The notes under the pieces were generated by a model. It had not been told where the DNA came from. It ran no database searches and was given only the letters and a program-made list of their open reading frames with translations. A stretch of 64,000 nucleotides of DNA from Microbispora bryophytorum (GTDB lineage: Bacteria > Actinomycetota > Actinomycetes > Streptosporangiales > Streptosporangiaceae). The position numbers and the translations under genes were made by a program. The DNA lies in assembly GCF_006874465.1 (NCBI RefSeq), contig NZ_VIRL01000014.1, forward strand, positions 62,001 through 126,000. Reading direction: 5' to 3'. Positions 1 through 64,000 of the stretch are shown piece by piece; positions within the stretch are counted from its first letter, which is position 1; every line of letters starts with the position of its first letter.

Positions 1-1136
1 TCACCACCTATCGCAGCGAGTCCTACGACCCCGCCTCGCGCAAGCCCGAGGTGATGTACGGCGACTCGCTCGACGGCGACCTCGCCCGGCGCGACTTCGC
101 GGTCAACGCGATGGCCGTCCGCCTGCCCGGCCACGAGTTCGTCGACCCGTACGGCGGGCTGCAGGACCTCGCCGCCAAGACGCTGCGGACGCCGGGCCGG
201 CCCGAGCAGTCGTTCGACGACGACCCGCTGCGGATGCTGCGGGCGGCCAGGTTCGCGGGCCAGCTCGGGTTCACCGTGGCCCGTGAGGTCGTCGAGGCCA
301 TGACCGCGATGTCCGGCCGCATCGAGATCGTCTCGGCCGAGCGCATCCGCGACGAGCTCGACAAGCTGATCCTCGGCGCGCACCCGAGGGCCGGGCTGGC
401 GCTGCTGGTGGGGACCGGGCTCGCCGCCCACGTCCTGCCCGAGCTGCCCAAGCTGCGGCTGGAGATCGACGAGCACCACCGCCACAAGGACGTCTACGAG
501 CACACGCTGATCGTGCTGGAGCAGGCCATCGGGCTGGAGACGGCCGGCCCCGACCGGGTGCTGCGGTGGGCGGCCCTGCTGCACGACATCGGCAAGCCGA
601 AGACGCGGCGCAACGAGCCCGGCGGCCGGGTGTCGTTCCACCACCACGAGGTCGTCGGCGCGCAGATGGCCAAGAAGCGGCTCACCGAGCTCAAGTTCCC
701 CAAGGACGTGGTGTCCGACGTGTCCACGCTCGTGGAGTTGCACCTGCGCTTCCACGGCTACGGGACGGGGGAGTGGACCGACAGCGCCGTGCGCCGCTAC
801 GTCCGCGACGGGGGACATCTCCTCGAACGCCTCCACAAGCTGACCAGGGCCGACTGCACCACCCGCAACAAGCGCAAGGCGCAGGCCCTGTCGCGCACCT
901 ACGACCAGCTGGAGGAGCGCATCGCCCGGCTGGCCGAGGAGGAGGAGCTCGCCAAGATCCGGCCCGAGCTGGACGGCAACGAGATCCAGGAGATCCTCGG
1001 CGTGCCGCCGGGACCGGTCGTCGGCAGCGCATACAAGCACATGCTGGAGATCCGCATGGACCAGGGCATGATCGGCAAGGACGCCGCACGGCAGGCCCTG
1101 ATCGCCTGGGCGCGCGACAACGGGATCGTCTCGTAG
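1..1136 (+). CDS. cca: CCA-adding tRNA nucleotidyltransferase, 5' end cut off by the window
   Basis: Adds or repairs the 3' CCA end of tRNAs from CTP and ATP. The reading frame is open from base 3, so the start codon and the catalytic GDxD motif lie outside the window. What remains begins in the head domain (RRDFAVNAMAVRL, the conserved second part of the polymerase fold), continues through the nucleotide-binding region (DDPLRMLRAARFAGQLGF) and has a C-terminal HD domain with LLHDIGKP near base 580. The HD extension is typical of actinobacterial enzymes. The stop codon directly abuts the GTG of bioA. One of the two tRNA-Ser genes in this window lacks an encoded CCA and would need this enzyme. 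Confidence 0.95.
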   Translation, partial: TTYRSESYDPASRKPEVMYGDSLDGDLARRDFAVNAMAVRLPGHEFVDPYGGLQDLAAKTLRTPGRPEQSFDDDPLRMLRAARFAGQLGFTVAREVVEAMTAMSGRIEIVSAERIRDELDKLILGAHPRAGLALLVGTGLAAHVLPELPKLRLEIDEHHRHKDVYEHTLIVLEQAIGLETAGPDRVLRWAALLHDIGKPKTRRNEPGGRVSFHHHEVVGAQMAKKRLTELKFPKDVVSDVSTLVELHLRFHGYGTGEWTDSAVRRYVRDGGHLLERLHKLTRADCTTRNKRKAQALSRTYDQLEERIARLAEEEELAKIRPELDGNEIQEILGVPPGPVVGSAYKHMLEIRMDQGMIGKDAARQALIAWARDNGIVS

Positions 1137-2402
1137 GTGGACGCCGGGGAGGTCCTCCGGCTCGACCGGGAGCACGTCTGGCATCCGTACACGGCCGTGC
1201 CGTCGGGGGTGCCCGTGCACGTCGTCCGGCGGGCCGGGGGCGTGCGGATCACGCTCGGCGACGGCCGTGAGCTGATCGACGGCATGGCCTCCTGGTGGGC
1301 GGCCATTCACGGGCACAACCACCCGCGGCTCAACCGGGCCGCGCGCGACCAGATCGACGACATGGCGCACGTCATGTTCGGCGGCCTGACCCACGAGCCC
1401 GCCGTACGGCTCGCGCACCGGCTGGCCGGGATGACCGGGCTCGACCGCGTCTTCCTCGCCGACTCGGGCTCGGTCGCGGTCGAGGTCGCGATCAAGATGG
1501 CGGTCCAGTACAGCGGGCGCTCGACCCTGCTGACCGTGCGGGGCGGCTACCACGGCGACACGTTCGCCGCGATGTCGGTCTGCGACCCGGTCAACGGCAT
1601 GCACCACCTGTTCGGCGGGATGCTCCCGCGGCACGTCTTCGCGCCGGTGCCGCCGCACGACTACGGCCGCCGCCCGGTCGGGAGCCAGGAGGCCGGTCCC
1701 GACGAGGCGTATCTGGCGGAGCTCACCGCGGCCGTCGAGGCCCACGCGGACCGGCTCGCCGCGATCATCGTGGAGCCCGTCGTGCAGGGCGCCGGCGGCA
1801 TGCGGTTCTCCCACCCGGCCTACCTGCGGCGGCTGCGCGACCTGGCCGACGAGCACGGCATCCTGCTGATCGCCGACGAGATCGCCACCGGTTTCGGCCG
1901 TACGGGGGAGATGTTCGGCTGCGACCACGCCGGGATCAGGCCGGACATCATGTGCGTGGGCAAGGCGCTCACCGGCGGTTACCTGACGCTGGCCGCCACG
2001 CTGTGCACCGCGCGGGTGGCCGACCGCATCGGTGTGCTGATGCACGGCCCGACCTACATGGGCAACCCGCTCGCCTGCGCCGTGGCCGGAGCCTCGCTCG
2101 ACCTGCTCGCCGAGCGGCCCTGGAGGGAGGAGGTCGCGCGCATCGAGGCCGCGCTGCTCGACGGCCTCGCCCCGGCGGCGGGCGCCCCCGGCGTACGGGA
2201 CGTGCGGGTGCTGGGTGCGATCGGAGTGATCGAGACCGACCAGCCCGTCGATGTCGCGAAAATTCAGGACATCGTGATGGGGCACGGCGTGTGGCTGCGT
2301 CCCTTCGGCCACCTGATCTACACGATGCCGCCGTACGCCTGCACGCCCGAGGACGTGGCCCGCATCAGCGCCGCCATGGTCGCCGCCACGGCGGCGCTCT
2401 GA
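1137..2402 (+). CDS. bioA: Adenosylmethionine-8-amino-7-oxononanoate aminotransferase
   Basis: PLP-dependent transaminase of biotin synthesis: it transfers the amino group of S-adenosylmethionine to KAPA, giving DAPA. The 421-residue length is usual. Seen in the sequence: the early HVWHPYT and [14 protein letters not shown] blocks typical of BioA, the PLP-ring aspartate in [12 protein letters not shown] (Asp about 247) and the Schiff-base lysine in GKALTGGY (Lys about 276). GTG start immediately after the cca stop, so the two genes are probably co-transcribed. No bioF, bioD or bioB is present nearby. Class III transaminases look alike, but the W-W pair and His-Pro-Tyr block favour BioA. Confidence 0.93.
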
Positions 2403-2445
2403 CCGAGCCGGCAGAGGTCAGCCTGCTGAGCCCAGCCTGCGGAGC

Positions 2446-3744
2446 TCAGTCGGCGGCGGGGACCGGCGGCCTGCGTACGGCGGTGGGCAGGATCATCCGG
2501 TAGACCACCGCGCCGAGCAGGTAGCCGACGCCGATCACGGCGAGCGCGAGATAGGACTTGCCGTCGGCCGGCAGCAGCGCCGCCGCCAGCACCGCGCCGA
2601 GGACCGTCATGCCGTTGAACAACATGTCGTACACGGAGAAGGCGCGGCCGAGATAGGCGTCCTCGATGTCGCGCTGCACGACGGTGTCCGCGCAGATCTT
2701 CACGCTCTGTCCAGCGACGCCGATCACCAGCCCGGCGGCGAAGATCGCCCCCTCCCGGAAGGTCGCGCACAGCGCGAACTCCAGGACTCCGCAGGTCACG
2801 AGCATTATCGGCACCCAGATCTCGATGCGGATCCGCTCGGTGGCCCACGGGGTGACCACCACCGCGGCGAAGCTCCCCGCGCCGACGGCGCCCAGCACGA
2901 GCGCGATGCCCTTGAGCGCGTCGTCGGCATCGGTGGTGAAGTGGTAGCGGTAGAGCATCACCACGGCCGCCGTCGAGATGCCGAACATCAGGCGGTGCGT
3001 CGCGACGCCGCTCAGGGCCGCCCCGGCCGAACGCCGGTGCTTGAGGTGCCGCGCGCCGTCCACCAGCCCGGCGAGCACGTGCCGTACGGCCTCGCGGGCC
3101 TGCGGCCGGTCCGGGTCGTACGCGGGGCCGAGCAGGGAGCGCTCCATCGTCCGCGCGATCAGCGCGCTCAGACCGAAGACGAGGCCGGAGCAGACCAGGA
3201 GCACGGCCACGCCCGTGTCCTCCCCTCCGGCGATCATGCGGAGCGCGACGCCGGCGCCCGCCCCGACGAACGTCACCACCGTGCCCGAGGTGGGGGTGAC
3301 CGCGTTGGCCATCATCAGGTGGTCGGACGGCACGACGTGCGGCAGCGCCGCGCTGAGGGCCGACAGGAAGAAGCGGTTGACCGCGAGGACGCCGAGCGCC
3401 GCCGCGTAGAAGACGGCGTCCGAGGCCCCCGCCGCGACGAGGACGGCGGCCAGCACCAGCAGCACTCCCCGCACGACCGGCGCGATGACGAGGATCTGCC
3501 GCCTCGACCAGCGGTCGATGAACACCCCGACGAAGGGCCCGAGGACGCTGTAGGGCAGGAGCAGCACCGCGAGGCCCGCCGCGATGGCGGTCGCGCTGGC
3601 CTGCCGTTCCGGGCTGAAGAACGCGTAGCCGCCGACGGCGAGCTGGAAGATCCCGTCCGAGAACTGCGAGACGAGCCGAGTGGCGAAAAGCCGCCGGAAG
3701 TTTCGGCCTCGCAGGACCACCCGCAGATCGGAGACGTAGGACAC
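2446..3744 (-). CDS. MFS transporter
   Basis: Integral membrane protein of 432 residues with about 10-12 hydrophobic helices and the MFS loop motif (GVFIDRWSRRQ, residues about 75-85) after helix 2. It resembles the macrolide/enterobactin-exporter branch of the major facilitator superfamily. The substrate cannot be told from sequence. It converges on bioA with a 43-base gap and diverges from idi. GTG start; a TAGGCT hexamer ends six bases before it and there is no Shine-Dalgarno sequence, suggesting a leaderless mRNA. Confidence 0.85.
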   Translation of the reverse strand: MSYVSDLRVVLRGRNFRRLFATRLVSQFSDGIFQLAVGGYAFFSPERQASATAIAAGLAVLLLPYSVLGPFVGVFIDRWSRRQILVIAPVVRGVLLVLAAVLVAAGASDAVFYAAALGVLAVNRFFLSALSAALPHVVPSDHLMMANAVTPTSGTVVTFVGAGAGVALRMIAGGEDTGVAVLLVCSGLVFGLSALIARTMERSLLGPAYDPDRPQAREAVRHVLAGLVDGARHLKHRRSAGAALSGVATHRLMFGISTAAVVMLYRYHFTTDADDALKGIALVLGAVGAGSFAAVVVTPWATERIRIEIWVPIMLVTCGVLEFALCATFREGAIFAAGLVIGVAGQSVKICADTVVQRDIEDAYLGRAFSVYDMLFNGMTVLGAVLAAALLPADGKSYLALAVIGVGYLLGAVVYRMILPTAVRRPPVPAAD

Positions 3745-3846
3745 GGCGACAGCCTACGCGGGACGATCACATCCGGGCATCCGGACCAACCCTGATAAAG
3801 CCCCCTACGTCTCCCCTGTTCCAAGGTGATCACGTACTCTCGCAGA

Positions 3847-4446
3847 GTGACTTCACAGGAACATGTCGTGCTGGTCGACGGCGAGGGCAACCCGATCGGC
3901 ACCGCTCCCAAGTCCACCGTCCACGGCGCCGACACGCCGCTGCATCTGGCGTTCTCCAGCTACGTCTTCGACCACCGGGGACGCGTGCTGCTGTCGCGGC
4001 GGGCGGGCTCGAAGCTGACCTGGCCCGACGCGTGGACCAACAGCTGCTGCGGGCACCCGCTGCCGGGCGAGCCGCTGTCGTCGGCGGTGATCCGCCGCCT
4101 CGGGTTCGAGCTGGGCCTGGACGTCGAGTCCGTCGACCTGGTCCTGCCGGGCTTCTCCTACCGGGCCGTGATGGACAACGGCACGGTGGAGAACGAGCTG
4201 TGCCCGGTCTACCGGGCCGTGGTGACCGAGGAGGCCGCGCCCAACGCCGAGGAGGTGGGCGAGGTCCGGTGGGAGCCCTGGACGCTCTTCGCCGCCGGGG
4301 TGATGAGCGGGGAGCTGGACATCTCACCCTGGGCCCGGAAGCAGGTGCCCCAGCTCGTCGCGCTCGGGCCGGACCCGCTGGCCTGGCCGGTGGCCGACGT
4401 CGCCGCCCTGCCGCCGGCCGCGCGCCCGCTCACCTCGAACCACTGA
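3847..4446 (+). CDS. idi: Isopentenyl-diphosphate delta-isomerase
   Basis: Interconverts isopentenyl and dimethylallyl diphosphate in isoprenoid synthesis. 199 residues, a type I (Nudix-fold) enzyme. The active-site cysteine lies in TNSCCGHP, the metal/catalytic glutamate in NELCPVYRA, and the Nudix-like helix is AVIRRLGFELGL, a slightly divergent form. The GTG at 3847 is preferred to an in-frame codon at 3826 because TACTCT at 3835-3840 looks like a -10 element ending six bases before it; no ribosome site is seen, so the mRNA is probably leaderless. It stands alone, divergent from the MFS gene. Confidence 0.93.
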   Translation: MTSQEHVVLVDGEGNPIGTAPKSTVHGADTPLHLAFSSYVFDHRGRVLLSRRAGSKLTWPDAWTNSCCGHPLPGEPLSSAVIRRLGFELGLDVESVDLVLPGFSYRAVMDNGTVENELCPVYRAVVTEEAAPNAEEVGEVRWEPWTLFAAGVMSGELDISPWARKQVPQLVALGPDPLAWPVADVAALPPAARPLTSNH

Positions 4447-4474
4447 CACGCTGACACGCTGACACGCGCTGACA

Positions 4475-4538
4475 TCCCGTGACTCCGGCACCCGGAGACA
4501 CGGGACCGCCCCGGTCCGATCGAGCGGAGCCGGGGCGG
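4475..4538. terminator. Twin hairpins between idi and ino1
   Basis: Two stem-loops in the convergent gap. The first (4475-4505) pairs TCCCGTG with CACGGGA and CTCCGG with CCGGAG around a CAC loop, with one A-A mismatch. The second (4506-4538) pairs CCGCCCCGG with CCGGGGCGG. There is no U-tract, as is common in high-GC actinobacteria, and either strand could be terminated. Just upstream (about 4443-4474) CTGACA occurs four times in tandem. Confidence 0.65.
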
Positions 4539-4560
4539 GACACGCGGTGGGCGACGGACG

Positions 4561-5640
4561 TCAGCGCTCGATCTCGCGGCGGATGAACTTCTCGACGGCC
4601 TCGCGGGCGTGGTCGTCGGAGTACTGCTCCGGCGGCGACTTCATGAAGTAGGACGAGGGCGACAGCAGCGGGCCGCCGATGCCCCGGTCAAGGGCGATCT
4701 TGGCCGCGCGGACCGCGTCGATGATGATGCCGGCCGAGTTGGGCGAGTCCCAGACCTCGAGCTTGTACTCCAGGTTGAGCGGGGTGTCGCCGAACGACTT
4801 GCCCTCGAGGCGGACGTAGGCCCACTTGCGGTCGTCCAGCCACGGCACGTGGTCGGACGGGCCGATGTGGACGTCGGCCTTGGCCATCTCGTGCGGGATC
4901 TGCGACGTGACCGACTGGGTCTTGGAGATCTTCTTGGACTGGAGGCGGGTGCGCTCCAGCATGTTCATGAAGTCCATGTTGCCGCCGAAGTTGAGCTGGT
5001 AGGTGCGCAGCAGCTCTACCCCGCGGTCCTCGAACAGCTTGGCCAGCACCCGGTGCGTGATCGTGGCGCCGACCTGCGACTTGATGTCGTCGCCCACGAT
5101 CGGGACGCCGGCCTCGGTGAACTTCGCGGCCCACTCGGGGTCGGAGGCGATGAAGACCGGCAGCGCGTTGACGAAGGCCACCTTGGCGTCGATCGCGCAC
5201 TGCGCGTAGAAGCGGTCGGCCTCCTCCGAGCCCACCGGGAGGTAGGACACCAGGACGTCGACCTGGGCGTCCTTCAACGCCTGGACGACGTCGACCGGCT
5301 GCTCGTCCGACTCCTCGATGATCTCGCGGTAGAACGTGCCCAGCCCGTCGAAGGTCGGGCCACGCTGCACGGTGACGCCGAGCGGCGGCACGTCGCAGAT
5401 CTTGATCGTGTTGTTCTCGGAGGCGACGATGGCCTCCGACAGGTCGCGGCCGACCTTCTTGGCGTCCACGTCGAAGGCCGCGACGAACTCCACGTCACCG
5501 ACGTGGTAGTCGCCGAACCGCACGTGCATGAGGCCCGGCACACGGGTGCCCGGATCCGCGTCCTTGTAGTAGTGGACGCCCTGCACCAGCGATGAGGCGC
5601 AGTTGCCCACACCGACGATGGCTACGCGCACCGAACCCAT
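4561..5640 (-). CDS. ino1: Inositol-3-phosphate synthase
   Basis: Converts glucose 6-phosphate to inositol 3-phosphate with NAD, the first step to phosphatidylinositol, mannosides and mycothiol. 359 residues, the short actinobacterial form. Seen: the N-terminal Rossmann motif [16 protein letters not shown], the [10 protein letters not shown] block and [13 protein letters not shown] with conserved lysines, all hallmarks of the family. ATG start with AAGGAG eight bases upstream. It lies 13 bases behind the padR gene, so both are read as one operon from the operator at 6317-6337. The same padR-ino1 pair occurs in mycobacteria. Confidence 0.96.
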
Positions 5641-5653
5641 AGCACTCGCTCCT

Positions 5654-6292
5654 TTACCTATCTGCCTCGGGCGTGTCCGCCCTCCGGGTCTGTTCCTGTA
5701 CGGCTTGCGCGGGATCCGGGGGGTGATCCCCCTCGCCGGGAGCCGAACGGCTCCGCCGTTCCGAGTCGATCAGCTCGTTCAGCCAGCGGACCTCGCGCTC
5801 GACCGACTCCAGCCCGTGGCGCTGGAGCTCAAGTGTGTAGCTGTCCAGTCGCTCTCTCGTACGGGCGAGAGCCTCACGGACGCGGTCGAGGCGTTCTTCC
5901 AGGCGGCTGCGACGGCCCTCCAGGATCCGGAGCCGCACCTCCGCCTCCGTGTGACGGAAGAAGGCGAAGTGGATGCCGAAGCTTTCGTCCTCCCATGAGG
6001 ACGGGCCCGACTGGCTGAGCAGCTCCTGCAACCGCTCCTTGCCCTCCGCCGTGATCTTGTAGACGATCTTCGACCTGCGGCCGAGGACCGTGTCCTCAGG
6101 GGGTTCCTCTTCGGCGATGAGGCCATCGTTGAGCAGACCCCTGAGGCAGGGATACAGCGAGCCGTAGGAGAACGCACGGAACATGCCGAGCAGCGTGTTG
6201 AGCCGTTTGCGCAGCTCGTATCCGTGCAAGGGCGTTTCGTGCAGCGATCCCAGGACGGCGAGCTCCAGCACACCTCCACGAGAGCCCGTCAC
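5654..6292 (-). CDS. PadR-family transcriptional regulator of the ino1 operon
   Basis: Winged-helix repressor-type protein of 212 residues. The N-terminal DNA-binding domain runs through [18 protein letters not shown] and [19 protein letters not shown], then a wing ([14 protein letters not shown]); the C-terminal half is a long acidic/arginine-rich coiled coil (residues about 115-180) used for dimerisation in this family. Start chosen at GTG 6292 because AGGAGGT lies eight bases upstream; the in-frame GTG at 6301 overlaps that ribosome site. First gene of the padR-ino1 operon, preceded by a perfect inverted repeat that it probably binds. Control of ino1 by this protein is inference from position. 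Confidence 0.88.
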
Positions 6293-6316
6293 TGGAACCA
6301 CCTCCTGTGTCCGGCC

Positions 6317-6337
6317 GATGTATCGACTCGATACATC
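6317..6337. promoter_or_regulatory. Perfect inverted repeat, probable PadR operator
   Basis: GATGTATCG and CGATACATC form a perfect 9-base inverted repeat with the spacer ACT. It lies 25 bases upstream of the padR start and about 80 bases ahead of the divergent DUF5318 gene. Position and symmetry suggest that PadR binds here and controls its own operon, perhaps also the divergent gene. Confidence 0.7.
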
Positions 6338-6417
6338 CGCAGGATACGTCGGGGTGTCATATATGGCAACGGGTCAACGGTTCGGCAAGATTTGGCAAAG
6401 GGTCGTAATCTGGCCGT

Positions 6418-6801
6418 ATGTGGTCACAGCGGTCGGTCGTGGACTACGGCCTCGCTAAGCGGGCGGCCGTACAGTCCGTCCGCGCCGGCCGCATGCGGGC
6501 GCGGGACGTGTGTGACGCCCACCCATATCTGCTCCGCGCGGCCCGGTTCCACGGAGAGCCGACGAGTCGCACGTGCCCCATATGCGAACGAAGGAACGTG
6601 ACCAACGTCACATACGTATATGGGGACGAACTAGGACGAGTAGCCGGCCAGGCAAAAGGGATGGCCGAGCTCACCACGATGGCCCGGGAATACCGCGAAT
6701 TCCGGGTCTACGTGGTGGAGGTCTGCCAAGGTTGTTCCTGGAACCACCTGGCGGTGTCGTTCGTCCTCGGAACAGCCGATCCCCCGGGCCCTTCTCTGTA
6801 G
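6418..6801 (+). CDS. DUF5318 family protein (Rv0049-like)
   Basis: 127-residue soluble protein conserved in actinobacteria between ino1/padR and ponA; function unknown. Two cysteine pairs (CPIC at about residue 55 and CQGC at about 103) could make a zinc ribbon. A basic N-terminal segment (YGLAKRAAVQSVRAGRM) precedes it. The ATG has no ribosome site; TAATCT at 6406-6411 ends six bases before it, so a leaderless mRNA is likely. Only 82 bases separate it from ponA, so the two are probably co-transcribed. Confidence 0.85.
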   Translation: MWSQRSVVDYGLAKRAAVQSVRAGRMRARDVCDAHPYLLRAARFHGEPTSRTCPICERRNVTNVTYVYGDELGRVAGQAKGMAELTTMAREYREFRVYVVEVCQGCSWNHLAVSFVLGTADPPGPSL

Positions 6802-6883
6802 GGCGACCTCCACCTCCAGGAGGGCGGCCAGCCGGCCTGTCGGCCGACGTCGATCAATTCCCCGAACCATCTGACGAGGACGC

Positions 6884-9874
6884 GTGACTTACAGCAGCTA
6901 CGGACCGGAGCCGACCGGCCGTCCCGAGGACGCCTCGGGCTCCGGTGGATCAGCCCGCCCTGGGCGCCGCCGTCGCTCGACCAGGGAATCCGACGAGTAC
7001 GGCGAGTACGGCGAGCCCGCCCCGCCGCGACAGCCCGGCAGGGGACCGGCCCCCCAGCCGCCCCGGGCCGCCCGGCAGGGAGACCCCGAGCGGCGCCGCA
7101 GGGAGTCGGCCGCCTTCGAGGACACGGCGGCCATGAACGCGGTGCCTCCGAGACCGGAACAGGGCTCGCCGCAGGGACCGGCACGCGGACCGGCACAGGG
7201 ACCTCAGCAGGGATCCCGGGGGCCGGTGGGCGGCGGACGCCCGCCGGCGGGCCGCGACCCGCGCCACCCCGGCGGCCCAGCCGGTCCTGGCGCTCCCGGT
7301 GGACCCGGCGCTCCCGGGGCTCCCGGTGGTCCTGGCCGGCCCGGCGTTCCCGGCGTTCCCGGCGGGGAGCAGCGCACCCAGGCGATGGGCATGCCGACGG
7401 GCGGCTTCCGCCGCGACGGCCGCGGGGACGCGGACGGGCAGAGCACCGAGGCGATCCAGACCGGCGGCCGTCGCCGCAGGCCTCCGTCCCGAGGCGGCCG
7501 TGGTCCCGGCGGCCCGGGGGGACCGGGTGGACCGGGTGGTCCGGAAGGCCCCGGCGGGCGCGGCCCCCGGGATCCACGCGATTTCGACGACTTCGACGAG
7601 GACGACGAGAAGCCGCGCCGTACGGGCTGGAAGCGCTTCCTGCCGAGCTGGAAGATCCTCGTGGCGGCCTTCACCGTGCTGGCCGCCGGCACCTTCGGCA
7701 TGATCGCGGTGGCCTACGCCAACACCCCGCTGCCGGAGGCGACGCAGGCGGAGGCCGTGGCGCAGGGCAGCGCCATCTACTACAACGACGGCAAGACGCT
7801 GATCGCCAAGGTGGGCACCCCGCGCGTCATCCTGACCGACATCAAGAAGGTGCCGACGCACGTTCAGGACGCCGTGATCGCCATCGAGAACAACACCTTC
7901 CGCACGGACAGTGGCATCTCGGTCCCCGGCATGATCAGGTCGGTCTACATGACGGCCACCGGCCAGCAGCTCCAGGGCGCCTCGACCATCACCCAGCAGA
8001 TGGCCCGCAATTACTACGACGGCCTGAGCCAGGAAGTGTCGATCAAGCGCAAGATCAAGGAGATATTCGTCGCGGTCAAGCTCGACAAGGAAATGCCCAA
8101 GGACCAGATCCTGCTGCAGTATCTCAACACGGTGCCCTTCGGCCGTGCCTACGGCATCGAGGCCGCCGCGCAGGCGTACTTCAAGAAGCACGTCGAACAG
8201 CTCACCCCGGAGCAGGGCGCCTACCTCGCCGCGCGCATCCAGACGCCCGCCCTGGACGCCGACTCCCCGCGGTTGCAGAGCCGGTTCAAGGACGTCATCA
8301 ACGCCATGGCACGGCTCGACCCGGCCAAGTACGGCAAGCTGCCGAGCACGGCCAAGTTCCCCAAGACCGTCCCGGCGAACACCAGGGACGAGTACGGCGG
8401 CCTCAGGGGTTACATGGTCGTCCAGGTGCTGGAGGAGCTGAAGACCCGGATGAATCTGCCGCCCGACCAGGTCAGGAGCGGCGGCTACAAGATCATTTCG
8501 ACCTTCGACAAGAAGCTCATGCAGGCCGCCAAGAAGGCGGTGACCGCCACCACCTCCACCATGTCGAAGGAGTTCCACGCCGGTCTGGCCGCCGTGGATC
8601 CCAAGACGGGGCGCGTGCTCGCGTTCTACGGTGGCAACGACTACGTCAAGGATCCCTGGAACGAGCCGTTCGACTCGAAGAAGCAGGCCGCCTCGGCGTT
8701 CAAGCCGTACGTGCTGGCCGCCTGGCTGGACGCCGGCTACAGCCTGAACAGCTACCTGCCCGGCAACCAGACCGTGCCCAAGGAATTGCCGGGTCAGGCG
8801 AAGGGCGGAATCACCAACGACCACTCGGTGCCCGCCGCCATCAACGCCATCTACGCGACCTCGCACTCGATCAACACGGCCTTCGCCTCGATGGCGTACA
8901 AGCTGGACGAGGCGAACGGAACGATCGGGCAGCTCAGCGCGGTGAAGCAGATCGCGGAGGAGGCCGGGCTCGGCAAGCAGCGTATGGAGGACGACGTGAA
9001 GGAGCACAAGTACCAGTTCTCCATCGGCAGCGCCCTGGTCACCCCCGTCGAGCAGGCCGCCGGCTATTCGATCTTCGCCAACGAGGGCAAGCACGTCGAC
9101 TACCACGTCGTCAAGGAGGTCCGGAAGGACAAGGCGGTCGTCATCGCCGAGCGGCGGGAGATCAAGCAGGTAATCACGCCGGAGGCGGCCGCCGACGCCG
9201 TGGCGGCCATGGAAGAGGTCCTCAAGTCGGGTACGGCGGCGGGCAAGGGCATCGGCCGCCCGGCCGCAGGCAAGACCGGCACGAACAACGACGAGAAGGA
9301 AGCCTGGTTCGTCGGCTTCACCCCGCAGTTGTCGGTCGCGGTCGGCATGTACCGCGAGCAGTGTGCGACCAAGAGCGGCAAGGTCGTGGAGCCTATCTAC
9401 TCCAACTGCCCGGACACCCCTGGCGGGAAGAAGAGCACCAAGTACGGCCCGAACAACCGCTACAGCATGCCGCATGAGGTGTCACTGGGCTTTGAGGGCG
9501 CCGGCCCGCCGACCACGATCTGGCGGACGTTCATGACGGAGGCGCTCGCGGGCAAGCCGGTCGAGCAGTTCCCGCAGAAGGTGGGGCTGGGCACCCCGGA
9601 GAACATCGTGCCGAGCCCGACGCCGAGCCCGTCGCCGACGCCGGAGGACGGCGGGTTCCCCACCGACTTCCCGACGGACTTCCCCGACGACGGCAACTGC
9701 TTCGACGGCGGACCGGGATGTGACAGCGGTGACGGCCTCGGCGACGACCAGGGCGGGGGCGGCCAGGACGGCGGTCCCGGGGGCGACGATGTCCCGTTGA
9801 ACATCAACCAGGCCCCGGCCGCCATGCCGCCCGGGTCAGGAAACGGCAGAAACGGCAGGGGCGGCGGCGCCTGA
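6884..9874 (+). CDS. ponA: Bifunctional class A penicillin-binding protein (PonA-like)
   Basis: Polymerises glycan strands and cross-links peptides in the cell wall. 996 residues: a long disordered cytoplasmic N-terminus with collagen-like Gly-Pro runs (about residues 128-165 and 205-230), a membrane helix at about 256-279, a GT51 transglycosylase domain (catalytic Glu about 335; STITQQMARNYY), and a transpeptidase domain with SxxK at Ser 604-Lys 607, SIN at 662-664 and KTG at 797-799. The Ser/Pro-rich then Gly/Asp-rich tail starts near 905. The Glu of GT51 is followed by Asn rather than the textbook Asp. GTG start. A strong terminator follows. Confidence 0.94.
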   Translation: MTYSSYGPEPTGRPEDASGSGGSARPGRRRRSTRESDEYGEYGEPAPPRQPGRGPAPQPPRAARQGDPERRRRESAAFEDTAAMNAVPPRPEQGSPQGPARGPAQGPQQGSRGPVGGGRPPAGRDPRHPGGPAGPGAPGGPGAPGAPGGPGRPGVPGVPGGEQRTQAMGMPTGGFRRDGRGDADGQSTEAIQTGGRRRRPPSRGGRGPGGPGGPGGPGGPEGPGGRGPRDPRDFDDFDEDDEKPRRTGWKRFLPSWKILVAAFTVLAAGTFGMIAVAYANTPLPEATQAEAVAQGSAIYYNDGKTLIAKVGTPRVILTDIKKVPTHVQDAVIAIENNTFRTDSGISVPGMIRSVYMTATGQQLQGASTITQQMARNYYDGLSQEVSIKRKIKEIFVAVKLDKEMPKDQILLQYLNTVPFGRAYGIEAAAQAYFKKHVEQLTPEQGAYLAARIQTPALDADSPRLQSRFKDVINAMARLDPAKYGKLPSTAKFPKTVPANTRDEYGGLRGYMVVQVLEELKTRMNLPPDQVRSGGYKIISTFDKKLMQAAKKAVTATTSTMSKEFHAGLAAVDPKTGRVLAFYGGNDYVKDPWNEPFDSKKQAASAFKPYVLAAWLDAGYSLNSYLPGNQTVPKELPGQAKGGITNDHSVPAAINAIYATSHSINTAFASMAYKLDEANGTIGQLSAVKQIAEEAGLGKQRMEDDVKEHKYQFSIGSALVTPVEQAAGYSIFANEGKHVDYHVVKEVRKDKAVVIAERREIKQVITPEAAADAVAAMEEVLKSGTAAGKGIGRPAAGKTGTNNDEKEAWFVGFTPQLSVAVGMYREQCATKSGKVVEPIYSNCPDTPGGKKSTKYGPNNRYSMPHEVSLGFEGAGPPTTIWRTFMTEALAGKPVEQFPQKVGLGTPENIVPSPTPSPSPTPEDGGFPTDFPTDFPDDGNCFDGGPGCDSGDGLGDDQGGGGQDGGPGGDDVPLNINQAPAAMPPGSGNGRNGRGGGA

Positions 9875-9896
9875 TCCACGATCCGATGTCCTGAAG

Positions 9897-9928
9897 GGGC
9901 CCGCGGCGACTCCCGCCGCGGGCCCTTT
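9897..9928 (+). terminator. Rho-independent terminator of ponA
   Basis: GGGCCCGCGGCG pairs perfectly with CGCCGCGGGCCC over a five-base loop and is followed by TTT. It lies 22 bases past the ponA stop and ends 49 bases before the next start, so ponA and the glycosyltransferases are separate units. Confidence 0.85.
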
Positions 9929-9977
9929 CGGTGCGCGGAGTCGCCAAGCCGAGGCGTTGAATGGTGCAATACCGAGC

Positions 9978-11354
9978 ATGACGACCCGGACCACGAACGA
10001 CTCCGCCCCGCTGCCCGGGGTCGCCGCGCGGGCGGTGCCGTACCTGCCTCTCGGGCTTCTCGCGGGGCTCGGCGCCGTTCTCGCCTACCTGTGGAAATAT
10101 CCGTGCCGGTTCGGCGGAGCCTGGAACGGCGGTGTCGGGCAGTTCACGAACTTCTGCTACACCGACATCTATCCGCTGTTCTGGGCCGAGAAGCTCAACG
10201 AGGGCAAGGTCCCCTACGTCGACTACCCGGTCGAATACCCGGTGGGCATCGGCGGGATCATGGAGTTCGCCCGCAGGCTCGCGGGCGGCGACGGGGTCGT
10301 GTTCTACGACGTCACCGTGATCCTCATGGGGATCGCGCTGGTCGCGGGCGTGCTGCTCACGGCCGCGCTCGCCGGACCGGCCCGCCGCTGGGACGCCCTC
10401 TGGTACGCCGTCGGCCCGGCCGTCATCCTCTGCGCGTACATCAACTGGGACCTGGCCGCCGGCGCTCTCGCGCTCGGCGGTCTGCTGGCGTGGGCCCGCC
10501 ACCGGCCGTGGCTCGCGGGCGTGCTGCTGGCGCTGGCCGTCGCCACCAAGTTCTACCCGCTGATGTTCTTCGGCGCGTTGTTCCTGCTCACGGTGCGTAC
10601 GGCGAAGTGGGTGCCGTTCGTCAAGACCGTCGCCGGGGCCGCCGCCGCGTGGCTGCTGGTGAACGTGCCGATCATGCTGGTCAACTTCGAGGGCTGGGAG
10701 AAGTTCTACGCGTTCAGCAGCGAGCGCGGCGCCGACTGGGGCGGGCTGTGGTTCTTCTTCCAGAAGACCCAGTGGTTCGGCATGGAAAGGCCCGGTTTCC
10801 TGGCCTTTCTCGGTGACGCCGAGAAGTTGAACACCATGGCCATGGCCGCGCTGGCGGTGCTGCTGCTGGGCGTCGCCGTGCTGGCGCTCGCCGCGCCGCG
10901 CCGGCCACGCCTGATGCAGTTGTGTTTCCTGGCCCTGGCCGCCTTCATGATCACCAATAAGGTCTGGTCGCCGCAGTACGTCCTGTGGCTGGTGCCGTTC
11001 GCGGTGCTGGCCAGGCCGAAGTGGGGCGCGCTGGCCGCCTGGCAGGTCGCGGAGTGCTGGTACTTCTTCTCGATCTGGCTCTACCTGGTCAGCCAGTATC
11101 CCGACCACGCCGGGGAGGGCATCGGCGACGACCCCTACTTCCTGTCGGTCTGGGCCCGGGCGCTGACCATCGTCGTCCTCATGGCCCTCGTCGTCCGCGA
11201 CATCCTGCGTCCCGAGCACGACGTCGTACGCCAGGGGGAGGCCGACGACCCGTCGGGCGGGGTGTTCGACCACGCCGAGGACCGTCTCGTGCTGCGCCGT
11301 TCGCTCCTCGCGCGGGGCGAACGGGACGCCCGGCAGCAGCCGGAGACGGCGTGA
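9978..11354 (+). CDS. GT87/DUF2029-type membrane glycosyltransferase
   Basis: 458-residue polytopic protein with about 10 hydrophobic helices. The first extracytoplasmic loop carries the acidic/aromatic segment YVDYPVEYPVG expected of GT-C enzymes that use polyprenyl-phosphate sugars such as decaprenyl-phosphomannose or -arabinose. The gene order ponA-GT87 matches the mycobacterial Rv0050-Rv0051 neighbourhood. The exact sugar and acceptor are unknown. ATG at 9978 is preferred over an in-frame TTG 21 bases earlier; TGCAAT seven bases upstream could be a leaderless -10. The last 50 residues form a charged cytoplasmic tail. Confidence 0.8.
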   Translation: MTTRTTNDSAPLPGVAARAVPYLPLGLLAGLGAVLAYLWKYPCRFGGAWNGGVGQFTNFCYTDIYPLFWAEKLNEGKVPYVDYPVEYPVGIGGIMEFARRLAGGDGVVFYDVTVILMGIALVAGVLLTAALAGPARRWDALWYAVGPAVILCAYINWDLAAGALALGGLLAWARHRPWLAGVLLALAVATKFYPLMFFGALFLLTVRTAKWVPFVKTVAGAAAAWLLVNVPIMLVNFEGWEKFYAFSSERGADWGGLWFFFQKTQWFGMERPGFLAFLGDAEKLNTMAMAALAVLLLGVAVLALAAPRRPRLMQLCFLALAAFMITNKVWSPQYVLWLVPFAVLARPKWGALAAWQVAECWYFFSIWLYLVSQYPDHAGEGIGDDPYFLSVWARALTIVVLMALVVRDILRPEHDVVRQGEADDPSGGVFDHAEDRLVLRRSLLARGERDARQQPETA

Positions 11355-11468
11355 GACCGTGAAACTTACATCGGATTTCGCGCCCGTCACGGCGCGGTCA
11401 GGAGCCGTCCGAGCGGAGGCATCGCGTAGCGTCGCGTGAGAGTGTGCGCGACGAACGGGGGAGACGCG

Positions 11469-12704
11469 ATGCGCCGGAGGCCACCATGGCTCCTGCTGCT
11501 GGTGTGGGCCGCGACCAGGGGAATGCTCCTCCTCGTCGCGACCCAGACCATCCCCACCGGGCACGGCGAGGCCTTCAGGAACGACGTCACCCTCTACCGC
11601 CACTGGTCCGAGATACTGATGGAGGGCGAGTTCCCGGCGGCTGACGAGAAGTGGCAGTATCCGCCGTTCGCGGCGCTGCCGCTGCTCGCCCCCCGCCTGC
11701 TGCCGCTGGGCTACCACGTCGCCTTCTTCCTGCTGGCGGCGCTGTGCGACCTCGTGATCCTGCTCCTACTGTGGCGGTTTTCGACCTCCCGCCGCGGCGG
11801 CGGCCGTACGGGTCCGTGGGCGTGGACCGTGGGCGCGGCCCTGCTCGGCCCGGTGCTCGTCTCCCGGTACGACCTCATGGTCACGCTCGTGGCGGTGCTC
11901 GCGCTGACGGCGTCGGCCAACCCTGCGGTGCGCGGGCCGCTGATCGGCCTCGGGCTTCTCGTGAAGGTGTGGCCGGTCGCGCTGCTCGCCGGCCTGCGGC
12001 GGTGGCGCGAACTGCTGACCGCGTCGGGGCTCACGCTCGTCGTCGCGGTGGCGGGGTGCGGCGTGGCCGCCCTGACCGTGCCGCACGCGCTGGACTTCCT
12101 GACCGCGCAGGAGAAGCGGGGGCTGCAGATCGAGTCGCTGGCCGCCACACCGCTCGCGCTCGCGCGGGCCCTCGGCTGGTGGGACGGCTACACCACCTAC
12201 CGGCACGGCGCGATGGAGGCCGTCGGCGGTGGCGTGGGCGTCGCGGCGATGCTGAGCCTGGCCGCCACGCCCGTGGCGCTGGCGCTGATCGGCCTGTGGT
12301 GGCTGCGCGCGGCCCCCAGCCCGCGGTCGTACTACGACGCCGCCCTCACCACCGTGCTCTTCCTGGTCGCCACCAGCCGGGTGCTGTCGCCGCAGTACCT
12401 CGTGTGGGTGATCGGGATCGCCGCCGTCATCCTGTCGGTGCGGCGCGACCGGCCGGGCCCGACGCAGCGGCCGGCCGCCCTGCTCGTCATGGTGGCCGCT
12501 CTGCTGACGGGGGTCATGTATCCCTGGATGGAGCTGGACTACAGCTGGACGGGCGCCCTGCCGGGGACGCTCGTGCTGGTCCTGCGCAACCTCGTCTTCC
12601 TCGCCGCGGCCGTCACGTCGTACGTGCAACTGTGGCGCGCCACGCGCAGGCCCGCGCGGGTGAGGGACGAGCAGGGGGTTCAGGCGGCCGTACCCGCTTC
12701 CTGA
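11469..12704 (+). CDS. Second GT87-type membrane glycosyltransferase
   Basis: 411 residues, multi-helix, related to the preceding gene. It shares the layout of a first helix, a loop with NDVTLYRHWSEILMEGEFPA, a WQYPPFAALP block, and a later SRVLSPQYLVWVIG helix that corresponds to TNKVWSPQYVLWLVP in its neighbour. Probably another GT-C transferase acting on lipid-linked sugars outside the membrane. Start at ATG 11469 with GGGGGAG just upstream. The neighbours look like an ancient duplication. It converges on the endonuclease IV gene. Confidence 0.78.
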   Translation: MRRRPPWLLLLVWAATRGMLLLVATQTIPTGHGEAFRNDVTLYRHWSEILMEGEFPAADEKWQYPPFAALPLLAPRLLPLGYHVAFFLLAALCDLVILLLLWRFSTSRRGGGRTGPWAWTVGAALLGPVLVSRYDLMVTLVAVLALTASANPAVRGPLIGLGLLVKVWPVALLAGLRRWRELLTASGLTLVVAVAGCGVAALTVPHALDFLTAQEKRGLQIESLAATPLALARALGWWDGYTTYRHGAMEAVGGGVGVAAMLSLAATPVALALIGLWWLRAAPSPRSYYDAALTTVLFLVATSRVLSPQYLVWVIGIAAVILSVRRDRPGPTQRPAALLVMVAALLTGVMYPWMELDYSWTGALPGTLVLVLRNLVFLAAAVTSYVQLWRATRRPARVRDEQGVQAAVPAS

Positions 12705-12722
12705 GGTTTTCAATCCGCAGAG

Positions 12723-12743
12723 TTATCCACAGGGTGTGGACGA
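12723..12743. promoter_or_regulatory. Pair of opposed DnaA boxes
   Basis: A perfect classical DnaA box, TTATCCACA (12723-12731), is followed after GGG by TGTGGACGA (12735-12743), a box on the other strand. Together they make the inverted repeat CCACA-GGG-TGTGG in the 43-base gap between two convergent genes. It has no obvious promoter role and may be a DnaA-titrating site or a weak transcription stop. Confidence 0.6.
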
Positions 12744-12747
12744 GTGC

Positions 12748-13539
12748 CTACAGATGCTTGCGCAGGAACGCGATGTCGTCGGCCTGGCCCTCGAACGGCG
12801 TCTCGACCACGATCGGCGCTCCCGCCGCCCGGCAGACCTCCAGGATCGACTCGGGGTCGATCTGGCCGCTGCCGAGGTTGGCGTGGCGGTCGGCCCCGGA
12901 GTCGAACGCGTCCCGCGAGTCGTTGCAGTGCACGAGGTCGATGCGGCCCGTGATCGCCTTCACCCGCTCCACGAGCCCGGCGAGCTCCTCGCCGCCCGCG
13001 TGGAAGTGGCAGGTGTCCAGGCAGAAGCCGACGACCGAGGGGTCCGGCGCCCCCGCCGTCGCCGCGTCCCACAGCCGGGCGATGCGCTCCAGCTTGCGCG
13101 CCATCGCGTTGCCGCCGCCGGCCGTGTTCTCGATCAGCACGGGGATCGGGCACTCGGTGCGCTCGAAGACCTTGCGCCAGTTGTCGAATCCGGTCTGCGG
13201 GTCGTCGCCCGCGTTGACGTGCCCGCCGTGGACGATCAGGCCCTTGGCGCCGATGGCCGCCGCCGCCTTGAGGTGCGCGTCGAGCAGCTTACGGCTCGGG
13301 ATGCGGATGCGGTTGTTGGCGGTGGCCACGTTGACGACGTACGGCGCGTGCACGTAGACGTCCACGTCCGAGGCGCGCAGGGCGTCGGCGGTGGCGGGAG
13401 TCACCGGGCCCTTCCAGCCCTGGGGGTCGCCGAGGAAGAACTGCACGACCTCGGCGTCGCGGGCCGCCGCGTGCGCCAGCGGGTCGTCCTGGTCGACGTG
13501 GGCTCCGATCCGCGGGCGGGAGCCGCTGTGGCTGTCCAT
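12748..13539 (-). CDS. nfo: Endonuclease IV (AP endonuclease family 2)
   Basis: Zinc-dependent apurinic/apyrimidinic endonuclease of base-excision repair, a TIM barrel of 263 residues. Seen: IGAHVDQDDPL at the N-terminus, VHAPYVVNVAT, the zinc-ligand Glu in VLIENTAGGG, the family signature FCLDTCHFHAGGEEL, HCNDSRDAFDSGADRHANLG, and a closing VETPFEG. All three EndoIV signature blocks are present. ATG at 13539 is chosen because GGAGG lies seven bases upstream; an in-frame codon 30 bases earlier has none. Confidence 0.93.
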   Translation of the reverse strand: MDSHSGSRPRIGAHVDQDDPLAHAAARDAEVVQFFLGDPQGWKGPVTPATADALRASDVDVYVHAPYVVNVATANNRIRIPSRKLLDAHLKAAAAIGAKGLIVHGGHVNAGDDPQTGFDNWRKVFERTECPIPVLIENTAGGGNAMARKLERIARLWDAATAGAPDPSVVGFCLDTCHFHAGGEELAGLVERVKAITGRIDLVHCNDSRDAFDSGADRHANLGSGQIDPESILEVCRAAGAPIVVETPFEGQADDIAFLRKHL

Positions 13540-13613
13540 GCCGTTCCTCCACCGTTGCTTGCGCGTCAAGGGGCTGCCGGATGCGGAGGGCGAACCCTAT
13601 GCGCTCTCCAAGA

Positions 13614-13644
13614 GCGTTTCAAGGGGACACGCTGTTTCAAAGGT
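13614..13644 (+). repeat. Direct repeat ahead of a small membrane protein
   Basis: GTTTCAA occurs at 13616-13622 and again at 13634-13640, an 18-base offset of nearly two helical turns on the same face. The 180-base gap it lies in separates nfo from the small gene at 13720. It could be an activator site or part of the promoter; nothing else clear is visible in this gap. Confidence 0.35.
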
Positions 13645-13719
13645 GCGAACCAGGGCAGTCGCGTGTCGCGCGCCCCCGAAACCCGCGCGCGATACTACTT
13701 CGTCGCCAAGGAGGCGAGC

Positions 13720-13896
13720 ATGAGATATCGCTTAGGCAGCTTCATCCTTCTCATTTACATCCTCGTCGGCCTCTATGTGGCCTGGCTCCACCACTACATC
13801 ACCCCCACTCTCCTCAAGCAGGTCGCCCAGGCTCTGATCGCGGTCTTCCTGTGGTTCCTCGTGCTGCTCGGCGTGGACCTGCACATCGGCGGCTGA
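13720..13896 (+). CDS. Small two-helix membrane protein, 58 aa
   Basis: 58 residues, with two hydrophobic helices (about 6-24 and 32-52) linked by a short loop containing WLHHYITP. It starts MRYRLGSFILL, so the N-terminus is basic and probably cytoplasmic. ATG at 13720 has a near-perfect ribosome site (AAGGAGG) five bases upstream. Similar short proteins occur in many actinomycetes; no function is known to me. It stands alone between nfo and a convergent membrane protein gene. Confidence 0.75.
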   Translation: MRYRLGSFILLIYILVGLYVAWLHHYITPTLLKQVAQALIAVFLWFLVLLGVDLHIGG

Positions 13897-13937
13897 CCGG
13901 CCACGCCGCGACCGCCCGGGCTTCGGTCGCGTGCGCG

Positions 13938-14270
13938 TCAGTTGCGCAGGGTGAACCCGCGGGGGAAGAAGCCCCCGTGCGCGATGCCCAGCGCGGCGCC
14001 GACGAACGACCCCACGATCCCCACGATGATCAGTGCCCGCTGTCTGGTGGTCGACGAGACGAACTGGGCGTACAGGCCGCCCCAGAACCCGACCGCGCCC
14101 ACCCATGACGCGATCATGTGGGCCGTCACGATGAAGCCCATGACGAACGCCACCAGGCCGCACACCAGCGTCGCGATCGTCATCGCGTTCTCCCGCGGGT
14201 GCGGCCTGCCGTCCGTGTTCAGCGTGAGATGAACGGGGTGCCTTCTCTTGCGGCCGATGGCGAGTCGCAT
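13938..14270 (-). CDS. Small three-helix membrane protein, 110 aa
   Basis: 110 residues. A basic N-terminal segment (residues 1-28) is followed by three hydrophobic stretches: about 30-52 ([12 protein letters not shown]), 53-72 ([14 protein letters not shown]) and 79-100 ([17 protein letters not shown]). It resembles DUF4190-like small membrane proteins but I cannot assign a family. The start at ATG 14270 is chosen because the frame upstream reads through the rpsF leader region. It diverges from rpsF, so the 184 bases between them hold both promoters. Confidence 0.6.
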
Positions 14271-14396
14271 CGCGCCTACCCCCTCTCCGACCTCCAGTTT
14301 CACTCTCCGGGCCGGGTATGGCCAAGTGGCTGGTAGCCTTGTTCGACTGCGTCTGATAAAGGCCGGGGGCCATGGCCGCCCGGACGAAGCGCAGGG

Positions 14397-14443
14397 TCCT
14401 CCTGTCACGGCAAGGCGTCGTGACCGCAAGAGTCCAGAGGAGG
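14397..14443 (+). promoter_or_regulatory. rpsF leader structure that can hide the ribosome site
   Basis: In the transcript CCTCCT (14398-14403) can pair with the rpsF Shine-Dalgarno AGGAGG (14438-14443). Immediately inside it GTCACG (14404-14409) pairs with CGTGAC (14419-14424). The 3' side leaves a 13-base bulge that begins with C-C-G at its junction (14424-14426). This matches the known plan of bacterial rpsF leaders, where the S6:S18 complex binds a CCG in a bulge and represses its own translation. A possible -10 (TAGCCT, 14334-14339) lies upstream. Confidence 0.6.
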
Positions 14444-14454
14444 TTGGATCACAC

Positions 14455-14745
14455 ATGCGTCGCTACGAGATGATGGTCATTCTCGACCCGTCCCTCGACG
14501 AGCGCACCGTGCAGCCGTCGCTCGACCAGTTCCTCACCGTCGTCCGCAATGACGGCGGCACCGTGGAGAAGGTCGACGTTTGGGGCCGCCGCCGCCTGTC
14601 CTACGACATCGCCAAGAAGTCCGAGGGCATCTACGCCGTGGTCGACCTGACCGCCGAGCCCGCCACCGTGAAGGAGCTGGACCGCCAGCTCAACCTGAAC
14701 GAGGGCATTCTCCGCACCAAGGTCCTCCGCCCCGAGCTCCACTGA
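14455..14745 (+). CDS. rpsF: 30S ribosomal protein S6
   Basis: 96-residue ribosomal protein of the 30S platform that pairs with S18. The N-terminus [16 protein letters not shown] and the [18 protein letters not shown] block are diagnostic. No acidic C-terminal tail. ATG at 14455 with GAGGAGG about 11 bases upstream. First gene of rpsF-ssb-rpsR-rplI, the conserved bacterial order. Confidence 0.98.
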
Positions 14746-14846
14746 GCTCCACTGGCAGACCCCGAAGCCCGGCGATTTGTCGGGCCCGGGCCGTACTCTG
14801 AGCCCTTGACAGCTCAGCTGACGGGATAGGAAGGCGAAAGCGACCG

Positions 14847-15404
14847 ATGGCAGCAGGCGACACACAGATCACGATCGTCGGCAATCTTGTCGACGACCCG
14901 GAGCTGCGCTTCACCCCCACGGGGCAGGCCGTGGCCCGGTTCCGCATCGCGTCCACTCCGCGGTTCCTCGACAGGCAGACCAACGAGTGGAAAGACGGCG
15001 AGGGCCTGTTCCTCACCTGCAACGTCTGGCGGCAGGCGGCGGAGAACGTCGCCGAGAGCCTCCAGCGCGGCATGCGGGTGATCGTGCAGGGACGGCTGCG
15101 CCAACGGTCGTACGAGACCAAGGAAGGCGAGAAGCGCACGGTCTACGAGGTCGAGGTCGACGAGGTCGGCCCCTCGCTGCGCAACGCCACGGCGAAGGTC
15201 AACAAGACCTCCCGCCAGGGCGGTGGCGGCGGTGGTGGCGGCGGCTTCGGCGGCGGCCCGGCCAACGACCCGTGGGCGACCGCTGCGCCCGCCCCGCAGG
15301 GTGGCGGGGGCTACGGCTCCGGCGGTGGCGGCGGTTTCGCCGGCCCGCAGGGCGGTGGCGGCGGCGGCTTCGGCGGCGACTTCAGCGACGAACCGCCCTT
15401 CTAG
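14847..15404 (+). CDS. ssb: Single-stranded DNA-binding protein
   Basis: Tetrameric SSB protecting single-stranded DNA in replication and repair. 185 residues: an OB fold in about 1-115 ([36 protein letters not shown]), then a glycine-rich flexible tail with runs of GGGGG, ending in the acidic tip FSDEPPF that binds partner proteins. AGGAAGG precedes the ATG. A TTGACA at 14806 and TACTCT at 14794 in the 100-base gap after rpsF could provide an extra promoter, but neither has a well-spaced partner. Confidence 0.97.
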
Positions 15405-15490
15405 GTCACCGGGGCCTTCCGGTCCCACCACCGTAAACACAACCGAGCGACCATTCCCGCGACATGCGGGGCTCTGAGAGGAGCACCACG

Positions 15491-15727
15491 ATGGCGAAGC
15501 CGGCAATTCGCAAGCCTAAAAAGAAGGTTTGCCTTTTCTGCCACGACAAGATCTCCTACGTCGACTACAAGGACACGGGGCTGCTGCGGAAGTTCATCTC
15601 CGACCGCGGCAAGATCCGTGCCCGCCGGGTGACGGGCAACTGCACCCAGCACCAGCGCGACGTGGCGACCGCTATCAAGAACGCTCGTGAGATGGCCCTG
15701 CTGCCGTACACGAGCACCGCGCGCTGA
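15491..15727 (+). CDS. rpsR: 30S ribosomal protein S18, zinc-binding type
   Basis: 78 residues. Conserved [10 protein letters not shown] near the N-terminus, then the [19 protein letters not shown] core. The CxxC plus later C and H mark the C+ (zinc-binding) form rather than the zinc-free paralogue some actinobacteria carry elsewhere. ATG at 15491 with GAGAGGAG just upstream. S18 binds S6 in the 30S platform and, with it, may bind the rpsF leader. Confidence 0.97.
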
Positions 15728-15745
15728 GAAAGGAGACTCAGGACA

Positions 15746-16192
15746 ATGAAGCTCATCCTCACCACTGAGGTCTCCGGCCTCGGCGCTCCCGGCGACATCG
15801 TCGAGGTCAAGGACGGCTACGGCCGCAACTACCTCATTCCGCGTGGGTTCGCCTTCCGCTGGACCCGCGGCGCCGAGTCGCAGATCGCCTCGCTGAAGAA
15901 GGCGCGTGCCGCCCGCGAGATTCGCGACCTGGGCTCCGCCAAGGAGGTCGCCGGCCGGCTCGGCGCCCTCAAGGTGCAGCTCAAGACCCGCGCGGGCGAC
16001 ACGGGCCGGCTGTTCGGCTCGGTCACGACCGGTGACATCGCCGACGCCGTCAAGGCCGCCGGCGGTCCGCAACTCGACCGCCGCCGCATCGAGATCGGCA
16101 ACGCGATCAAGAGCGTCGGCACTCACAAGGTGAGCGTCCGGCTGCACCCGGAGGTCGCCGCCACCATCGATGTCGAGGTGGTCGCGGGCTGA
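15746..16192 (+). CDS. rplI: 50S ribosomal protein L9
   Basis: 148 residues. N-terminal RNA-binding domain MKLILTTEVSGLGAPGD and DGYGRNYLIPRG, then the long connecting helix and C-terminal domain with GRLFGSVTTGDIADAV. GAAAGGAG upstream of the ATG, 18 bases after rpsR. Last gene of the ribosomal-ssb operon, followed by a terminator. Confidence 0.98.
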   Translation: MKLILTTEVSGLGAPGDIVEVKDGYGRNYLIPRGFAFRWTRGAESQIASLKKARAAREIRDLGSAKEVAGRLGALKVQLKTRAGDTGRLFGSVTTGDIADAVKAAGGPQLDRRRIEIGNAIKSVGTHKVSVRLHPEVAATIDVEVVAG

Positions 16193-16212
16193 CACCCGCC
16201 GCAGTTCCGTCG

Positions 16213-16246
16213 AGGGCCCTTCTCCGTCCGTCGGGGAGGGGCCCTT
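16213..16246 (+). terminator. Terminator of the rpsF-ssb-rpsR-rplI operon
   Basis: A 14-pair stem with two G-U wobbles (AGGGCCC to GGGCCCT plus CTCCG to CGGGG) closes a five-base loop, 20 bases after the rplI stop. It is followed by TCGCGG rather than a U-tract. Confidence 0.7.
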
Positions 16247-16371
16247 CGCGGTTCTCGGGTCGCCCGGCGACGATGCGATTCCCCTCAGGTAAACGCGGGT
16301 TATACGGAACGCTAGTATCTTGCCGTCCGATTTGGCGGATTTCGTAGTAAGACCCTCTGATGGAGGCTGTG

Positions 16372-17250
16372 ATGCGCCGTCCCTCACTCCTGCTGGCGTC
16401 CGGCGCCCTCGTGCTGGCGGCCGCCGCCTGCGCACCGGCGGACGACACCTCCAGCACCCCGAGCGCCGCGAGCCCGGCCGGCTCCGCTGCCGCGGACGCG
16501 TGCGCGAAGGAGAGCCTGAAGCTCACCACCCCCGGCAAGCTCACGATCGGCACCGACAAGCCGGCGTACGAGCCGTGGTTCAAGGACGACGACCCCTCCA
16601 GCGGGCAGGGGTTCGAGAGCGCGGTCGCCTACGCGGTGGCCGGGAAGATGGGCTTCACCAGGGACGAGGTCGCCTGGGCGGTCGTGCCGTTCGACTCGTC
16701 GTTCGCCCCCGGGCCCAAGAAGTTCGACTTCGACGTCAACCAGATCTCGATCACCCCCAGCCGGGCCAAGGCCGTCGACTTCAGCCAGGGCTACTACACG
16801 GTCAAGCAGGGCGTGGTGGCGCTGGACGGCACGAAGTTCGCCTCCGCCACGAGCCTCGCCGAGCTCAAGGACGCCAAGATCGGCGTGCAGGCCGGCACCA
16901 CCGCCCTGGAGGCGGTGCGCGCGGTCATCCAGCCCACCAAGGACCCGAGCGTGTTCAACCAGCAGGTCGACGCGGTCAACGCGCTGAAGAACAAGCAGAT
17001 CGACGCCATCGTCGTCGACCTGCCGACCGCCTTCTACGTCACCGCGGCCCAGGTGGAGGGCTCGAAGATCGTCGGCCAGTTCGCCGCGAACAGCGGCGAG
17101 CCCGAGGAGTTCGGCATGCTGTTCCAGAAGGGCAACTCGCTGGTGAGCTGCGTCGACAAGGCGCTCGGCGAGCTGAAGTCGTCCGGTGAGCTGGCGCAGA
17201 TCGAGAGCCAGTGGCTGACCGCCGCCGCGGGCGCGCCGGAGCTGAAGTGA
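16372..17250 (+). CDS. Amino-acid ABC transporter substrate-binding lipoprotein
   Basis: Periplasmic-type binding protein (family 3, polar amino acids) anchored as a lipoprotein. 292 residues: signal peptide with lipobox ending AAAAC (Cys about residue 19), a Ser/Ala linker, then the SBP fold beginning PGKLTIGTDKPAYEPW and containing DFDVNQISITPSRAKAVDFS and IGVQAGTT. The ATG at 16372 has GGAGG five bases upstream; the ATG at 16360 overlaps it. TAGTAT at 16313-16318 is a possible -10. The gene overlaps the permease by four bases (GTGA). Confidence 0.92.
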   Translation: MRRPSLLLASGALVLAAAACAPADDTSSTPSAASPAGSAAADACAKESLKLTTPGKLTIGTDKPAYEPWFKDDDPSSGQGFESAVAYAVAGKMGFTRDEVAWAVVPFDSSFAPGPKKFDFDVNQISITPSRAKAVDFSQGYYTVKQGVVALDGTKFASATSLAELKDAKIGVQAGTTALEAVRAVIQPTKDPSVFNQQVDAVNALKNKQIDAIVVDLPTAFYVTAAQVEGSKIVGQFAANSGEPEEFGMLFQKGNSLVSCVDKALGELKSSGELAQIESQWLTAAAGAPELK

Positions 17251-18155
17251 CCGACGGGCAGTCCGCCGCCTCGCCCGTGCCGTCGGAAGTCGCGGAGCAG
17301 GTGGGGCCCGCGTGGGTGAAGAGTGAGCGGCAGCTCCGCCGGGAGGCGGAGCTGCGCGGCAGGGCGCGGCGATCCGTCTCCGTCGCGACCGCGTCCACGA
17401 TCGTCGTGGCGGTCATCCTGGTCGTCGGGATCACCTCGTCGCCGGGGTGGCCGCGAGTGCGGGCGACCTTCCTCAGCCCCGAGGCGTTCGTCGCCGCGCT
17501 GCCCGACGTGCTGCGCGGCTTCCTGCTCAACATCGAGATGTTCCTCGTCGCCGAGGTGCTCATCCTGGTGCTGGGGCTGCTCGTCGCGCTGGTGCGCGGT
17601 CTGCGCGCGCCGGCGTTCTTCCCGCTGCGCGCCTTGGCCGTGGTCTACACCGACGTCTTCCGCGGCATCCCGACCATCCTGCTCATCTACCTGGTCGGCT
17701 TCGGCATCCCCGCGCTCCAGTTGCAGGGCGCGCCGAGCGACCCGGTCACGCTCGGCGTCATCGCGCTCGTGCTGTCCTACGGCGCGTACGTCGCGGAGGT
17801 GTTCCGGGCGGGGATCGAGTCGGTGCACCCGAGTCAGCGGGCGGCGGCGCGGTCGCTGGCGCTGACGCAGGGCCAGACCATGCGTCACGTGGTGCTGCCG
17901 CAGGCCGTCCGCCGGGTGATCCCGCCGCTGCTCAACGACTTCGTCTCGCTGCAGAAGGACACCGCGCTGGTCTCCGTGCTCGGCCCGCTTGAGGCGCTGC
18001 GGCAGGCGCAGATCCACAAGGACCTCGACTTCAACTTCACGCCCTACCTGGTGGCCGCGCTGCTGTTCATCCTGCTGACGGTGCCGATGGCGCGGTTCAC
18101 CGACCATCTCGCCGTGCGTGCCGCCCGGCGTCGTACGGGAGGTGGCACGGCATGA
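17247..18155 (+). CDS. Polar amino-acid ABC transporter permease
   Basis: 302 residues of the HisM/GlnP permease family. A soluble N-terminal 50 residues is followed by about five to six membrane helices and the EAA loop around AARSLALTQGQTMRHVVLPQAVRR, where the ATPase docks. The GTG start overlaps the stop of the binding-protein gene, and its own stop overlaps the ATPase start (ATGA), so the three are translationally coupled. A single permease gene implies a homodimer. Confidence 0.92.
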   Translation: MTDGQSAASPVPSEVAEQVGPAWVKSERQLRREAELRGRARRSVSVATASTIVVAVILVVGITSSPGWPRVRATFLSPEAFVAALPDVLRGFLLNIEMFLVAEVLILVLGLLVALVRGLRAPAFFPLRALAVVYTDVFRGIPTILLIYLVGFGIPALQLQGAPSDPVTLGVIALVLSYGAYVAEVFRAGIESVHPSQRAAARSLALTQGQTMRHVVLPQAVRRVIPPLLNDFVSLQKDTALVSVLGPLEALRQAQIHKDLDFNFTPYLVAALLFILLTVPMARFTDHLAVRAARRRTGGGTA

Positions 18156-18895
18156 GCCTGCTGAAGATCGAGGGCGTCTGGAAGCACTACCAGGGGCTGA
18201 GCGTGCTGCGCGGGATCGACCTGGAGGTCGCGCCGCACGAGGTGGTCTGCCTGATCGGCGCGTCCGGCTCGGGCAAGTCGACGCTGCTGCGCTGCGTCAA
18301 CCTGCTGGAGACGATCGACGACGGCGCGATTCATCTGGACGGCGCCGAGATCACCGACGTGCGCGCCGGGGCCGACGACGTGCGCCGCCGCATCGGCATG
18401 GTGTTCCAGTCGTACAACCTGTTTCCGCACATGACCGTGCTCGACAACATCACGCTCGCCCCCCGCAAGGTGCACGGTGTGCGGCCGGAGGAGGCCGAGG
18501 CCAGAGCACGGGAGCTGCTCGACCGGTTCGGGCTGGCCGACAAGGCGGGGGAGTATCCCGATCGCCTGTCCGGCGGCCAGCAGCAGCGGGTGGCCGTCAT
18601 CCGCGCGGTCGCGACCGACCCCCGCCTGCTGCTGCTCGACGAGGTCACCTCCGCGCTCGACCCCACGCTGGTCACCGAGGTGCTCGGCGTGATCCGCGAG
18701 CTCAAGGAGACCGGGATGACGATGATCCTGGCCACCCATGAGATGGGCTTCGCCCGCGACATCGCCGACACCGTGTGTTTCCTCGAAGGCGGCGTGCTGC
18801 TGGAGAGCGGTCCGCCCGAGCAGATCTTCAGCGCGCCGGAGCACCCCCGCACCCAGGCGTTCCTCCAGCGCGTGCTGGAGGCCCGGCGCATGTGA
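18152..18895 (+). CDS. Polar amino-acid ABC transporter ATPase
   Basis: 247 residues, GlnQ/HisP type. Walker A GASGSGKST, Q-loop MVFQSYNLFPHMT, signature LSGGQQQR, Walker B LLLLDEVTSALDP and the switch histidine in LATHEMGFA are all present. Last gene of the binding protein-permease-ATPase operon; it meets the MATE gene tail to tail with two bases between the stops. The substrate is probably a polar or acidic amino acid, but the binding protein does not settle it. Confidence 0.94.
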   Translation: MSLLKIEGVWKHYQGLSVLRGIDLEVAPHEVVCLIGASGSGKSTLLRCVNLLETIDDGAIHLDGAEITDVRAGADDVRRRIGMVFQSYNLFPHMTVLDNITLAPRKVHGVRPEEAEARARELLDRFGLADKAGEYPDRLSGGQQQRVAVIRAVATDPRLLLLDEVTSALDPTLVTEVLGVIRELKETGMTMILATHEMGFARDIADTVCFLEGGVLLESGPPEQIFSAPEHPRTQAFLQRVLEARRM

Positions 18896-18897
18896 CG

Positions 18898-20226
18898 TCA
18901 GGCGGCGGTCCGCGAGGCGCCGGTGACCATCCAGGCGGTGCCGTACGCGCGAAGCGCGAGCGTGACGAGCCGGGCGGCCATCCAGGCGCCCAGCGCGAGC
19001 CACAGGCCGACCAGGCTGCCGGCGACGGCGGCGAACGGCAGGTAGGCCAGCGTCGTCCACAGCCCCGCCCAGGCCAGGTAGCGCTGGTCGCCCGCCCCGA
19101 TGAGGACCCCGTCGAGGACGAACACGACGCCCGCGACCGGCTGCAGGAGCGCGACCGGCCACAGCACGGCGAGCAGCTCGGCGGCCGTCTCGCCATACGC
19201 GTCGAACAGGGCGGGGACCAGGGGGCGCGCCAGCAGGACGGCCGCGCAGAACGCGACGCCGCACCCGACGCCCCACACGACCATGCGCCGGGTGGCCGCC
19301 CGAGTGCCCGCGGTGTCGCCCGAGCCCAGGGCGCGGCCCGTGATGGCCTGCCCCGCGATGGCGATGGCGTCGAGGGCGAAGGCGAGGAACGTCCAGATCC
19401 GGGTGGCGATCGTATGCGCGCCGATCTGGTCGTCGCCCATCCGTGTGGCGAGCGAGGTGGCGACGAGCAGCACGGCCTGCAGGCATGCCGTACGGACGAC
19501 CAGGGCGAACCCCGCGGCGCCGGCGGCCCGCACCCCGGCGAGGTCGGGCAGCAGCGAGGCGCCGTGCGCGCGGGCGGTCCGCACGACCAGCGCGAGGTAG
19601 ACCGCGGCGGCCAGGGACTGCGCGGCGACCGTGCCCCAGGCGGACCCGGCGATCCCCCAGCCGAGGCCGAGCACGAACCAGATGTTGAGCAGCGCGTTCA
19701 GCGTGAACGAGGCGACCGACACGGCCAGCGGCGTGCGGGTGTCCTGCAGCCCGCGCAGGACGCCGGTGCCGGCGAGGACCAGCAGCATGCCGGGGATGCC
19801 GAGGAGGCTGATGCGCAGATAGGAGACGGCCTGCGCGGCGAGCTGGCCCGTCGCTCCGAACAGGTGTACGATAAATGGAGCAAGAGGCCAGCACGCCACA
19901 CTGACGGCCAGGCCGATGATCGCGGCCAGCCACAGGCCGTCCATCCCCTGGCGCATCGCCTGCCTGACGTCCCCCGCCCCCAGCCTCCGCGCGACCGCGG
20001 CCGTGGTGGCGTACGCGAGGAACACGCACAGCCCGACGAGGGCCGACAGGGCGGCGCTGGCCACACCGAGAGCGCCGAGCGCAGGATCGGGGAGGCGGCC
20101 GACGATGACGGAGTCGGTGAGCAGGAAGAGCGGCTCGGCCACCAACGCCCCGAACGCCGGGATCGCGAGCCTGAGGATCTCCCTGTCGTGGGCACGGCCG
20201 TGTCCCGTTGCGGAGGTAAGTGGCAT
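18898..20226 (-). CDS. MATE-family efflux transporter (DinF-like)
   Basis: 442 residues with twelve hydrophobic helices in two similar halves; the first half opens with EILRLAIPAFGALVAEP and LLTDSVIVGRLPDPALG, typical of the DinF branch of MATE. It exports organic cations or drugs by Na+ or H+ exchange; substrate unknown. The start at ATG 20226 fits the usual N-terminus. The frame stays open upstream through dnaB, but that part is antisense shadow. No ribosome site is seen. It diverges from dnaB across the DnaA-box region. Confidence 0.87.
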   Translation of the reverse strand: MPLTSATGHGRAHDREILRLAIPAFGALVAEPLFLLTDSVIVGRLPDPALGALGVASAALSALVGLCVFLAYATTAAVARRLGAGDVRQAMRQGMDGLWLAAIIGLAVSVACWPLAPFIVHLFGATGQLAAQAVSYLRISLLGIPGMLLVLAGTGVLRGLQDTRTPLAVSVASFTLNALLNIWFVLGLGWGIAGSAWGTVAAQSLAAAVYLALVVRTARAHGASLLPDLAGVRAAGAAGFALVVRTACLQAVLLVATSLATRMGDDQIGAHTIATRIWTFLAFALDAIAIAGQAITGRALGSGDTAGTRAATRRMVVWGVGCGVAFCAAVLLARPLVPALFDAYGETAAELLAVLWPVALLQPVAGVVFVLDGVLIGAGDQRYLAWAGLWTTLAYLPFAAVAGSLVGLWLALGAWMAARLVTLALRAYGTAWMVTGASRTAA

Positions 20227-20290
20227 AAATCTAGTTTGCGGCTTACGGACCCATGCTCGATCGGTATCACAAATCTCCGGTGACTTTCTT

Positions 20291-20432
20291 TCCTCCACAG
20301 GCCGTGGATATCGAAATCCCAGGTGGGAGCGGGCTTTCCCGATGTGGTCACCGCGCTGTCCACAGGGTCGTCCCCAGGGTTTTCCCATGCCATGGGAGCG
20401 GACTGCACACGTTGTCCACAGGATTGTCCACC
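20291..20432. promoter_or_regulatory. DnaA-box cluster upstream of dnaB
   Basis: The 291-base gap holds TTGTCCACA (20412-20420), identical to the actinobacterial DnaA-box consensus, plus TTGTCCACC (20424-20432), CTGTCCACA (20356-20364), the weaker TCCTCCACA (20291-20299) and, on the other strand, CGTGGATAT (20303-20311). The two best sites are 12 bases apart. DnaA could regulate dnaB (and the divergent MATE gene) here, or the cluster could titrate DnaA. Confidence 0.6.
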
Positions 20433-20517
20433 GGTCGAGTTGCCGTCCGGCCCTGGGGCCGAGGAGACTTGCGCACCGGGTTGGGGTTGCTGTGACCGCT
20501 GGGCAGGGGGTGTGAGG

Positions 20518-23121
20518 GTGAGCGTGCTCGACTTCCCGGGGGGACCGGGAGGCTCCGATTCGATGTTCGAGCGGACGCCGCCGCACAACATCGAGGCCGA
20601 GCAGTCGGTGCTGGGCGGCATGCTGCTGTCCAAGGACGCCATCGCCGACGTCATCGAGGTGCTGCGCGCCGACGACTTCTACCGGCCGGCCCACCAGATC
20701 GTCTTCGAGGTGATCACCGACCTGTACGGCCGGGGCGAGCCCGCCGACTCGGTGACCGTCTTCGACGAGTTGCAAAAACGCGGCGAGGTCGCCCGGGTCG
20801 GTGGCGGCGCCTACCTGCACACGCTGACCGCGATCGTGCCCACCGCCGCGAACGCCGGCTACTACGCGAAGATCGTCCGCGAGCAGGCCGTCCTGCGCCG
20901 CCTCATCGAGGCCGGCACCCGCATCGTCTCCTACGGGTACGGCGGCCAGGGCGAGGAGGTCGACGACCTGGTCGACCGCGCGCAGGCCGAGATCTACAAG
21001 GTCACCGAGCGCCGCACGTCCGAGGACTACCTCCCGCTGTCGGAGATCATGCCGTCTGCGCTGGACGAGATCGAGGCCATCGGCAGCCGCAGCGGCCAGA
21101 TGGTCGGCGTCCCGACCGGCTTCCAGGACCTCGACGCCCTGACCAACGGCCTCCACCCCGGCCAGATGATCGTCGTCGCCGCGCGTCCTGCGATCGGAAA
21201 AGCGTTGGCCCTCGACACACCGCTGCCCACGCCCGACGGGTGGACCACGATGGGCGAGGTAAAGCTCGGTGACTACCTCATCGGCGCCGACGGCCGCCCG
21301 ACGCGTGTCGTCGCCGCCACGGACGTCATGGTGGACAGGCCCTGCTACGAAGTCGAGTTCAGTGACGGCACGGTCATCGTGGCCGACGCCCAGCACCAGT
21401 GGCTCACCGACACGCGCGCATCACGCAGATCGGCGCAGGCTGCCGCGACTGGCTACAACCGATACCGCAACCAGCGGACGTTCCCCGAAGTGCGAACGAC
21501 GGAGGAGATCGCCGCGACGCTGCGATGCGACACGGCGGACAAGCGGCTCAATCACACCGTCGCCAACGCCCGCCCGATGGACCTTCCCGCCTCTGACCTG
21601 CTGATCCCTCCGTACGCGCTGGGCGTCTGGCTCGGAGACGGCCACTCCAACGGTGCCAGATTCACCACAGGGGACCCGGAGATCGCCGAACATGTGGCCG
21701 CCGAAGGTCTCCGGGTGGAGCACCGTGGCGGGCTGCTGTACGCGATGCTGCTGCCCGAGCCGGAGCCGATCGCCGAACGACCGTGCATCGTGTGCCGACA
21801 GCCGTTCACGCCCAAGACAGCGCAGGTACGCACGTGCGGTAGGTCATGCGGCGGCCGGTCGAAGAACTCCGAACACGGCCCCTCGCAGCCGCCCAGGTGT
21901 CCCGACTGCGGCGGCCCGTCGAGCGGGCTCCGCCAGTGCCAGGCGTGTCGCGACGACCACGGCACTATGGGCGCACTGCTGAGGAAGCTGGGCGTGCTGG
22001 GTGACAAGCACATCCCCAGCGAGTATCTGCGCGCGTCTGAGGAGCAGCGCAGGGCGCTCCTGGCGGGGCTGTTGGACACCGACGGCTACATCAACGCCTC
22101 GGGGACGGTCCAGTTCGCTGTGACGAACCGCCGCCTGGCGGAGGACGTCTGGGAACTCGTCCTGAGCCTGGGCTACAAAGCGACCTTGACCTCCAAGAGG
22201 GTGCAGGGGCGCACTGAAGCCAGCTCGACGAGCTACACGATCACATTCACGCCCTCCGACAAGGTTTTCCGGCTGAGCCGCAAGAACGCCCGCGTGAACA
22301 CAAGCGCCCACCCCAAAGCGACGTACCGCATCATCACCGACGTTCGCCCGGTGATGTCGGTGCCGGTGCGTTGCGTCGAGGTGGACAACGCCGATCACAT
22401 GTACCTGGCTGGGCGAACGTGGATCCCCACCCATAACAGCACCCTTGGTCTGGATTTCGCCAGATCTGCGGCGATCAAGCATGGGATGACCACTGTCGTC
22501 TTCTCGCTGGAAATGTCGCGCAACGAGATCACCATGCGTCTGCTGTCGGCGGAGGCGCGGGTGGCGCTGCACACCATGCGCTCGGGCACGATGAGCGACG
22601 ACGACTGGACGCGGATGGCCCGCCGGATGGGCGAGGTCGCCGAGGCGCCGCTGTTCATCGACGACTCCCCGAACATGTCGATGATGGAGATCCGGGCCAA
22701 GTGCCGCCGCCTCAAGCAGCGTCACGACCTGCGCTTCGTGATCGTCGACTATCTCCAGCTCATGAGCTCGCCCAAGAAGACCGAGAGCCGTCAGCAGGAG
22801 GTCTCGGAGCTGTCCCGGGCGCTGAAGCTGCTGGCCAAGGAGCTCGAGGTGCCGGTCATCGCGATCTCCCAGCTCAACCGTGGTCCCGAGCAGCGTACGG
22901 ACAAGCGTCCGCAAGTGTCAGACCTGCGTGAATCGGGCTCCATCGAGCAGGACGCCGACATGGTCATCCTGCTGCATCGGGAGGACGCGTACGAGCGGGA
23001 GTCGCCGCGCGCGGGCGAGGCGGACCTGATCGTGGCCAAGCACCGAAACGGCCCCACGGCCACGGTCACGGTGGCCTTCCAGGGCCACTACAGCCGCTTC
23101 GTGGACATGGCCACTCACTGA
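20518..23121 (+). CDS. dnaB: Replicative DNA helicase DnaB, precursor containing an intein
   Basis: Hexameric helicase that unwinds the fork. The 867-residue precursor is a normal 455-residue DnaB once the intein (residues 229-640) is removed. N-terminal primase-binding domain: PPHNIEAEQSVLGGMLLS. RecA-like domain: GVPTGFQDLDALTNGLHPGQ, Walker A PAIGK/ST interrupted by the intein between K and S, FSLEMSRNEITMRLL, VIVDYLQLM, ISQLNRGPE and SDLRESGSIEQDADMV. GTG 20518 is chosen because AGGGGG lies seven bases upstream; GTGs at 20512 and 20524 are alternatives. The helicase cannot bind ATP until splicing restores GKST. Confidence 0.95.
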   Translation: MSVLDFPGGPGGSDSMFERTPPHNIEAEQSVLGGMLLSKDAIADVIEVLRADDFYRPAHQIVFEVITDLYGRGEPADSVTVFDELQKRGEVARVGGGAYLHTLTAIVPTAANAGYYAKIVREQAVLRRLIEAGTRIVSYGYGGQGEEVDDLVDRAQAEIYKVTERRTSEDYLPLSEIMPSALDEIEAIGSRSGQMVGVPTGFQDLDALTNGLHPGQMIVVAARPAIGKALALDTPLPTPDGWTTMGEVKLGDYLIGADGRPTRVVAATDVMVDRPCYEVEFSDGTVIVADAQHQWLTDTRASRRSAQAAATGYNRYRNQRTFPEVRTTEEIAATLRCDTADKRLNHTVANARPMDLPASDLLIPPYALGVWLGDGHSNGARFTTGDPEIAEHVAAEGLRVEHRGGLLYAMLLPEPEPIAERPCIVCRQPFTPKTAQVRTCGRSCGGRSKNSEHGPSQPPRCPDCGGPSSGLRQCQACRDDHGTMGALLRKLGVLGDKHIPSEYLRASEEQRRALLAGLLDTDGYINASGTVQFAVTNRRLAEDVWELVLSLGYKATLTSKRVQGRTEASSTSYTITFTPSDKVFRLSRKNARVNTSAHPKATYRIITDVRPVMSVPVRCVEVDNADHMYLAGRTWIPTHNSTLGLDFARSAAIKHGMTTVVFSLEMSRNEITMRLLSAEARVALHTMRSGTMSDDDWTRMARRMGEVAEAPLFIDDSPNMSMMEIRAKCRRLKQRHDLRFVIVDYLQLMSSPKKTESRQQEVSELSRALKLLAKELEVPVIAISQLNRGPEQRTDKRPQVSDLRESGSIEQDADMVILLHREDAYERESPRAGEADLIVAKHRNGPTATVTVAFQGHYSRFVDMATH
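21202..22437 (+). mobile_element. Class 3 intein with LAGLIDADG homing endonuclease in DnaB
   Basis: 412-residue protein intron between Lys and Ser of the DnaB Walker A. It begins with Ala (ALALDTPLPTPDGW) instead of Cys or Ser. The class 3 W-C-T set is present: Trp 67 next to the block B His (AQHQW), Cys 391 in block F (VPVRCVEVD) and Thr 410 before the terminal His-Asn (PTHN). The +1 residue is Ser. A homing endonuclease lies between, with motifs ALGVWLGDGH (Asp 146) and LLAGLLDTDG (Asp 294), both with their acidic residue. Eight cysteines (residues 195-249) sit between the motifs. It looks intact and active. Confidence 0.93.
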
Positions 23122-23141
23122 CGCTCCCCGGCCTGCCCAAC

Positions 23142-23708
23142 CTATTTCTGTTCCAGTGCCTTCTCCTGCTCCGGTGCCTTCTCCTGCTCCAGGGCCGCCA
23201 CCCGTCCGGCGGCCCACTCGGCCCACTCGCGCTGCGCGGCGGTCAGGCGCAGGCCCCACTCCAGCGCGATGTCGCCGTACAGCCGCAGCGCGTCGTCGCC
23301 CTGGCCGATGACGAACTCGCGGATGCCGAGGAGCTGGTCGTGCTCGTGGACGGCACGCTCGGCGAGCCGCTCCAGGTAGCCGCGGGCGGCGCCGGTGCCG
23401 ACCTGGTCGAGGAAGAAGACCCGCAGCAGCATGTCGCTGCGCCGGTTCACGGCCGGCGACACCTCGACCAGCCAGTGGCGTAGCTCGGCCCGGCCCTCCT
23501 CGGTGATCTCGTATTCCTTCCGCCCGCGCGGGCCCTCCGCCGCGACCCGCACCAGCCCTTCCTGAGCCAGTCGGCCGAGCTCGGCGTAGAGCTGGCTCTG
23601 CGTCGCGGGCCAGACGTTCTCCAGCGACAGCTCGAAGGTCTTCAGCAGGTCGTAACCGCTGGCGGGCCCGGCCGACAGAAGGCCGAGCACGGCATGACGA
23701 AGGCTCAT
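23142..23708 (-). CDS. PadR-family transcriptional regulator
   Basis: 188 residues. Winged-helix N-terminus (MSLRHAVLGLLSAGPASGYD, then VWPATQSQLYAELGRLAQEGLV and the wing EYEITEEGRAEL) plus a C-terminal helical domain; this is the full PadR/Vir-type plan. The tail holds three copies of a hexapeptide A-x-E-Q-E-K from an 18-base tandem repeat. ATG 23708 matches the family N-terminus; an ATG at 23738 is inside the palindrome region and adds ten residues. It diverges from a membrane protein gene across two identical palindromes, so it probably represses both. Confidence 0.85.
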   Translation of the reverse strand: MSLRHAVLGLLSAGPASGYDLLKTFELSLENVWPATQSQLYAELGRLAQEGLVRVAAEGPRGRKEYEITEEGRAELRHWLVEVSPAVNRRSDMLLRVFFLDQVGTGAARGYLERLAERAVHEHDQLLGIREFVIGQGDDALRLYGDIALEWGLRLTAAQREWAEWAAGRVAALEQEKAPEQEKALEQK

Positions 23709-23733
23709 GGGCTCGATCTTACCTTCCTGTGTT

Positions 23734-23770
23734 GACATGTCGATAACGGACGTTCTACGTTCGACATGTC
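23734..23770. promoter_or_regulatory. Two GACATGTC palindromes between padR-like gene and membrane protein
   Basis: The perfect palindrome GACATGTC occurs at 23734-23741 and at 23763-23770, centres 29 bases apart, in the divergent promoter region; a related half-site, GAATGTC, follows near 23778. The ACAT/ATGT halves are typical of PadR operators. It is the probable binding site of the regulator read leftward. Confidence 0.65.
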
Positions 23771-23779
23771 ACTGATGGA

Positions 23780-24361
23780 ATGTCGAGCCTAAGGAACCCC
23801 CCGGTGCTCCGCTACGTCCTCACCTTCCTCCCGTGGATCGCCTTCGCCGTTCTCAGCACGAACGGCGAGGCCAGGTTCGGAGCCGCGGCCGCGCTCCTGG
23901 TGGCGATCGTGCTGCTCGCCGTCGACCGCAGGGCGGGGCGCGGCTGGGACGAGATGGTGATCGAGCTCAGCTCGGGGGCGTTCTTCGCCGGTCTGGCGCT
24001 CGCCGCGTTCACGGTCACACCGGCGCCCTTCGGCGAGTACGGCCCGGCCGTCTCGGTGGCCTGGCTGGCTCTCACCGCCTGGGGGTCGCTGGCCATCGGC
24101 AAGCCGTTCACGCTGGGCATCGCCCGCAGGACGACCGCTCCCGAGGTGCACGCGACCCCGATGTTCCACCGCGTCAACGCCGTCATCACCGCCGTGTGGG
24201 CGGTGGGCTTCACCCTCAACGCCGTCGGCCTCGCCCTGCTGTTCGCCTTCGCCCCGCACGCCACCGCCGCGATCATCGCGGTGAAGGTCTGCGGCTTCGC
24301 GCTCCCCGCCCTGTTCACCGTCCGCTACCCCCGGATCGTCCGCGCCCGCTACGCCGCCTGA
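23780..24361 (+). CDS. Conserved membrane protein, about 190 aa
   Basis: 193 residues with about six hydrophobic helices: FLPWIAFAVLST, AAALLVAIVLLAV, SGAFFAGLALAAF, VSVAWLALTAWGSLAIG, VITAVWAVGFTLNAVGLALL and IIAVKVCGFALPALF. A cytoplasmic loop contains FTLGIARRTTAPEVHATPMF, a pattern seen in a widespread family of small bacterial membrane proteins without known function. The ATG at 23780 gives the longest form; a GTG at 23804 behind AAGGA is an equally good start. It is probably under control of the divergent PadR and read together with the carotenoid oxygenase 14 bases downstream. Confidence 0.7.
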   Translation: MSSLRNPPVLRYVLTFLPWIAFAVLSTNGEARFGAAAALLVAIVLLAVDRRAGRGWDEMVIELSSGAFFAGLALAAFTVTPAPFGEYGPAVSVAWLALTAWGSLAIGKPFTLGIARRTTAPEVHATPMFHRVNAVITAVWAVGFTLNAVGLALLFAFAPHATAAIIAVKVCGFALPALFTVRYPRIVRARYAA

Positions 24362-24375
24362 AGGGAATCACCGAG

Positions 24376-25707
24376 ATGACCGCCTCCTACCTGACCGGCC
24401 GCCTCGCCCCCGTCCCCGACGAGATCGACGCGATCGACCTGCCGATCGAGGGCGCGCTCCCGCCCGAGCTCACCGGCCGCTACTTCCGCAACGGCCCCAA
24501 CCCCCGCCCGGGCGAGGACGGCGGGCACTGGTTCGTCGGCCACGGCATGATCCACGGCGTCCGGCTGCGTAACGGACGGGCCGAGTGGTACCGCAACCGC
24601 TGGGTCCGCACCACGCGCCTGGCCGGCTCGCCGTACGTGCACGAGCGCGGCGTCGACCTCGCGGCCGTCCCCGCCAACACCCACGTGATCCGGCACGCAG
24701 ACAAGATCCTCGCGCTTGTCGAGAACGGCCTGCCGTACGAGATGACGCCGGAGCTCGACACGGCCGGCCCCTGCGACTTCGGCGGGCGGCTGGCCACGGC
24801 GATGACCGCGCACCCGAAGGAGGACCCGATCACCGGGGAGTTGCACTTCTTCGGGTACGGCTGGGCCGAGCCCTACCTCACCTACCATCGTCTGTCCGCG
24901 GCCGGCGAGCTGGTGGAGAGCCGGCCGGTGGACGTGCCCGGCCCCACCATGGCCCACGACTTCGCGATCACCGAGAACCACGTGGTGTGGCTCGACCTGC
25001 CGGTCGTCTTCGACCTCGACCTGGTGGGCCGCGGCATGCCGTACCGGTGGGACGACGCGTACGGCGCGCGGCTGGGCGTGATGAGCCGCGGGACCGGTGA
25101 CGTGCGGTGGTTCGAGATCGACCCCTGCTACGTCTTCCACGTGGGCAACGCGAGCGAGGACGAGCGCGGGCGCGTCGTCGTCGACGCGGTGCGCTACTCG
25201 CCGGGGGCGTTCTGCGGCTTCTGGCCGACGATCGGCGGCGCGGTCAACCCGGCCGCCCACACCGGGGGCGCGGCCCTGCACCGCTGGACGCTCGACCCCG
25301 CCACCGGAGTCGCGAAGGACGAGCCGCTCGACGACCTGGACGTCGAGTTCCCCACGATCAACGAGACGCGCACCGGTCTGACCAGCCGTTACATCTACGC
25401 GGTCAGCAAGGGCGCGATCGTGAAATACGACACGACGACCGGCACGAGCCGGGCGCACCAGACGGGCGAGCGCTCGCCGGGCGAGGCGGTGTTCGTCCCC
25501 GCCTCGGGCGCCGAGGCCGAGGACGACGGCTGGCTGCTGTCGATCGCGGGCACCGAGCACGGCGCCGAGCTGCTCGTGCTCGACGCCGCCGACCTGGCCC
25601 AGGTGGCGTCCGTACGGCTGCCGCGCCGGGTGCCGGCCGGATTCCACGGCTCGTGGATTCCCGACGAGGTCTCCGGCGACATCCCCGGCGACATCCTCCG
25701 CGCGTGA
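24376..25707 (+). CDS. Carotenoid oxygenase family protein
   Basis: Non-haem Fe(II) dioxygenase that cleaves double bonds of apocarotenoids or stilbenes; seven-bladed propeller. 443 residues. N-terminal GRYFRNGPNPRP and HGMIHGVRLRNG are family blocks, and four iron-ligand histidines can be seen in TAHP, TMAHDFAIT, CYVFHVGNASE and GFHGSWIP near the C-terminus. ATG at 24376 follows AAGGGA. The substrate is unknown; no carotenoid pathway genes lie nearby apart from idi 20 kb away. It forms a small PadR-controlled unit with the membrane protein. Confidence 0.93.
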   Translation: MTASYLTGRLAPVPDEIDAIDLPIEGALPPELTGRYFRNGPNPRPGEDGGHWFVGHGMIHGVRLRNGRAEWYRNRWVRTTRLAGSPYVHERGVDLAAVPANTHVIRHADKILALVENGLPYEMTPELDTAGPCDFGGRLATAMTAHPKEDPITGELHFFGYGWAEPYLTYHRLSAAGELVESRPVDVPGPTMAHDFAITENHVVWLDLPVVFDLDLVGRGMPYRWDDAYGARLGVMSRGTGDVRWFEIDPCYVFHVGNASEDERGRVVVDAVRYSPGAFCGFWPTIGGAVNPAAHTGGAALHRWTLDPATGVAKDEPLDDLDVEFPTINETRTGLTSRYIYAVSKGAIVKYDTTTGTSRAHQTGERSPGEAVFVPASGAEAEDDGWLLSIAGTEHGAELLVLDAADLAQVASVRLPRRVPAGFHGSWIPDEVSGDIPGDILRA

Positions 25708-25910
25708 GCCGTACGGACGCGCACTGGGGTCAGACCCGGGTGACCCGGACGGCGTCCGCCCCCAGTTGCCCACGTGCCAGGCGATGTCCTTCTCCCGCAC
25801 CGCACCGTCTGCGTGATCTCGCCGTTCGATCCGCGGTGACCTCCCGCGGCGCGACAGCGACACCTCGGGCCTTGATTCCGAGGCCGAGCTGCTCGTAGAC
25901 GGAGGGAGTG

Positions 25911-26282
25911 CTAGGCGGTGCGACCGAGCTGGTGGATGCGCCGCACCCGGCCGTCGTCGGCGACGTCGCCGATCAGGATCCAGTCGATCACCACGTGTCC
26001 GCGCTTGCGGTGCTCTGTTATGAGGCAGCAGCGTGCGGCGAACTCATGGCCGTTGACGAAGAGGTCGTCGATTCGCATCTCGATGGAGGTGACGTTCTTG
26101 CGTGCCGGGGCCGCATGGCCGACCAATTGGTCGCGGGTGAGCGTTGTGCCGTCGGTTACCCAGACCGCGTCGGCGGTCATGGTGCGGTCCACGATCCGCT
26201 CGGGGTCTTCGTCGGAAAGGGCCATGTCGCGGGTGTAGTCGATCAGAAGACGGCGTGCTGCCTGCTCAGTTATCTCTGACAT
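25911..26282 (-). CDS. SnoaL/NTF2-like protein
   Basis: 123-residue cone-fold protein of the nuclear-transport-factor-2/SnoaL superfamily (MTADAVWVTDG, IDDLFVNGHEFAARCCL, DWILIGDVADDGRVRRIH). Members are small isomerases, cyclases or ligand binders; no catalytic residues can be assigned. The ATG at 26282 has no ribosome site; TTGACA (26318-26313) and TAATGC (26296-26291) read leftward place the transcription start almost on it, so the mRNA should be leaderless. It diverges from a TetR gene that probably controls it. Confidence 0.75.
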   Translation of the reverse strand: MSEITEQAARRLLIDYTRDMALSDEDPERIVDRTMTADAVWVTDGTTLTRDQLVGHAAPARKNVTSIEMRIDDLFVNGHEFAARCCLITEHRKRGHVVIDWILIGDVADDGRVRRIHQLGRTA

Positions 26283-26283
26283 G

Positions 26284-26320
26284 GTTGTCAGCATTAGCGT
26301 TGTCATTATAATTGTCAACC
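26284..26320. promoter_or_regulatory. Overlapping divergent promoters, NTF2-like gene / TetR
   Basis: Rightward: TTGTCA (26285-26290), 16 bases, TATAAT (26307-26312), then GTG at 26321. Leftward: TTGACA (26318-26313), 16 bases, TAATGC (26296-26291), then ATG at 26282. The -35 of each promoter lies beside the -10 or start site of the other. TTGTCA is also repeated at 26301 and 26312 as direct repeats, giving probable TetR contacts. Confidence 0.7.
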
Positions 26321-26908
26321 GTGTCAGATATAAGGCGGCGGCGTCAGCGGGTGGAGGTTGCCCGCAACCGTGACGCGCTGGTGTCGGCGGCGATCCGGGT
26401 TCTCGCCCAGCATCCGGAGGCGAGCATGGCGGAGATCGCATCCATGGCCGGTGTGACGCGGCAGACCGCGTATGTGCACTTCGGGACCCGCGAGGCGCTA
26501 CTTGCGGCGGTGCGTGACGAGCTGAGCCGCCGTGCGTTCGCCGTGCTGGACGCCGCTGATCTCGCGGCAGGTACCGCCACCGAAGCTCTCGGCCGTTTTC
26601 TCACCGCAGCCGGAACACTGCTGACCGAGCAGGCGGCAGTTGGTCATGGGGATGCCACCGAGGAGGAAGACGAGTCGCATCACCTGCTGGTCGAGGAGAG
26701 CTTGGAGAGCCTGATCCGTCGCGGCCGCGACAGTGGCGAGTTCGCGACTGATCTGGAGACCGGCTGGTTGGTCGCGGCGACGATCGCGCTCGGCCACGCC
26801 GCCGACCGTCACATCCGCGCCGGCCGCTTGGACGCACGGGGGGCGGCCAGGAATTTCCGGGCCTCGGTGATGCGCTTGTGCGGCGCCAACGATCCTGACC
26901 ACATGTAA
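26321..26908 (+). CDS. TetR-family transcriptional regulator
   Basis: 195 residues. The N-terminal helix-turn-helix (SAAIRVLAQHPEASMAEIAS, then VTRQTAYVHFGTREALLAAV) matches the TetR pattern; the C-terminal ligand domain has a TetR_C-like region with DLETGWLVAATIALGHAADRH. GTG start eight bases behind a TATAAT, with no ribosome site, so leaderless. It is divergent from the NTF2-like gene and overlaps its promoter; autoregulation and control of that gene are the likely roles. The effector is unknown. Confidence 0.85.
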   Translation: MSDIRRRRQRVEVARNRDALVSAAIRVLAQHPEASMAEIASMAGVTRQTAYVHFGTREALLAAVRDELSRRAFAVLDAADLAAGTATEALGRFLTAAGTLLTEQAAVGHGDATEEEDESHHLLVEESLESLIRRGRDSGEFATDLETGWLVAATIALGHAADRHIRAGRLDARGAARNFRASVMRLCGANDPDHM

Positions 26909-27072
26909 CGCGCGATGTGCGTTGGTGCGGCTGCTCCGCAGCGAGCTGGTCCGTCGGGCAGAACATCACGAACGTCCCGGGCACTGCATCATCCACGCAC
27001 CTCCCATGGCCACCTTGGAGCCGCAGGTGGAAGCGCCGTGGATCTGCGTCGTGCCTGGCCGGGGGCACCTAG

Positions 27073-27807
27073 CTAGGGCACGGGCCGGAAGTGGGTGGTG
27101 ACGCGGCCGTCGTCGAGCACGTGCAGGGCGATGGCCGGCGGCAGGTCGCGGTCGACCGGGGGGTGCGCCGAGGTCTCGGACGGCAGCAGCGCGGTGCTGA
27201 CCACCCCCGGCGCGACCAGCAGCGGCAGCCCGGCGAACGTCGTCGCCGCCGCCGTGTGGGCGTGCCCGGCCAGCACCGCGATGGCGTGCGGGTGGCGGCC
27301 CAGGACCTCGGCCAGCCCCTCCGGCCGCCCGAGCCGGATGCCGTCCACGTACGGGATGCCGAGCGCGACGGGCGGGTGGTGCATGCCGACGAAGGCGGGG
27401 ACGCCGGGCGTGGCGGCGAGCACGGAGTCGAGCCAGGCCAGGGTGTCGTCGTCCAGCGCGCCCTCGGGCCGGCCGGGGATGCTGGAGTCGCACAGCGCGA
27501 TCGTCGCATGGTCGAGGTTGAGCGCCTGGTTGACCGGGTGGTCGCCGTCCTGCTCCAGCAGGACCTTGCGGAGGTCGCCGCGGGCGTCGTGGTTGCCCGG
27601 GCACAGCACGAGCGGCACGTCGTCGCCGGCGATCAGCTCGCGGACGGTCTCGTACTCCTCCGTCGTGCCGTGGTCCGCCAGGTCGCCGGTGAGCACGATC
27701 GCGTCGGGGCGCAGCGACCGCGCGTAGGTGAGCGCGCGGGCGGCACGCGAGGTGTTCCGCTCGCTTCCGTCGATGTGGATGTCACTGACGTGCGCCAGCA
27801 CGAGCAT
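27073..27807 (-). CDS. Calcineurin-type metallophosphoesterase
   Basis: 244 residues with the complete two-metal set of the family in order: SDIHIDG, LTGDLADHG, CPGNHDARGD, GMHHPPVAL and LAGHAH. Closest in plan to CpdA-like cyclic-nucleotide phosphodiesterases, but the substrate cannot be told. Start ATG 27807 with CGGAGG seven bases upstream. The 164 bases between TetR and its stop carry no recognisable feature. It is the last of several leftward genes. Confidence 0.88.
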   Translation of the reverse strand: MLVLAHVSDIHIDGSERNTSRAARALTYARSLRPDAIVLTGDLADHGTTEEYETVRELIAGDDVPLVLCPGNHDARGDLRKVLLEQDGDHPVNQALNLDHATIALCDSSIPGRPEGALDDDTLAWLDSVLAATPGVPAFVGMHHPPVALGIPYVDGIRLGRPEGLAEVLGRHPHAIAVLAGHAHTAAATTFAGLPLLVAPGVVSTALLPSETSAHPPVDRDLPPAIALHVLDDGRVTTHFRPVP

Positions 27808-27869
27808 GTGATGCCTCCGGGCGGATGATGGGAGCTCCAGCTTCTCACGCGCGGCTTCGCTGGAGTCCT

Positions 27870-28334
27870 TCACGAACCGCGCGTGGACCGCCCGGACATC
27901 CGTTCGGCGAGGATCCGGGCCCGGGCGAGCTGCACCTTCCGCGCCTGGCCCGCCGCGAATCCCACCACGAGCCACGGCGCGCTCAGATCCAGCCGGTCGT
28001 CCACCCGTGTGCCGTCGGCCTCCGGGGACAGGTCGAACCGATAGCCCATCCGCACGCCGCCGGGGCTGTCCACCTGTCCCCGTACGGACAGCTTCTCGGC
28101 CAGGCGCTCGGTCAGCAGCGTGACGGCGATGGGGTTGTCGTACTTCAGGCCGAGGAAGCGGAACCGCTCGATCGAGGTGTAGCGCACCACTCCCGGCTCG
28201 GACCGGTCGACGTTCCGTACGGCGACCACGAGCGGCGACAGACCGATGTAGCTCTCGGGCGTCGTGAGGTGCTCGAAGACCTCTTCCGGCGCGGCGTCCA
28301 CGTGGAACGTGTTGTCCAGCACCCGTGCGGCCAC
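27870..28334 (-). CDS. SRPBCC (START/polyketide cyclase-like) protein
   Basis: 154 residues with the helix-grip fold pattern: N-terminal VLDNTFHVDAAPEEVFEHLT, a central strand region (VVRYTSIERFRFLGLKYD, VRMGYRFDLSPEADGTRV) and the long C-terminal helix ending ILAERM. These proteins bind hydrophobic ligands; no enzymatic role can be assigned. GTG 28334 is chosen because GGGGAGGAG lies six bases upstream. Gaps to its neighbours are about 60-70 bases. Confidence 0.75.
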   Translation of the reverse strand: MAARVLDNTFHVDAAPEEVFEHLTTPESYIGLSPLVVAVRNVDRSEPGVVRYTSIERFRFLGLKYDNPIAVTLLTERLAEKLSVRGQVDSPGGVRMGYRFDLSPEADGTRVDDRLDLSAPWLVVGFAAGQARKVQLARARILAERMSGRSTRGS

Positions 28335-28404
28335 CCGGGTCTCCTCCCCTGATCCTTTTGCGGGAATTGTGGCAGGGCCGTATCGCCGCACGGACGCCGG
28401 ATGA

Positions 28405-29196
28405 TCACGAAGAGGTGTCGCGGAGGAAGGCCGCCGTCACGGAGTCGGCCGGGTAGAACGACTCGATGGCCAGCTCGGAGACCGTGACGTCGAGCGGGGT
28501 GCCGAAGGTCGCCACGATGCTGAAGAACGACAGCTCCCGCCCGGCCCGGCGCACCCGCAACGGCACGAGGATGTCTCCGGGGCCGGGCAGCTCCACCTCG
28601 GGCTCGGGCTGGTCGCAGGGGTAGCCGCGCAGCTCGGCGTACAGCTCGGCGAGCCGGGGGTCGGCGGTGAGCGTGATCTGCCGGCGCAGCCGGCCGAGCA
28701 GGTGAGCCCGCCACTCGCCCAGGTTGAGGATGTGGGGAGCCAGCCCCTCGGGGTGCAGGCTCGCCCGCAGCACGTTGCTCAGCAGGTCGGGGTCCACGCC
28801 CTCGGCCAGCAGCGCGATGCCCTCGTTGGCGTCGACGAGGTCCCAGGCGCGGTCCACCACCAGGGCCGGATAGGGGTCGTGGGCCGACAGCAGGCGCCGG
28901 ATCGCCTCGCAGACCGCCGCCATGCCCGGCGAGTCGAGCGGCGACTCGGTGTAGACGGGGGCGTATCCGGCGGTCAGCAGCAGGTGGTTGCGCTCGCGGA
29001 GCGGGAGGTCCAGGTGTTCGGAGAGGTGGAGCACCATGTCGCGGCTCGGGGTGGCCCGGCCGGTCTCCAGGAAGCTGATGTGCCGGGTGGAGATCTCCGC
29101 CTGGTTGGACAGTTCGAGCTGGCTCAGTCGCCGGTGCTCGCGCCACTGGCGCAGGAGCTCGCCGAACGGCCGCTGGTGAAGGGTGGCGACGGTCAC
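28405..29196 (-). CDS. XRE-family regulator with MmyB-like ligand domain
   Basis: 263 residues. N-terminal helix-turn-helix (LLRQWREHRRLSQLELSNQA, ISTRHISFLETGRATPSRDM), then a PAS-like MmyB domain with LTAGYAPVY, DRAWDLVDANEGIALL, HPEGLAPHILN and a final strand block FFSIVATFGTPLDVTVSELA. Such regulators usually control a neighbouring oxidoreductase or transporter; here the ABC exporter or the SRPBCC gene are candidates. GTG start seven bases behind TAGCGT with no ribosome site, so probably leaderless. Confidence 0.87.
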   Translation of the reverse strand: MTVATLHQRPFGELLRQWREHRRLSQLELSNQAEISTRHISFLETGRATPSRDMVLHLSEHLDLPLRERNHLLLTAGYAPVYTESPLDSPGMAAVCEAIRRLLSAHDPYPALVVDRAWDLVDANEGIALLAEGVDPDLLSNVLRASLHPEGLAPHILNLGEWRAHLLGRLRRQITLTADPRLAELYAELRGYPCDQPEPEVELPGPGDILVPLRVRRAGRELSFFSIVATFGTPLDVTVSELAIESFYPADSVTAAFLRDTSS

Positions 29197-29270
29197 GTCC
29201 GCGACGCTATCGGCTCGCCGGGCGGCCCGGCGATTACCTGCCAGGTAGGCGCCGGGCGGCATCGGCCCGG

Positions 29271-30020
29271 CTACTGCCACCGGAACAACCGGGCCGCGGC
29301 CAGACCGGCGGCCAGCGCCCAGCCCGCCAGTACGGCGAGGTGGAGCGGCTGGGGGGCGTGCCCGCCCAGGGCGTCCATCAGTCCCTGCCCGAAGGCGCCC
29401 GTGGGCGTGAAGTCGCTGATCCGGCGCAGGATTTCCGGCATGAGCGGCCGGGGCAGCCACATTCCCGCGAGGAACAGCAGGGGGAACATGAGAGCCGAGC
29501 CCACTCCCTGCACGACCCGGGCGTTCGGCGCCACAGCGGCCAGCAGCAGGCCGATGGCGAGCATGGTGAGCGAACCGAGGACGAAGACCACGGCGAACGT
29601 CCCGGGCGAGCCGGGCAACGGCACCCCGAGGACGAGGTGACCCAGCACCAGCGTCAGCGTGGTGGCGACCACGGCCACGACCACGTTGATCAGCAGCTGG
29701 GCCGCCAGCAGCGCGCTCGGACGCACCGGCGTGGTGGACAGCCGCCGCAGCACGCCGCGTTCCCGGTAGACGACCAGGCTGCCCGGCAGCACGCTGAGCG
29801 CGAGCGTCACGATCGACAGGAGCACCATCATCGCCGTGAAGGGCGCGTCTACGAGCCGCTGCCCGCCCAGCGACGGATCCGCGTCGCGGAAGCCGGGGAT
29901 CGTCGTGCCGAGCCCCAGCAGCAGTCCCACCGGCAGCACGATGGCGAAGAACACCGCCATCGGCTCGCGGAGGAAGAGCCGGGCCTCCACGGCCGCGAGC
30001 TTTCCGAAGGTCTTCGTCAT
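29271..30020 (-). CDS. ABC-2 type exporter permease
   Basis: 249 residues with six hydrophobic helices (VFFAIVLPVGLLLGLG, AMMVLLSIVTLALSVLPG, LLINVVVAVVATTLTLVLG, VVFVLGSLTMLAIGLLLA, ALMFPLLFLAGMWLP and a final one). Typical DrrB/ABC-2 membrane subunit with the YRERGVLRRLSTTPVR loop. Its ATG overlaps the ATPase stop (ATGA), so the two are coupled. Substrate probably a drug, lipid or antibiotic; not determinable. Confidence 0.88.
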   Translation of the reverse strand: MTKTFGKLAAVEARLFLREPMAVFFAIVLPVGLLLGLGTTIPGFRDADPSLGGQRLVDAPFTAMMVLLSIVTLALSVLPGSLVVYRERGVLRRLSTTPVRPSALLAAQLLINVVVAVVATTLTLVLGHLVLGVPLPGSPGTFAVVFVLGSLTMLAIGLLLAAVAPNARVVQGVGSALMFPLLFLAGMWLPRPLMPEILRRISDFTPTGAFGQGLMDALGGHAPQPLHLAVLAGWALAAGLAAARLFRWQ

Positions 30021-30916
30021 GACTCCTCCTTGCCGGTGAGAACGAGGAACGCGTCGTCGAGGGTGGTGCGCTCCATGCGCAGCCCGCGGGTGCGGGACGG
30101 CGGCAGCACGGCGGCGACGGCGCTCAGCACGTCACCGCTGCCGGTCACGGTGACCTCCACGCCGCTCCCGTCGGCGCCCGTGCCGGCGTTCCTGCCGGCG
30201 GCGACCGTGACGGACGCCACCTCGGGCAGCGCCCGCAGACGGTCGACGGGATCGTCGGTGTGAAAGATCAGACGCTGCTCGCCGCCGGCGCGGGCGACCA
30301 GCCCGGCGGGGGTGTCCACCGCCCGCACCCGCCCCCGGGAGATGACCGCGACCCGGTCGCACAGGCGCTCCACCTCCTCCATGAAGTGGGTCACCAGCAG
30401 CACGGTCACGCCGCGTTCCCTGATCCGGGAGACCAGGTCCCACGTGTCGCGGCGGGCCTGCGGATCGAGGCCGGTGGTGAGCTCGTCGAGTATCGCGACG
30501 CGCGGGCTTCCGACCAGCGCGAGCGCGACCGACAGCCGCTGGCGCTGCCCGCCCGACAGCTTGCCGAAGGGCGCGCGGAGGTCGAGCCCGGCCTCCTCGG
30601 CCAGACCCCGCCAGCCGGCCGGACGGGAGTAGAACGAGGCGTAGAGCGCCAGCGCCTCCCCGACCCGGATCTTGTCGGGCAGCGAGCACTCCTGGAGCTG
30701 CACGCCGACCTGTTCCTTCAGGTCCGCGTCCACGGTGACGGTGCCCGCGGTGGGGGTGCGCAGCCCGGCGACGCACTCGACCGTCGTCGTCTTGCCCGCT
30801 CCGTTGCGGCCCACGATGCCGAAGACCTCGCCCTCCTCCACGGAGAACGACACGTCCTCGACCGCCACCTTCGTTCCGTACGTTTTCCGTAGGTGGTCTA
30901 CGGTGATGATTGCCAT
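30017..30916 (-). CDS. ABC exporter ATP-binding protein (DrrA-type)
   Basis: 299 residues. Walker A GRNGAGKTTT, signature LSGGQRQR, Walker B VAILDELTTGLDP and H-loop LLVTHFMEEVE are intact; a C-terminal extension of about 85 residues (from about 215) is normal for this family. ATG 30916 with TAGCGT seven bases upstream suggests a leaderless transcript. First gene of the exporter, divergent from a histidine kinase, with a 36-base inverted repeat between them. Confidence 0.92.
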   Translation of the reverse strand: MAIITVDHLRKTYGTKVAVEDVSFSVEEGEVFGIVGRNGAGKTTTVECVAGLRTPTAGTVTVDADLKEQVGVQLQECSLPDKIRVGEALALYASFYSRPAGWRGLAEEAGLDLRAPFGKLSGGQRQRLSVALALVGSPRVAILDELTTGLDPQARRDTWDLVSRIRERGVTVLLVTHFMEEVERLCDRVAVISRGRVRAVDTPAGLVARAGGEQRLIFHTDDPVDRLRALPEVASVTVAAGRNAGTGADGSGVEVTVTGSGDVLSAVAAVLPPSRTRGLRMERTTLDDAFLVLTGKEES

Positions 30917-30964
30917 GGCCACGACGCTAGGAACCGGACTTTCCGCGGAGAATGCGGCTGCGGA

Positions 30965-31000
30965 CCCGATGGGGGTGCACTTTCCTCCACCCCCATCGGG
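30965..31000. promoter_or_regulatory. Large inverted repeat between ABC exporter and two-component system
   Basis: CCCGATGGGGGTG (30965-30977) and CACCCCCATCGGG (30988-31000) form a perfect 13-base inverted repeat with a 10-base spacer, in a 132-base divergent promoter region. Position and symmetry fit a dimeric LuxR-type response regulator, most simply the one at 32539, controlling both the exporter and its own operon. Confidence 0.7.
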
Positions 31001-31048
31001 CGGCTTCGGTCACTGTGCCGGCCCGGCGGCGGCCTCCAGACTGAACTC

Positions 31049-32548
31049 ATGACCTCGGCTCGTTCGACCCTCACCGCCCTGGCACGGAGCACCGCCCTCG
31101 CCGGCCTCGCTCTGGCGGGCCTGGCCGCCGGCCTGGTGATGCTGGCCGCGGTGCTGCTCACCTTCCTGGTCGGCCTGGTGATCGTCTTTCCCCCGGCCGT
31201 ACGGCTCGGGCGGGCCGTGACCCGGCTGCAACGCGAACTGGCCGCCCGCTGGTCGGGCATACCGATCGACGACCCGTACCGGCCCGAGCCGCCCCCGCCG
31301 GTCCCGCAGGCCGACGGCTGGTATCGCGACGGCCGCACGCTGTACAAGCGGCCGACTGTCCCGGCCTTCAACAAGCGGTGGAATTGGCTGACCAAGGACC
31401 CCGCCACCTGGCGCGACCTCGCCTACCTGCTCTCCGCGCCGTTGGCCGGCGGTTTCGCGGCCGCCGCTCCGCTGCTCGCGACCGCGTACGGCGTCGCGTG
31501 GGCGGCCGGAGGCAACCCGGTGGTGGGCGCGGCCTGGATCCTGCTCGCGGTGATCGGCGGGCGCTGGTACGCGCCGTGGGCCGTGCGCCTCCACGGCCAG
31601 GTCGCCGCCGCGCTGCTGGGGCCCACCGAGAAGGCCCGGCTGGCCCAGCGGGTCAGCCGTCTCGACGCCGCACGCACCGAGGCCGTCGACTCGCAGGCGG
31701 CGGAGCTGCGCCGGATCGAGCGCGACCTGCACGACGGCGCCCAGGCCCGCCTGGTGGCGATCGGCATGACCATCGGCGCGGCCGAGCAACTGCTGGAAAG
31801 CGACCCGCAGGCCGCCCGGGCGCTGCTCGGCAAGGCGAGGGAGGCCTCGGCGACCGCGCTGCAGGAGATCCGGCGGCTGGTGCGCGGCATCCACCCCCCG
31901 GTGCTGGCCGAGCGCGGCCTCGGCGACGCCGTACGCGCCCTCGCCCTGGACAGCCCGCTGCGCACCCACGTCACGATCGACCTGTCCGAGCGCGCCTCCG
32001 CGCCGCTGGAGTCGGCGGCCTACTTCGCGGTGAGCGAGCTGCTGGCCAACGCCGCCCGGCACGGCGACGCGACCGAGGCGTGGGTGGATGTGAGCACGCA
32101 GGGTCCGTCGCTGCGCGTGACGGTGACCGACGACGGCCACGGCGGCGCGGACCCCGAGCGCGGCACCGGCCTCCGCGGCATCGAGCGCAGGCTCGGGGCG
32201 TTCGACGGCGTCCTCGCGGTCAGCAGCCCGGCGGGCGGCCCGACCACGGCGGTCATCGAGTTGCCCCGGGCGTTCCGGGTGCGGCCGGCGCCGCTGTCCC
32301 CGTGGCGCTACCTCGGCCGCCTCTGCTGGGCGCTGTGGCCGATCCCGCTGTTCCCGCAGGGGCTGGTCGCGATGGTGCTGAAGCTCATGGGATCGCCGGT
32401 GAAGTCCTGGTTCCTCGGCCTGCGCGTGTCAGAGCCCTTCCAGTGGCCGGTCATCATGGGCATGATTCTGCTCGGCGGCGGCCTGCTGGCCGTCGCGCTG
32501 GCGACGACGGCGCGAACCAGGGAAGCGGAGGGCGGCGCGTGCGGGTAG
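31049..32548 (+). CDS. NarL/LiaS-type sensor histidine kinase
   Basis: 499 residues. N-terminal membrane part with four hydrophobic helices (first about 20-50, next pair about 125-175), then the HisKA_3 dimerisation helix with the phospho-histidine in ERDLHDGAQARL (His about 228), N-box ELLANAARHG and G-box DPERGTGLRGIERRLG. Unusually, two more hydrophobic segments occur at the C-terminus (about 435-490) after the ATPase domain. Its stop overlaps the response-regulator start by ten bases. CAGACT six bases before the ATG suggests a leaderless mRNA. Confidence 0.88.
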   Translation: MTSARSTLTALARSTALAGLALAGLAAGLVMLAAVLLTFLVGLVIVFPPAVRLGRAVTRLQRELAARWSGIPIDDPYRPEPPPPVPQADGWYRDGRTLYKRPTVPAFNKRWNWLTKDPATWRDLAYLLSAPLAGGFAAAAPLLATAYGVAWAAGGNPVVGAAWILLAVIGGRWYAPWAVRLHGQVAAALLGPTEKARLAQRVSRLDAARTEAVDSQAAELRRIERDLHDGAQARLVAIGMTIGAAEQLLESDPQAARALLGKAREASATALQEIRRLVRGIHPPVLAERGLGDAVRALALDSPLRTHVTIDLSERASAPLESAAYFAVSELLANAARHGDATEAWVDVSTQGPSLRVTVTDDGHGGADPERGTGLRGIERRLGAFDGVLAVSSPAGGPTTAVIELPRAFRVRPAPLSPWRYLGRLCWALWPIPLFPQGLVAMVLKLMGSPVKSWFLGLRVSEPFQWPVIMGMILLGGGLLAVALATTARTREAEGGACG

Positions 32549-33186
32549 TGCTGGCCGAGGACCTGCACCTGCTGCGGGAGGGTCTGGTCGCTCTGCTGCG
32601 CGCCCACGGCTTCGAGGTCGTCGCGGCGGTCGAGTCCGGCCCCGAGTTGCTCGCCGCCCTGGTCGGCGAGCGCCCCGACGTGGCCGTCGTGGACGTGCGG
32701 CTCCCACCGACCTTCACCGACGAGGGGCTGCAGGCCGCTCTGGCCGCGCGCCGGCAGGTGCCCGGCCTGCCGGTCCTCGTGCTCTCCCAGCACGTCGAGC
32801 AGCTGTACGCCAGGGAGTTGCTGGCCGACGGGTCCGGCGGCGTCGGCTATCTGCTGAAGGACCGGGTGTTCAACGGCGAGCAGTTCGTCGACGCCGTACG
32901 CCGGGTCGCGGCCGGGGGGACGGCCATGGACCCCGACGTCATCGCCCGGCTCCTGGCGAGCAACGCCCGCAACGAACCGCTCGGCCGCCTCACCCCCCGG
33001 GAGCGTGAGGTGCTGGAACTGATGGCCGAGGGCAGGTCGAACGCCGCGATCGGCCAGCGGCTGTTCCTCAGCGACAGCGCGGTGGGCAAGCACACGGCGA
33101 GCATCTTCGCCAAGCTCGGCCTGGCGCCCTCCGACGACGACAACCGGCGCGTCCTCGCCGTGCTCGCCTTCCTCAACAGCAAGTAG
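32539..33186 (+). CDS. LuxR-type response regulator
   Basis: 215 residues. Receiver domain with acidic pocket LAEDLHLLREGL, phospho-acceptor Asp 52 in VVDVRLPP, and lysine in YLLKDRV; C-terminal LuxR helix-turn-helix GRLTPREREVLELMAEGRSN and SDSAVGKHTASIFAKLGL. GTG start within the kinase gene. Probably binds the inverted repeat at 30965-31000 and controls the divergent ABC exporter, a common arrangement, but unproven here. Confidence 0.92.
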   Translation: MRVVLAEDLHLLREGLVALLRAHGFEVVAAVESGPELLAALVGERPDVAVVDVRLPPTFTDEGLQAALAARRQVPGLPVLVLSQHVEQLYARELLADGSGGVGYLLKDRVFNGEQFVDAVRRVAAGGTAMDPDVIARLLASNARNEPLGRLTPREREVLELMAEGRSNAAIGQRLFLSDSAVGKHTASIFAKLGLAPSDDDNRRVLAVLAFLNSK

Positions 33187-33269
33187 GACCGGGAAGGCCC
33201 TGAGGGGCCGGGAATGTCGGTGCCGGGCGCTACTTTGGGAGCGAGTCGTGGCACAGGCAGGAGGTCGGG

Positions 33270-34361
33270 ATGAAATTCCAGGTTGACCGCGATGTTCTGG
33301 CCGACGCGGTGGCGTGGGCGGCCCGGGTGCTGCCCGCCCGGCCAGCGGTGCCCGTTCTCGCGGGCCTGCTGCTGGAGGCGGGCGACGACCTGCGGGTGTC
33401 CGCCTTCGACTACGACGTCTCGGCCCGCGTCGACGTCGAGGCCGACATCGCCGAGCCGGGGCGGGTGCTGATCCCCGGGAAGGTCCTGGCCGAGGTCACC
33501 CGGAGCCTGCCCGCCCGGCCCGTCGAGATCGTCACGAGCGGGTCGGAGGCGGTGCTCACCTGCGGCAGCGCGGAGTTCGGGCTGATCACGATGCCGGACG
33601 AGGACTTTCCCGCGATGCCGCCGATGCCGCCGAAGGTGGGGGCCGTGGGCGGGGGCGCCTTCGCCACCGCGGTCGGGCAGGTGGCCGCCGCCGCGAGCCG
33701 CGACGACACGCTGCCCATGCTGACGGGCATCCGGGTGGACATCGAGGGCGTGCGGGTGTCGATGGCCGCCACCGACCGCTACCGCATCGCCGCCGCCGAG
33801 TTCCTGTGGCATCCCGAGCGGCAGGACGCGGGGCACGGCGTGGTCGTGCCGGCCCGGGTGCTGGTCGAGGTGGCCCGATCGCTGCGCGGCGGCGAGGTGG
33901 CGATCGGCCTGGGCGACAACGTGGCGGGTTTCGAGAGTCAGGGGCGCACGACGACCGTGCGGCTGCTGGACGACCAGTTCATCGACTACCGGTCCCGGCT
34001 GACCGCGCAGTGGACGATCCACGCGGACGTGGAGGTGGGACCGTTCGTGGAGGCCGTCAAGCGCGTCGTGCTGGTCGCCGAGCGCAACGCCGCGGTCCGC
34101 GTGTCGTTCTCCCAGGGACAGGCGCTGATCCAGGCCGGGGGCGGTGACATCGGCAGGGGCGCGGAGGTCGTCGACGCCGAGCTGAACGGCCCGGACATCC
34201 AGATCGCCTTCCAACCCCATTTCCTGCTCGACGGGCTGGCGGGGGTCGAGACCGGGCGGGCGCGCATCCACATGGACTCGCCGACCCGCCCCGCGCTGAT
34301 CACCGACGAGGGCGAGGATCCCGGCTTCCGCTACCTCGTCATGTCCCTGCGGCTCGGCTGA
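33270..34361 (+). CDS. DNA polymerase III beta clamp paralogue
   Basis: 363 residues spanning the three repeated clamp domains: MKFQVDRDVLADAVAWAARV, then DDTLPMLTGIRVDIEGVRVSM with AATDRYRIAAAE, and a third with PFVEAVKRVVLVAERNAAVR ending RYLVMSLRLG. The ends match a standard DnaN. It is not next to dnaA or recF, so it is likely a second copy beside the oriC dnaN outside this window. It could serve as a repair or sigma-type clamp or be redundant. CAGGAGG upstream of the ATG. Confidence 0.85.
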   Translation: MKFQVDRDVLADAVAWAARVLPARPAVPVLAGLLLEAGDDLRVSAFDYDVSARVDVEADIAEPGRVLIPGKVLAEVTRSLPARPVEIVTSGSEAVLTCGSAEFGLITMPDEDFPAMPPMPPKVGAVGGGAFATAVGQVAAAASRDDTLPMLTGIRVDIEGVRVSMAATDRYRIAAAEFLWHPERQDAGHGVVVPARVLVEVARSLRGGEVAIGLGDNVAGFESQGRTTTVRLLDDQFIDYRSRLTAQWTIHADVEVGPFVEAVKRVVLVAERNAAVRVSFSQGQALIQAGGGDIGRGAEVVDAELNGPDIQIAFQPHFLLDGLAGVETGRARIHMDSPTRPALITDEGEDPGFRYLVMSLRLG

Positions 34362-34455
34362 GCGTGCCCGCGCTCACCCGCTGACTGCGCTCACCTGATC
34401 GAGCCCCGCGGGTGCCGTTCGCACGGACCCGCCGGGCGGTGGTCAGGGGCGCGGC

Positions 34456-35145
34456 TCAGGAGGTGAGGGTGGCGGAGTCGGTGAGGGCGATGAGGATGTG
34501 CTCCATGCACGCGTGACCGGCCCGCTCGGCCGCGGTGGCGTCGCCGGCGACGATCGCGCGCACGATCGCGTCGTGAGGGATGTAGTTCTGCTCCAGGGAG
34601 CCGCCGGCCGCCGCGATGCTCGCCCGCAGCGCCGCAGAGAAGTCGACATAGAGGTCGATCAGCACCCTGTTGTGCGTGGCCTCGACGACCGCCACGTGGA
34701 AGGCGAGGTCGGACTCGACGAACGCCTCGGGGTCACCGTCCGACCATGCCTTCTCGCGTGCGGCCAGCGCTGCCTCGATGGACGCGACATCCGCGCCGGT
34801 CCGCCGCGTCGCCGCGAGCCGGGCCGCCTCGACCTCCAGGGCGCGCCGGACCTCCAGGATCTCCAGTTGCTCGGCCGCGCGCAGTCGCCTGGCCATCGCA
34901 CCCGACAGCTCGCTGATGGCCCGTACGTACGTGCCGTCGCCCTGACGACACTCAAGCAGCCCGGCGTGGGTCAACGCGCGGACCGCCTCACGGACAGTGT
35001 TCCTGCCGACTCCGAGGTGCTCGGCGAGCACCGTCTCGGTGGGAATCTTGGCATTCATCTGCCAGGAGCCGGAGGTGATCTGCTCCTTGAGCTGGTCGAT
35101 CACCTGGTCCACGAGAGACGCCCGCTGCGCCGTCCGCAGGCTCAC
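34456..35145 (-). CDS. GntR/FadR-family transcriptional regulator
   Basis: 229 residues. N-terminal winged helix (VIDQLKEQITSGSWQMNAKI, PTETVLAEHLGVGRNTVREA) and a C-terminal FCD all-helical ligand domain with metal-type residues in ESDLAFHVAVVEATHN and the closing HDAIVRAIVAGDATAAE. The usual substrate class is sugar or carboxylic acids. GTG 35145 has GAGGAGG upstream. A FadR-like site lies at 35167-35179. No target gene adjoins it on the same strand, so it may act on itself or elsewhere. Confidence 0.88.
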   Translation of the reverse strand: MSLRTAQRASLVDQVIDQLKEQITSGSWQMNAKIPTETVLAEHLGVGRNTVREAVRALTHAGLLECRQGDGTYVRAISELSGAMARRLRAAEQLEILEVRRALEVEAARLAATRRTGADVASIEAALAAREKAWSDGDPEAFVESDLAFHVAVVEATHNRVLIDLYVDFSAALRASIAAAGGSLEQNYIPHDAIVRAIVAGDATAAERAGHACMEHILIALTDSATLTS

Positions 35146-35166
35146 GTCAGCCTCCTCTGGGTTCCA

Positions 35167-35179
35167 ATCATCCGATGAT
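35167..35179. promoter_or_regulatory. Probable GntR operator
   Basis: ATCATC-C-GATGAT is a near-perfect palindrome 22 bases upstream of the GntR start, of the length expected for a FadR-type dimer. A second imperfect inverted repeat, GGAATGAG to CTCATTATTCC, follows just beyond (35180-35208). Confidence 0.6.
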
Positions 35180-35241
35180 GGAATGAGTGGTAGACCCTCA
35201 TTATTCCAGAGCCTCCAGAACAAGTCCGGAGCCCCAGGAGG

Positions 35242-36564
35242 CTATCGAGCGAGCACCGTCGTGGTCATGGAGCCCGGTATGTTCACGCGGATTCCGACCG
35301 CTTCCAGGGCTCTACGATATGCCCCTGACTGCCGGTCGAAGGCACCGGCCTGGCCCCACAGGTCACCGAGCATGCGCCAGGCCCGGGCTGTCTCCCGGTC
35401 GGGCGCCTCGCCGTCCAGCAGGTCGTGCGCCCGGTTGAGCGCGACAGCCGGATCCCCGGACCGTGCCAACGCGATCTCGGCAAGAACCAGGTTCGCCGTC
35501 GCCGCGGTGGTCCCGTTGGCGCCGTCCAATAGATCCAGTGCCCGATCGGCGAGTTCGGCTGCGGATTCCGCGTCTCCGGTCCGGAACCGTACGAAACTCA
35601 GCACTGTGAGGCTCCGTGCGTGCTCCTGCCGTTCGGCCGGGAACCCCGCGAAGACGTCCGCCGCGAACTGCGCGAGCTCGTTGGCTCGGTCCAAATCCGC
35701 GCCTTCGGGATCTGCCGCGGTGATGCGAGCCCAGTGCATCGCCATGCGGGCGCGGCGCAGGACGATCCGGGTCGGACGACCCGCCGCGAGGGCGTCCTCG
35801 GCGAGCTGCACGGCCAGCGCCGAGTCCTCGCCTTCGGCCGCCGTCACGCTCGCCTGCCACAGTGCGAGAATCTCCGCGCTGCGGTCGTTCGCGCGTGCCG
35901 GGCCCGCGGCCGACAGCACCCGCTCGACGTACGGCAGGCCGGTCTCGGCCTCCACCAGCGCGAGCGCCAGCTCGACGGCCAGCTCGCCCTCGATCACGCC
36001 GAGGCGGTCGATCTGGCCGAGCGCGTGCGCGCCGAGGTCCCGCGCCCGCAGCCGGTCGCCGGCCCGCTGGTAACAGCGGCACAGCGCGACCGTCAGCGGC
36101 AGGTCGGCGAGGCGCTCGGGATGCGCGGAGGCCTCGCGGCGCAGCCGCTCGTACGCCTCGACGGCCCGGCCGACGCGGCCCTGGGCCTCCAGCGCCCGCG
36201 CCACACCGAGGCGTGCGTGGGCGGCCAGCATGGCGTTGTCCTCGCCCGCCGCCTTGACGATCTCGCCGAAGCGGTCGGCCGCCACGACGGGATCGCCGTG
36301 ATAAAGCTCGAGCTCGGCATGTCGCAGGCCGAGCTCGGTGTCGATGCGCTGCCGCGGTTCTATCCCGTGCAGCAGGAACTCGGTGGTGCATCCGAGCCGC
36401 TCGGCGAGCAACCGGGCGACGACCGGGGTAGGCGTCCGCTTTCCGGACTCAATCAGTGAGACGTAACTGTCGGACAGGTCGGGTCCGGCCAACTGGGCCT
36501 GTGACATGCGCCTGCTCAACCGCAATCCGCGGACGCGGTCGCCGATGGTTCCCTGACTCGGCAT
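35242..36564 (-). CDS. XRE-family regulator with TPR-type C-terminal domain
   Basis: 440 residues. N-terminal helix-turn-helix (GDRVRGLRLSRRMSQAQLAG, then SDSYVSLIESGKRTPTP), followed by an alpha-helical repeat region of about 350 residues built of TPR-like helix pairs (AADRFGEIVKAAGEDNAML, LGVARALEAQGRVGRAVEAY and so on). The plan resembles actinomycete regulators that sense peptides or secondary-metabolism signals through TPRs. ATG 36564 fits the conserved N-terminus. Function and ligand unknown. Confidence 0.82.
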   Translation of the reverse strand: MPSQGTIGDRVRGLRLSRRMSQAQLAGPDLSDSYVSLIESGKRTPTPVVARLLAERLGCTTEFLLHGIEPRQRIDTELGLRHAELELYHGDPVVAADRFGEIVKAAGEDNAMLAAHARLGVARALEAQGRVGRAVEAYERLRREASAHPERLADLPLTVALCRCYQRAGDRLRARDLGAHALGQIDRLGVIEGELAVELALALVEAETGLPYVERVLSAAGPARANDRSAEILALWQASVTAAEGEDSALAVQLAEDALAAGRPTRIVLRRARMAMHWARITAADPEGADLDRANELAQFAADVFAGFPAERQEHARSLTVLSFVRFRTGDAESAAELADRALDLLDGANGTTAATANLVLAEIALARSGDPAVALNRAHDLLDGEAPDRETARAWRMLGDLWGQAGAFDRQSGAYRRALEAVGIRVNIPGSMTTTVLAR

Positions 36565-36702
36565 CTGGTCTCTCAGGGCGGGGGAAGGGTCAATAGTGTC
36601 GCCATAATGGCACGAAGCGGCCGAATCGTGTAACCCTCCGTCAAGAATCACGACGGTGAAGGTTCGATCACGGTGTCGAGATATCGGACGGGGGACCGCC
36701 GG

Positions 36703-37233
36703 TCAGTCGTCGTCCCCGTCCTTGCTGGGGAAGATCATCTGGCAGACCTCGAGGTACAAGGTCTCCGGGTAGGGGATGTGGGGAACCGTACGCAGGGCCT
36801 GATCCTGGCCGGCCGACTCCATGACGAACTCGCCGTAGCCGAGCATGCGGCCGAGGAGCGAGCGTTGGAAGCTCATGTCGGTGACCTTGCTCAGGGGCAT
36901 CATCGCGACCTTGCGCGTGATGAGGCCCGTGGTGAGAAGCATGCGCTGGGAGGTGACGACGAAGTAGTCGACCGACCACTCCGCGACTTTCCAGACGAAT
37001 CGAACCAGCAGGAGGAGCCAGGCCCACCAGACGATGGCGAGGGCCTGGCCGGCGCCGTTGTCGCTCAGGAACTTGCTGAGGATTCCGGCGAGAACGAGCC
37101 CGCCGAAGATCTCGGCGATCGGGCGCAGCAGGACGGCGGGGTGGCGCCGGACCATGATGACTTGGTGTTCGTGGGGGAGGAGGTAACGGTTGACCGACGA
37201 CGGGGCCGAGTCCCCGTGGGTCACAAGTCTCAT
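36703..37233 (-). CDS. PH-domain (bPH2) membrane protein
   Basis: 176 residues: two membrane helices (about 38-55 and 65-85) in front of a bacterial PH domain, recognised by DYFVVTSQRMLLTTGLITRK, MMPLSKVTDMSFQRS and GRMLGYGEFVMESAG. Proteins of this type (YdbS-like) sit in the membrane with the PH domain inside; function unclear. Its ATG overlaps the stop of the 58-residue gene upstream (ATGA), so the pair is coupled. Confidence 0.82.
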   Translation of the reverse strand: MRLVTHGDSAPSSVNRYLLPHEHQVIMVRRHPAVLLRPIAEIFGGLVLAGILSKFLSDNGAGQALAIVWWAWLLLLVRFVWKVAEWSVDYFVVTSQRMLLTTGLITRKVAMMPLSKVTDMSFQRSLLGRMLGYGEFVMESAGQDQALRTVPHIPYPETLYLEVCQMIFPSKDGDDD

Positions 37234-37406
37234 GTCAGGGTGGCGAAGAACTGCGCCATCGAGTCGGCCGCGCTGACGATTCCAGTGAAGGCCCCGTGGA
37301 CCGTGTGGGCCGCATCAGTCGGTCTCGTCAGCAGGTAGAAGCCTGCCGACACGATGAGCGTCCATTTGATGACTTTCTTCGCCTGCACCGCCGTCACCAC
37401 TCCCAT
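37230..37406 (-). CDS. Small protein coupled to the PH-domain protein, 58 aa
   Basis: 58 residues with one hydrophobic helix (about 12-28, VIKWTLIVSAGFYLLTRP) and a polar C-terminal half that may be a second, amphipathic helix. It is translationally coupled to the PH-domain gene. ATG 37406 lies seven bases behind TAATGT, with TTTACC 16 bases further upstream; no ribosome site, so probably a leaderless two-gene mRNA. No known family. Confidence 0.65.
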   Translation of the reverse strand: MGVVTAVQAKKVIKWTLIVSAGFYLLTRPTDAAHTVHGAFTGIVSAADSMAQFFATLT

Positions 37407-37482
37407 GACCAATACATTACCCAGACGCCCCGTTTGGTAAAGCGGCTAACCGCCAACGGGTTTTTCTTGATCGTGACGGCCG

Positions 37483-37701
37483 TCAGCCCCGCTCCGCCGC
37501 GGCGGTCGCGAGGACTCGCAGATGCTTGCGGGCGATGCGCTCGACCAGTGCGGGGTGCGCGTGTCCCGTGACCTCGATGGCGCCGTGGTGGGCGGCCTGA
37601 ACGCATCGGGTCACCGTCGCGGGAGGATGCACCCCCGCGAACTCGTCCTTGAGCAGGGCCTCGAGCTGTTCGCAGTGCTCGTCGGCCGGATGCTGGATCA
37701 T
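37483..37701 (-). CDS. Three-helix-bundle dimerisation domain protein, 72 aa
   Basis: 72 residues, predicted all-helical. The pattern QLEALLKDEFAGVHPPATV, RCVQAA and PALVERIARKHLRVLA resembles the small three-helix bundle found in front of low-molecular-weight phosphatases and as a stand-alone protein in actinomycetes. ATG 37701 is chosen for its GGGAG site; GTG 37755 and ATG 37752 would add about 18 residues. A near-perfect 30-base inverted repeat lies upstream. Family call is tentative. Confidence 0.55.
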   Translation of the reverse strand: MIQHPADEHCEQLEALLKDEFAGVHPPATVTRCVQAAHHGAIEVTGHAHPALVERIARKHLRVLATAAAERG

Positions 37702-37753
37702 CGCTCTCCCTGGTGGCGCGCCGCTCGCGAGAGCGCGAGGTGACGTCGTCATC

Positions 37754-37783
37754 ACACTGCGTACCCTACTGGGTGCGTAGTGT
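37754..37783. promoter_or_regulatory. Inverted repeat upstream of the three-helix-bundle gene
   Basis: ACACTGCGTACCC (37754-37766) and GGGTGCGTAGTGT (37771-37783) form a 13-base inverted repeat with two mismatches and the spacer TACT. It covers the probable promoter of the leftward small gene and looks like an operator for a dimeric repressor that is not encoded next to it. The region from here to upp holds nothing else clear. Confidence 0.6.
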
Positions 37784-37896
37784 AACCAGAGGTGAGATGC
37801 GGACGGACCACGCGGAAAGGAAGGGAAATCAGACCTCCGGGAATCGGACCGCCGGGAACTCGGGCCCCGGATGACGATCGCCGGACGGCAGGGAGA

Positions 37897-38535
37897 TCAG
37901 ACGACGCCGTACAGGCGGTCGCCGGCGTCCCCCAGGCCGGGCACGATGTAGCCGTTCTCGTTCAGCCGTTCGTCGAGGGCGGCCGTCACCACCCGGATCG
38001 GCCGGTCGCCGCCGCGGAACGCCTCGTCCAGGTACGCGATGCCCTCGGGCGCGGCCAGCAGGCAGATGGCGGTGACGTCCCGGGCGCCGCGGTCGAACAG
38101 GAAGTTGATCGCCGCGGCGAGGGTCCCGCCCGTCGCGAGCATCGGGTCGAGCACGTAGCACTGGCGGCCGGACAGGTCCTCCGGCAGCCGCGTGGCGTAG
38201 GTCTGGGCCTTGAGCGTGGACTCGTCGCGGATCATCCCGAGGAAGCCCACCTCGGCGGTCGGCAGGAGCCGGGTCATCCCGTCGAGCATCCCCAGCCCCG
38301 CGCGCAGGATCGGCACCACCAGCGGCACGGGGCGCGCCAGCCGTACGCCGTGGGCGGGGGTGAGCGGCGTGTCGACCGTCACGTCGGTGACCCGGACGTC
38401 CCTGGTGGCCTCGTAGGCGAGCAGCGTGACCAGCTCGTCGGCCAGGCGGCGGAACGTCGGCGAGTCGGTCCGCACGTCGCGGAGAGTGGTGAGCTTGTGG
38501 GCGACGAGCGGGTGGTCGACGACGAGGGTCTCCAT
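37897..38535 (-). CDS. upp: Uracil phosphoribosyltransferase
   Basis: Salvage enzyme making UMP from uracil and PRPP. 212 residues. Seen: [16 protein letters not shown] at the N-terminus, [14 protein letters not shown], the PRPP-binding loop [17 protein letters not shown] and the uracil-binding [16 protein letters not shown] near the C-terminus. The start at ATG 38535 matches the family; no ribosome site, and TAACTT ends eight bases before it. Divergent from the tadA cluster, as in many actinomycetes. Confidence 0.96.
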
Positions 38536-38673
38536 GGGAAGAGAAGTTACCGTCTCCTGGGCAAACGCTCGACGCCGGCTGAGTCTTTGATCACGATTTG
38601 GAGCGAGCACCGTACGGTACGACTCCGATTCTGCGACGATTGCCTGCGTGAAGACCGTGCGGTGGGGAAGACG

Positions 38674-39162
38674 ATGACAGACGTGGACACTCTTGACTTC
38701 GCCATCGTCGTCTATCGCGAGGAGGACCGCTGGGAAGCGGAGATGCTCCCGATGGCGCTGACCTCCGACCTGGACGGGCTCATTCACGCCCTCCGCCAGA
38801 CCCCCAGCATGGGAACCACGATTGGCATGGTCGCCGTAGGGGATGACTTCTTCGTGGCGTTACGGGTCTTCGGCGAGCAGGTGGACGTCTTCCTCTCGGA
38901 CATCACGGCCGCCTGGGAGTGGCCGCTGGCGCAGCAGGTCCTCGATTACCTCGACGTGCCCGTGCCCGAGGAGGAAGAGCTCGACAGCGTGCTTCCCGCC
39001 GGGGACCTGTCCATCTTCGCCGACCTCGGGCTCGACGAGATGGAGCTGGGCGCGCTGTCCGGCGACCTCGATCTGCTGCCCGACGAGGTCCTGTCCAGCA
39101 TCGCCGCGCGGCTGGGTTTCTCCCAGCCGTTCGAACGCGCCGTCGACGCCGCCATCGGCTGA
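38674..39162 (+). CDS. tRNA adenosine deaminase-associated protein, copy 1
   Basis: 162 residues, acidic. Annotated in actinomycetes by its constant position before tadA; biochemical role unknown. The N-terminal half ([20 protein letters not shown]) is followed by a helical C-terminal half ending [19 protein letters not shown]. The latter resembles the end of the next protein, so the two are probably diverged paralogues. GGTGGGGAAG upstream of the ATG. Confidence 0.78.
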
Positions 39163-39177
39163 CCTGGGGAGACGGCA

Positions 39178-39660
39178 ATGCCCTCCAGATCCAACCTTTT
39201 CTCCGCCGGTTTCGCGCGCATCGACGGCCGCTGGGCCGGCGCGGAGGTCGATCTCGGTGAGGCCGAGATCGCCGACGACCTGAGCGACGCCCTGCAGGAG
39301 GCCCTCGGGCTCAGCGGCGACGAGCTCGCGCTGCTGTGCGTCGAGGTCGAGGACGAGTGGTTCGCGATCATCCGCTACGAGGACGACCTCGACCCCCGCG
39401 TGTTCATCTCCGACGCGCACGCCGTGCAGAACGACCCCCTGGGCGAGATCTTCGCCGAGCTGGCCGGCGTCGTGGTGGACAAGGACGCGCCCGACCTCGG
39501 CATCCGTCCGGTCGGCGAGCTGGAGCTGCTCGGCGACTTCTCGCTGAGCGCCGAGGAGCTCGTGGAGCTCAGCATGGAGGAGGGTGTGCTGCCCGCGGAC
39601 ATCCTCTCCCTCATCGCCGAACGGCTCGGCTTCGCCGACGAGCTCGACCGCCTGCGATGA
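39178..39660 (+). CDS. tRNA adenosine deaminase-associated protein, copy 2
   Basis: 160 residues, strongly acidic (about a quarter Asp/Glu), 15 bases after copy 1. The C-terminus ADILSLIAERLGFADELDR parallels that of copy 1. Its stop overlaps the tadA start (ATGA), so the amounts are coupled. A chaperone-like or substrate-presenting partner of TadA is possible but unproven. Confidence 0.78.
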   Translation: MPSRSNLFSAGFARIDGRWAGAEVDLGEAEIADDLSDALQEALGLSGDELALLCVEVEDEWFAIIRYEDDLDPRVFISDAHAVQNDPLGEIFAELAGVVVDKDAPDLGIRPVGELELLGDFSLSAEELVELSMEEGVLPADILSLIAERLGFADELDRLR

Positions 39661-40148
39661 CCGGCTCACCGCCGGACACGTACGAGGCCGCCATGCGGCT
39701 GGCGCTGGCGGAGGCCGTACGGGCGGGCGGGCGCGGTGAGGTGCCGGTCGGCGCCGTCGTGCTCGGCCCACCCGGATCCGGAGTGTCGGGGCCGGGAGGG
39801 GTGCTGGCGGCTGCGGGCAACGACCGCGAGGCGAGCGCCGACCCCACGGCCCACGCCGAGGTGCTCGCCCTGCGCGCGGCGGCGGCGCGCGTCGGTGACT
39901 GGCGGCTGACGGGCTGCACGCTCGTCGTCACGCTGGAACCGTGCACGATGTGCGCGGGCGCCGCGGTCCTCGCCCGGGTGGACCGGGTCGTGTACGGCGC
40001 GGTGGACGAGAAGGCAGGGGCCGCCGGGTCGCTGTGGGACGTCCTGCGGGACCGCAGGCTCAACCACCGGCCCGAGGTGGTCATGGGCGTGCTGGCCGAC
40101 GAGTGCGCGGCCGTGCTGACCGAGTTCTTCTCGGGCCGCCGCGCCTGA
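39657..40148 (+). CDS. tadA: tRNA-specific adenosine deaminase
   Basis: Deaminates A34 to inosine in tRNA-Arg(ACG), allowing wobble reading. 163 residues, cytidine-deaminase fold, with the zinc site HAE (in PTAHAEVLALRAAAAR) and PCTMCAG; the Glu is the proton shuttle. A loop of about ten residues (GPPGSGVSGP) is inserted after VGAVVLG compared with typical TadA. Last gene of the three-gene cluster, followed by tRNA-Ser(CGA). Confidence 0.96.
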   Translation: MTGSPPDTYEAAMRLALAEAVRAGGRGEVPVGAVVLGPPGSGVSGPGGVLAAAGNDREASADPTAHAEVLALRAAAARVGDWRLTGCTLVVTLEPCTMCAGAAVLARVDRVVYGAVDEKAGAAGSLWDVLRDRRLNHRPEVVMGVLADECAAVLTEFFSGRRA

Positions 40149-40209
40149 CTCGGCGGGCGGGCGGAAACGGATGTACGCGCAGTGGTGTTCGTCCGGTAAG
40201 CTGCTGCGC

Positions 40210-40297
40210 GGTGGAGTCGCCTAGTGGCCGAGGGCGCACGCCTCGAAAGCGTGTGTAGGGCAACCTACCGTGGGTTCAAATCCCACCTCCACCGCCA
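40210..40297 (+). tRNA. tRNA-Ser(CGA)
   Basis: 88 bases including an encoded CCA. Acceptor arm GGTGGAG pairs with CTCCACC, discriminator G. Anticodon loop CTCGAAA has anticodon CGA at 40244-40246, reading UCG. The long variable arm (GTAGGGCAACCTAC) marks a type II serine tRNA; the T arm is GTGGGTTCAAATCCCAC. TAAGCT at 40197-40202 is a possible -10. A strong terminator follows. Confidence 0.97.
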
Positions 40298-40300
40298 CCG

Positions 40301-40349
40301 AAAAGAGCCGCGGACCTGCGTGAACAGGTCAGCGGCTCTTTTGCTTTTT
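40301..40349 (+). terminator. Terminator after tRNA-Ser(CGA)
   Basis: AAAAGAGCCGC pairs with GCGGCTCTTTT over eleven bases, with an inner stem GACCTG-CAGGTC, and is followed by GCTTTTTC. It is the clearest intrinsic terminator in the window. The 135 bases from here to the next gene hold nothing recognisable. Confidence 0.9.
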
Positions 40350-40484
40350 CCCCCAAGCATGGGGGGCGCCGGCCCAGGCACGGCCGGGCGGAGCGCATTC
40401 GCCCGCGGCCACCCGGATGCCGGTCAGTCCGGCCCGGGCGGCGAGCGGCGCGAGGATCTCTCCCGGAGCGCGTCCGGTCCGCGT

Positions 40485-40781
40485 CTAGTCCTGCAGCTCC
40501 AGCACGCGGGCGTGCAGCACCGAGCGCTGGTGGAGGGCGGCGCGCAGGGCGCGGTGCAGGCCGTCCTCCAGGTACAGCTCGCCCTTCCACTGCACCACGT
40601 GCGGGAACAGGTCGCCGTAGAACGTCGAGTCCTTGGCCAGCAACGAGTGCAGGTCCAGCACCGCCTTCGTGGTGGTCAGCGTGTCGAGCCGGACCTGCCG
40701 GGGCGGAATCTGCGCCCACTCGCGGGACGACAGTCCGTGCTCGGGATAGGGCCGTCCGTCACCGACCAACTTAAAGATCAC
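40485..40781 (-). CDS. Conserved actinobacterial protein, 98 aa
   Basis: 98 residues, soluble and compact: IFKLVGDGRPYPEHG, IPPRQVRLDTLTTTKAVLDL, LLAKDSTFYGDLFPHVVQW, LYLEDGLHRALRAALHQRS and a final HARVLEL. Homologues are widespread in streptomycetes and relatives near tadA and are sometimes labelled VapB-like antitoxin, but no toxin gene adjoins it. GTG 40781 lies seven bases behind TAAACT with no ribosome site, so it is probably leaderless. Function unknown. Confidence 0.7.
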   Translation of the reverse strand: MIFKLVGDGRPYPEHGLSSREWAQIPPRQVRLDTLTTTKAVLDLHSLLAKDSTFYGDLFPHVVQWKGELYLEDGLHRALRAALHQRSVLHARVLELQD

Positions 40782-40837
40782 GGTATGTAGTTTAGGAGAC
40801 GACGCAAAGCTTCGCGCCCGAGGCCCTGCCGAGGGTC

Positions 40838-41698
40838 TCAGACGCTCCCGGAGAAGGTGTCGCAGCGTGCCGGGTCGCCCGAGGAGTAGCCGTTCGTGAA
40901 CCACTTCTGCCGCTGTGCGGAGGTGCCGTGGGTGAACGCGTCCGGGTTGACCCTGCCCTGGGCCTGCTCCTGGATGTGGTCGTCGCCGACCGCCGCGGCG
41001 GCGTCGAGCGCCTCCTGGATGTCGGCGTCGGTGAACGGCTTGGCGTAGAAGCCGGTGTCCACCGCGTTCTTGGCCCACACGCCCGCGTAGCAGTCGGCCT
41101 GGAGTTCGAGCCGCACCGACCCGCTCTGCGCGCCCTGGTCCTGGCCGACGCGGTTCATGGTGCCGAGCAGGTCCTGCGCGTGGTGGCCGTACTCGTGGGC
41201 GATCACGTACGCCTGGGCGAACGGGCCGCCCTTGGCCCCGAACCGCGACTGCAGCTCGTCGAAGAACGACAGGTCCAGGTAGACGTGCTTGTCATTGGGG
41301 CAGTAGAAGGGGCCGACGGAGGAGTCCGCGGCGCCGCAACCGGTCTGCACCCCGCCGGAGAACAGTGTGGTCTTCGCGCCGGTGTATCCGTCGACCTGCT
41401 CGCTCCAGTACTTCTGGATGCTGTTGACGACGCCCACGACCCGGCACTTGTCGGACTGGTCGGCGTCGGCGCCGGTCTTGCACTGCGCGCTCAGGTCGCT
41501 GCTCGGCTGCAGGCCGGCGGGCTCGTCGCCGCCGCCCGTGATGTCGCCGGGGTTGATGCCGAAGATCAGGGCCACGATGAGGGCGATGATGCCGGCGGCT
41601 CCGCCGCCGATGGCCAGACCTCCGCCGCGGAACCCGCCTCCACCGCCGACGTCCTCGACCTGCGAGGTGTCGAGTTGCGCTCGGTCATCGAAATCCAT
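40838..41698 (-). CDS. Neutral zinc metallopeptidase (YpfJ family)
   Basis: 286 residues. A short acidic cytoplasmic N-terminus with a glycine-rich stretch, one membrane helix (about 35-50, GIIALIVALIFG), then an extracellular domain with the zinc motif HEYGHHAQ and a distal ADCYAGVWA carrying the third ligand region. Cysteine pairs (CKTG...KCR, GCGAAD...YCPND) suggest disulfides outside the cell. ATG 41698 follows GGGAG. Substrate unknown. Confidence 0.88.
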   Translation of the reverse strand: MDFDDRAQLDTSQVEDVGGGGGFRGGGLAIGGGAAGIIALIVALIFGINPGDITGGGDEPAGLQPSSDLSAQCKTGADADQSDKCRVVGVVNSIQKYWSEQVDGYTGAKTTLFSGGVQTGCGAADSSVGPFYCPNDKHVYLDLSFFDELQSRFGAKGGPFAQAYVIAHEYGHHAQDLLGTMNRVGQDQGAQSGSVRLELQADCYAGVWAKNAVDTGFYAKPFTDADIQEALDAAAAVGDDHIQEQAQGRVNPDAFTHGTSAQRQKWFTNGYSSGDPARCDTFSGSV

Positions 41699-41854
41699 CT
41701 GCGACGCTCCCGATGGCGTTGCCGGCTGCGTGCCGGTGCTTGCCGGTTGCTGGCAAGGGGCCACTGCCCCGGGTAGCGGTGATCATGCCTGGTGCGCGCC
41801 ATGCCGGATCCGTCTTGCCCTGATCTTCGCGTTTTGCCGGGTTAGGATCGCCGC

Positions 41855-43393
41855 GTGCCTCTGACCGCCTTACCCCGGCTGGTGCCGCCGATGCCGGGCG
41901 GACGGGGGTGGCTCGGCCCGCTGGTCGTGGCCGCTCTCGGGGGGTTCCTCCGGTTCTACCGTCTCGACGTCCCGCACGCGCTCGTCTTCGACGAGGTCTA
42001 CTACGCCAAGGACGCCTACTCGCTGATCAGGTTCGGCGTCGAGCGGCAGTTCGCCGACGGCGCCGACCAGGTGTTCGCACGCGGCGGCACGGACGTGTTC
42101 AAGGCGTGCGGGACGCTCCAGGAGTGCGGCGCCTACGTCGCCCATCCCCCGCTCGGCAAATGGCTGATCGGCGCGGGAGAGTGGCTGTTCGGCACCACGC
42201 CCTTCGGGTGGCGGTGCGCCGCCGCGCTCGCGGGCATGCTCAGCGTGCTGGTCCTGGCGCGGACCGCCCGCCGGATGACCCGCTCGACCCTCCTCGGCTG
42301 CCTCGCGGGTCTGCTGCTGGCCCTGGACGGTCTGCACCTCGTGCTGTCGCGCTCCGCGCTGCTCGACGTCTTCCTCGCGTTCTGGGTGCTCGCGGGCTTC
42401 GCCTGCCTGGCCGCCGACCGCGACGCGGCCCGCACCCGCCTGACGGAGTGGTATCGCACCTCCGCCCTGCACGGGCCCGCTCCCCGGCTCGGCCTGCGGC
42501 GCTGGCGGCTGGCGGCCGGGCTGTGCCTGGGCGCGGCGACGGCGACCAAGTGGACCGGCGTGCTGTTCGTGGTGGCGTTCGCGATCATGACGCTCATCTG
42601 GGACTGCGGGGCCAGGCGCGCCATCGGCCTGCGCCGGCCGTACCGGCAGGCGGCCCGTCTCGACCTGCCGCTGGGCCTCGCCTGGCTCGGCGCCGTCCCG
42701 GCCGTGGTGTACGTCGCGTCGTTCGCCGGATGGTTCGCCTCGGCCGGCGGGTGGGGCCGCAACTGGGACCGCGCGACCTCGAACGGCTGGGCCTACTTCG
42801 TCTTCGACTCGCTTCGCTCGCTGGTGGACTACCAGCGCCAGGTGTTCGGCTTCCACCAGGGGCTGAGCACGCACCACGATTCCCAGTCGGACCCGTGGAC
42901 CTGGCCGCTGCTGCTGCGGCCGGTCGCGTTCTTCTACCGGTCGTCCCGCGGCACGTGCGGCGCGCCCGCCTGCTCGCAGGAGATCCTCGGGACCGGCACC
43001 CCGGTGATCTGGTACGGCGGGCTGCTCGCGCTGCTCGCGATGGTGGTCTGGTACGCGAGGACCCGCGACTGGCGGGCGGGCGCCGTCCTGCTCGCCTACG
43101 CGGTGGCATGGCTGCCGTGGTTCTACTTCGCGCTGGCCGACGACCGCACGATGTATCTGTTCTACGCGCTCCCGGCGGTGCCGTTCATGGTCCTCGCGAT
43201 CGTGCTGGCGTGCGGGCTCGTCCTCGGGCCGCCGGGCACGCCGGCCGCGCGGCGCTCCACGGGGGCGGCGGTGGTGGGCGCGTTCACGCTGCTCGCGCTG
43301 GTGAACTTCTGGTGGCTGGCGCCCGTGCTCACCGCCGTGCCGGTGCCGTACGACGCCTGGCTGAGCCGCATGCTGCTGCGCAGCTGGATCTGA
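41855..43393 (+). CDS. pmt: Polyprenyl-phosphate-mannose protein O-mannosyltransferase
   Basis: GT39 enzyme that moves mannose from polyprenyl-phosphomannose to exported proteins. 512 residues, about ten membrane helices. The first loop carries the catalytic acidic pair in ALVFDEVYYAKDAYS and the fold continues with HPPLGKWLIGAGEWLFG and GWRCAAALAGML, as in mycobacterial Rv1002c. GTG start six bases behind TAGGAT, no ribosome site. It stands as a single gene divergent from the zinc peptidase. Confidence 0.92.
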   Translation: MPLTALPRLVPPMPGGRGWLGPLVVAALGGFLRFYRLDVPHALVFDEVYYAKDAYSLIRFGVERQFADGADQVFARGGTDVFKACGTLQECGAYVAHPPLGKWLIGAGEWLFGTTPFGWRCAAALAGMLSVLVLARTARRMTRSTLLGCLAGLLLALDGLHLVLSRSALLDVFLAFWVLAGFACLAADRDAARTRLTEWYRTSALHGPAPRLGLRRWRLAAGLCLGAATATKWTGVLFVVAFAIMTLIWDCGARRAIGLRRPYRQAARLDLPLGLAWLGAVPAVVYVASFAGWFASAGGWGRNWDRATSNGWAYFVFDSLRSLVDYQRQVFGFHQGLSTHHDSQSDPWTWPLLLRPVAFFYRSSRGTCGAPACSQEILGTGTPVIWYGGLLALLAMVVWYARTRDWRAGAVLLAYAVAWLPWFYFALADDRTMYLFYALPAVPFMVLAIVLACGLVLGPPGTPAARRSTGAAVVGAFTLLALVNFWWLAPVLTAVPVPYDAWLSRMLLRSWI

Positions 43394-43400
43394 CGCGACC

Positions 43401-44258
43401 TTAGATGTAGACGATGAAGTCGGGATAGACGTGGACGCCGGGCCGGCCTCCGATCTCCGCCATCGCGTCGCGGATCTGCCGCAGGTGCTCGACCGTCATC
43501 TGGAGCGGCGGCTCGTCCGGCTGATAGGTGGTGCGGATCGGGTAATCCTCGCCCGGCACGCCGGTCATCTCGATGTGGCAACCGAGAACGTGGGTGACGG
43601 GCCGGGACTCGGCGAACGTCACCAAGCGGTCGATGGTCTGCTCGAACGCCGGCCGGTCCGCGACGTACAGCCGCCCCGGGTACACGGTGTCGCCGGTCAG
43701 GAGCAGGCCGGTGGGCGGGTCGTAGAACGTCACCGCCGAGCTGTGATGCCCGGGGCTCGCCAGCACGTCGAGGACGCGGCCGCCCAGGTCGACGCTCCCG
43801 GGAACGTCGGCATCGTCGCCGAGCCCGAAGAACTCGCGCACGTGCTCCACGGCGGGGTCGACGACGACTGTGTCCGGGCGGTCGCGGAACTGGCCGTCCC
43901 CCGCGATGTGGTCGCCGTGACCGTGCGTGTGGGTGACGAGGAGCCCGTAGCCGTCGCGGGGGTGGTCGGCCAGCCAACCGTCCACGATCTCGTCCACCGT
44001 CCGGCGCAGCGGGAAGTGGGCGGGTGACGCCGTCGCGCCGGTGTCGAGCAAGAGGGCCCGGGTGTTCCCGAACATCAGGAACATGAACGGCGCCTCGTAG
44101 TTGATCGCCTTGTTCTGGCGTAGGACGAACGTGTGCTCGTCATATCGGTGCACCTGGATGTCGGGGTCGGTGTTGTGCTTGGCCGACTCCGAGCCGTGGA
44201 TCCACCGGACGTCGAGGTTCCCGGCCTTCGCGATCGCCGGGAAGTCGATCTGTTTCAT
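43401..44258 (-). CDS. MBL-fold metallo-hydrolase
   Basis: 285 residues of the metallo-beta-lactamase superfamily. The metal motif HTHGHGDH is intact, with later ligands in SPGHHSSAV, LLTGDTVYPG and GCHIEMTG. Substrate unknown; glyoxalase II or quorum-lactonase-like roles are possible. ATG 44258 lies seven bases behind TAGGTT; no ribosome site. Its stop lies eight bases from the mannosyltransferase stop, and the LysR gene ends ten bases upstream of its start, so the leftward pair is compact. Confidence 0.87.
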   Translation of the reverse strand: MKQIDFPAIAKAGNLDVRWIHGSESAKHNTDPDIQVHRYDEHTFVLRQNKAINYEAPFMFLMFGNTRALLLDTGATASPAHFPLRRTVDEIVDGWLADHPRDGYGLLVTHTHGHGDHIAGDGQFRDRPDTVVVDPAVEHVREFFGLGDDADVPGSVDLGGRVLDVLASPGHHSSAVTFYDPPTGLLLTGDTVYPGRLYVADRPAFEQTIDRLVTFAESRPVTHVLGCHIEMTGVPGEDYPIRTTYQPDEPPLQMTVEHLRQIRDAMAEIGGRPGVHVYPDFIVYI

Positions 44259-44268
44259 GTGCCCCAAC

Positions 44269-45117
44269 CTAGAGGCGGGTCGCGGCCCGGACCAGCCCGG
44301 CGACGGCCTGCGACCGGCTCTGCGGCGGCCATGCGATCACCGTCGTCACCGCCGGAGCGTCCAGCACCGGCACGGCGGCGAGGTCGCGGCGCAGCTGAGC
44401 CCGGGACGACTCCGGCAGGACCGCCGAGGCCCGGCCGAGCGCGATCAGCTGCAGAAGCTGCGCGTGGTCCCGGACCTCCGGACCGGGGCCGTCCGGGTAG
44501 GTGCCGTCGACGCGGGGCCAGCGCGGCATGGGCAGGCCGGACAGCGCGGTGACGTCGGCCATCCGCAGGTGGGCCCGGTCGGCGAGGGGGTGCGCCGCGG
44601 GCAGCACCACGACCTGCCCCTCCGTGCACAACTCCTCGAAGTCGAACCCGGCCGTCGAGTCGAACGGCCGGTGCAGCAGACCCACGTCGGCCCGGCCGTC
44701 GCGCAGCAGCCGCTCCTGCTCGCCGATCCCGCACAGGAGCACGTCGACGGCGGCCGCGCCCGGCTCGGCGGCGTACGCGTCGAGCAGCTTCGGCAGCAGC
44801 TCGCCTGAGGCCCCGGCCTTCGTGACGAGGACCAGGCCGGGCCGGCCGGTCGCGGCGAGGGCGGCGCGGCGGGTGCGGCGCTCGGCGGCCTCGACCGCGT
44901 CGAGGGCCGCCCTGCCCTCGCGCAGCAGCACCGACCCGGCCTCGGTCAGCGTGACGCTGCGGCTCGTGCGGTCCAGCAGGGTCACCCCGAGCCGCCGTTC
45001 GAGCTGCCCGATCGCCCGCGACAGCGGCGGCTGAGCCATCCCGAGCCGCTGCGCGGCCCGCCCGAAGTGCAGTTCCTCGGCGACGGCGACGAAATACCGC
45101 AGCTCACGCGTCTCCAT
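44269..45117 (-). CDS. LysR-family transcriptional regulator
   Basis: 282 residues. Classical N-terminus RELRYFVAVAEELHFGRAA, recognition helix AQPPLSRAIGQLERRLG and RTSRSVTLTEAG, then a periplasmic-binding-protein-like effector domain. ATG 45117 lies six bases behind a TACCGT hexamer that itself overlaps the first TATCG half-site of the promoter region, fitting autorepression. Divergent SDR gene is the expected target; the MBL hydrolase downstream is a second candidate. Confidence 0.9.
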   Translation of the reverse strand: METRELRYFVAVAEELHFGRAAQRLGMAQPPLSRAIGQLERRLGVTLLDRTSRSVTLTEAGSVLLREGRAALDAVEAAERRTRRAALAATGRPGLVLVTKAGASGELLPKLLDAYAAEPGAAAVDVLLCGIGEQERLLRDGRADVGLLHRPFDSTAGFDFEELCTEGQVVVLPAAHPLADRAHLRMADVTALSGLPMPRWPRVDGTYPDGPGPEVRDHAQLLQLIALGRASAVLPESSRAQLRRDLAAVPVLDAPAVTTVIAWPPQSRSQAVAGLVRAATRL

Positions 45118-45123
45118 GTCGCC

Positions 45124-45166
45124 ACGGTATCGCCGGAAGCGGGCGATCGATATCCGGGAGGTATCG
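45124..45166. promoter_or_regulatory. LysR-type binding region between regulator and SDR gene
   Basis: TATCG (45128-45132) and CGATA (45148-45152) make an inverted repeat with a 15-base spacer, and the same CGATA pairs with another TATCG at 45162-45166 over nine bases. Three half-sites in a row fit a LysR regulatory plus activation site pair. The lysR -10 (reverse of 45124-45129) overlaps the first half-site. Confidence 0.55.
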
Positions 45167-45222
45167 ATGCCCACCCAAACGGTGTTGGAGGTTCCGCAGT
45201 GGGCGCGGACAGGATGAGACCC

Positions 45223-45948
45223 ATGAGCGAAGGAATGATCGCGCTGGTCACCGGTGCGAACAAGGGGATCGGGTATGAGATCGCGGCCGGCCTGGGCGCC
45301 CTCGGCTGGAGCGTCGGCGTCGGCGTCCGGGACGAAGGGCGCCGGGAGGGCGCGGTGGAGAAGCTGCGCGCGGCGGGCGTCGACGCGTTCGGCGTGCCGC
45401 TCGACGTGACGGACGACGCGAGCGTGGCCGCCGCCGCCGGGCTGATCGAGGAGCGTGCGGGCCGCCTCGACGTGCTCGTGAACAACGCCGGGATCACCGG
45501 CGGCATGCCGCAGACGCCCACCACGGTGGACCCCGCCACGATGCGGGCGGCCGTGGAGACCAACGTGATCGGCGTCATCCGCGTCACCAACGCGATGCTG
45601 CCGTTGCTGCGCCGCTCGGCGTCGCCGCGGATCGTGAACATGTCCAGCACCGTGGGTTCTCTCACCCGCCAGACCACTCCCGGCGCCGAAACGGGCCCGA
45701 TCTCCGCTGCGTACGCGCCGTCGAAGACGTTCCTCAACGCCGTCACCGTGCAGTACGCCAAGGAGCTGCGTGACACGAACATTTTGATCAACGCCGGCTG
45801 CCCCGGCTTCTGCGCGACCGACCTCAACGGCTTCCGCGGGGTCCGTACGCCCGAACAGGGCGCGGCGATCGCGATCCGGCTCGCGACCCTGCCCGACGAC
45901 GGCCCGACCGGTGGATTCTTCGACGACGCCGGGCCGGTGCCCTGGTGA
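45223..45948 (+). CDS. Short-chain dehydrogenase/reductase
   Basis: 241 residues, classical SDR. Cofactor motif TGANKGIGYEIAAG, NAG motif LVNNAGITGG, catalytic Ser in VNMSSTVGS, Tyr-x-x-x-Lys as YAPSK, and GCPGFCATDLNG after it. The Asn catalytic position (ETNVIGV) is present. The NKGIG start resembles plant-type carbonyl reductases. ATG 45223 is preferred to 45214; the 5' end could be leaderless. Likely controlled by the divergent LysR protein. The substrate is unknown. Confidence 0.9.
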   Translation: MSEGMIALVTGANKGIGYEIAAGLGALGWSVGVGVRDEGRREGAVEKLRAAGVDAFGVPLDVTDDASVAAAAGLIEERAGRLDVLVNNAGITGGMPQTPTTVDPATMRAAVETNVIGVIRVTNAMLPLLRRSASPRIVNMSSTVGSLTRQTTPGAETGPISAAYAPSKTFLNAVTVQYAKELRDTNILINAGCPGFCATDLNGFRGVRTPEQGAAIAIRLATLPDDGPTGGFFDDAGPVPW

Positions 45949-45987
45949 CACACTCGCCGGCCACGACCGGCCGGTGACCCCAGAACG

Positions 45988-46024
45988 CGCGAAAGGCCCG
46001 GTTGGATGGACCGGGCCTTTCGCG
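45988..46024. terminator. Bidirectional terminator between SDR gene and tRNA-Ser
   Basis: CGCGAAAGGCCCGGT pairs perfectly over 15 bases with ACCGGGCCTTTCGCG around a seven-base loop. The T- and A-rich flanks (CCTTTCGCG, GCGAAAGG) let it stop transcription from both sides, ending the SDR gene and the leftward tRNA transcript. Confidence 0.85.
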
Positions 46025-46045
46025 TTCTTGCTGCTCAACCAAGCG

Positions 46046-46131
46046 CGGAGGATAGGAGATTCGAACTCCTGAGGGGTTGCCCCCAACACGCTTTCCAAGC
46101 GTGCGCCCTAGGCCAACTAGGCGAATCCTCC
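46046..46131 (-). tRNA. tRNA-Ser(GGA)
   Basis: 86 bases on the minus strand, CCA not encoded. Acceptor GGAGGAT pairs with ATCCTCC, discriminator G. Anticodon loop TTGGAAA gives anticodon GGA, reading UCC and UCU; the long variable arm (TTGGGGGCAACCCC) marks a serine tRNA; T arm TTCGAAT. The lack of CCA means it depends on the CCA-adding enzyme. Confidence 0.97.
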
Positions 46132-46217
46132 GTCGGACAGCTTAGCCCACTTTCCGGTGTGGTTCGACTGTTGTCTCGACGGCCCGCGCACACCCGTCGA
46201 GTGGCTAGACTGTGCAG

Positions 46218-46307
46218 CGGACCCCTCGCGCGGCGTCATCCTGTGAACCTCCCCAGGGCCGGAAGGCAGCAAGGATAAGCGGGCTCTGGCGGGTGTGCGA
46301 GGGGTCT
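46218..46307 (+). ncRNA. ffs: Signal recognition particle RNA, small 4.5S type
   Basis: About 90 bases, folding into one hairpin: ACCCCTCGC (46221-46229) pairs with GCGAGGGGT (46297-46305), and the apex holds the Ffh-binding region CAGGGCCGGAAGGCAGCAAG with the GGAA tetraloop. Standard position just upstream of dnaX. TAGACT (46206-46211) is a likely -10 ending six bases before the RNA. Exact ends are estimates. Confidence 0.92.
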
Positions 46308-46354
46308 CTCAGTTAGCGGGTACGCCGGCCGGGTCGACCCTCCGAGGAGGCGGC

Positions 46355-48529
46355 ATGAGTCTTGCGCTGTACCGCAAGTACAGGCCCGGGACGTTCGCCG
46401 AGGTCAAGGGGCAGGAGCACGTCACCGACCCACTGCGCCAGGCGTTGCGCAGCGGCCGCATCAACCACGCCTATCTCTTCAGCGGCCCGCGCGGCTGCGG
46501 CAAGACCTCCAGCGCCCGCATCCTCGCCCGGTCCCTCAACTGCGCGAAGGGCCCGACGCCCGACCCCTGCGGAGAGTGCGAGTCCTGCGTCGCGCTGGCT
46601 CCCACCGGGCCGGGACACCTCGACGTCATCGAGATCGACGCGGCGTCGCACGGCGGCGTGGACGACGCCCGCGATCTGCGTGAGCGGGCCTTCTTCGCCC
46701 CCGTCTCGGCGCGCTACAAGATCTACATCATCGACGAGGCCCACATGGTCACCCGTGAGGGCTTCAACGCGCTGCTGAAGCTGGTGGAGGAGCCACCGCC
46801 GCACCTCAAGTTCATCTTCGCCACCACCGAGCCGGAGAAGGTCATCGGGACGATCAAGTCCCGCACCCACCACTACCCCTTCCGGCTGATGCCGCCCGCG
46901 ACCCTGCGCCGGCTCATGGAGGAGATCCTCGGCTCCGAGTCCGTGCCGTACGAGCCGGCGGCGTTACCGCTCGTCGTACGGGCGGGCGCCGGATCGGCCC
47001 GGGACACGCTGTCGATCCTCGACCAGCTTCTGGCGGGAGCCGACGAGTCCGGCATCACCTACCAGCGGGCGGTGTCCCTGCTCGGCTACACCGACGGCGA
47101 CCTGCTGGACGAGGTGGTCGACGCGTTCGCCAAGCGGGACGGCGCGGCCGTGTTCCAGGCCGTGCACCGGGTGATCGAGGGCGGTCACGACCCGCGGCGC
47201 TTCGCGACGGACCTGCTCGAACGCTTCCGCGACCTGGTGATTCTGTCCAACGTTCCCGAGGCCGCGGGCAGCGGCCTGCTCGACCGGCCGGCCGACGAAC
47301 TGGAGCGTCTGCAGGCGCAGGCGGCGTCGATGGGGCCGGCCGAGCTGACCCGGGCGGCCGAGGTCTTCAACGCGGGGCTGACCGAGATGCGCGGCGCGAC
47401 CTCTCCTCGCCTGCTGCTGGAGCTGATGTGCGCTCGCGTGCTGCTGCCCGGGGCCGACCAGGGCGAGGCCGGGCTGCTGACCCGGCTCGAACGGCTGGAG
47501 CGCGGCGTCGCGGCCGGGACCCACGCCGCCGCGCCGCACGCCCCCGCCGTTCCCCACCCCGCGCCCGCCGCTACGGCTGCGGCTGTGACTCCCGCTGCGG
47601 CTCCGGTTGCGGCTCCGGCTCCGGCTCCGCAGGTTCAGGTCGCCCCGGCGGCCGAGCGGAGCGCCGACGACTGGCCCACCCCCGTACGGCCCGGCTCCGG
47701 GGCATCGCCTCCGCCGCCTCCGCCGCCTCCGTCGCCTCCGCAGGCGCAGCAGGCCCAGGCTCCCGCCGCCGGCGGGGGACCGGTCCAGCAGGCCTGGCCG
47801 CGGGTGCTCGAAGCGATCAAGGGCCGCCAGCGGGTGGCCTGGATGATCCTCAACGCCCAGGGCAGGCTGCTCGGCGTCGAGGGCAACGTCGTGACCGTCG
47901 GCTTCGAGAAGCCGGGCGACGTGCAGGGCTTCCTCAAGGGCAAGCGTGACGAGGTGGTGGCCGCCGCGCTCGGCGACGTGCTCGGCGGCACCTGGCGCGT
48001 CGATGTCGTCGTCGGCGGCTCGGGTCCAGGCCCGGCGGGCCCCACCACCCGCGGGCCGTCCGGTCCGCCGACACCCACACCGGCGCCTACGCCGGCACCG
48101 CCTCCCGCGCCCACGGCTCCACCGGCCGAGCCCGCCACGCCGGCTCCTGCGGCCATGCCGCCCACGGGGGCCACGCCCGTGCCGGCCGCGCCCCAGGCCG
48201 CGCCCCCGTCGTCGGGCACGTCGTCCGGCGGGACGACCGACGAGTCGTGGCCCGACGCGCCGTCCGACGAGGACGACGCCCCGTCACCGCGATCCGCGCC
48301 GAGCCCCGGCCTGGCCGCGGCGAGATCGGCGGCGCGGGCCGCCGCCCAGACGAACTCCCGGCAGGCGTGGCCGGAGACGGTGCCCGGCCGTAAGGGCGGG
48401 GCCTCCCGCCCGGACGACGACGTGGACCCGCTCAACGACGACGACGAGGACGTCAGCGAGCTGTCCGGCATGGCGCTGATCCAGCGTGAGCTGGGCGGCC
48501 GCGTCATCGAGGAGATCGATCACTCCTGA
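46355..48529 (+). CDS. dnaX: DNA polymerase III subunits gamma/tau
   Basis: Clamp-loader ATPase. 724 residues: AAA+ module with Walker [13 protein letters not shown], zinc site CGECESC, and ELKA-like [14 protein letters not shown]; then [13 protein letters not shown]. From about residue 395 a long Pro/Ala-rich linker (with runs of GPAP, PPPPPP) leads to a conserved tau-like domain ([20 protein letters not shown], about 485-560) and an acidic tail. GAGGAGG upstream of ATG 46355. No frameshift signal (A-run) for gamma is visible. Confidence 0.95.
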
Positions 48530-48705
48530 GTGCCTTCCCCGCCCGAGGGACTGCCGCCGCATGGACGGAGACTGGTGGGGTAACCGGTGTCCGTCCGCCC
48601 GCGACCGGCGCGGAACACGCATGCCGCTCCGGTGCGGAAACCGGGGCGGACGCCGTAGGCTCGTCGCGACGAACATGTCGCTGGACGCTGAGGAGCGCAA
48701 CCATC

Positions 48706-49056
48706 GTGAATCCAGGGGATGTCAACCTCCAGCAGTTGCTGGAGCAGGCTCAGCTGATGCAGCAGCAGCTCGTCACCGCGCAGCAGGAGCTCAGCGACGC
48801 CGAAGTCGAGGGCAGCGCCGGAGGCGGCATGGTCGTCGCCACCGTGAACGGCAGCGGCGAGCTTCTCGAGCTCGAGATCAGCCCGCTGGCCATCGACGCG
48901 AGCGACCCGGAGGAGACCGCGCAGACGATCGCGGACCTCGTGCTCGCCGCCGTGCGGGACGCCGTACGCGCCGCAGGGGAGCTCCAGCAGGAGAAACTGG
49001 GCCCGCTCGCGCAGGGACTCGGGGGCGGCCTCGGCGGCCAGCTGCCGGGGTTCTAG
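48706..49056 (+). CDS. YbaB/EbfC nucleoid-associated protein
   Basis: 116 residues. N-terminal coiled coil [20 protein letters not shown], central [20 protein letters not shown] beta hairpin and a Gly-rich C-terminus. Binds DNA as a dimer; always between dnaX and recR. GTG start with GAGGAG ten bases upstream. The 176 bases after dnaX hold no clear element besides this ribosome site. Stop lies three bases before recR. Confidence 0.93.
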
Positions 49057-49059
49057 AGC

Positions 49060-49659
49060 ATGTACGAAGGGGTCGTCCAGAACCTGATCGACGAGCTCGG
49101 GCTGCTGCCCGGCGTCGGTCCCAAGAGCGCGCAGCGGATCGCGTTCCATCTCCTCGCGGCCGACCCGGCCGACGTCAAGCGGCTCGCGCACGCGCTGCTC
49201 GAAGTGAAGGAGAAGGTGCGCTTCTGCCGCGTCTGCGGAAACGTGGCCGAAGAGGACCAGTGCCGGATCTGCCGGGACCAGCGGCGTGATCCGCACGTCA
49301 TCTGCGTGGTCGAGGAGTCGAAGGACGTGGTGGCGATCGAGCGGACCCGTGAGTTCCGCGGTCGCTACCACGTGCTCGGCGGGGCGATCAGCCCGATCGA
49401 CGGCATCGGCCCGGACGACCTGAAGATCCGCGAGCTGATGACCAGGCTGGCCGACGGCCAGGTGACCGAGCTGATCCTCGCGACCGACCCGAACCTCGAG
49501 GGCGAGGCGACGGCCACCTACCTGGCCAGGCTCGTCAAGCCCCTGGAATTGAAAGTGACCCGACTGGCCAGCGGTCTGCCTGTGGGCGGTGATCTCGAGT
49601 ACGCCGACGAGGTCACTTTGGGCCGCGCTTTCGAAGGACGGAGGCTGCTGGATGTCTGA
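49060..49659 (+). CDS. recR: Recombination protein RecR
   Basis: Part of the RecFOR/RecOR gap-repair pathway. 199 residues: helix-hairpin-helix [19 protein letters not shown], zinc finger [16 protein letters not shown], Toprim domain [14 protein letters not shown] and the C-terminal Walker-like [11 protein letters not shown]. All landmarks present. Overlaps the DUF5063 gene by eight bases. Confidence 0.97.
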
Positions 49660-50182
49660 CGAGTGGAACGACCTGGCCGCACGTGTCGCCGGACACGCGC
49701 AGAACTTCATCGACGGCCTCACCCGCCTGGCCGGCGGTGAGGGCGGCGACGCGACGCTGCCGCTGCTCCTGGTGGAGGTGGCCCAGGTCAGCCTCGCGGG
49801 CACCCAGCTCGGGGCCGCCCAGGACGTGATCCTGCAGGGCAACGTCGAGCCCGCGCTGAGCGAGGACCCCGACATCGACCCCCTCCGTACGGCTCTCGCC
49901 GCCCGCCTCGGCCCGGTGGACGACTACGCCGAGGTGTTCGACCCCTACAAGGACACCGTGGTCACCCCCTACCGGCTGTCGGACGACCTCACGGCGGTGG
50001 CGGCCGACCTCATCCACGGGCTGCGCCACTACCAGGCGGGCCGTCCGCTGGAGGCGCTGTGGTGGTGGCAGTACTCCTACTTCAACACGTGGGGCAACCA
50101 CGCGGGTGCGGCGCTGCGGGCGCTGCAGGCGCTGGTCGCGCACACCCGGCTCGACGTGGTCGAAGAGGGCACCGCGGTCTGA
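49652..50182 (+). CDS. DUF5063 family protein
   Basis: 176 residues, acidic, all-helical with a C-terminal aromatic block ([20 protein letters not shown]) that is the family mark. It follows recR in most actinomycetes but its role is unknown. ATG 49652 overlaps the recR stop by eight bases, so translation is coupled. The next gene, lysC, starts 98 bases later after a possible TACACT -10 at 50241. Confidence 0.85.
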
Positions 50183-50280
50183 TCGGACGGCGGGGCGTCC
50201 ATATGCTGGTCGGTGCCGGTCTCGGTTTAGGACGTCCAAGTACACTGTGAGCTCCACGTCCTGATTCGTTGGAGATTCCA

Positions 50281-51555
50281 GTGGCGCTCGTTGTGCAGAA
50301 GTACGGTGGTTCCTCCGTAGCCGACGCGTCCTGCATCAAGCGGGTCGCCCAGCGGATCGTCGCGACGAAAAAAGCGGGCAACGACGTCGTGGTGGTGGTC
50401 TCCGCGATGGGCGACACCACCGACGAGCTGCTCGACCTGGCCCAGCAGGTGTCGCCGCTGCCGCCCGGCCGCGAGCTCGACATGCTGCTGACCTCGGGTG
50501 AGCGGATCTCGATGGCGCTGCTCGCGATGGCGATCGCCAACCTCGGTCACGAGGCGCGCAGCTTCACCGGCTCGCAGGCCGGCGTCATCACCGACTCGAC
50601 GCACGGCAAGGCGCGCATCATCGACGTGACGCCCGGCCGCATCCAGGAGGCCGTCGTCTCCGGCCAGATCGCGATCGTGGCCGGGTTCCAGGGCGTCTCG
50701 CAGGACAGCAAGGACATCACGACGCTGGGCCGGGGTGGTTCGGACACCACGGCCGTCGCGCTCGCGGCGGCGCTGGGCGCGGACGTCTGCGAGATCTACA
50801 CCGACGTGGACGGCATCTACACCGCCGATCCCCGGATCGTCCGCAACGCGCAGCAGATCCCGCGGATCTCCTACGAGGAGGCCATGGAGATGGCGGCGTG
50901 CGGGGCGAAGATCCTGCACCTGCGCTGCGTGGAGTACGCCCGCAGGTTCAACCTGCCCATCCACGTCAGAAGCTCGTTCAGCACGAAGGAAGGCACCTGG
51001 GTCGTCTCCGACCCCTACAGCGAAGGAACCGAAGTGGAGCAGCCCATCATCTCCGGGGTCGCGCACGACCGGAGCGAGGCCAAGATCACTGTGGTCGGGG
51101 TGCCCGACAAGGTCGGCGAGGCCGCCGCCATCTTCCGCACGCTGGCGGACGCGGAGATCAACATCGACATGATCGTGCAGAACGTGTCGGCCGCGGCGAC
51201 CGGGCGCACCGACATCTCCTTCACGCTCCCGGCCAACGACAGCCAGACGGCCCTCACGGCGCTGAAGAAGATCCAGAACCAGGTCGCCTTCGAGTCGCTG
51301 CTGTACGACGACCAGATCGGAAAGGTCTCCCTGATCGGCGCGGGCATGCGCTCGCACCCGGGTGTCACCGCCAAGTTCTTCGGCGCGCTGGCCGACGCCG
51401 GGGTGAACATCGAGATGATCTCGACCTCGGAGATCCGCATCTCCGTCGTCGTGGGGCAGAACGAGGTGGACACCGCGGTGGCCGCCGCCCACCGCGCGTT
51501 CGACCTCGACGCCGACCAGGTCGAGGCCGTCGTTTACGGAGGTACCGGACGATGA
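50281..51555 (+). CDS. lysC: Aspartate kinase, with internal beta-subunit start
   Basis: First step of lysine, threonine and methionine synthesis. 424 residues: kinase domain opening [11 protein letters not shown], with FTGSQAG and [12 protein letters not shown], then two ACT domains (from about residue 265) for feedback control by lysine/threonine. GTG 50281 is chosen because GGAG is six bases upstream. An in-frame GTG at 51034 (codon 252) has AAGGA upstream and gives the start [17 protein letters not shown], matching the separately translated beta subunit of corynebacterial LysC. Overlaps asd by ATGA. Confidence 0.95.
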
Positions 51556-52619
51556 GCCGCAAGCCCACCCTCGCCGTCGTCGGCGCGACCGGTGCCGTCG
51601 GCACCGTCATGCTCGACATCCTGACCACCCGCACCGACCTTTCCGACGCGTACGGCGAGATCCGGCTGATCGCCTCGCCGCGCTCGGCGGGCAAGGTGCT
51701 GAGCGTGCGCGGGGAGGACGTCGTCGTCCAGGCGCTGTCGCCGGAGGCGTTCGACGGCGTCGACATCGCGATGTTCGACGTGCCGGACGAGGTCTCCGCC
51801 GAGTGGGCGCCGATCGCCGCCTCGCGCGGCGCGGTGGCCGTGGACAACTCCGGCGCCTTCCGGATGGACCCGGACGTGCCGCTCGTGGTGCCCGAGTGCA
51901 ACCCGGAGCAGGCCCGCAACCGGCCCAAGGGGATCATCTCGAACCCCAACTGCACCACGCTGTCGATGATGGCCGCGATGGGCGCCCTGCACCGCGAGTG
52001 GGGCCTGCGCGAGCTGATCGTCGCCTCCTACCAGGCGGTGTCCGGCGCCGGGGTGGCCGGCCCCGAGCGGCTGTACGCCGAGATCGAGGCCGTCGCCGGC
52101 GACCGGACGATGGGCACCGTGGCGGGTGACGTGCGCAAGGCGGTGCCGGACCTGGCCGACTCGCCGTTCCCGGCTCCGCTGGTGCTCAACGTGGTGCCGA
52201 TGGCGGGCTCGCTCAAGGACGGCGGCTGGACGTCGGAGGAGCTGAAGGTCCGCAACGAGTCGCGCAAGATTCTCGGCATCCCCGACCTGAAGGTCTCGGC
52301 GACCTGCGTCCGCGTCCCGGTGGTGACCACCCACTCGCTGGCCGTCCACGCGACGTTCGAGCGGGAGGTCACGGTCGAGGGCGCCCGGGCGGTCCTGGAC
52401 GCCGCGCCGACCGTCGTGGTGCTCGACGACCCCGCGAACGGCGTGTTCCCCACGCCGGCGGACGTCGTGGGCACCGACCCGACCTACGTCGGCCGGATCC
52501 GCCAGGCGCTCGACTTCCCGAACACGCTCGACCTGTTCGTGTGCGGCGACAACCTGCGCAAGGGCGCCGCGCTCAACACCGCCGAGATCGCCGCGCTGGT
52601 CGCCACCGAGTTCGCGTAG
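51552..52619 (+). CDS. asd: Aspartate-semialdehyde dehydrogenase
   Basis: Reduces aspartyl phosphate to the semialdehyde with NADPH. 355 residues: NADP motif [23 protein letters not shown] with the active-site Cys, [13 protein letters not shown] and the substrate histidine in TTHSLAVH. Coupled to lysC by ATGA, with ACGGAGGT upstream, the standard operon order. Its last codons start a 12-base tandem repeat. Confidence 0.97.
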
Positions 52620-52659
52620 GGGTTCGTGTAGGGGTTTCGCGTAGGGGTTCGTGTAGGGG
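52611..52659. repeat. 12-base tandem repeat over the asd stop codon
   Basis: TTCGCGTAGGGG and TTCGTGTAGGGG alternate: 52611-52622, 52623-52634, 52636-52647 and 52648-52659, so a 25-base unit is repeated twice. The first copy is the asd 3' end with its TAG stop, and each later copy repeats that stop in the pattern GTAGGGG. It fills the whole gap up to the next gene's stop. Probably replication slippage. Confidence 0.8.
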
Positions 52660-53304
52660 TCACCTGAACAGCACGTCCCAGTGGGTGGGCTCGTCCGCCC
52701 ACACGTCGGCCCTCACGTCGGACGGCGCGGCGTGGTACAGCGCCGCGCCGTCCCCGCGTCTGCGCCAGTAGCGGTAGGTCCGGGTGACGTACGCGTCGAG
52801 GCACCGGTTGTGCGCGAGGTCCACCTTGTAGCCCTCGCCATGGCTGTAGCGGCCGTCCGCGTGCCCGGTCTCGGTGCCGCCGGTGACCGTCACCGGGCAG
52901 CCGCTGCCCCGCCGCAGGTCGATGGTGCGCATCAGCGTGCCGTACCGGATGGCCTCCAGCGACGTGCAGTAGGGACGGCGGCGGTCGGCGCAGTCTCCGG
53001 TGGACTTCCAGCGCACCCCGGCGTCCAGCAGCAGTCCGGCCGCCCGCGCGTGGCCGATCCGCTCGCTTGCCGCCGTGGTGTCCCAGGTCTTCACCGTGGC
53101 GGTGAACGTGCCGGCCAGCAGCGGCGGCAGGGAGACCTCCCCCCTCACCTCGGCGCCCCTCACCTCGGCGCCGGGATCCGCCGCGGGCGGCGGGGACGGC
53201 GAGGACGGCGGCGGGGCGGGGTCCCTGACATGCTGCATGGGCAGGGAGATCAGTACGGCGGTGCCGATGCCGGCCAGCCCCCGGCATGACGGGCGGACGT
53301 CCAC
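52660..53304 (-). CDS. Secreted M15-like peptidase-fold protein
   Basis: 214 residues. Possible signal segment in the first 25 residues, a Pro/Ser-rich linker (APPPSSPSPPPAADPG), then a domain with a CADRRRPYC disulfide loop and the blocks TGGTETGHADGRYSH, GEGYKVDLAHNRC and DEPTHWDVLF. The H-x-x-G-x-x-x-D then H-W pattern resembles the zinc ligands of M15 D-Ala-D-Ala carboxypeptidases. Homologues in actinomycetes are unnamed. GTG start; the exact N-terminus is uncertain. Converges on asd. Confidence 0.65.
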   Translation of the reverse strand: MDVRPSCRGLAGIGTAVLISLPMQHVRDPAPPPSSPSPPPAADPGAEVRGAEVRGEVSLPPLLAGTFTATVKTWDTTAASERIGHARAAGLLLDAGVRWKSTGDCADRRRPYCTSLEAIRYGTLMRTIDLRRGSGCPVTVTGGTETGHADGRYSHGEGYKVDLAHNRCLDAYVTRTYRYWRRRGDGAALYHAAPSDVRADVWADEPTHWDVLFR

Positions 53305-53457
53305 GTGCCTCGTTTCCTCACTCGACGACGGGGGCTGAGGTCTTCAATGCCACACGCGGGGGCCGGTCGCCCGCTGCCACGAGGCGGTTTGCCACGACCC
53401 GTGGATCATCTTGTCGGTTCATGACCGGACGCGGGCCCGAGCCGTACAGTGACGATC

Positions 53458-54105
53458 GTGGCCGAGAGTACACGGGAGCAGATCGTCGAGACGGCCCTCC
53501 GGTTGTTCAGGGATCGGGGGTACGAGGCGACCACGATGCGTGCCATCGCCGCGGAGGCGGGCGTGTCGGTGGGCAACGCCTACTACTACTTCAGGTCCAA
53601 AGAGCAGCTGATCCAGGCGTACTACGACCGGGCGCAGGAGACGCACGAGGCGGCCTGCCATGAGGTGTTCGCCGCCGAGCGGTCGTTCGCCGGGCGTCTG
53701 GGGGGTGTGCTGCGGGAATGGGTGCGGATCTCCGAGCCCTACCACGAGTTCGCGGTGAAGTTCTTCAAGCACGCGGCGGAGCCCAGCAACCCCCTGAGCC
53801 CGTTCAGCGCCGAGTCGGCGCCCGCCCGCGAGTCGGCCATCGCGCTCTATCGGGAGGTGGTCGAGGGATCTGCCGGGCGCATGGACGAGGAGCTGCGCGA
53901 GGAGCTTCCCGAGCTGCTGTGGCTGCTGTGGATGGGTGTCGTGTTGTTCTGGGTCCATGACAGCTCGCCCGGCTGCGCGCGCACCTACCGGCTGATCGAC
54001 CGGGTCGTCCCGCTCGTCGACCGGCTGGTCGGCCTGTCGCACCTGCCCGGCATCAAGGGCGTGGCCAGGGAGGTCATCGAGGTGGTCCACGAACTTCGGG
54101 CGTGA
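53458..54105 (+). CDS. TetR-family transcriptional regulator
   Basis: 215 residues. HTH: STREQIVETALRLFRDRGYE, TMRAIAAEAGVSVGNAYYYF; C-terminal ligand domain with EFAVKFFKHAAEP. A possible promoter (TGACCG, 17 bases, TACAGT at 53445-53450) ends seven bases before GTG 53458, making a leaderless start there more likely than the GTG at 53449, which lies inside the -10. A palindromic operator follows the gene, ahead of the oxidoreductase it probably controls. Confidence 0.86.
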   Translation: MAESTREQIVETALRLFRDRGYEATTMRAIAAEAGVSVGNAYYYFRSKEQLIQAYYDRAQETHEAACHEVFAAERSFAGRLGGVLREWVRISEPYHEFAVKFFKHAAEPSNPLSPFSAESAPARESAIALYREVVEGSAGRMDEELREELPELLWLLWMGVVLFWVHDSSPGCARTYRLIDRVVPLVDRLVGLSHLPGIKGVAREVIEVVHELRA

Positions 54106-54113
54106 CCGCGAAT

Positions 54114-54135
54114 CCATACCGTCCGGTTGGTATGG
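54114..54135. promoter_or_regulatory. TetR-type operator ahead of the LLM oxidoreductase
   Basis: CCATACC (54114-54120) and GGTATGG (54129-54135) form a perfect inverted repeat with an eight-base spacer, nearly symmetric across its whole 22 bases (CCGTCCGGTT centre). It lies nine bases past the TetR stop and 30 bases before the next start, the place for a TetR dimer. Confidence 0.65.
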
Positions 54136-54165
54136 TCGGGGTCCGAGAACTTGGAAGGGGTGGCC

Positions 54166-55122
54166 GTGGACCGCTGGGGCATGACGATTCCGTTCTTCGG
54201 GCAGACGCCGGTCGAGTCGAAGGAGCTCGTCGCCGAGTTGCCCGCGCTGGGCTACACCGACGCCTGGTCGGCCGAGGTGGGCGGCACCGACGGGTTCGTC
54301 CCGCTGGCGCTGGCGGCCGAGTGGGCGCCGTCCCTGCGCCTGGGCACCGCGATCGTCCCCGTCTACACCCGCGGCCCGGCCCTGCTGGCCATGTCGGCGG
54401 CCACGCTGGCCGACCTCGCCCCCGGCAGGTTCGTGCTGGGCATCGGCGCGTCGTCCCCGGTGATCGTGGGCAACTGGAACGCCGGCGAGTTCGACAAGCC
54501 GTACGCGCGGGTCCGCGACACCCTGCGGTTCCTGCGCGCGGCGCTGGCCGGGGAGAAGGTCACCGAGAGCTACGAGACCTTCGCCGTGAAGGGCTTCCGG
54601 CTGGAGAAGGCCCCCGCGACACCGCCGAAAATCGTGCTCGCCGCGCTGCGGCCCGGGATGCTCCGCCTGGCCGCCCGCGAGGCCGACGGCGCCATCACCA
54701 ACTGGCTGTCGCCGGGGGACGTGCGGAAGGTGCGGGCCGAGCTGGGACCGCAGACCGAGCTGACCGCGCGCCTCTTCGTCGTGATGACCGAGGACGCGGC
54801 GAAGGCGCGCGAGATCGGCCGCAGGCTGCTGGCCGCCTACCTCACCGTGCCGGTGTACGCGGCGTTCCACGAGTGGCTGGGCCGGGGAGAGCCGCTGCGG
54901 CCCATGCAGGAGGCGTGGGCGGCCGGAGACCGCAAGGGCGCGTTGAAGGCGATCCCCGACGAGGTGGTGGACGATCTTGTCGTGCACGGCGACGCGCAGA
55001 CCTGCCGGGCCCGGGTGCGGGAGTACGTGGCCGCCGGGCTGGACACGCCCGTACTCGCCCCGCTGCCGGGTGGTGATCTGCCGCTCGCCGACACCGTACG
55101 CGCGCTCGCGCCCGGCGCCTGA
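54166..55122 (+). CDS. LLM-class F420-dependent oxidoreductase
   Basis: 318-residue luciferase-like TIM barrel. Seen: TIPFFGQTPVES, EVGGTDGFVPLALAAEWA, RLGTAIVPVYTRGPALLAMS, APGRFVLGIGASSPVIVGNW (the cofactor loop), and a C-terminal helix with TCRARVREYVAAGLDTPV. These enzymes use coenzyme F420, common in actinomycetes. GTG 54166 follows GGAAGGGG at five bases; ATG 54181 is an alternative. Substrate unknown; probable target of the TetR regulator upstream. Confidence 0.87.
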   Translation: MDRWGMTIPFFGQTPVESKELVAELPALGYTDAWSAEVGGTDGFVPLALAAEWAPSLRLGTAIVPVYTRGPALLAMSAATLADLAPGRFVLGIGASSPVIVGNWNAGEFDKPYARVRDTLRFLRAALAGEKVTESYETFAVKGFRLEKAPATPPKIVLAALRPGMLRLAAREADGAITNWLSPGDVRKVRAELGPQTELTARLFVVMTEDAAKAREIGRRLLAAYLTVPVYAAFHEWLGRGEPLRPMQEAWAAGDRKGALKAIPDEVVDDLVVHGDAQTCRARVREYVAAGLDTPVLAPLPGGDLPLADTVRALAPGA

Positions 55123-55140
55123 CGGAACCGGCCGGGCACC

Positions 55141-55170
55141 GCCGTACGTTAACCAGCCGTACGTTAACCA
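55141..55170. repeat. Perfect 15-base tandem repeat
   Basis: GCCGTACGTTAACCA occurs twice without a gap (55141-55155, 55156-55170). Each copy has the palindromes GTAC and GTTAAC. It lies 40 bases before the DUF1232 gene, so it could be a double operator or merely slippage. Confidence 0.75.
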
Positions 55171-55209
55171 AAGGGCAAAGCGGGCAGAGGCGTTCCTGGA
55201 GGTGTCCTC

Positions 55210-55545
55210 ATGGTGAAGGCAGGACGTGCGGCGGCCACCTGGCGCGCCTACCGCGAGGTCTCCAAGGCCGGCTCGCCGGGATTGCGGGCCCGGCTGCGGG
55301 CGGTGCCCCGGATGCTCCGCGCCGCGGTCAAGGGCGACTACCCCGGCCTGACCAAGGGGAAGATCGCCATGCTCGGCATGGCCGTGGCGTACATCGTGTC
55401 GCCCATCGACGTGGTCCCCGACTTCCTCCTCGGCATCGGCGTGGTCGACGACTTCGGCGTGTTCCTGTGGCTGGCGACCGCGCTGCTCGGCGAGAGCGGC
55501 CAGTTCGTCGAGTGGGAGAGGAACCCGCGCGCCACGGTGAAGTGA
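55210..55545 (+). CDS. DUF1232 (YkvA-like) membrane protein
   Basis: 111 residues. The core KIAMLGMAVAYIVSPIDVVPDFLLGIGVVDDFGVFLWL is the family signature, a helix hairpin with conserved Pro-x-Asp and Asp-Asp; here the basic N-terminal 45 residues (RLRAVPRMLRAAVKGD) precede it. Function unknown; membrane-associated. GGAGGT lies six bases before the ATG. Confidence 0.85.
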   Translation: MVKAGRAAATWRAYREVSKAGSPGLRARLRAVPRMLRAAVKGDYPGLTKGKIAMLGMAVAYIVSPIDVVPDFLLGIGVVDDFGVFLWLATALLGESGQFVEWERNPRATVK

Positions 55546-55617
55546 TCAATTGGTCATAATCCTACCGAATATGTAGGGTAATGCTCAAACATCACCAATG
55601 GTGCTGATCTTCCCGAA

Positions 55618-56370
55618 ATGAGCGTTACCTCCATGTCTTCACGCGCCTCCGCAGCCACGATCGAAGCCGCCCGCGCCGGGTGGGACGCGTGGCGGGCTGA
55701 GCGGGTGGCCTCCGTACGGGCTCCGCAGGGCAACCTGGCTCTGGTGGAGACCCTGTGGCCGGCTCCGGGCGAGGAGGTGTCCCTGGAGGAGGCCCTCGCC
55801 GGCCGGCCGCCCGGCAGCACAGGAACACGCGTAACGGCGACGCGGATCGAGCGGGCCCACATCACGACCGGCGAGCCCGAGCACGGCATCCGGCTGTGGG
55901 ACGCGGACGCGCCCGCCATCCGCCACTTCGAGACCATCGACGCCTTCCCGTTCGCCCCCGAGTGGGTGATCGAGGCCGTCTTCACGCCGGTGTCCGACGA
56001 GCGGCTGCTGCCCTTCGAGCACCTCCGGGACGCCGGCGGCACCCGTGACCGAGCCGTCCCGGGCGACATCACCTTCACGCTCGACGGCACGCCGTACAAC
56101 CTGGCCGCCTTCGACGACGAGGGAACGCTGCTCCTGGTCGTGGGCGACCGCACCAACGGTTCGGCGACGTACGGCGGCGGGCGGTTCCTGACGGTGGAGC
56201 CCGAGCCCGGCGGCCGCGTCGTCCTGGACTTCAACCGCGCCTTCGCGCCGCCGTGCGCCTTCTCGCCCTTCTACAACTGTCCGCTGCCGCCGCCGCGGAA
56301 CCGGCTGGACGTGCCCGTCGAGGCGGGGGAGAAGCTTCCCGTCTTCCGCGACGGTTTCCTGCCGCACTGA
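55618..56370 (+). CDS. DUF1684 family protein
   Basis: 250 residues. Family blocks AARAGWDAWRAERVASVR, GGGRFLTVEPEPGGRVVLDF, and the diagnostic NRAFAPPCAFSPFYNCPLPP. No catalytic role is known. The ATG at 55618 has no ribosome site; TGATCT ends seven bases before it. The 72 bases upstream are unusually A+T-rich, with CCTAC-N7-GTAGG (about 55560-55577) and CACC-AAT-GGTG, probably operators. The peptide ABC cluster follows 71 bases later. Confidence 0.85.
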   Translation: MSVTSMSSRASAATIEAARAGWDAWRAERVASVRAPQGNLALVETLWPAPGEEVSLEEALAGRPPGSTGTRVTATRIERAHITTGEPEHGIRLWDADAPAIRHFETIDAFPFAPEWVIEAVFTPVSDERLLPFEHLRDAGGTRDRAVPGDITFTLDGTPYNLAAFDDEGTLLLVVGDRTNGSATYGGGRFLTVEPEPGGRVVLDFNRAFAPPCAFSPFYNCPLPPPRNRLDVPVEAGEKLPVFRDGFLPH

Positions 56371-56441
56371 CAGCTTGACGGCCCCCCGCCTCACCTGAAG
56401 CACCAACCAGGTGGCCGCATGGCCGCCCATCAGGAGAAACA

Positions 56442-57989
56442 GTGAACAGCAAGACGACGTCGCTGATCGGCGCCGCACTCGTGCTCGCGCTCGCCCTCGC
56501 CGGGTGCGGATCGGGCTCCTCCGGCTCGGCAGGGTCCTCCGGCTCGAACGGCGCCGGGGCGACGGCGGCGTACGACCCGGACGCGACGGTCGAGGTCGGG
56601 TCGCTCTACGAGCCGCAGAACCTCGACAACACGGCCGGGGGCGGACAGGGTGTGACGGAGGCGTTCAACGGCAACGTCTACGAGGGACTGTTCCGGCTCA
56701 CCGACGACGGCAAGGTCGAGAGCCTGCTGGCCGAGGACCACATGGTGAGCAAGGACGGCCTCACCTACACCTTCACGCTGAGGAGCGGCGTGAAGTTCCA
56801 CTCGGGCAAGCCGCTCACCTCGGCCGACGTCAAGTACAGCATCGAGAAGGTCATCGCTCCCGACTCCCAGTCGGCCCGCAAGAGCAGCCTCGAAGTGATC
56901 AAGAGCATCGAGACGCCGGACGACTCCACGGTCACGGTGAAGCTCTCCGGCAAGTCGATCTCGCTCGTCTACAACCTCAGCTACGTGTGGATCGTCAACT
57001 CCCAGGCCAAGAACCTGACGACCACGGAGGACGGCACCGGTCCCTACACGCTGGGGACGTGGAAGCGCGGCTCCGCGCTCACCCTTGAGCGCTTCCCGGG
57101 CTACTGGGGCACTCCGGCGGCCAACAAGCAGGTCGTGTTCCACTACTTCACCGACGCGACCGCGCTGAACAACGCGCTGCTGACCAAGGCGGTCGACGTC
57201 GTGACCAGCGAGCAGAGCCCCGACGCGCTGGCGAACTTCACGGACAACGGGGACTACAAGGTCAACAACGGCCAGTCGACGACCAAGCTGCTGCTGGCCT
57301 TCAACGACCGCAAGGCGCCGTTCGACAAGGTGCTCGTCCGCAAGGCGATCACCTCGGCGATCGACAACAAGAAGCTGCTCAGCTCGATCTGGGGCGAATA
57401 CGGCACGCTGATCGGCTCGATGGTGCCGCCCACCGACCCCTGGTACGAGGACCTCACCTCGGTCAATCCGTACGACCCGAACCTGGCCAAGAAGGAGCTC
57501 GCCGAGGCGGGCTACGGGAGCGGCTTATCCTTCACGCTCGACACCCCGAACTACGACCCGCACCCCACCGTCGCGACGTTCCTGAAGTCGGAGCTGGCGA
57601 AGGTCGGGATCACCGTGAACATCAACGTCATCACGGCCGACGAGTGGTACACCAAGGTGTACAAGAACCACGACTTCGCGGCGACGCTGCAGGAGCACGT
57701 CAACGACCGCGACGTGGTCTGGTACGGCAACCCCGACTTCTACTGGGGCTACGACAACCCGCAGGTCGCCAAGTGGGTCGAGCAGGCCGAGCAGTCCGAC
57801 ACGGCCGACGGGCAGACGGAGCTGCTCAAGAAGGTCAACCAGCAGATCGCGGCCGACGCGGCCAGCGACTGGCTCTACCTCTACCCGCAGATCGTCGTGG
57901 CGTCCTCGTCGCTGTCGGGCTACCCCGTGAACGGCCTGAACTCCCAGTTCTACGCGTACGGCATCAAGAAGAGCGGCGGCCGGGGCTGA
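56442..57989 (+). CDS. Peptide/nickel-type ABC transporter substrate-binding lipoprotein
   Basis: 515 residues, SBP family 5. Lipoprotein signal with lipobox ALAGC (Cys about 22), then a Gly/Ser linker and the two-lobed fold: GNVYEGLFRLTDDGK, FTLRSGVKFHSGKPLTSADV, and FDKVLVRKAITSAIDNKKLL. Binds oligopeptides or similar; exact ligand unknown. GTG 56442 with AGGAG eight bases upstream. First gene of a five-gene importer. Confidence 0.93.
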   Translation: MNSKTTSLIGAALVLALALAGCGSGSSGSAGSSGSNGAGATAAYDPDATVEVGSLYEPQNLDNTAGGGQGVTEAFNGNVYEGLFRLTDDGKVESLLAEDHMVSKDGLTYTFTLRSGVKFHSGKPLTSADVKYSIEKVIAPDSQSARKSSLEVIKSIETPDDSTVTVKLSGKSISLVYNLSYVWIVNSQAKNLTTTEDGTGPYTLGTWKRGSALTLERFPGYWGTPAANKQVVFHYFTDATALNNALLTKAVDVVTSEQSPDALANFTDNGDYKVNNGQSTTKLLLAFNDRKAPFDKVLVRKAITSAIDNKKLLSSIWGEYGTLIGSMVPPTDPWYEDLTSVNPYDPNLAKKELAEAGYGSGLSFTLDTPNYDPHPTVATFLKSELAKVGITVNINVITADEWYTKVYKNHDFAATLQEHVNDRDVVWYGNPDFYWGYDNPQVAKWVEQAEQSDTADGQTELLKKVNQQIAADAASDWLYLYPQIVVASSSLSGYPVNGLNSQFYAYGIKKSGGRG

Positions 57990-58011
57990 CGCCCTCGCCG
58001 GTGACGTCCTC

Positions 58012-58989
58012 ATGACCGCCTACCTGCTGCGCCGGACGGCGTTCCTCGTCGTCTCGCTGTTCCTGGCCGCCGTGGTGCTGTTCCTGCTGCTGCGCCTGAT
58101 TCCCGGCGACCCCGCCAACGCGCTGCTGTCGGTCGGGGCCAGCCCGGATCAGGTCGCCGCCGCCCGGCACCTGATCGGGACGGACCGGCCGCTGCCCGAG
58201 CAGTTCGTCTCGTGGCTCGGCGAGATGTCGAGGCTGGACCTCGGCTCCTCGTTCGTCAGCACGCTTCCCGTGGGCCCCGAGATCGCCGCCCGCCTCGTCG
58301 TGACGGTTCCGCTGACCCTGCTCGCGTTCCTCCTGGCCGTCGTGATCGCCGTACCGGTCGGTTTCCTGGCGGCCTACCGGGCGGGCACCTGGTATGGCTC
58401 GGTGCTCAGCGCGCTGTCGCAACTCGGCATCGCGGTGCCCGTCTTCTGGGTCGGCATGCTGCTGATCACGGTGTTCTCGCTCCACCTCGGCGTGCTGCCG
58501 GCCGGAGGGTTCCCGCAGGACGACTGGGCGGACCCGGGTGACGCGCTCACCTCGCTGACGCTGCCCGTCGTCACGGTCGCCCTGGTCATGTCGGCCTCGC
58601 TGATCCGCTATGTGCGGTCGGCCACCCTCGACGTGCTGGGCAGCGACTACCTGCGTACGGCGCGGGCGCTCGGCTCGTCGTTCATCGGGGCGATGTGGCG
58701 GCACGGCCTGCGCAACGCGGTGGTCCCGGTCGTCTCGATCCTGGGCATCGAGCTCGCCACCACCTTCCTCGGCGCGGTCGTGGTGGAGAGCGTGTTCGCG
58801 CTGCCGGGGCTCGGCGGCATGCTCGTGAAGGGCTTCGCCCAGCACGACTACCCGGTCATCCAGGGGATCCTGGTGGTGAGCACGTTCACGGTGCTGCTCA
58901 TCGGTTTCGCGGCCGACCTCGTCCAGCGGCTCATCGATCCGCGGCTGCGCCGCTCCCTCGGCGGGAACCTCTCCGGGGACGGCGCATGA
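58012..58989 (+). CDS. Peptide-type ABC transporter permease (DppB-like)
   Basis: 325 residues, six helices. N-terminus MTAYLLRRTAFLVVSLFLAA is typical; the long second extracytoplasmic region holds the SVGASPDQVAAARHLIGTDRP segment; EAA loop near DYLRTARALGSSFIGAMWRH. The stop overlaps the next permease (ATGA). Only 22 bases separate it from the binding-protein gene. Confidence 0.93.
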   Translation: MTAYLLRRTAFLVVSLFLAAVVLFLLLRLIPGDPANALLSVGASPDQVAAARHLIGTDRPLPEQFVSWLGEMSRLDLGSSFVSTLPVGPEIAARLVVTVPLTLLAFLLAVVIAVPVGFLAAYRAGTWYGSVLSALSQLGIAVPVFWVGMLLITVFSLHLGVLPAGGFPQDDWADPGDALTSLTLPVVTVALVMSASLIRYVRSATLDVLGSDYLRTARALGSSFIGAMWRHGLRNAVVPVVSILGIELATTFLGAVVVESVFALPGLGGMLVKGFAQHDYPVIQGILVVSTFTVLLIGFAADLVQRLIDPRLRRSLGGNLSGDGA

Positions 58990-59816
58990 CCGCGGGCCGC
59001 CGCGTCCCCCGGTCGGCGACGCTGGTCGCCGGCTGCGTCCTCGCCGGTCTCGTCCTCGCCGTGGCCGTCGTGTCGTTCTTCTGGCTGCCGTTTCCGCCGG
59101 ACGACACCTCGGGCGACCGGCTGATGCCACCAGGCCTGCCCCACCTGCTCGGGACCGACAAGCTCGGCAGGGACCTGCTCACCCAGCTCATGATCGGCGC
59201 GAGGGTCGCCCTGGAGGCGGGAGCGGGGTCGGTGCTGATCGGCGGGCTCGTGGGCCTCACGGGCGGCCTCGCCGCCGGCTTCGCCACCCGCTGGCTCGAC
59301 GACACGATCTCGGCCCTCCTCGACATCCTCATCGCGTTCCCGACCGTGCTCCTGGCCATGCTGGTGACCGCCGCGCGGGAGGCGTCGCTCGGCTCGGCGG
59401 TCATCGCGATCGGGCTGGCGATGTCGGCGATCGTGGCCCGGCTGACCCGGGTGCTGGTCAAGCGCGTCCTGGCGCAGGACTTCATCACGGCCTCGCGCAC
59501 GTCGGGGACGTCCTGGCCCCGGGTCGTCGTCGAACACGTGCTGCCGAACATCTGGCCGACGCTGTCGGTCAACCTCGCGCTGCAGTTCGGCCTCGCCGTC
59601 CTGGCGGAGGCGAGCCTGTCCTATCTCGGCCTGGGCGCACCGCCCCCGAACGCCTCCTGGGGGCGGATGCTCCAGGAGGCCCAGGCGAGCGTGTTCATCG
59701 CCCCGGCTGGGGTGATCGCCCCCGGCGTCCTGCTCGTCGTCCTCGTCGTCGGCGTCAACCTCATCGCCGACGGCGTGCGCGACGTGGCCGACCCGACCAG
59801 GAGGAGGACGAGGTGA
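58986..59816 (+). CDS. Peptide-type ABC transporter permease (DppC-like)
   Basis: 276 residues. HLLGTDKLGRDLLTQLMIGA is the DppC mark after the first helix, followed by five helices and an EAA loop around DFITASRTSGTSWPRVVVEH. Overlaps the upstream permease by ATGA and the following ATPase by four bases (GTGA). Forms a heterodimeric pore with the upstream permease. Confidence 0.93.
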   Translation: MTAGRRVPRSATLVAGCVLAGLVLAVAVVSFFWLPFPPDDTSGDRLMPPGLPHLLGTDKLGRDLLTQLMIGARVALEAGAGSVLIGGLVGLTGGLAAGFATRWLDDTISALLDILIAFPTVLLAMLVTAAREASLGSAVIAIGLAMSAIVARLTRVLVKRVLAQDFITASRTSGTSWPRVVVEHVLPNIWPTLSVNLALQFGLAVLAEASLSYLGLGAPPPNASWGRMLQEAQASVFIAPAGVIAPGVLLVVLVVGVNLIADGVRDVADPTRRRTR

Positions 59817-60649
59817 CCCTTCTCACCGTGGCGGGACTTCACGTGCGCAGCCCCGAGGGCCGCGACCTCGTCTCGGACGTGTCGTTCACGCTCGACGCGG
59901 GCGAGAGGCTGGGCCTGATCGGTGAGTCGGGGTCGGGCAAGTCCATGACCGCTCTGGCGATCATGGGTCTCACGCCTCCCGGGATGACCGTCTCGGGCAG
60001 TGTCGTGTTCGACGTGCCCAGCCTCGACCGCATCGAGGTCGTGGGGGCGGGGGAGCGGCGGCTCACCTCGCTGCGCGGCCGGGCGACGAGCACGGTCTTC
60101 CAGGAGCCGCTCACCGCCCTCGACCCGCTCATGCGGGTGGGCCGCCAGGTGGCCGAGCCGCTCCGGCGTAGGAGGGGGCTGCGCGGACGGGCCCTGCGCG
60201 CGGCGGTGACGGCCGCGCTTGAGGAGGTGCGGCTGGCCGATCCCGAGCGGATCGCCCGGGCCTACCCCCACGAGATCTCCGGCGGCCAGCGTCAGCGGGT
60301 GGCGATCGCCATGGCCATCGCCTGCGACCCCGCTCTGCTCATCGCGGACGAGCCCACGACCGCCCTGGACGTCACCGTGCAGGCCGACGTCCTGGCGCTG
60401 CTCGACGGCCTGGTGGAGGAACGGGGGATGGCACTGCTGTTCATCAGCCACGACCTGGCGGTCGTCTCGCGCATCGCCGAGCGCGTCATCGTCCTCAAGG
60501 ACGGCGCGGCGGTGGAGTCCGGGAGCGCCGGCGAGGTCGTCAACGCGCCGCGCCACCCGTACACGAGGGACCTGGTGGGCAGCGCGCGGCGGCTCGACGG
60601 TGCTCTCGACGGCGCCATCGACGGCGCCGTCGACTGGAGGACGCCATGA
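59813..60649 (+). CDS. Peptide-type ABC transporter ATPase (DppD-like)
   Basis: 278 residues. Walker A GESGSGKSMT, Q-loop VFQEPLTALDPLM, signature ISGGQRQR, Walker B LLIADEPTTALDV and H-loop LFISHDLAVVSR. The C-terminal region is short and lacks the usual cysteine-rich iron-sulfur motif of full-length DppD. GTG start overlapping the permease; its stop overlaps the next ATPase start. Confidence 0.93.
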   Translation: MTLLTVAGLHVRSPEGRDLVSDVSFTLDAGERLGLIGESGSGKSMTALAIMGLTPPGMTVSGSVVFDVPSLDRIEVVGAGERRLTSLRGRATSTVFQEPLTALDPLMRVGRQVAEPLRRRRGLRGRALRAAVTAALEEVRLADPERIARAYPHEISGGQRQRVAIAMAIACDPALLIADEPTTALDVTVQADVLALLDGLVEERGMALLFISHDLAVVSRIAERVIVLKDGAAVESGSAGEVVNAPRHPYTRDLVGSARRLDGALDGAIDGAVDWRTP

Positions 60650-61413
60650 CCCGGCCCATCCTGGAGGTGCGGGGCGCGCACTTCGCCTACGGCCGCTCGG
60701 CCCCCGTGCTCACGGATGTCTCGGTCGCCGTCACGCCCGGACGCAGCCTCGCGCTGGTGGGAGAGTCGGGTGCGGGCAAGACCACGCTGCTGCGCCTGCT
60801 GCTCGGGCTGGCCAGGCCGACGAGCGGACAGGTCCTCTACCAGGGAAAGGAGCTAGCGCCGCGTGACCGGTCCCTCATGCGGGAGTTCCGGCGCGGCGTG
60901 CAGACGGTGTTCCAGGACCCGTACTCGTCGCTCGACCCCCGGCAGCGGGTGGGCAGGATCGTGTCGGAGCCGCTCCGTTCGCTGGGCCTCAGGGAGAACA
61001 TGACCGCTCGCGTCGCGGCGGCCCTGGACGCGGTCGGACTTCCCGAGGACGCCGCCAGCCGCTACCCGCAGGAGTTCTCGGGCGGGCAACGGCAGCGCAT
61101 CGCCATCGCGCGGGCGATCGTGTGCGAGCCCCGCGTGCTGCTCGCGGACGAGCCGGTCAGCGCGCTCGACGTCTCCACCCGCGTACGCGTCGTCGACCTG
61201 CTGCGGGAGCTTCGGGAGACCCGTGCGCTGACGGTCGTGATGGTGTCGCACGATCTGGCCGTGGTGGCCGCCCTCTGCCAGGAGGTGGCCGTGCTGGAGC
61301 GGGGCCGGATCGTCGAGCGGGGGGACACCGCCCAGGTGCTCGGCGCTCCTCGCCACGCCTACACGCGACGACTGATCGACAGCGTCCCCCGGCTGCCCCC
61401 GCCCAAGGGTTGA
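60646..61413 (+). CDS. Peptide-type ABC transporter ATPase (DppF-like)
   Basis: 255 residues. Walker A GESGAGKTTLL, Q-loop VFQDPYSSLDPRQ, signature FSGGQRQR, Walker B VLLADEPVSALDV and H-loop MVSHDLAVVA. Shorter than typical DppF (about 320), missing the C-terminal extension. Last gene of the operon, meeting the amidohydrolase tail to tail with a 16-base gap. Confidence 0.93.
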   Translation: MTRPILEVRGAHFAYGRSAPVLTDVSVAVTPGRSLALVGESGAGKTTLLRLLLGLARPTSGQVLYQGKELAPRDRSLMREFRRGVQTVFQDPYSSLDPRQRVGRIVSEPLRSLGLRENMTARVAAALDAVGLPEDAASRYPQEFSGGQRQRIAIARAIVCEPRVLLADEPVSALDVSTRVRVVDLLRELRETRALTVVMVSHDLAVVAALCQEVAVLERGRIVERGDTAQVLGAPRHAYTRRLIDSVPRLPPPKG

Positions 61414-61429
61414 GAAAGAGCGGGTCTAG

Positions 61430-62626
61430 CTAGAGCTGCTCCTGCCGCAGCCAGGCCCGCGAGGGCAGCGGGTGGCCGAACAGGCGGGCGGCGTTGCCGT
61501 AGGAGACCCTGGCGATGTCGGCGGGGGGCAGGCTGCCGAGGTTGCGGGCCACGGCGCGCTGGGTGTCGGGCCAGGTGGACTCCGCGCGCGGGTAGCCGGC
61601 CTCAAGCAGCACGTGCTCCATGCCCACCGCGAGCCGCACCGAGCTCAGCGCGCTGTCGTCGAGCGTGCCGAAGAAGAAGTTGCGCCGGAGCACCTCGCTG
61701 GGCTTGAGGCCGCCCTCCCAGCTCGGCTCGCCGGCCACGGGGTGGTCGAGCGCGTAGTCGGCCCGCTCGGCCAGCATCGGCAGCCACCCGACGCCGCCCT
61801 CCACGATGAGGATGCGCAGCTTGGGGAAGCGCAGCGCCACCCCCGACCACAGCCAGTCGGCGCAGGCGAACATCGCGCTCGCCGGGATCAGCGTGGTGAT
61901 CGCCTCGACCGGGGTGTCGGGGGAGGGCACCGGCGCCCAGGAGGACGCGCCGGTGTGCAGGCACACGACCGTCCCGGTCTCCTCGCAGGCGGCGAAGAAC
62001 GGGTCCCAGTGGCGGCTGTGGATGGACGGCAGCCGCAGCCGGGTGGGGAACTCGGGGAACACGACGGCCTTGAAACCGCGTGAGGCGTTGGCCCTTACCT
62101 CCTTCGCCGCGATCTCGGGGTCGGGGAGCCAGGGGAGCTGGAGCGCGATCATGCGCTCGGGGTAGGTGCCGGCCCACACGTCGACGTGCCAGTCGTTCCA
62201 GGCCTGCACGAGCGCGAGCCCGAGATCCTGGTCGCGGGTGCGGCCGAACGCCACCCCCGCCTGGTTCGCCAGCATGCCGGGGAAGCACAGGGCCGCCCAG
62301 ATCCCGGCGCGGTCCATGTCGCCGATCCGGGCCTCGATGTCGTAGCAGCCCGGCCGCATGTCCTCGAAGCGCACGGGGTCGAGCGTCCACTGCTCCTTGG
62401 GCAGGCCCGCGCCCACGTCCAGCCCCGCGCAGGGATAGGTGGCGCCGCTGTATCGCCACACCTGATGGCCCGAGTCGGTCTCCACGACCTTGGGGGCGAG
62501 GTCCTTGTACTTCTCCGGCAGGCGGTCCTCGAAGAGGTCGGCCGGCTCGATCAGATGATCATCGACCGAGATGATCACGTAGTCCCGCCGCCTCGGCTCT
62601 GGGTCGGGATGCAGCGGCGTAGTCAC
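61430..62626 (-). CDS. Amidohydrolase family protein (amidohydro_2)
   Basis: 398 residues, metal-dependent TIM barrel. Seen: VIISVDDHLIEPADLFEDRL with the D-x-H-type metal pair, ALCFPGMLANQAGVAFG, KAVVFPEFPTRLRLP, VVCLHTGASSW, RILIVEGGVGWLPMLAERAD and the final ADIARVSYGNAARLFG. Such proteins decarboxylate or hydrolyse aromatic acids or thioamides; role unknown. GTG 62626 lies eight bases behind TACCGT, so leaderless; an in-frame TTG at 62647 is less likely. Confidence 0.88.
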   Translation of the reverse strand: MTTPLHPDPEPRRRDYVIISVDDHLIEPADLFEDRLPEKYKDLAPKVVETDSGHQVWRYSGATYPCAGLDVGAGLPKEQWTLDPVRFEDMRPGCYDIEARIGDMDRAGIWAALCFPGMLANQAGVAFGRTRDQDLGLALVQAWNDWHVDVWAGTYPERMIALQLPWLPDPEIAAKEVRANASRGFKAVVFPEFPTRLRLPSIHSRHWDPFFAACEETGTVVCLHTGASSWAPVPSPDTPVEAITTLIPASAMFACADWLWSGVALRFPKLRILIVEGGVGWLPMLAERADYALDHPVAGEPSWEGGLKPSEVLRRNFFFGTLDDSALSSVRLAVGMEHVLLEAGYPRAESTWPDTQRAVARNLGSLPPADIARVSYGNAARLFGHPLPSRAWLRQEQL

Positions 62627-62695
62627 GGTAGTAAACGGTAGGGCCAAGGGATAACCCGGTACAAGCTGCGAGGTCTCCGGTTGGTATCCGTTCGC

Positions 62696-63481
62696 TCACA
62701 TTGCGGCGCCTGCGGTCACCGCCTGTGACGCCCGCTCCGCCCGGAGGTCGCGGGCCTCCCTGCGCAGCAGCAGCACCCAGCCGCCCACCGCGATCCCGAT
62801 GAACAGCCACCACTGCACGGCGTACGCCAGGTTGAGCCCGCCTCCGGCGCCCACGTCGGGCGGGGGCAGGAGCTCGGGCGAGGCGCCGCCCTGCGGCTGC
62901 TGTGCGGTGAGCTCCACGAACCCGCCGAAGACCGCGTACGGCAGGCCCTCGGCGATCCGGGGCGTGTCGATCAGAAGGATCTGGCCGGACGGCAGCCCGG
63001 ACCTGGTCCTGATGCCGGTGTTGTCCCGCGTCTCCGCCGGGCGGAGCCGTCCGGTGACCGTCACCTGTCCCGTGGGCGGGGCGGGCACCTGCGGCGAGGC
63101 GTCGGCGGTCGCCCCGGCCGGGACCCAGCCCCGGTTCACCAGCACGGCGCCCTGGGGCGTGACGAGCGGAGTGACCACGTAGAAGCCGACGCGGCTGTTG
63201 AGGGTGCGCCTGCGCACCACGAGCTGGTGGGCGGTGTCGTATCGGCCGGTGGCGGTGACGAGGCGATACCTGTCCCCGTACGGCACGGACGCGCCGACCC
63301 GGTCCAGCCGGTCGACAGGCACGGGCGCGGCGGCGAGGTTGGCGGTGATCCTCGTGCTGTCGGCCGACCGCTCCTCGAACCGCCCCCACTGCCACCTTCC
63401 CAGGAAGAAGAAGGTGGGAATCAGCACGAGCACGAGCAGGTGCAGCCCGACCCAGCGGCGTGAGAGGAGGAACCGGTACAC
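62696..63481 (-). CDS. SURF1-family protein
   Basis: Assembly factor of cytochrome c oxidase, conserved from bacteria to mitochondria. 261 residues with an N-terminal helix (about 14-30, LVLVLIPTFFFLGRWQW), the GRYDTAHQLVVRRR and VLVNRGWVPAG family blocks, and a C-terminal helix (about 225-240, WWLFIGIAVGGWVLLL). GTG start six bases behind TAGGCT, no ribosome site. Confidence 0.92.
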   Translation of the reverse strand: MYRFLLSRRWVGLHLLVLVLIPTFFFLGRWQWGRFEERSADSTRITANLAAAPVPVDRLDRVGASVPYGDRYRLVTATGRYDTAHQLVVRRRTLNSRVGFYVVTPLVTPQGAVLVNRGWVPAGATADASPQVPAPPTGQVTVTGRLRPAETRDNTGIRTRSGLPSGQILLIDTPRIAEGLPYAVFGGFVELTAQQPQGGASPELLPPPDVGAGGGLNLAYAVQWWLFIGIAVGGWVLLLRREARDLRAERASQAVTAGAAM

Positions 63482-63512
63482 GTGACCAGCCTAGGCAGGG
63501 GGGTGAGTGCTC

Positions 63513-63986
63513 TCACCCCCGGGCACCGGGGCCGGGGCAGGGGGTGACCTCGAGTGGGCCGCCGGCCTCGTGGCCCTCCTCGCACATCAGGTGCAGCGTG
63601 ACGGGCGCGCCGCAGTCGCGGTGGGTCACCACGACCGGCGGTCCCTCGGGTTCGGCCAGATAGCGGTCGCCCCAGTGCATGAGCGCGATCATGATCGGGT
63701 AGAGGTCGAGGCCCTTCTGGGTGAGCCGGTACTCGTCGCGCTGGCGCTGGCCGGGCTCCTGGTAGGGCACCTTGCGCAGCAGGCCCTCGTCCACGAGCCG
63801 GGACAGCCGGGCGCTCAGCACCTGCCGGGGCGCGCCGGTGCGCGTCTGAAGGTCGGCGAACCGCCGGACGCCGTTGAACGCCTCCCGCAGGACCAGGAAC
63901 GTCCACTTCTCGCCGAGCACGGCGAGGGTTCGCTCGATGGAGCAGTTGTCCACCCGATAACGCCGCATGTCGCGCATCGTAGCCAC
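63513..63986 (-). CDS. HxlR-family transcriptional regulator
   Basis: 157 residues. Winged helix: CSIERTLAVLGEKWTFLVLR, NGVRRFADLQTRTGAPRQVL, with the N-terminal Cys (about residue 15) that senses electrophiles or redox stress in this family. After the DNA-binding part a C-terminal piece carries CGAPVTLHLMCEEGH, which could bind a metal. GTG 63986 has GGAGG five bases upstream; ATGs at 63977 and 63968 are alternatives. Lies just inside the window edge. Confidence 0.88.
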   Translation of the reverse strand: MATMRDMRRYRVDNCSIERTLAVLGEKWTFLVLREAFNGVRRFADLQTRTGAPRQVLSARLSRLVDEGLLRKVPYQEPGQRQRDEYRLTQKGLDLYPIMIALMHWGDRYLAEPEGPPVVVTHRDCGAPVTLHLMCEEGHEAGGPLEVTPCPGPGARG

Positions 63987-64000
63987 AACGTCCTCCCGCA

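Follow-up and report, generated by a model that had tools for sequence, protein, structure and literature searches.

A class 3 intein in the DnaB Walker A loop with a LAGLIDADG endonuclease and a zinc-finger-like cassette, probably recombined from two lineages

The dnaB gene of Microbispora bryophytorum probably encodes a class 3 intein that is spliced from DnaB, carries a LAGLIDADG endonuclease together with a zinc-finger-like cassette, and is a recombinant of two intein lineages. The class itself is known; the unusual features of this copy are the zinc-like cassette and the chimeric structure. The gene lies in the window, a stretch of 64,000 nucleotides of contig NZ_VIRL01000014.1, and coordinates below are those of the window unless another locus is named.

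The insert (21202-22437) has 1236 nt, or 412 codons in frame and free of stops. Read from GTG 20518, the dnaB precursor has 867 residues, 412 of the intein plus the 455 of DnaB that an earlier note, made from the letters alone, had predicted. The position and the residue set given there are right to the base: A1, W67, C391, T410, H411 and N412, followed by Ser+1. Also as claimed there, the P-loop is split between K and S of GKST, since the insert stands after ...AARPAIGK and before STLGLDFARS and divides the Walker A loop ARPAIGK/STLGLDF. Pfam places the DnaB N and C domains on either side of the insert and LAGLIDADG_3 and Hom_end inside it, all above cut-off. The host genome (7.85 Mb in 137 contigs) yielded a single full replicative DnaB and a single copy of this intein. 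The features of the locus are as follows.

20518..23121, + strand: dnaB precursor ORF, 867 aa from GTG 20518; the alternative start ATG 20563 is possible
20518..21201, + strand: N-extein, ending ...AARPAIGK (Walker A as far as K)
21202..22437, + strand: predicted class 3 intein, 412 aa, at the DnaB-b site
21202..21402, + strand: N-terminal splicing segment, blocks A and B, residues 1-67, with Cys48, Asp62, His65 and Trp67; congener-type lineage
21403..22326, + strand: homing endonuclease region, residues 68-375; 412-aa lineage seen in other genera
21613..21651, + strand: first LAGLIDADG motif, ALGVWLGDG, with Asp146 at 21637-21639
21784..21849, + strand: putative zinc finger 1, C195-x2-C198 / C212-x3-C216
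21898..21948, + strand: putative zinc finger 2, C233-x2-C236 / C246-x2-C249
22060..22092, + strand: second LAGLIDADG motif, LAGLLDTDG, with Asp294 at 22081-22083
22357..22437, + strand: C-terminal splicing segment, blocks F and G, with the predicted branch point Cys391 and Thr410-His411-Asn412
22438..23121, + strand: C-extein, whose first residue Ser+1 is the Walker A Ser

Judged by its sequence, the insert is an ordinary class 3 intein of a known type and is predicted to splice. Its ends match the solved class 3 inteins 6bs8, 6rix and 6riy at E 5e-42 to 9e-44, which excludes a chance match. Against 6bs8, residues 1-71 give an ungapped alignment and residues 378-412 pair with the final 35 positions; C48, D62, H65, W67, C391 and T410 of the window thereby correspond to C48, D62, H65, W67, C118 and T137 of 6bs8. 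Position 1 is Ala, with no Cys, Ser or Thr, as in all 167 distinct inteins described below; W67, C391 and T410 form the triplet Trp(B:12)-Cys(F:4)-Thr(G:5); and H65, H411, N412 and S+1 supply the block B His, the C-terminal His-Asn and the Ser/Thr+1. An AF2 model built from an alignment of 32 window and named-genome sequences (pLDDT 87.2, pTM 0.82) matches the fold of PI-SceI overall (E 2e-17) and that of 6bs8 in the splicing part. Both its sequence and its homology to class 3 inteins studied by experiment thus support the earlier class 3 call, and the alignment proposed as its check puts neither Cys nor Ser at position 1. The accompanying remark that the class is not new is right as well; such inteins are common in the order.

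Passages of PMC5222942 and PMC6195587 on relatives suggest how the reaction would run: Cys391 would attack the peptide bond before Ala1, the N-extein would be transferred from Cys391 to Ser+1, and Asn412 would cyclise, with the Walker A loop restored. For the Msm and Mle DnaB inteins, a section of PMC5222942 reports a block F branched intermediate and loss of splicing when Cys(F:4) is changed to Ala. Because the Walker A loop is split, the helicase is presumably inactive before splicing, which a passage of PMC6195587 on the same site calls "reasonable to assume".

We then asked how widely such inteins occur. Among 200 genomes of the order, 125 match the intein at E 0.001 or better, although the weakest matches may be other inteins. 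A scan of named genomes returned at least 577 relatives, the best 80 of which are all actinobacterial by record title and include Microtetraspora, Nonomuraea, Kutzneria, Nocardia, Rhodococcus, Mycobacterium and Geodermatophilus. We extracted 172 DnaB-b inteins, comprising 30 loci of the order (the window included), four of the genus (the window again included), the 80 best named matches and 58 of 60 fetched regions; subtraction of five duplicate proteins left 167 distinct inteins. Order genomes with weak matches only, some perhaps to other intein kinds, and at least one further place (G117) lie outside this set. The extraction pattern, which imposed none of Ala1, Cys48, Trp67, Cys391 or Thr410, required that the insert follow a P-loop, end in N or Q preceded by H, S, N, Q, K, R or D, and be followed by S, T or C; a wider pattern added five loci that the first had missed. 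Ala1, Cys48, Asp62, His65, Trp67, Cys391, Thr410, His411 and Asn412 are each present in 167/167 distinct inteins, window included, and Ser+1 in 172/172 extractions, counts that for the last two intein residues and the +1 residue are limited by a pattern that partly fixed them.

Within the genus, occupancy is patchy. Nine of 15 genomes, the host's own among the 15, have no intein in dnaB, four have a class 3 intein at DnaB-b, and the other two (G077 and G015) have a class 1-like intein (Cys1, HN/S) further down the gene, which we take for an occupant of the DnaB-a site; the window dnaB has no intein at DnaB-a. At four further loci (L009, L010, L150 and L154) the C-extein identity collapses about 480 nt past the insertion, as in these two congeners, and these genes may hold both inteins. 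The two regions left out of the 60 are class-3-like inteins in other genes. One (L148, 771-3353, + strand, genome G078) is 44% identical, interrupts the P-loop of a different DnaB-like helicase, is followed by Thr+1, and occurs in a genome that has the dnaB copy as well; the other (L160, 373-3453, - strand, genome G173) lies at GK/S of a P-loop protein that has no Pfam match outside the intein at E 0.01. A longer lineage of 496-501 aa (L045, L046, L048, L029-L031 and L033) carries an additional segment of about 90 residues between Trp67 and the endonuclease, and a stretch of the viral L240 resembles this segment. An intein at 62% identity in a record titled as a Bifidobacterium breve MAG (L080) ranked among Nocardia and Rhodococcus records; the contig is possibly misbinned.

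The window intein is a recombinant of two class 3 lineages. In codons 1-67 its DNA is 94% identical to the congener L045 and 78% to L005 from another genus, whereas in codons 68-375 the figures are 62% and 87%. Codons 1-67 have 39 sites that distinguish L045 from L005, and the window agrees with L045 at 36 of them (36:3); of the 349 such sites in the remaining codons of the intein, it shares 295 with L005 (54:295). The best break falls at 21399/21404 (residues 66-68, at Trp67) and was reached by 0/2000 permutations, every break being tried in the data and every second break in the permutations. At its other end the L005-like tract stops just past the junction with the C-extein, at about 22446, nine bases in, and beyond this point the sequence is mixed (7 congener-like and 6 other sites in the first 60 nt).

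Trees of 27 inteins, hand-picked from the 167, gave the same division. For codons 1-67 the window groups with three congeners (support 99/97), and for codons 68-412 it joins inteins of other genera in a ten-member clade (100/100). By the AU test, the congener clade is rejected for codons 68-412 (p 1e-35), as is an eight-row other-genus clade for codons 1-67 (p 0.004); these eight rows form no clade in the best 68-412 tree either, yet were unrejected there (p 0.24). Parents and groups for the break scan, trees and AU tests were named after inspection of an earlier comparison, whereas a check over all pairs was unselected. In that check, the two least-alike endonucleases among 32 pairs at least 90% alike in codons 1-67 both involve the window, as do the three least-alike codons 1-67 among 39 pairs at least 84% alike in the endonuclease. 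Milder mosaics were seen in L006-L149 (90% and 70%) and a few other pairs. The synonymous difference to L045 is 0.16 in the exteins, 0.18 in codons 1-67 and 0.61 in codons 68-375, and that to L005 is 0.32, 0.68 and 0.31, respectively; codons 1-67 therefore followed the genus and the rest another lineage.

An assembly chimera or a mixed culture in place of a real recombinant is extremely unlikely. The assembly is a draft in 137 contigs, as such an artefact would want, but its contamination estimate is 0.03% and the intein is single-copy; moreover, codons 1-67 differ by 6% from the nearest congener and so were not copied from it, their synonymous difference of 0.18 is similar to that of the exteins (0.16), and the break is in frame at a domain boundary. 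How the recombinant arose is less settled. To a history in which the 412-aa type was already resident and ordinary recombination with a congener replaced codons 1-67 alone, with no recent homing, we give somewhat less than an even chance. It agrees well with the synonymous differences, which in codons 1-67 against L045 are close to those of the exteins and in codons 68-375 against L005 equal that of the host gene (0.31 and 0.32), so that a recent jump across genera is not required. It agrees less well with an other-genus tract that seems to enter the C-extein by a few bases (to 22446), as conversion leaves, and with the 9 of 15 congener genomes that are empty. In a recombinant with its break at Trp67, Trp67 and Cys48 come from one parent and Cys391 and Thr410 from the other. 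Titles and abstract openings gave no mosaic class 3 intein; part of PMC9957025 describes within-gene recombination in intein-bearing phage methylases, and recombination around inteins as such is therefore not new.

The earlier note had argued for transfer from wobble positions that looked more A/T-rich in the insert. The difference is real but modest: 354 of the 412 codons of the insert end in G or C (GC3 0.859), compared with 409 of 440 extein codons when reading starts at ATG 20563 (GC3 0.930; Fisher p = 0.001), and low-GC3 codons extend into the C-extein. As evidence for transfer it is weak and cannot carry the claim; the mosaic structure and the patchy occupancy of the genus are better evidence, and these show recombination. 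The low-GC3 codons at the start of the C-extein (22438-22542) are present in intein-free congeners too, and we rejected co-conversion as their explanation; in this flank only the bases up to 22446 clearly follow the other-genus lineage. A close phage donor was also sought and none was found. None of the 721 phage records with a match to the intein reaches 60% identity, and in the 80 top viral contigs the best segment is 30-57% identical.

The endonuclease of the window looks intact, its activity being predicted from sequence. Both LAGLIDADG (DOD) motifs have their Asp, D146 and D294, which we take to be the catalytic residues, and LAGLIDADG_3 (42.0 bits, cut-off 22.5) and Hom_end (30.4, cut-off 21.1) both cover the second motif; this bears out the description of the copy as complete with its endonuclease. 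Such an enzyme would cut intein-free dnaB alleles at the GK/S site, and repair of the cut allele would copy the intein in; the intein-free alleles of the genus are potential targets. Across the 167 distinct inteins the splicing residues are universal, whereas Asp146 is found in 133 and Asp294 in 131, from which we conclude that constraint acts on splicing and that the endonuclease can be dispensed with, in keeping with the homing model. Against L005-L009, dN/dS of the window is 0.05-0.18 in the splicing parts (the N-terminal value within this range being distorted by a dS that recombination inflated), 0.14-0.30 in the endonuclease and 0.20-0.33 in the cassette. The corresponding values against L010, a decayed copy without either Asp, are 0.13-0.15, 0.34-0.48 and 0.52. 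Low dN/dS is no proof of a live endonuclease, because three of the five comparators with low values, L006, L007 and L008, lack Asp146 (Ala, Glu and Ala).

Between the two LAGLIDADG motifs, residues 195-249 form a cassette of eight cysteines, C-x2-C...C-x3-C followed by C-x2-C...C-x2-C. All eight are invariant in the 32 rows of the alignment, which comprise the window and a selection from the 80 best named matches, and the complete cassette is present in 109 of the 167 distinct inteins. We infer that the cassette most likely binds zinc and reads or holds the homing site. No Pfam zinc family scored over its cut-off (best DZR_2, E 0.082, 13.2 bits, cut-off 27), and membership in a named finger family is therefore not claimed. 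Folded alone with AlphaFold the cassette was poorly modelled (pLDDT 69.5, pTM 0.36); in the full AF2 model, the second Cys pair in either half lies at a helix (214-222 and 247-254). Among the best 80 of at least 584 viral class 3 relatives, 13 have C-x3-H...C-x2-C at the same place, mostly as CxRGH; 65 lack any such motif, and the remaining two have three CxxC and a single CxxC, respectively. A phage search with the 66-aa cassette for its source returned 49 records, with E 0.1-0.9 among the 25 matches listed. Titles and abstract openings, with thin coverage of subscription literature, gave no description of such a cassette in an intein; the relevant parts of PMC11855218 and PMC7765530 deal with HNH elements and engineered tools.

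The complete cassette tends to accompany the endonuclease residues. It occurs in 100 of 121 inteins with both Asp, 8 of 22 with one and 1 of 24 with none (100/121 versus 9/46, Fisher p 4e-14, uncorrected for kinship), and of the 58 inteins without it 37 also lack a catalytic Asp. Corrected for kinship on FastTree trees, 15 pairs gave 4.8 for co-loss, 0.4 against and 9.7 with no difference (median p 0.125), which makes co-loss only suggestive. Nineteen inteins with both Asp have just 0-4 of the eight Cys, and the alignment of the Asp is uncertain in strongly deleted inteins; the cassette may be unneeded for cutting, or those 19 copies may be dead or misaligned. They are also one of the arguments, with the poor stand-alone model and the lack of a Pfam match over cut-off, that the cassette might be no zinc-binding DNA reader but a graft, structural or regulatory in nature, with an effect on splicing or stability. 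We consider this unlikely, since cassette-less copies retain all splicing residues, the cassette sits between the two LAGLIDADG motifs, and a different viral motif occupies the same place in 13 of the best 80, as expected of an exchangeable DNA-binding module.

Zinc and redox could also act on splicing. Conditional splicing of the M. smegmatis relative is reported in parts of PMC6195587 (redox) and PMC7360933 (zinc). The reported redox partner in the M. smegmatis DnaB intein is Cys48, which a passage of PMC6195587 terms non-conserved, yet every Cys48 substitution tried there abolished splicing; a redox role and a plain catalytic need both fit its conservation. The zinc-binding residues of DnaBi1 given in a section of PMC7360933, C118, V119 and Y128, correspond to C391, V392 and Y401 of the window, and among the 167 inteins position 391 is C in all, position 392 is V in 150 and I in 17, and position 401 is Y in 142 and F in 25. 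By analogy, the window intein, with C48, C391, V392 and Y401 present, may respond to redox and zinc. It is distinctly less likely, and in our view doubtful, that the intein owes its retention mainly to a benefit for the host, which conditional splicing would help to pause replication, with the endonuclease secondary. The invariant Cys48, non-conserved in the wording of PMC6195587, the conserved zinc-binding positions and the low dN/dS of L006-L008 without Asp146 would suit such a switch, but a residue whose every tried substitution kills splicing (same passages) needs no sensor role to be conserved, and the nine genomes of the genus without an intein in dnaB indicate that the benefit is not general. 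Less probable still is a two-output zinc device, in which zinc in the finger cassette would arm the endonuclease and zinc at Cys391/Val392/Tyr401 would block splicing, the N-terminal splicing segment and the endonuclease-plus-C-terminal part being modules exchanged at Trp67. If it were true, high zinc would stop helicase maturation and favour a homing-competent unspliced or slowly spliced protein.

Returning to the reading that we prefer, a recombinant class 3 intein with a zinc-finger-like cassette, if the cassette binds zinc then the 109 of 167 distinct actinobacterial DnaB inteins that have it would be further cases with intact splicing residues, and so, probably, would many more of the at least 577 relatives. 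Some viral class 3 inteins would be cases too, with a motif of another form. In the chimera, the WCT Trp of one parent is combined with the Cys/Thr of the other, and the two members of the reported redox pair of cysteines are likewise of separate parentage. This natural experiment offers a direct test of the exchange of intein parts, and it indicates a junction that is tolerated and could serve in class 3 intein engineering.

Among named systems, the window intein shares with M. smegmatis DnaBi1 (6bs8, 6own) and M. chimaera DnaB-1 (6rix, 6riy) the same P-loop insertion, Ala1, Cys48, Asp62, His65, Trp67, the block F Cys and THN. M. smegmatis DnaBi1 is a mini-intein according to a passage of PMC6195587, whereas the window has an endonuclease and the eight-Cys cassette; the nested endonuclease domain of the class 3 intein in PMC7664689 had, by part of that text, been deleted before work. 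The inteins of Microtetraspora glauca (L062/L007) and Nonomuraea sp. SYSU D8015 (L068/L008) are 84-85% identical in protein over 412 aa and have the same cassette, but the N-terminal 67 codons of the window are from another lineage, and the first Asp (position 146), kept in the window, is Glu in L007 and Ala in L008. PI-SceI (the VMA intein), which splices by the class 1 route, shares the overall splicing and endonuclease fold of the window model. In contrast to the window with its putative cassette, VDE has no zinc finger in the account given in part of PMC7282813. The nearest likeness to the cassette in that account is yeast HO and WHO, intein-derived LAGLIDADG endonucleases with a Cys-rich zinc-finger region, of which HO needs zinc; in HO/WHO the finger region is C-terminal and self-splicing is absent, whereas in the window the putative fingers are internal, between the two motifs, and the splicing residues are intact.
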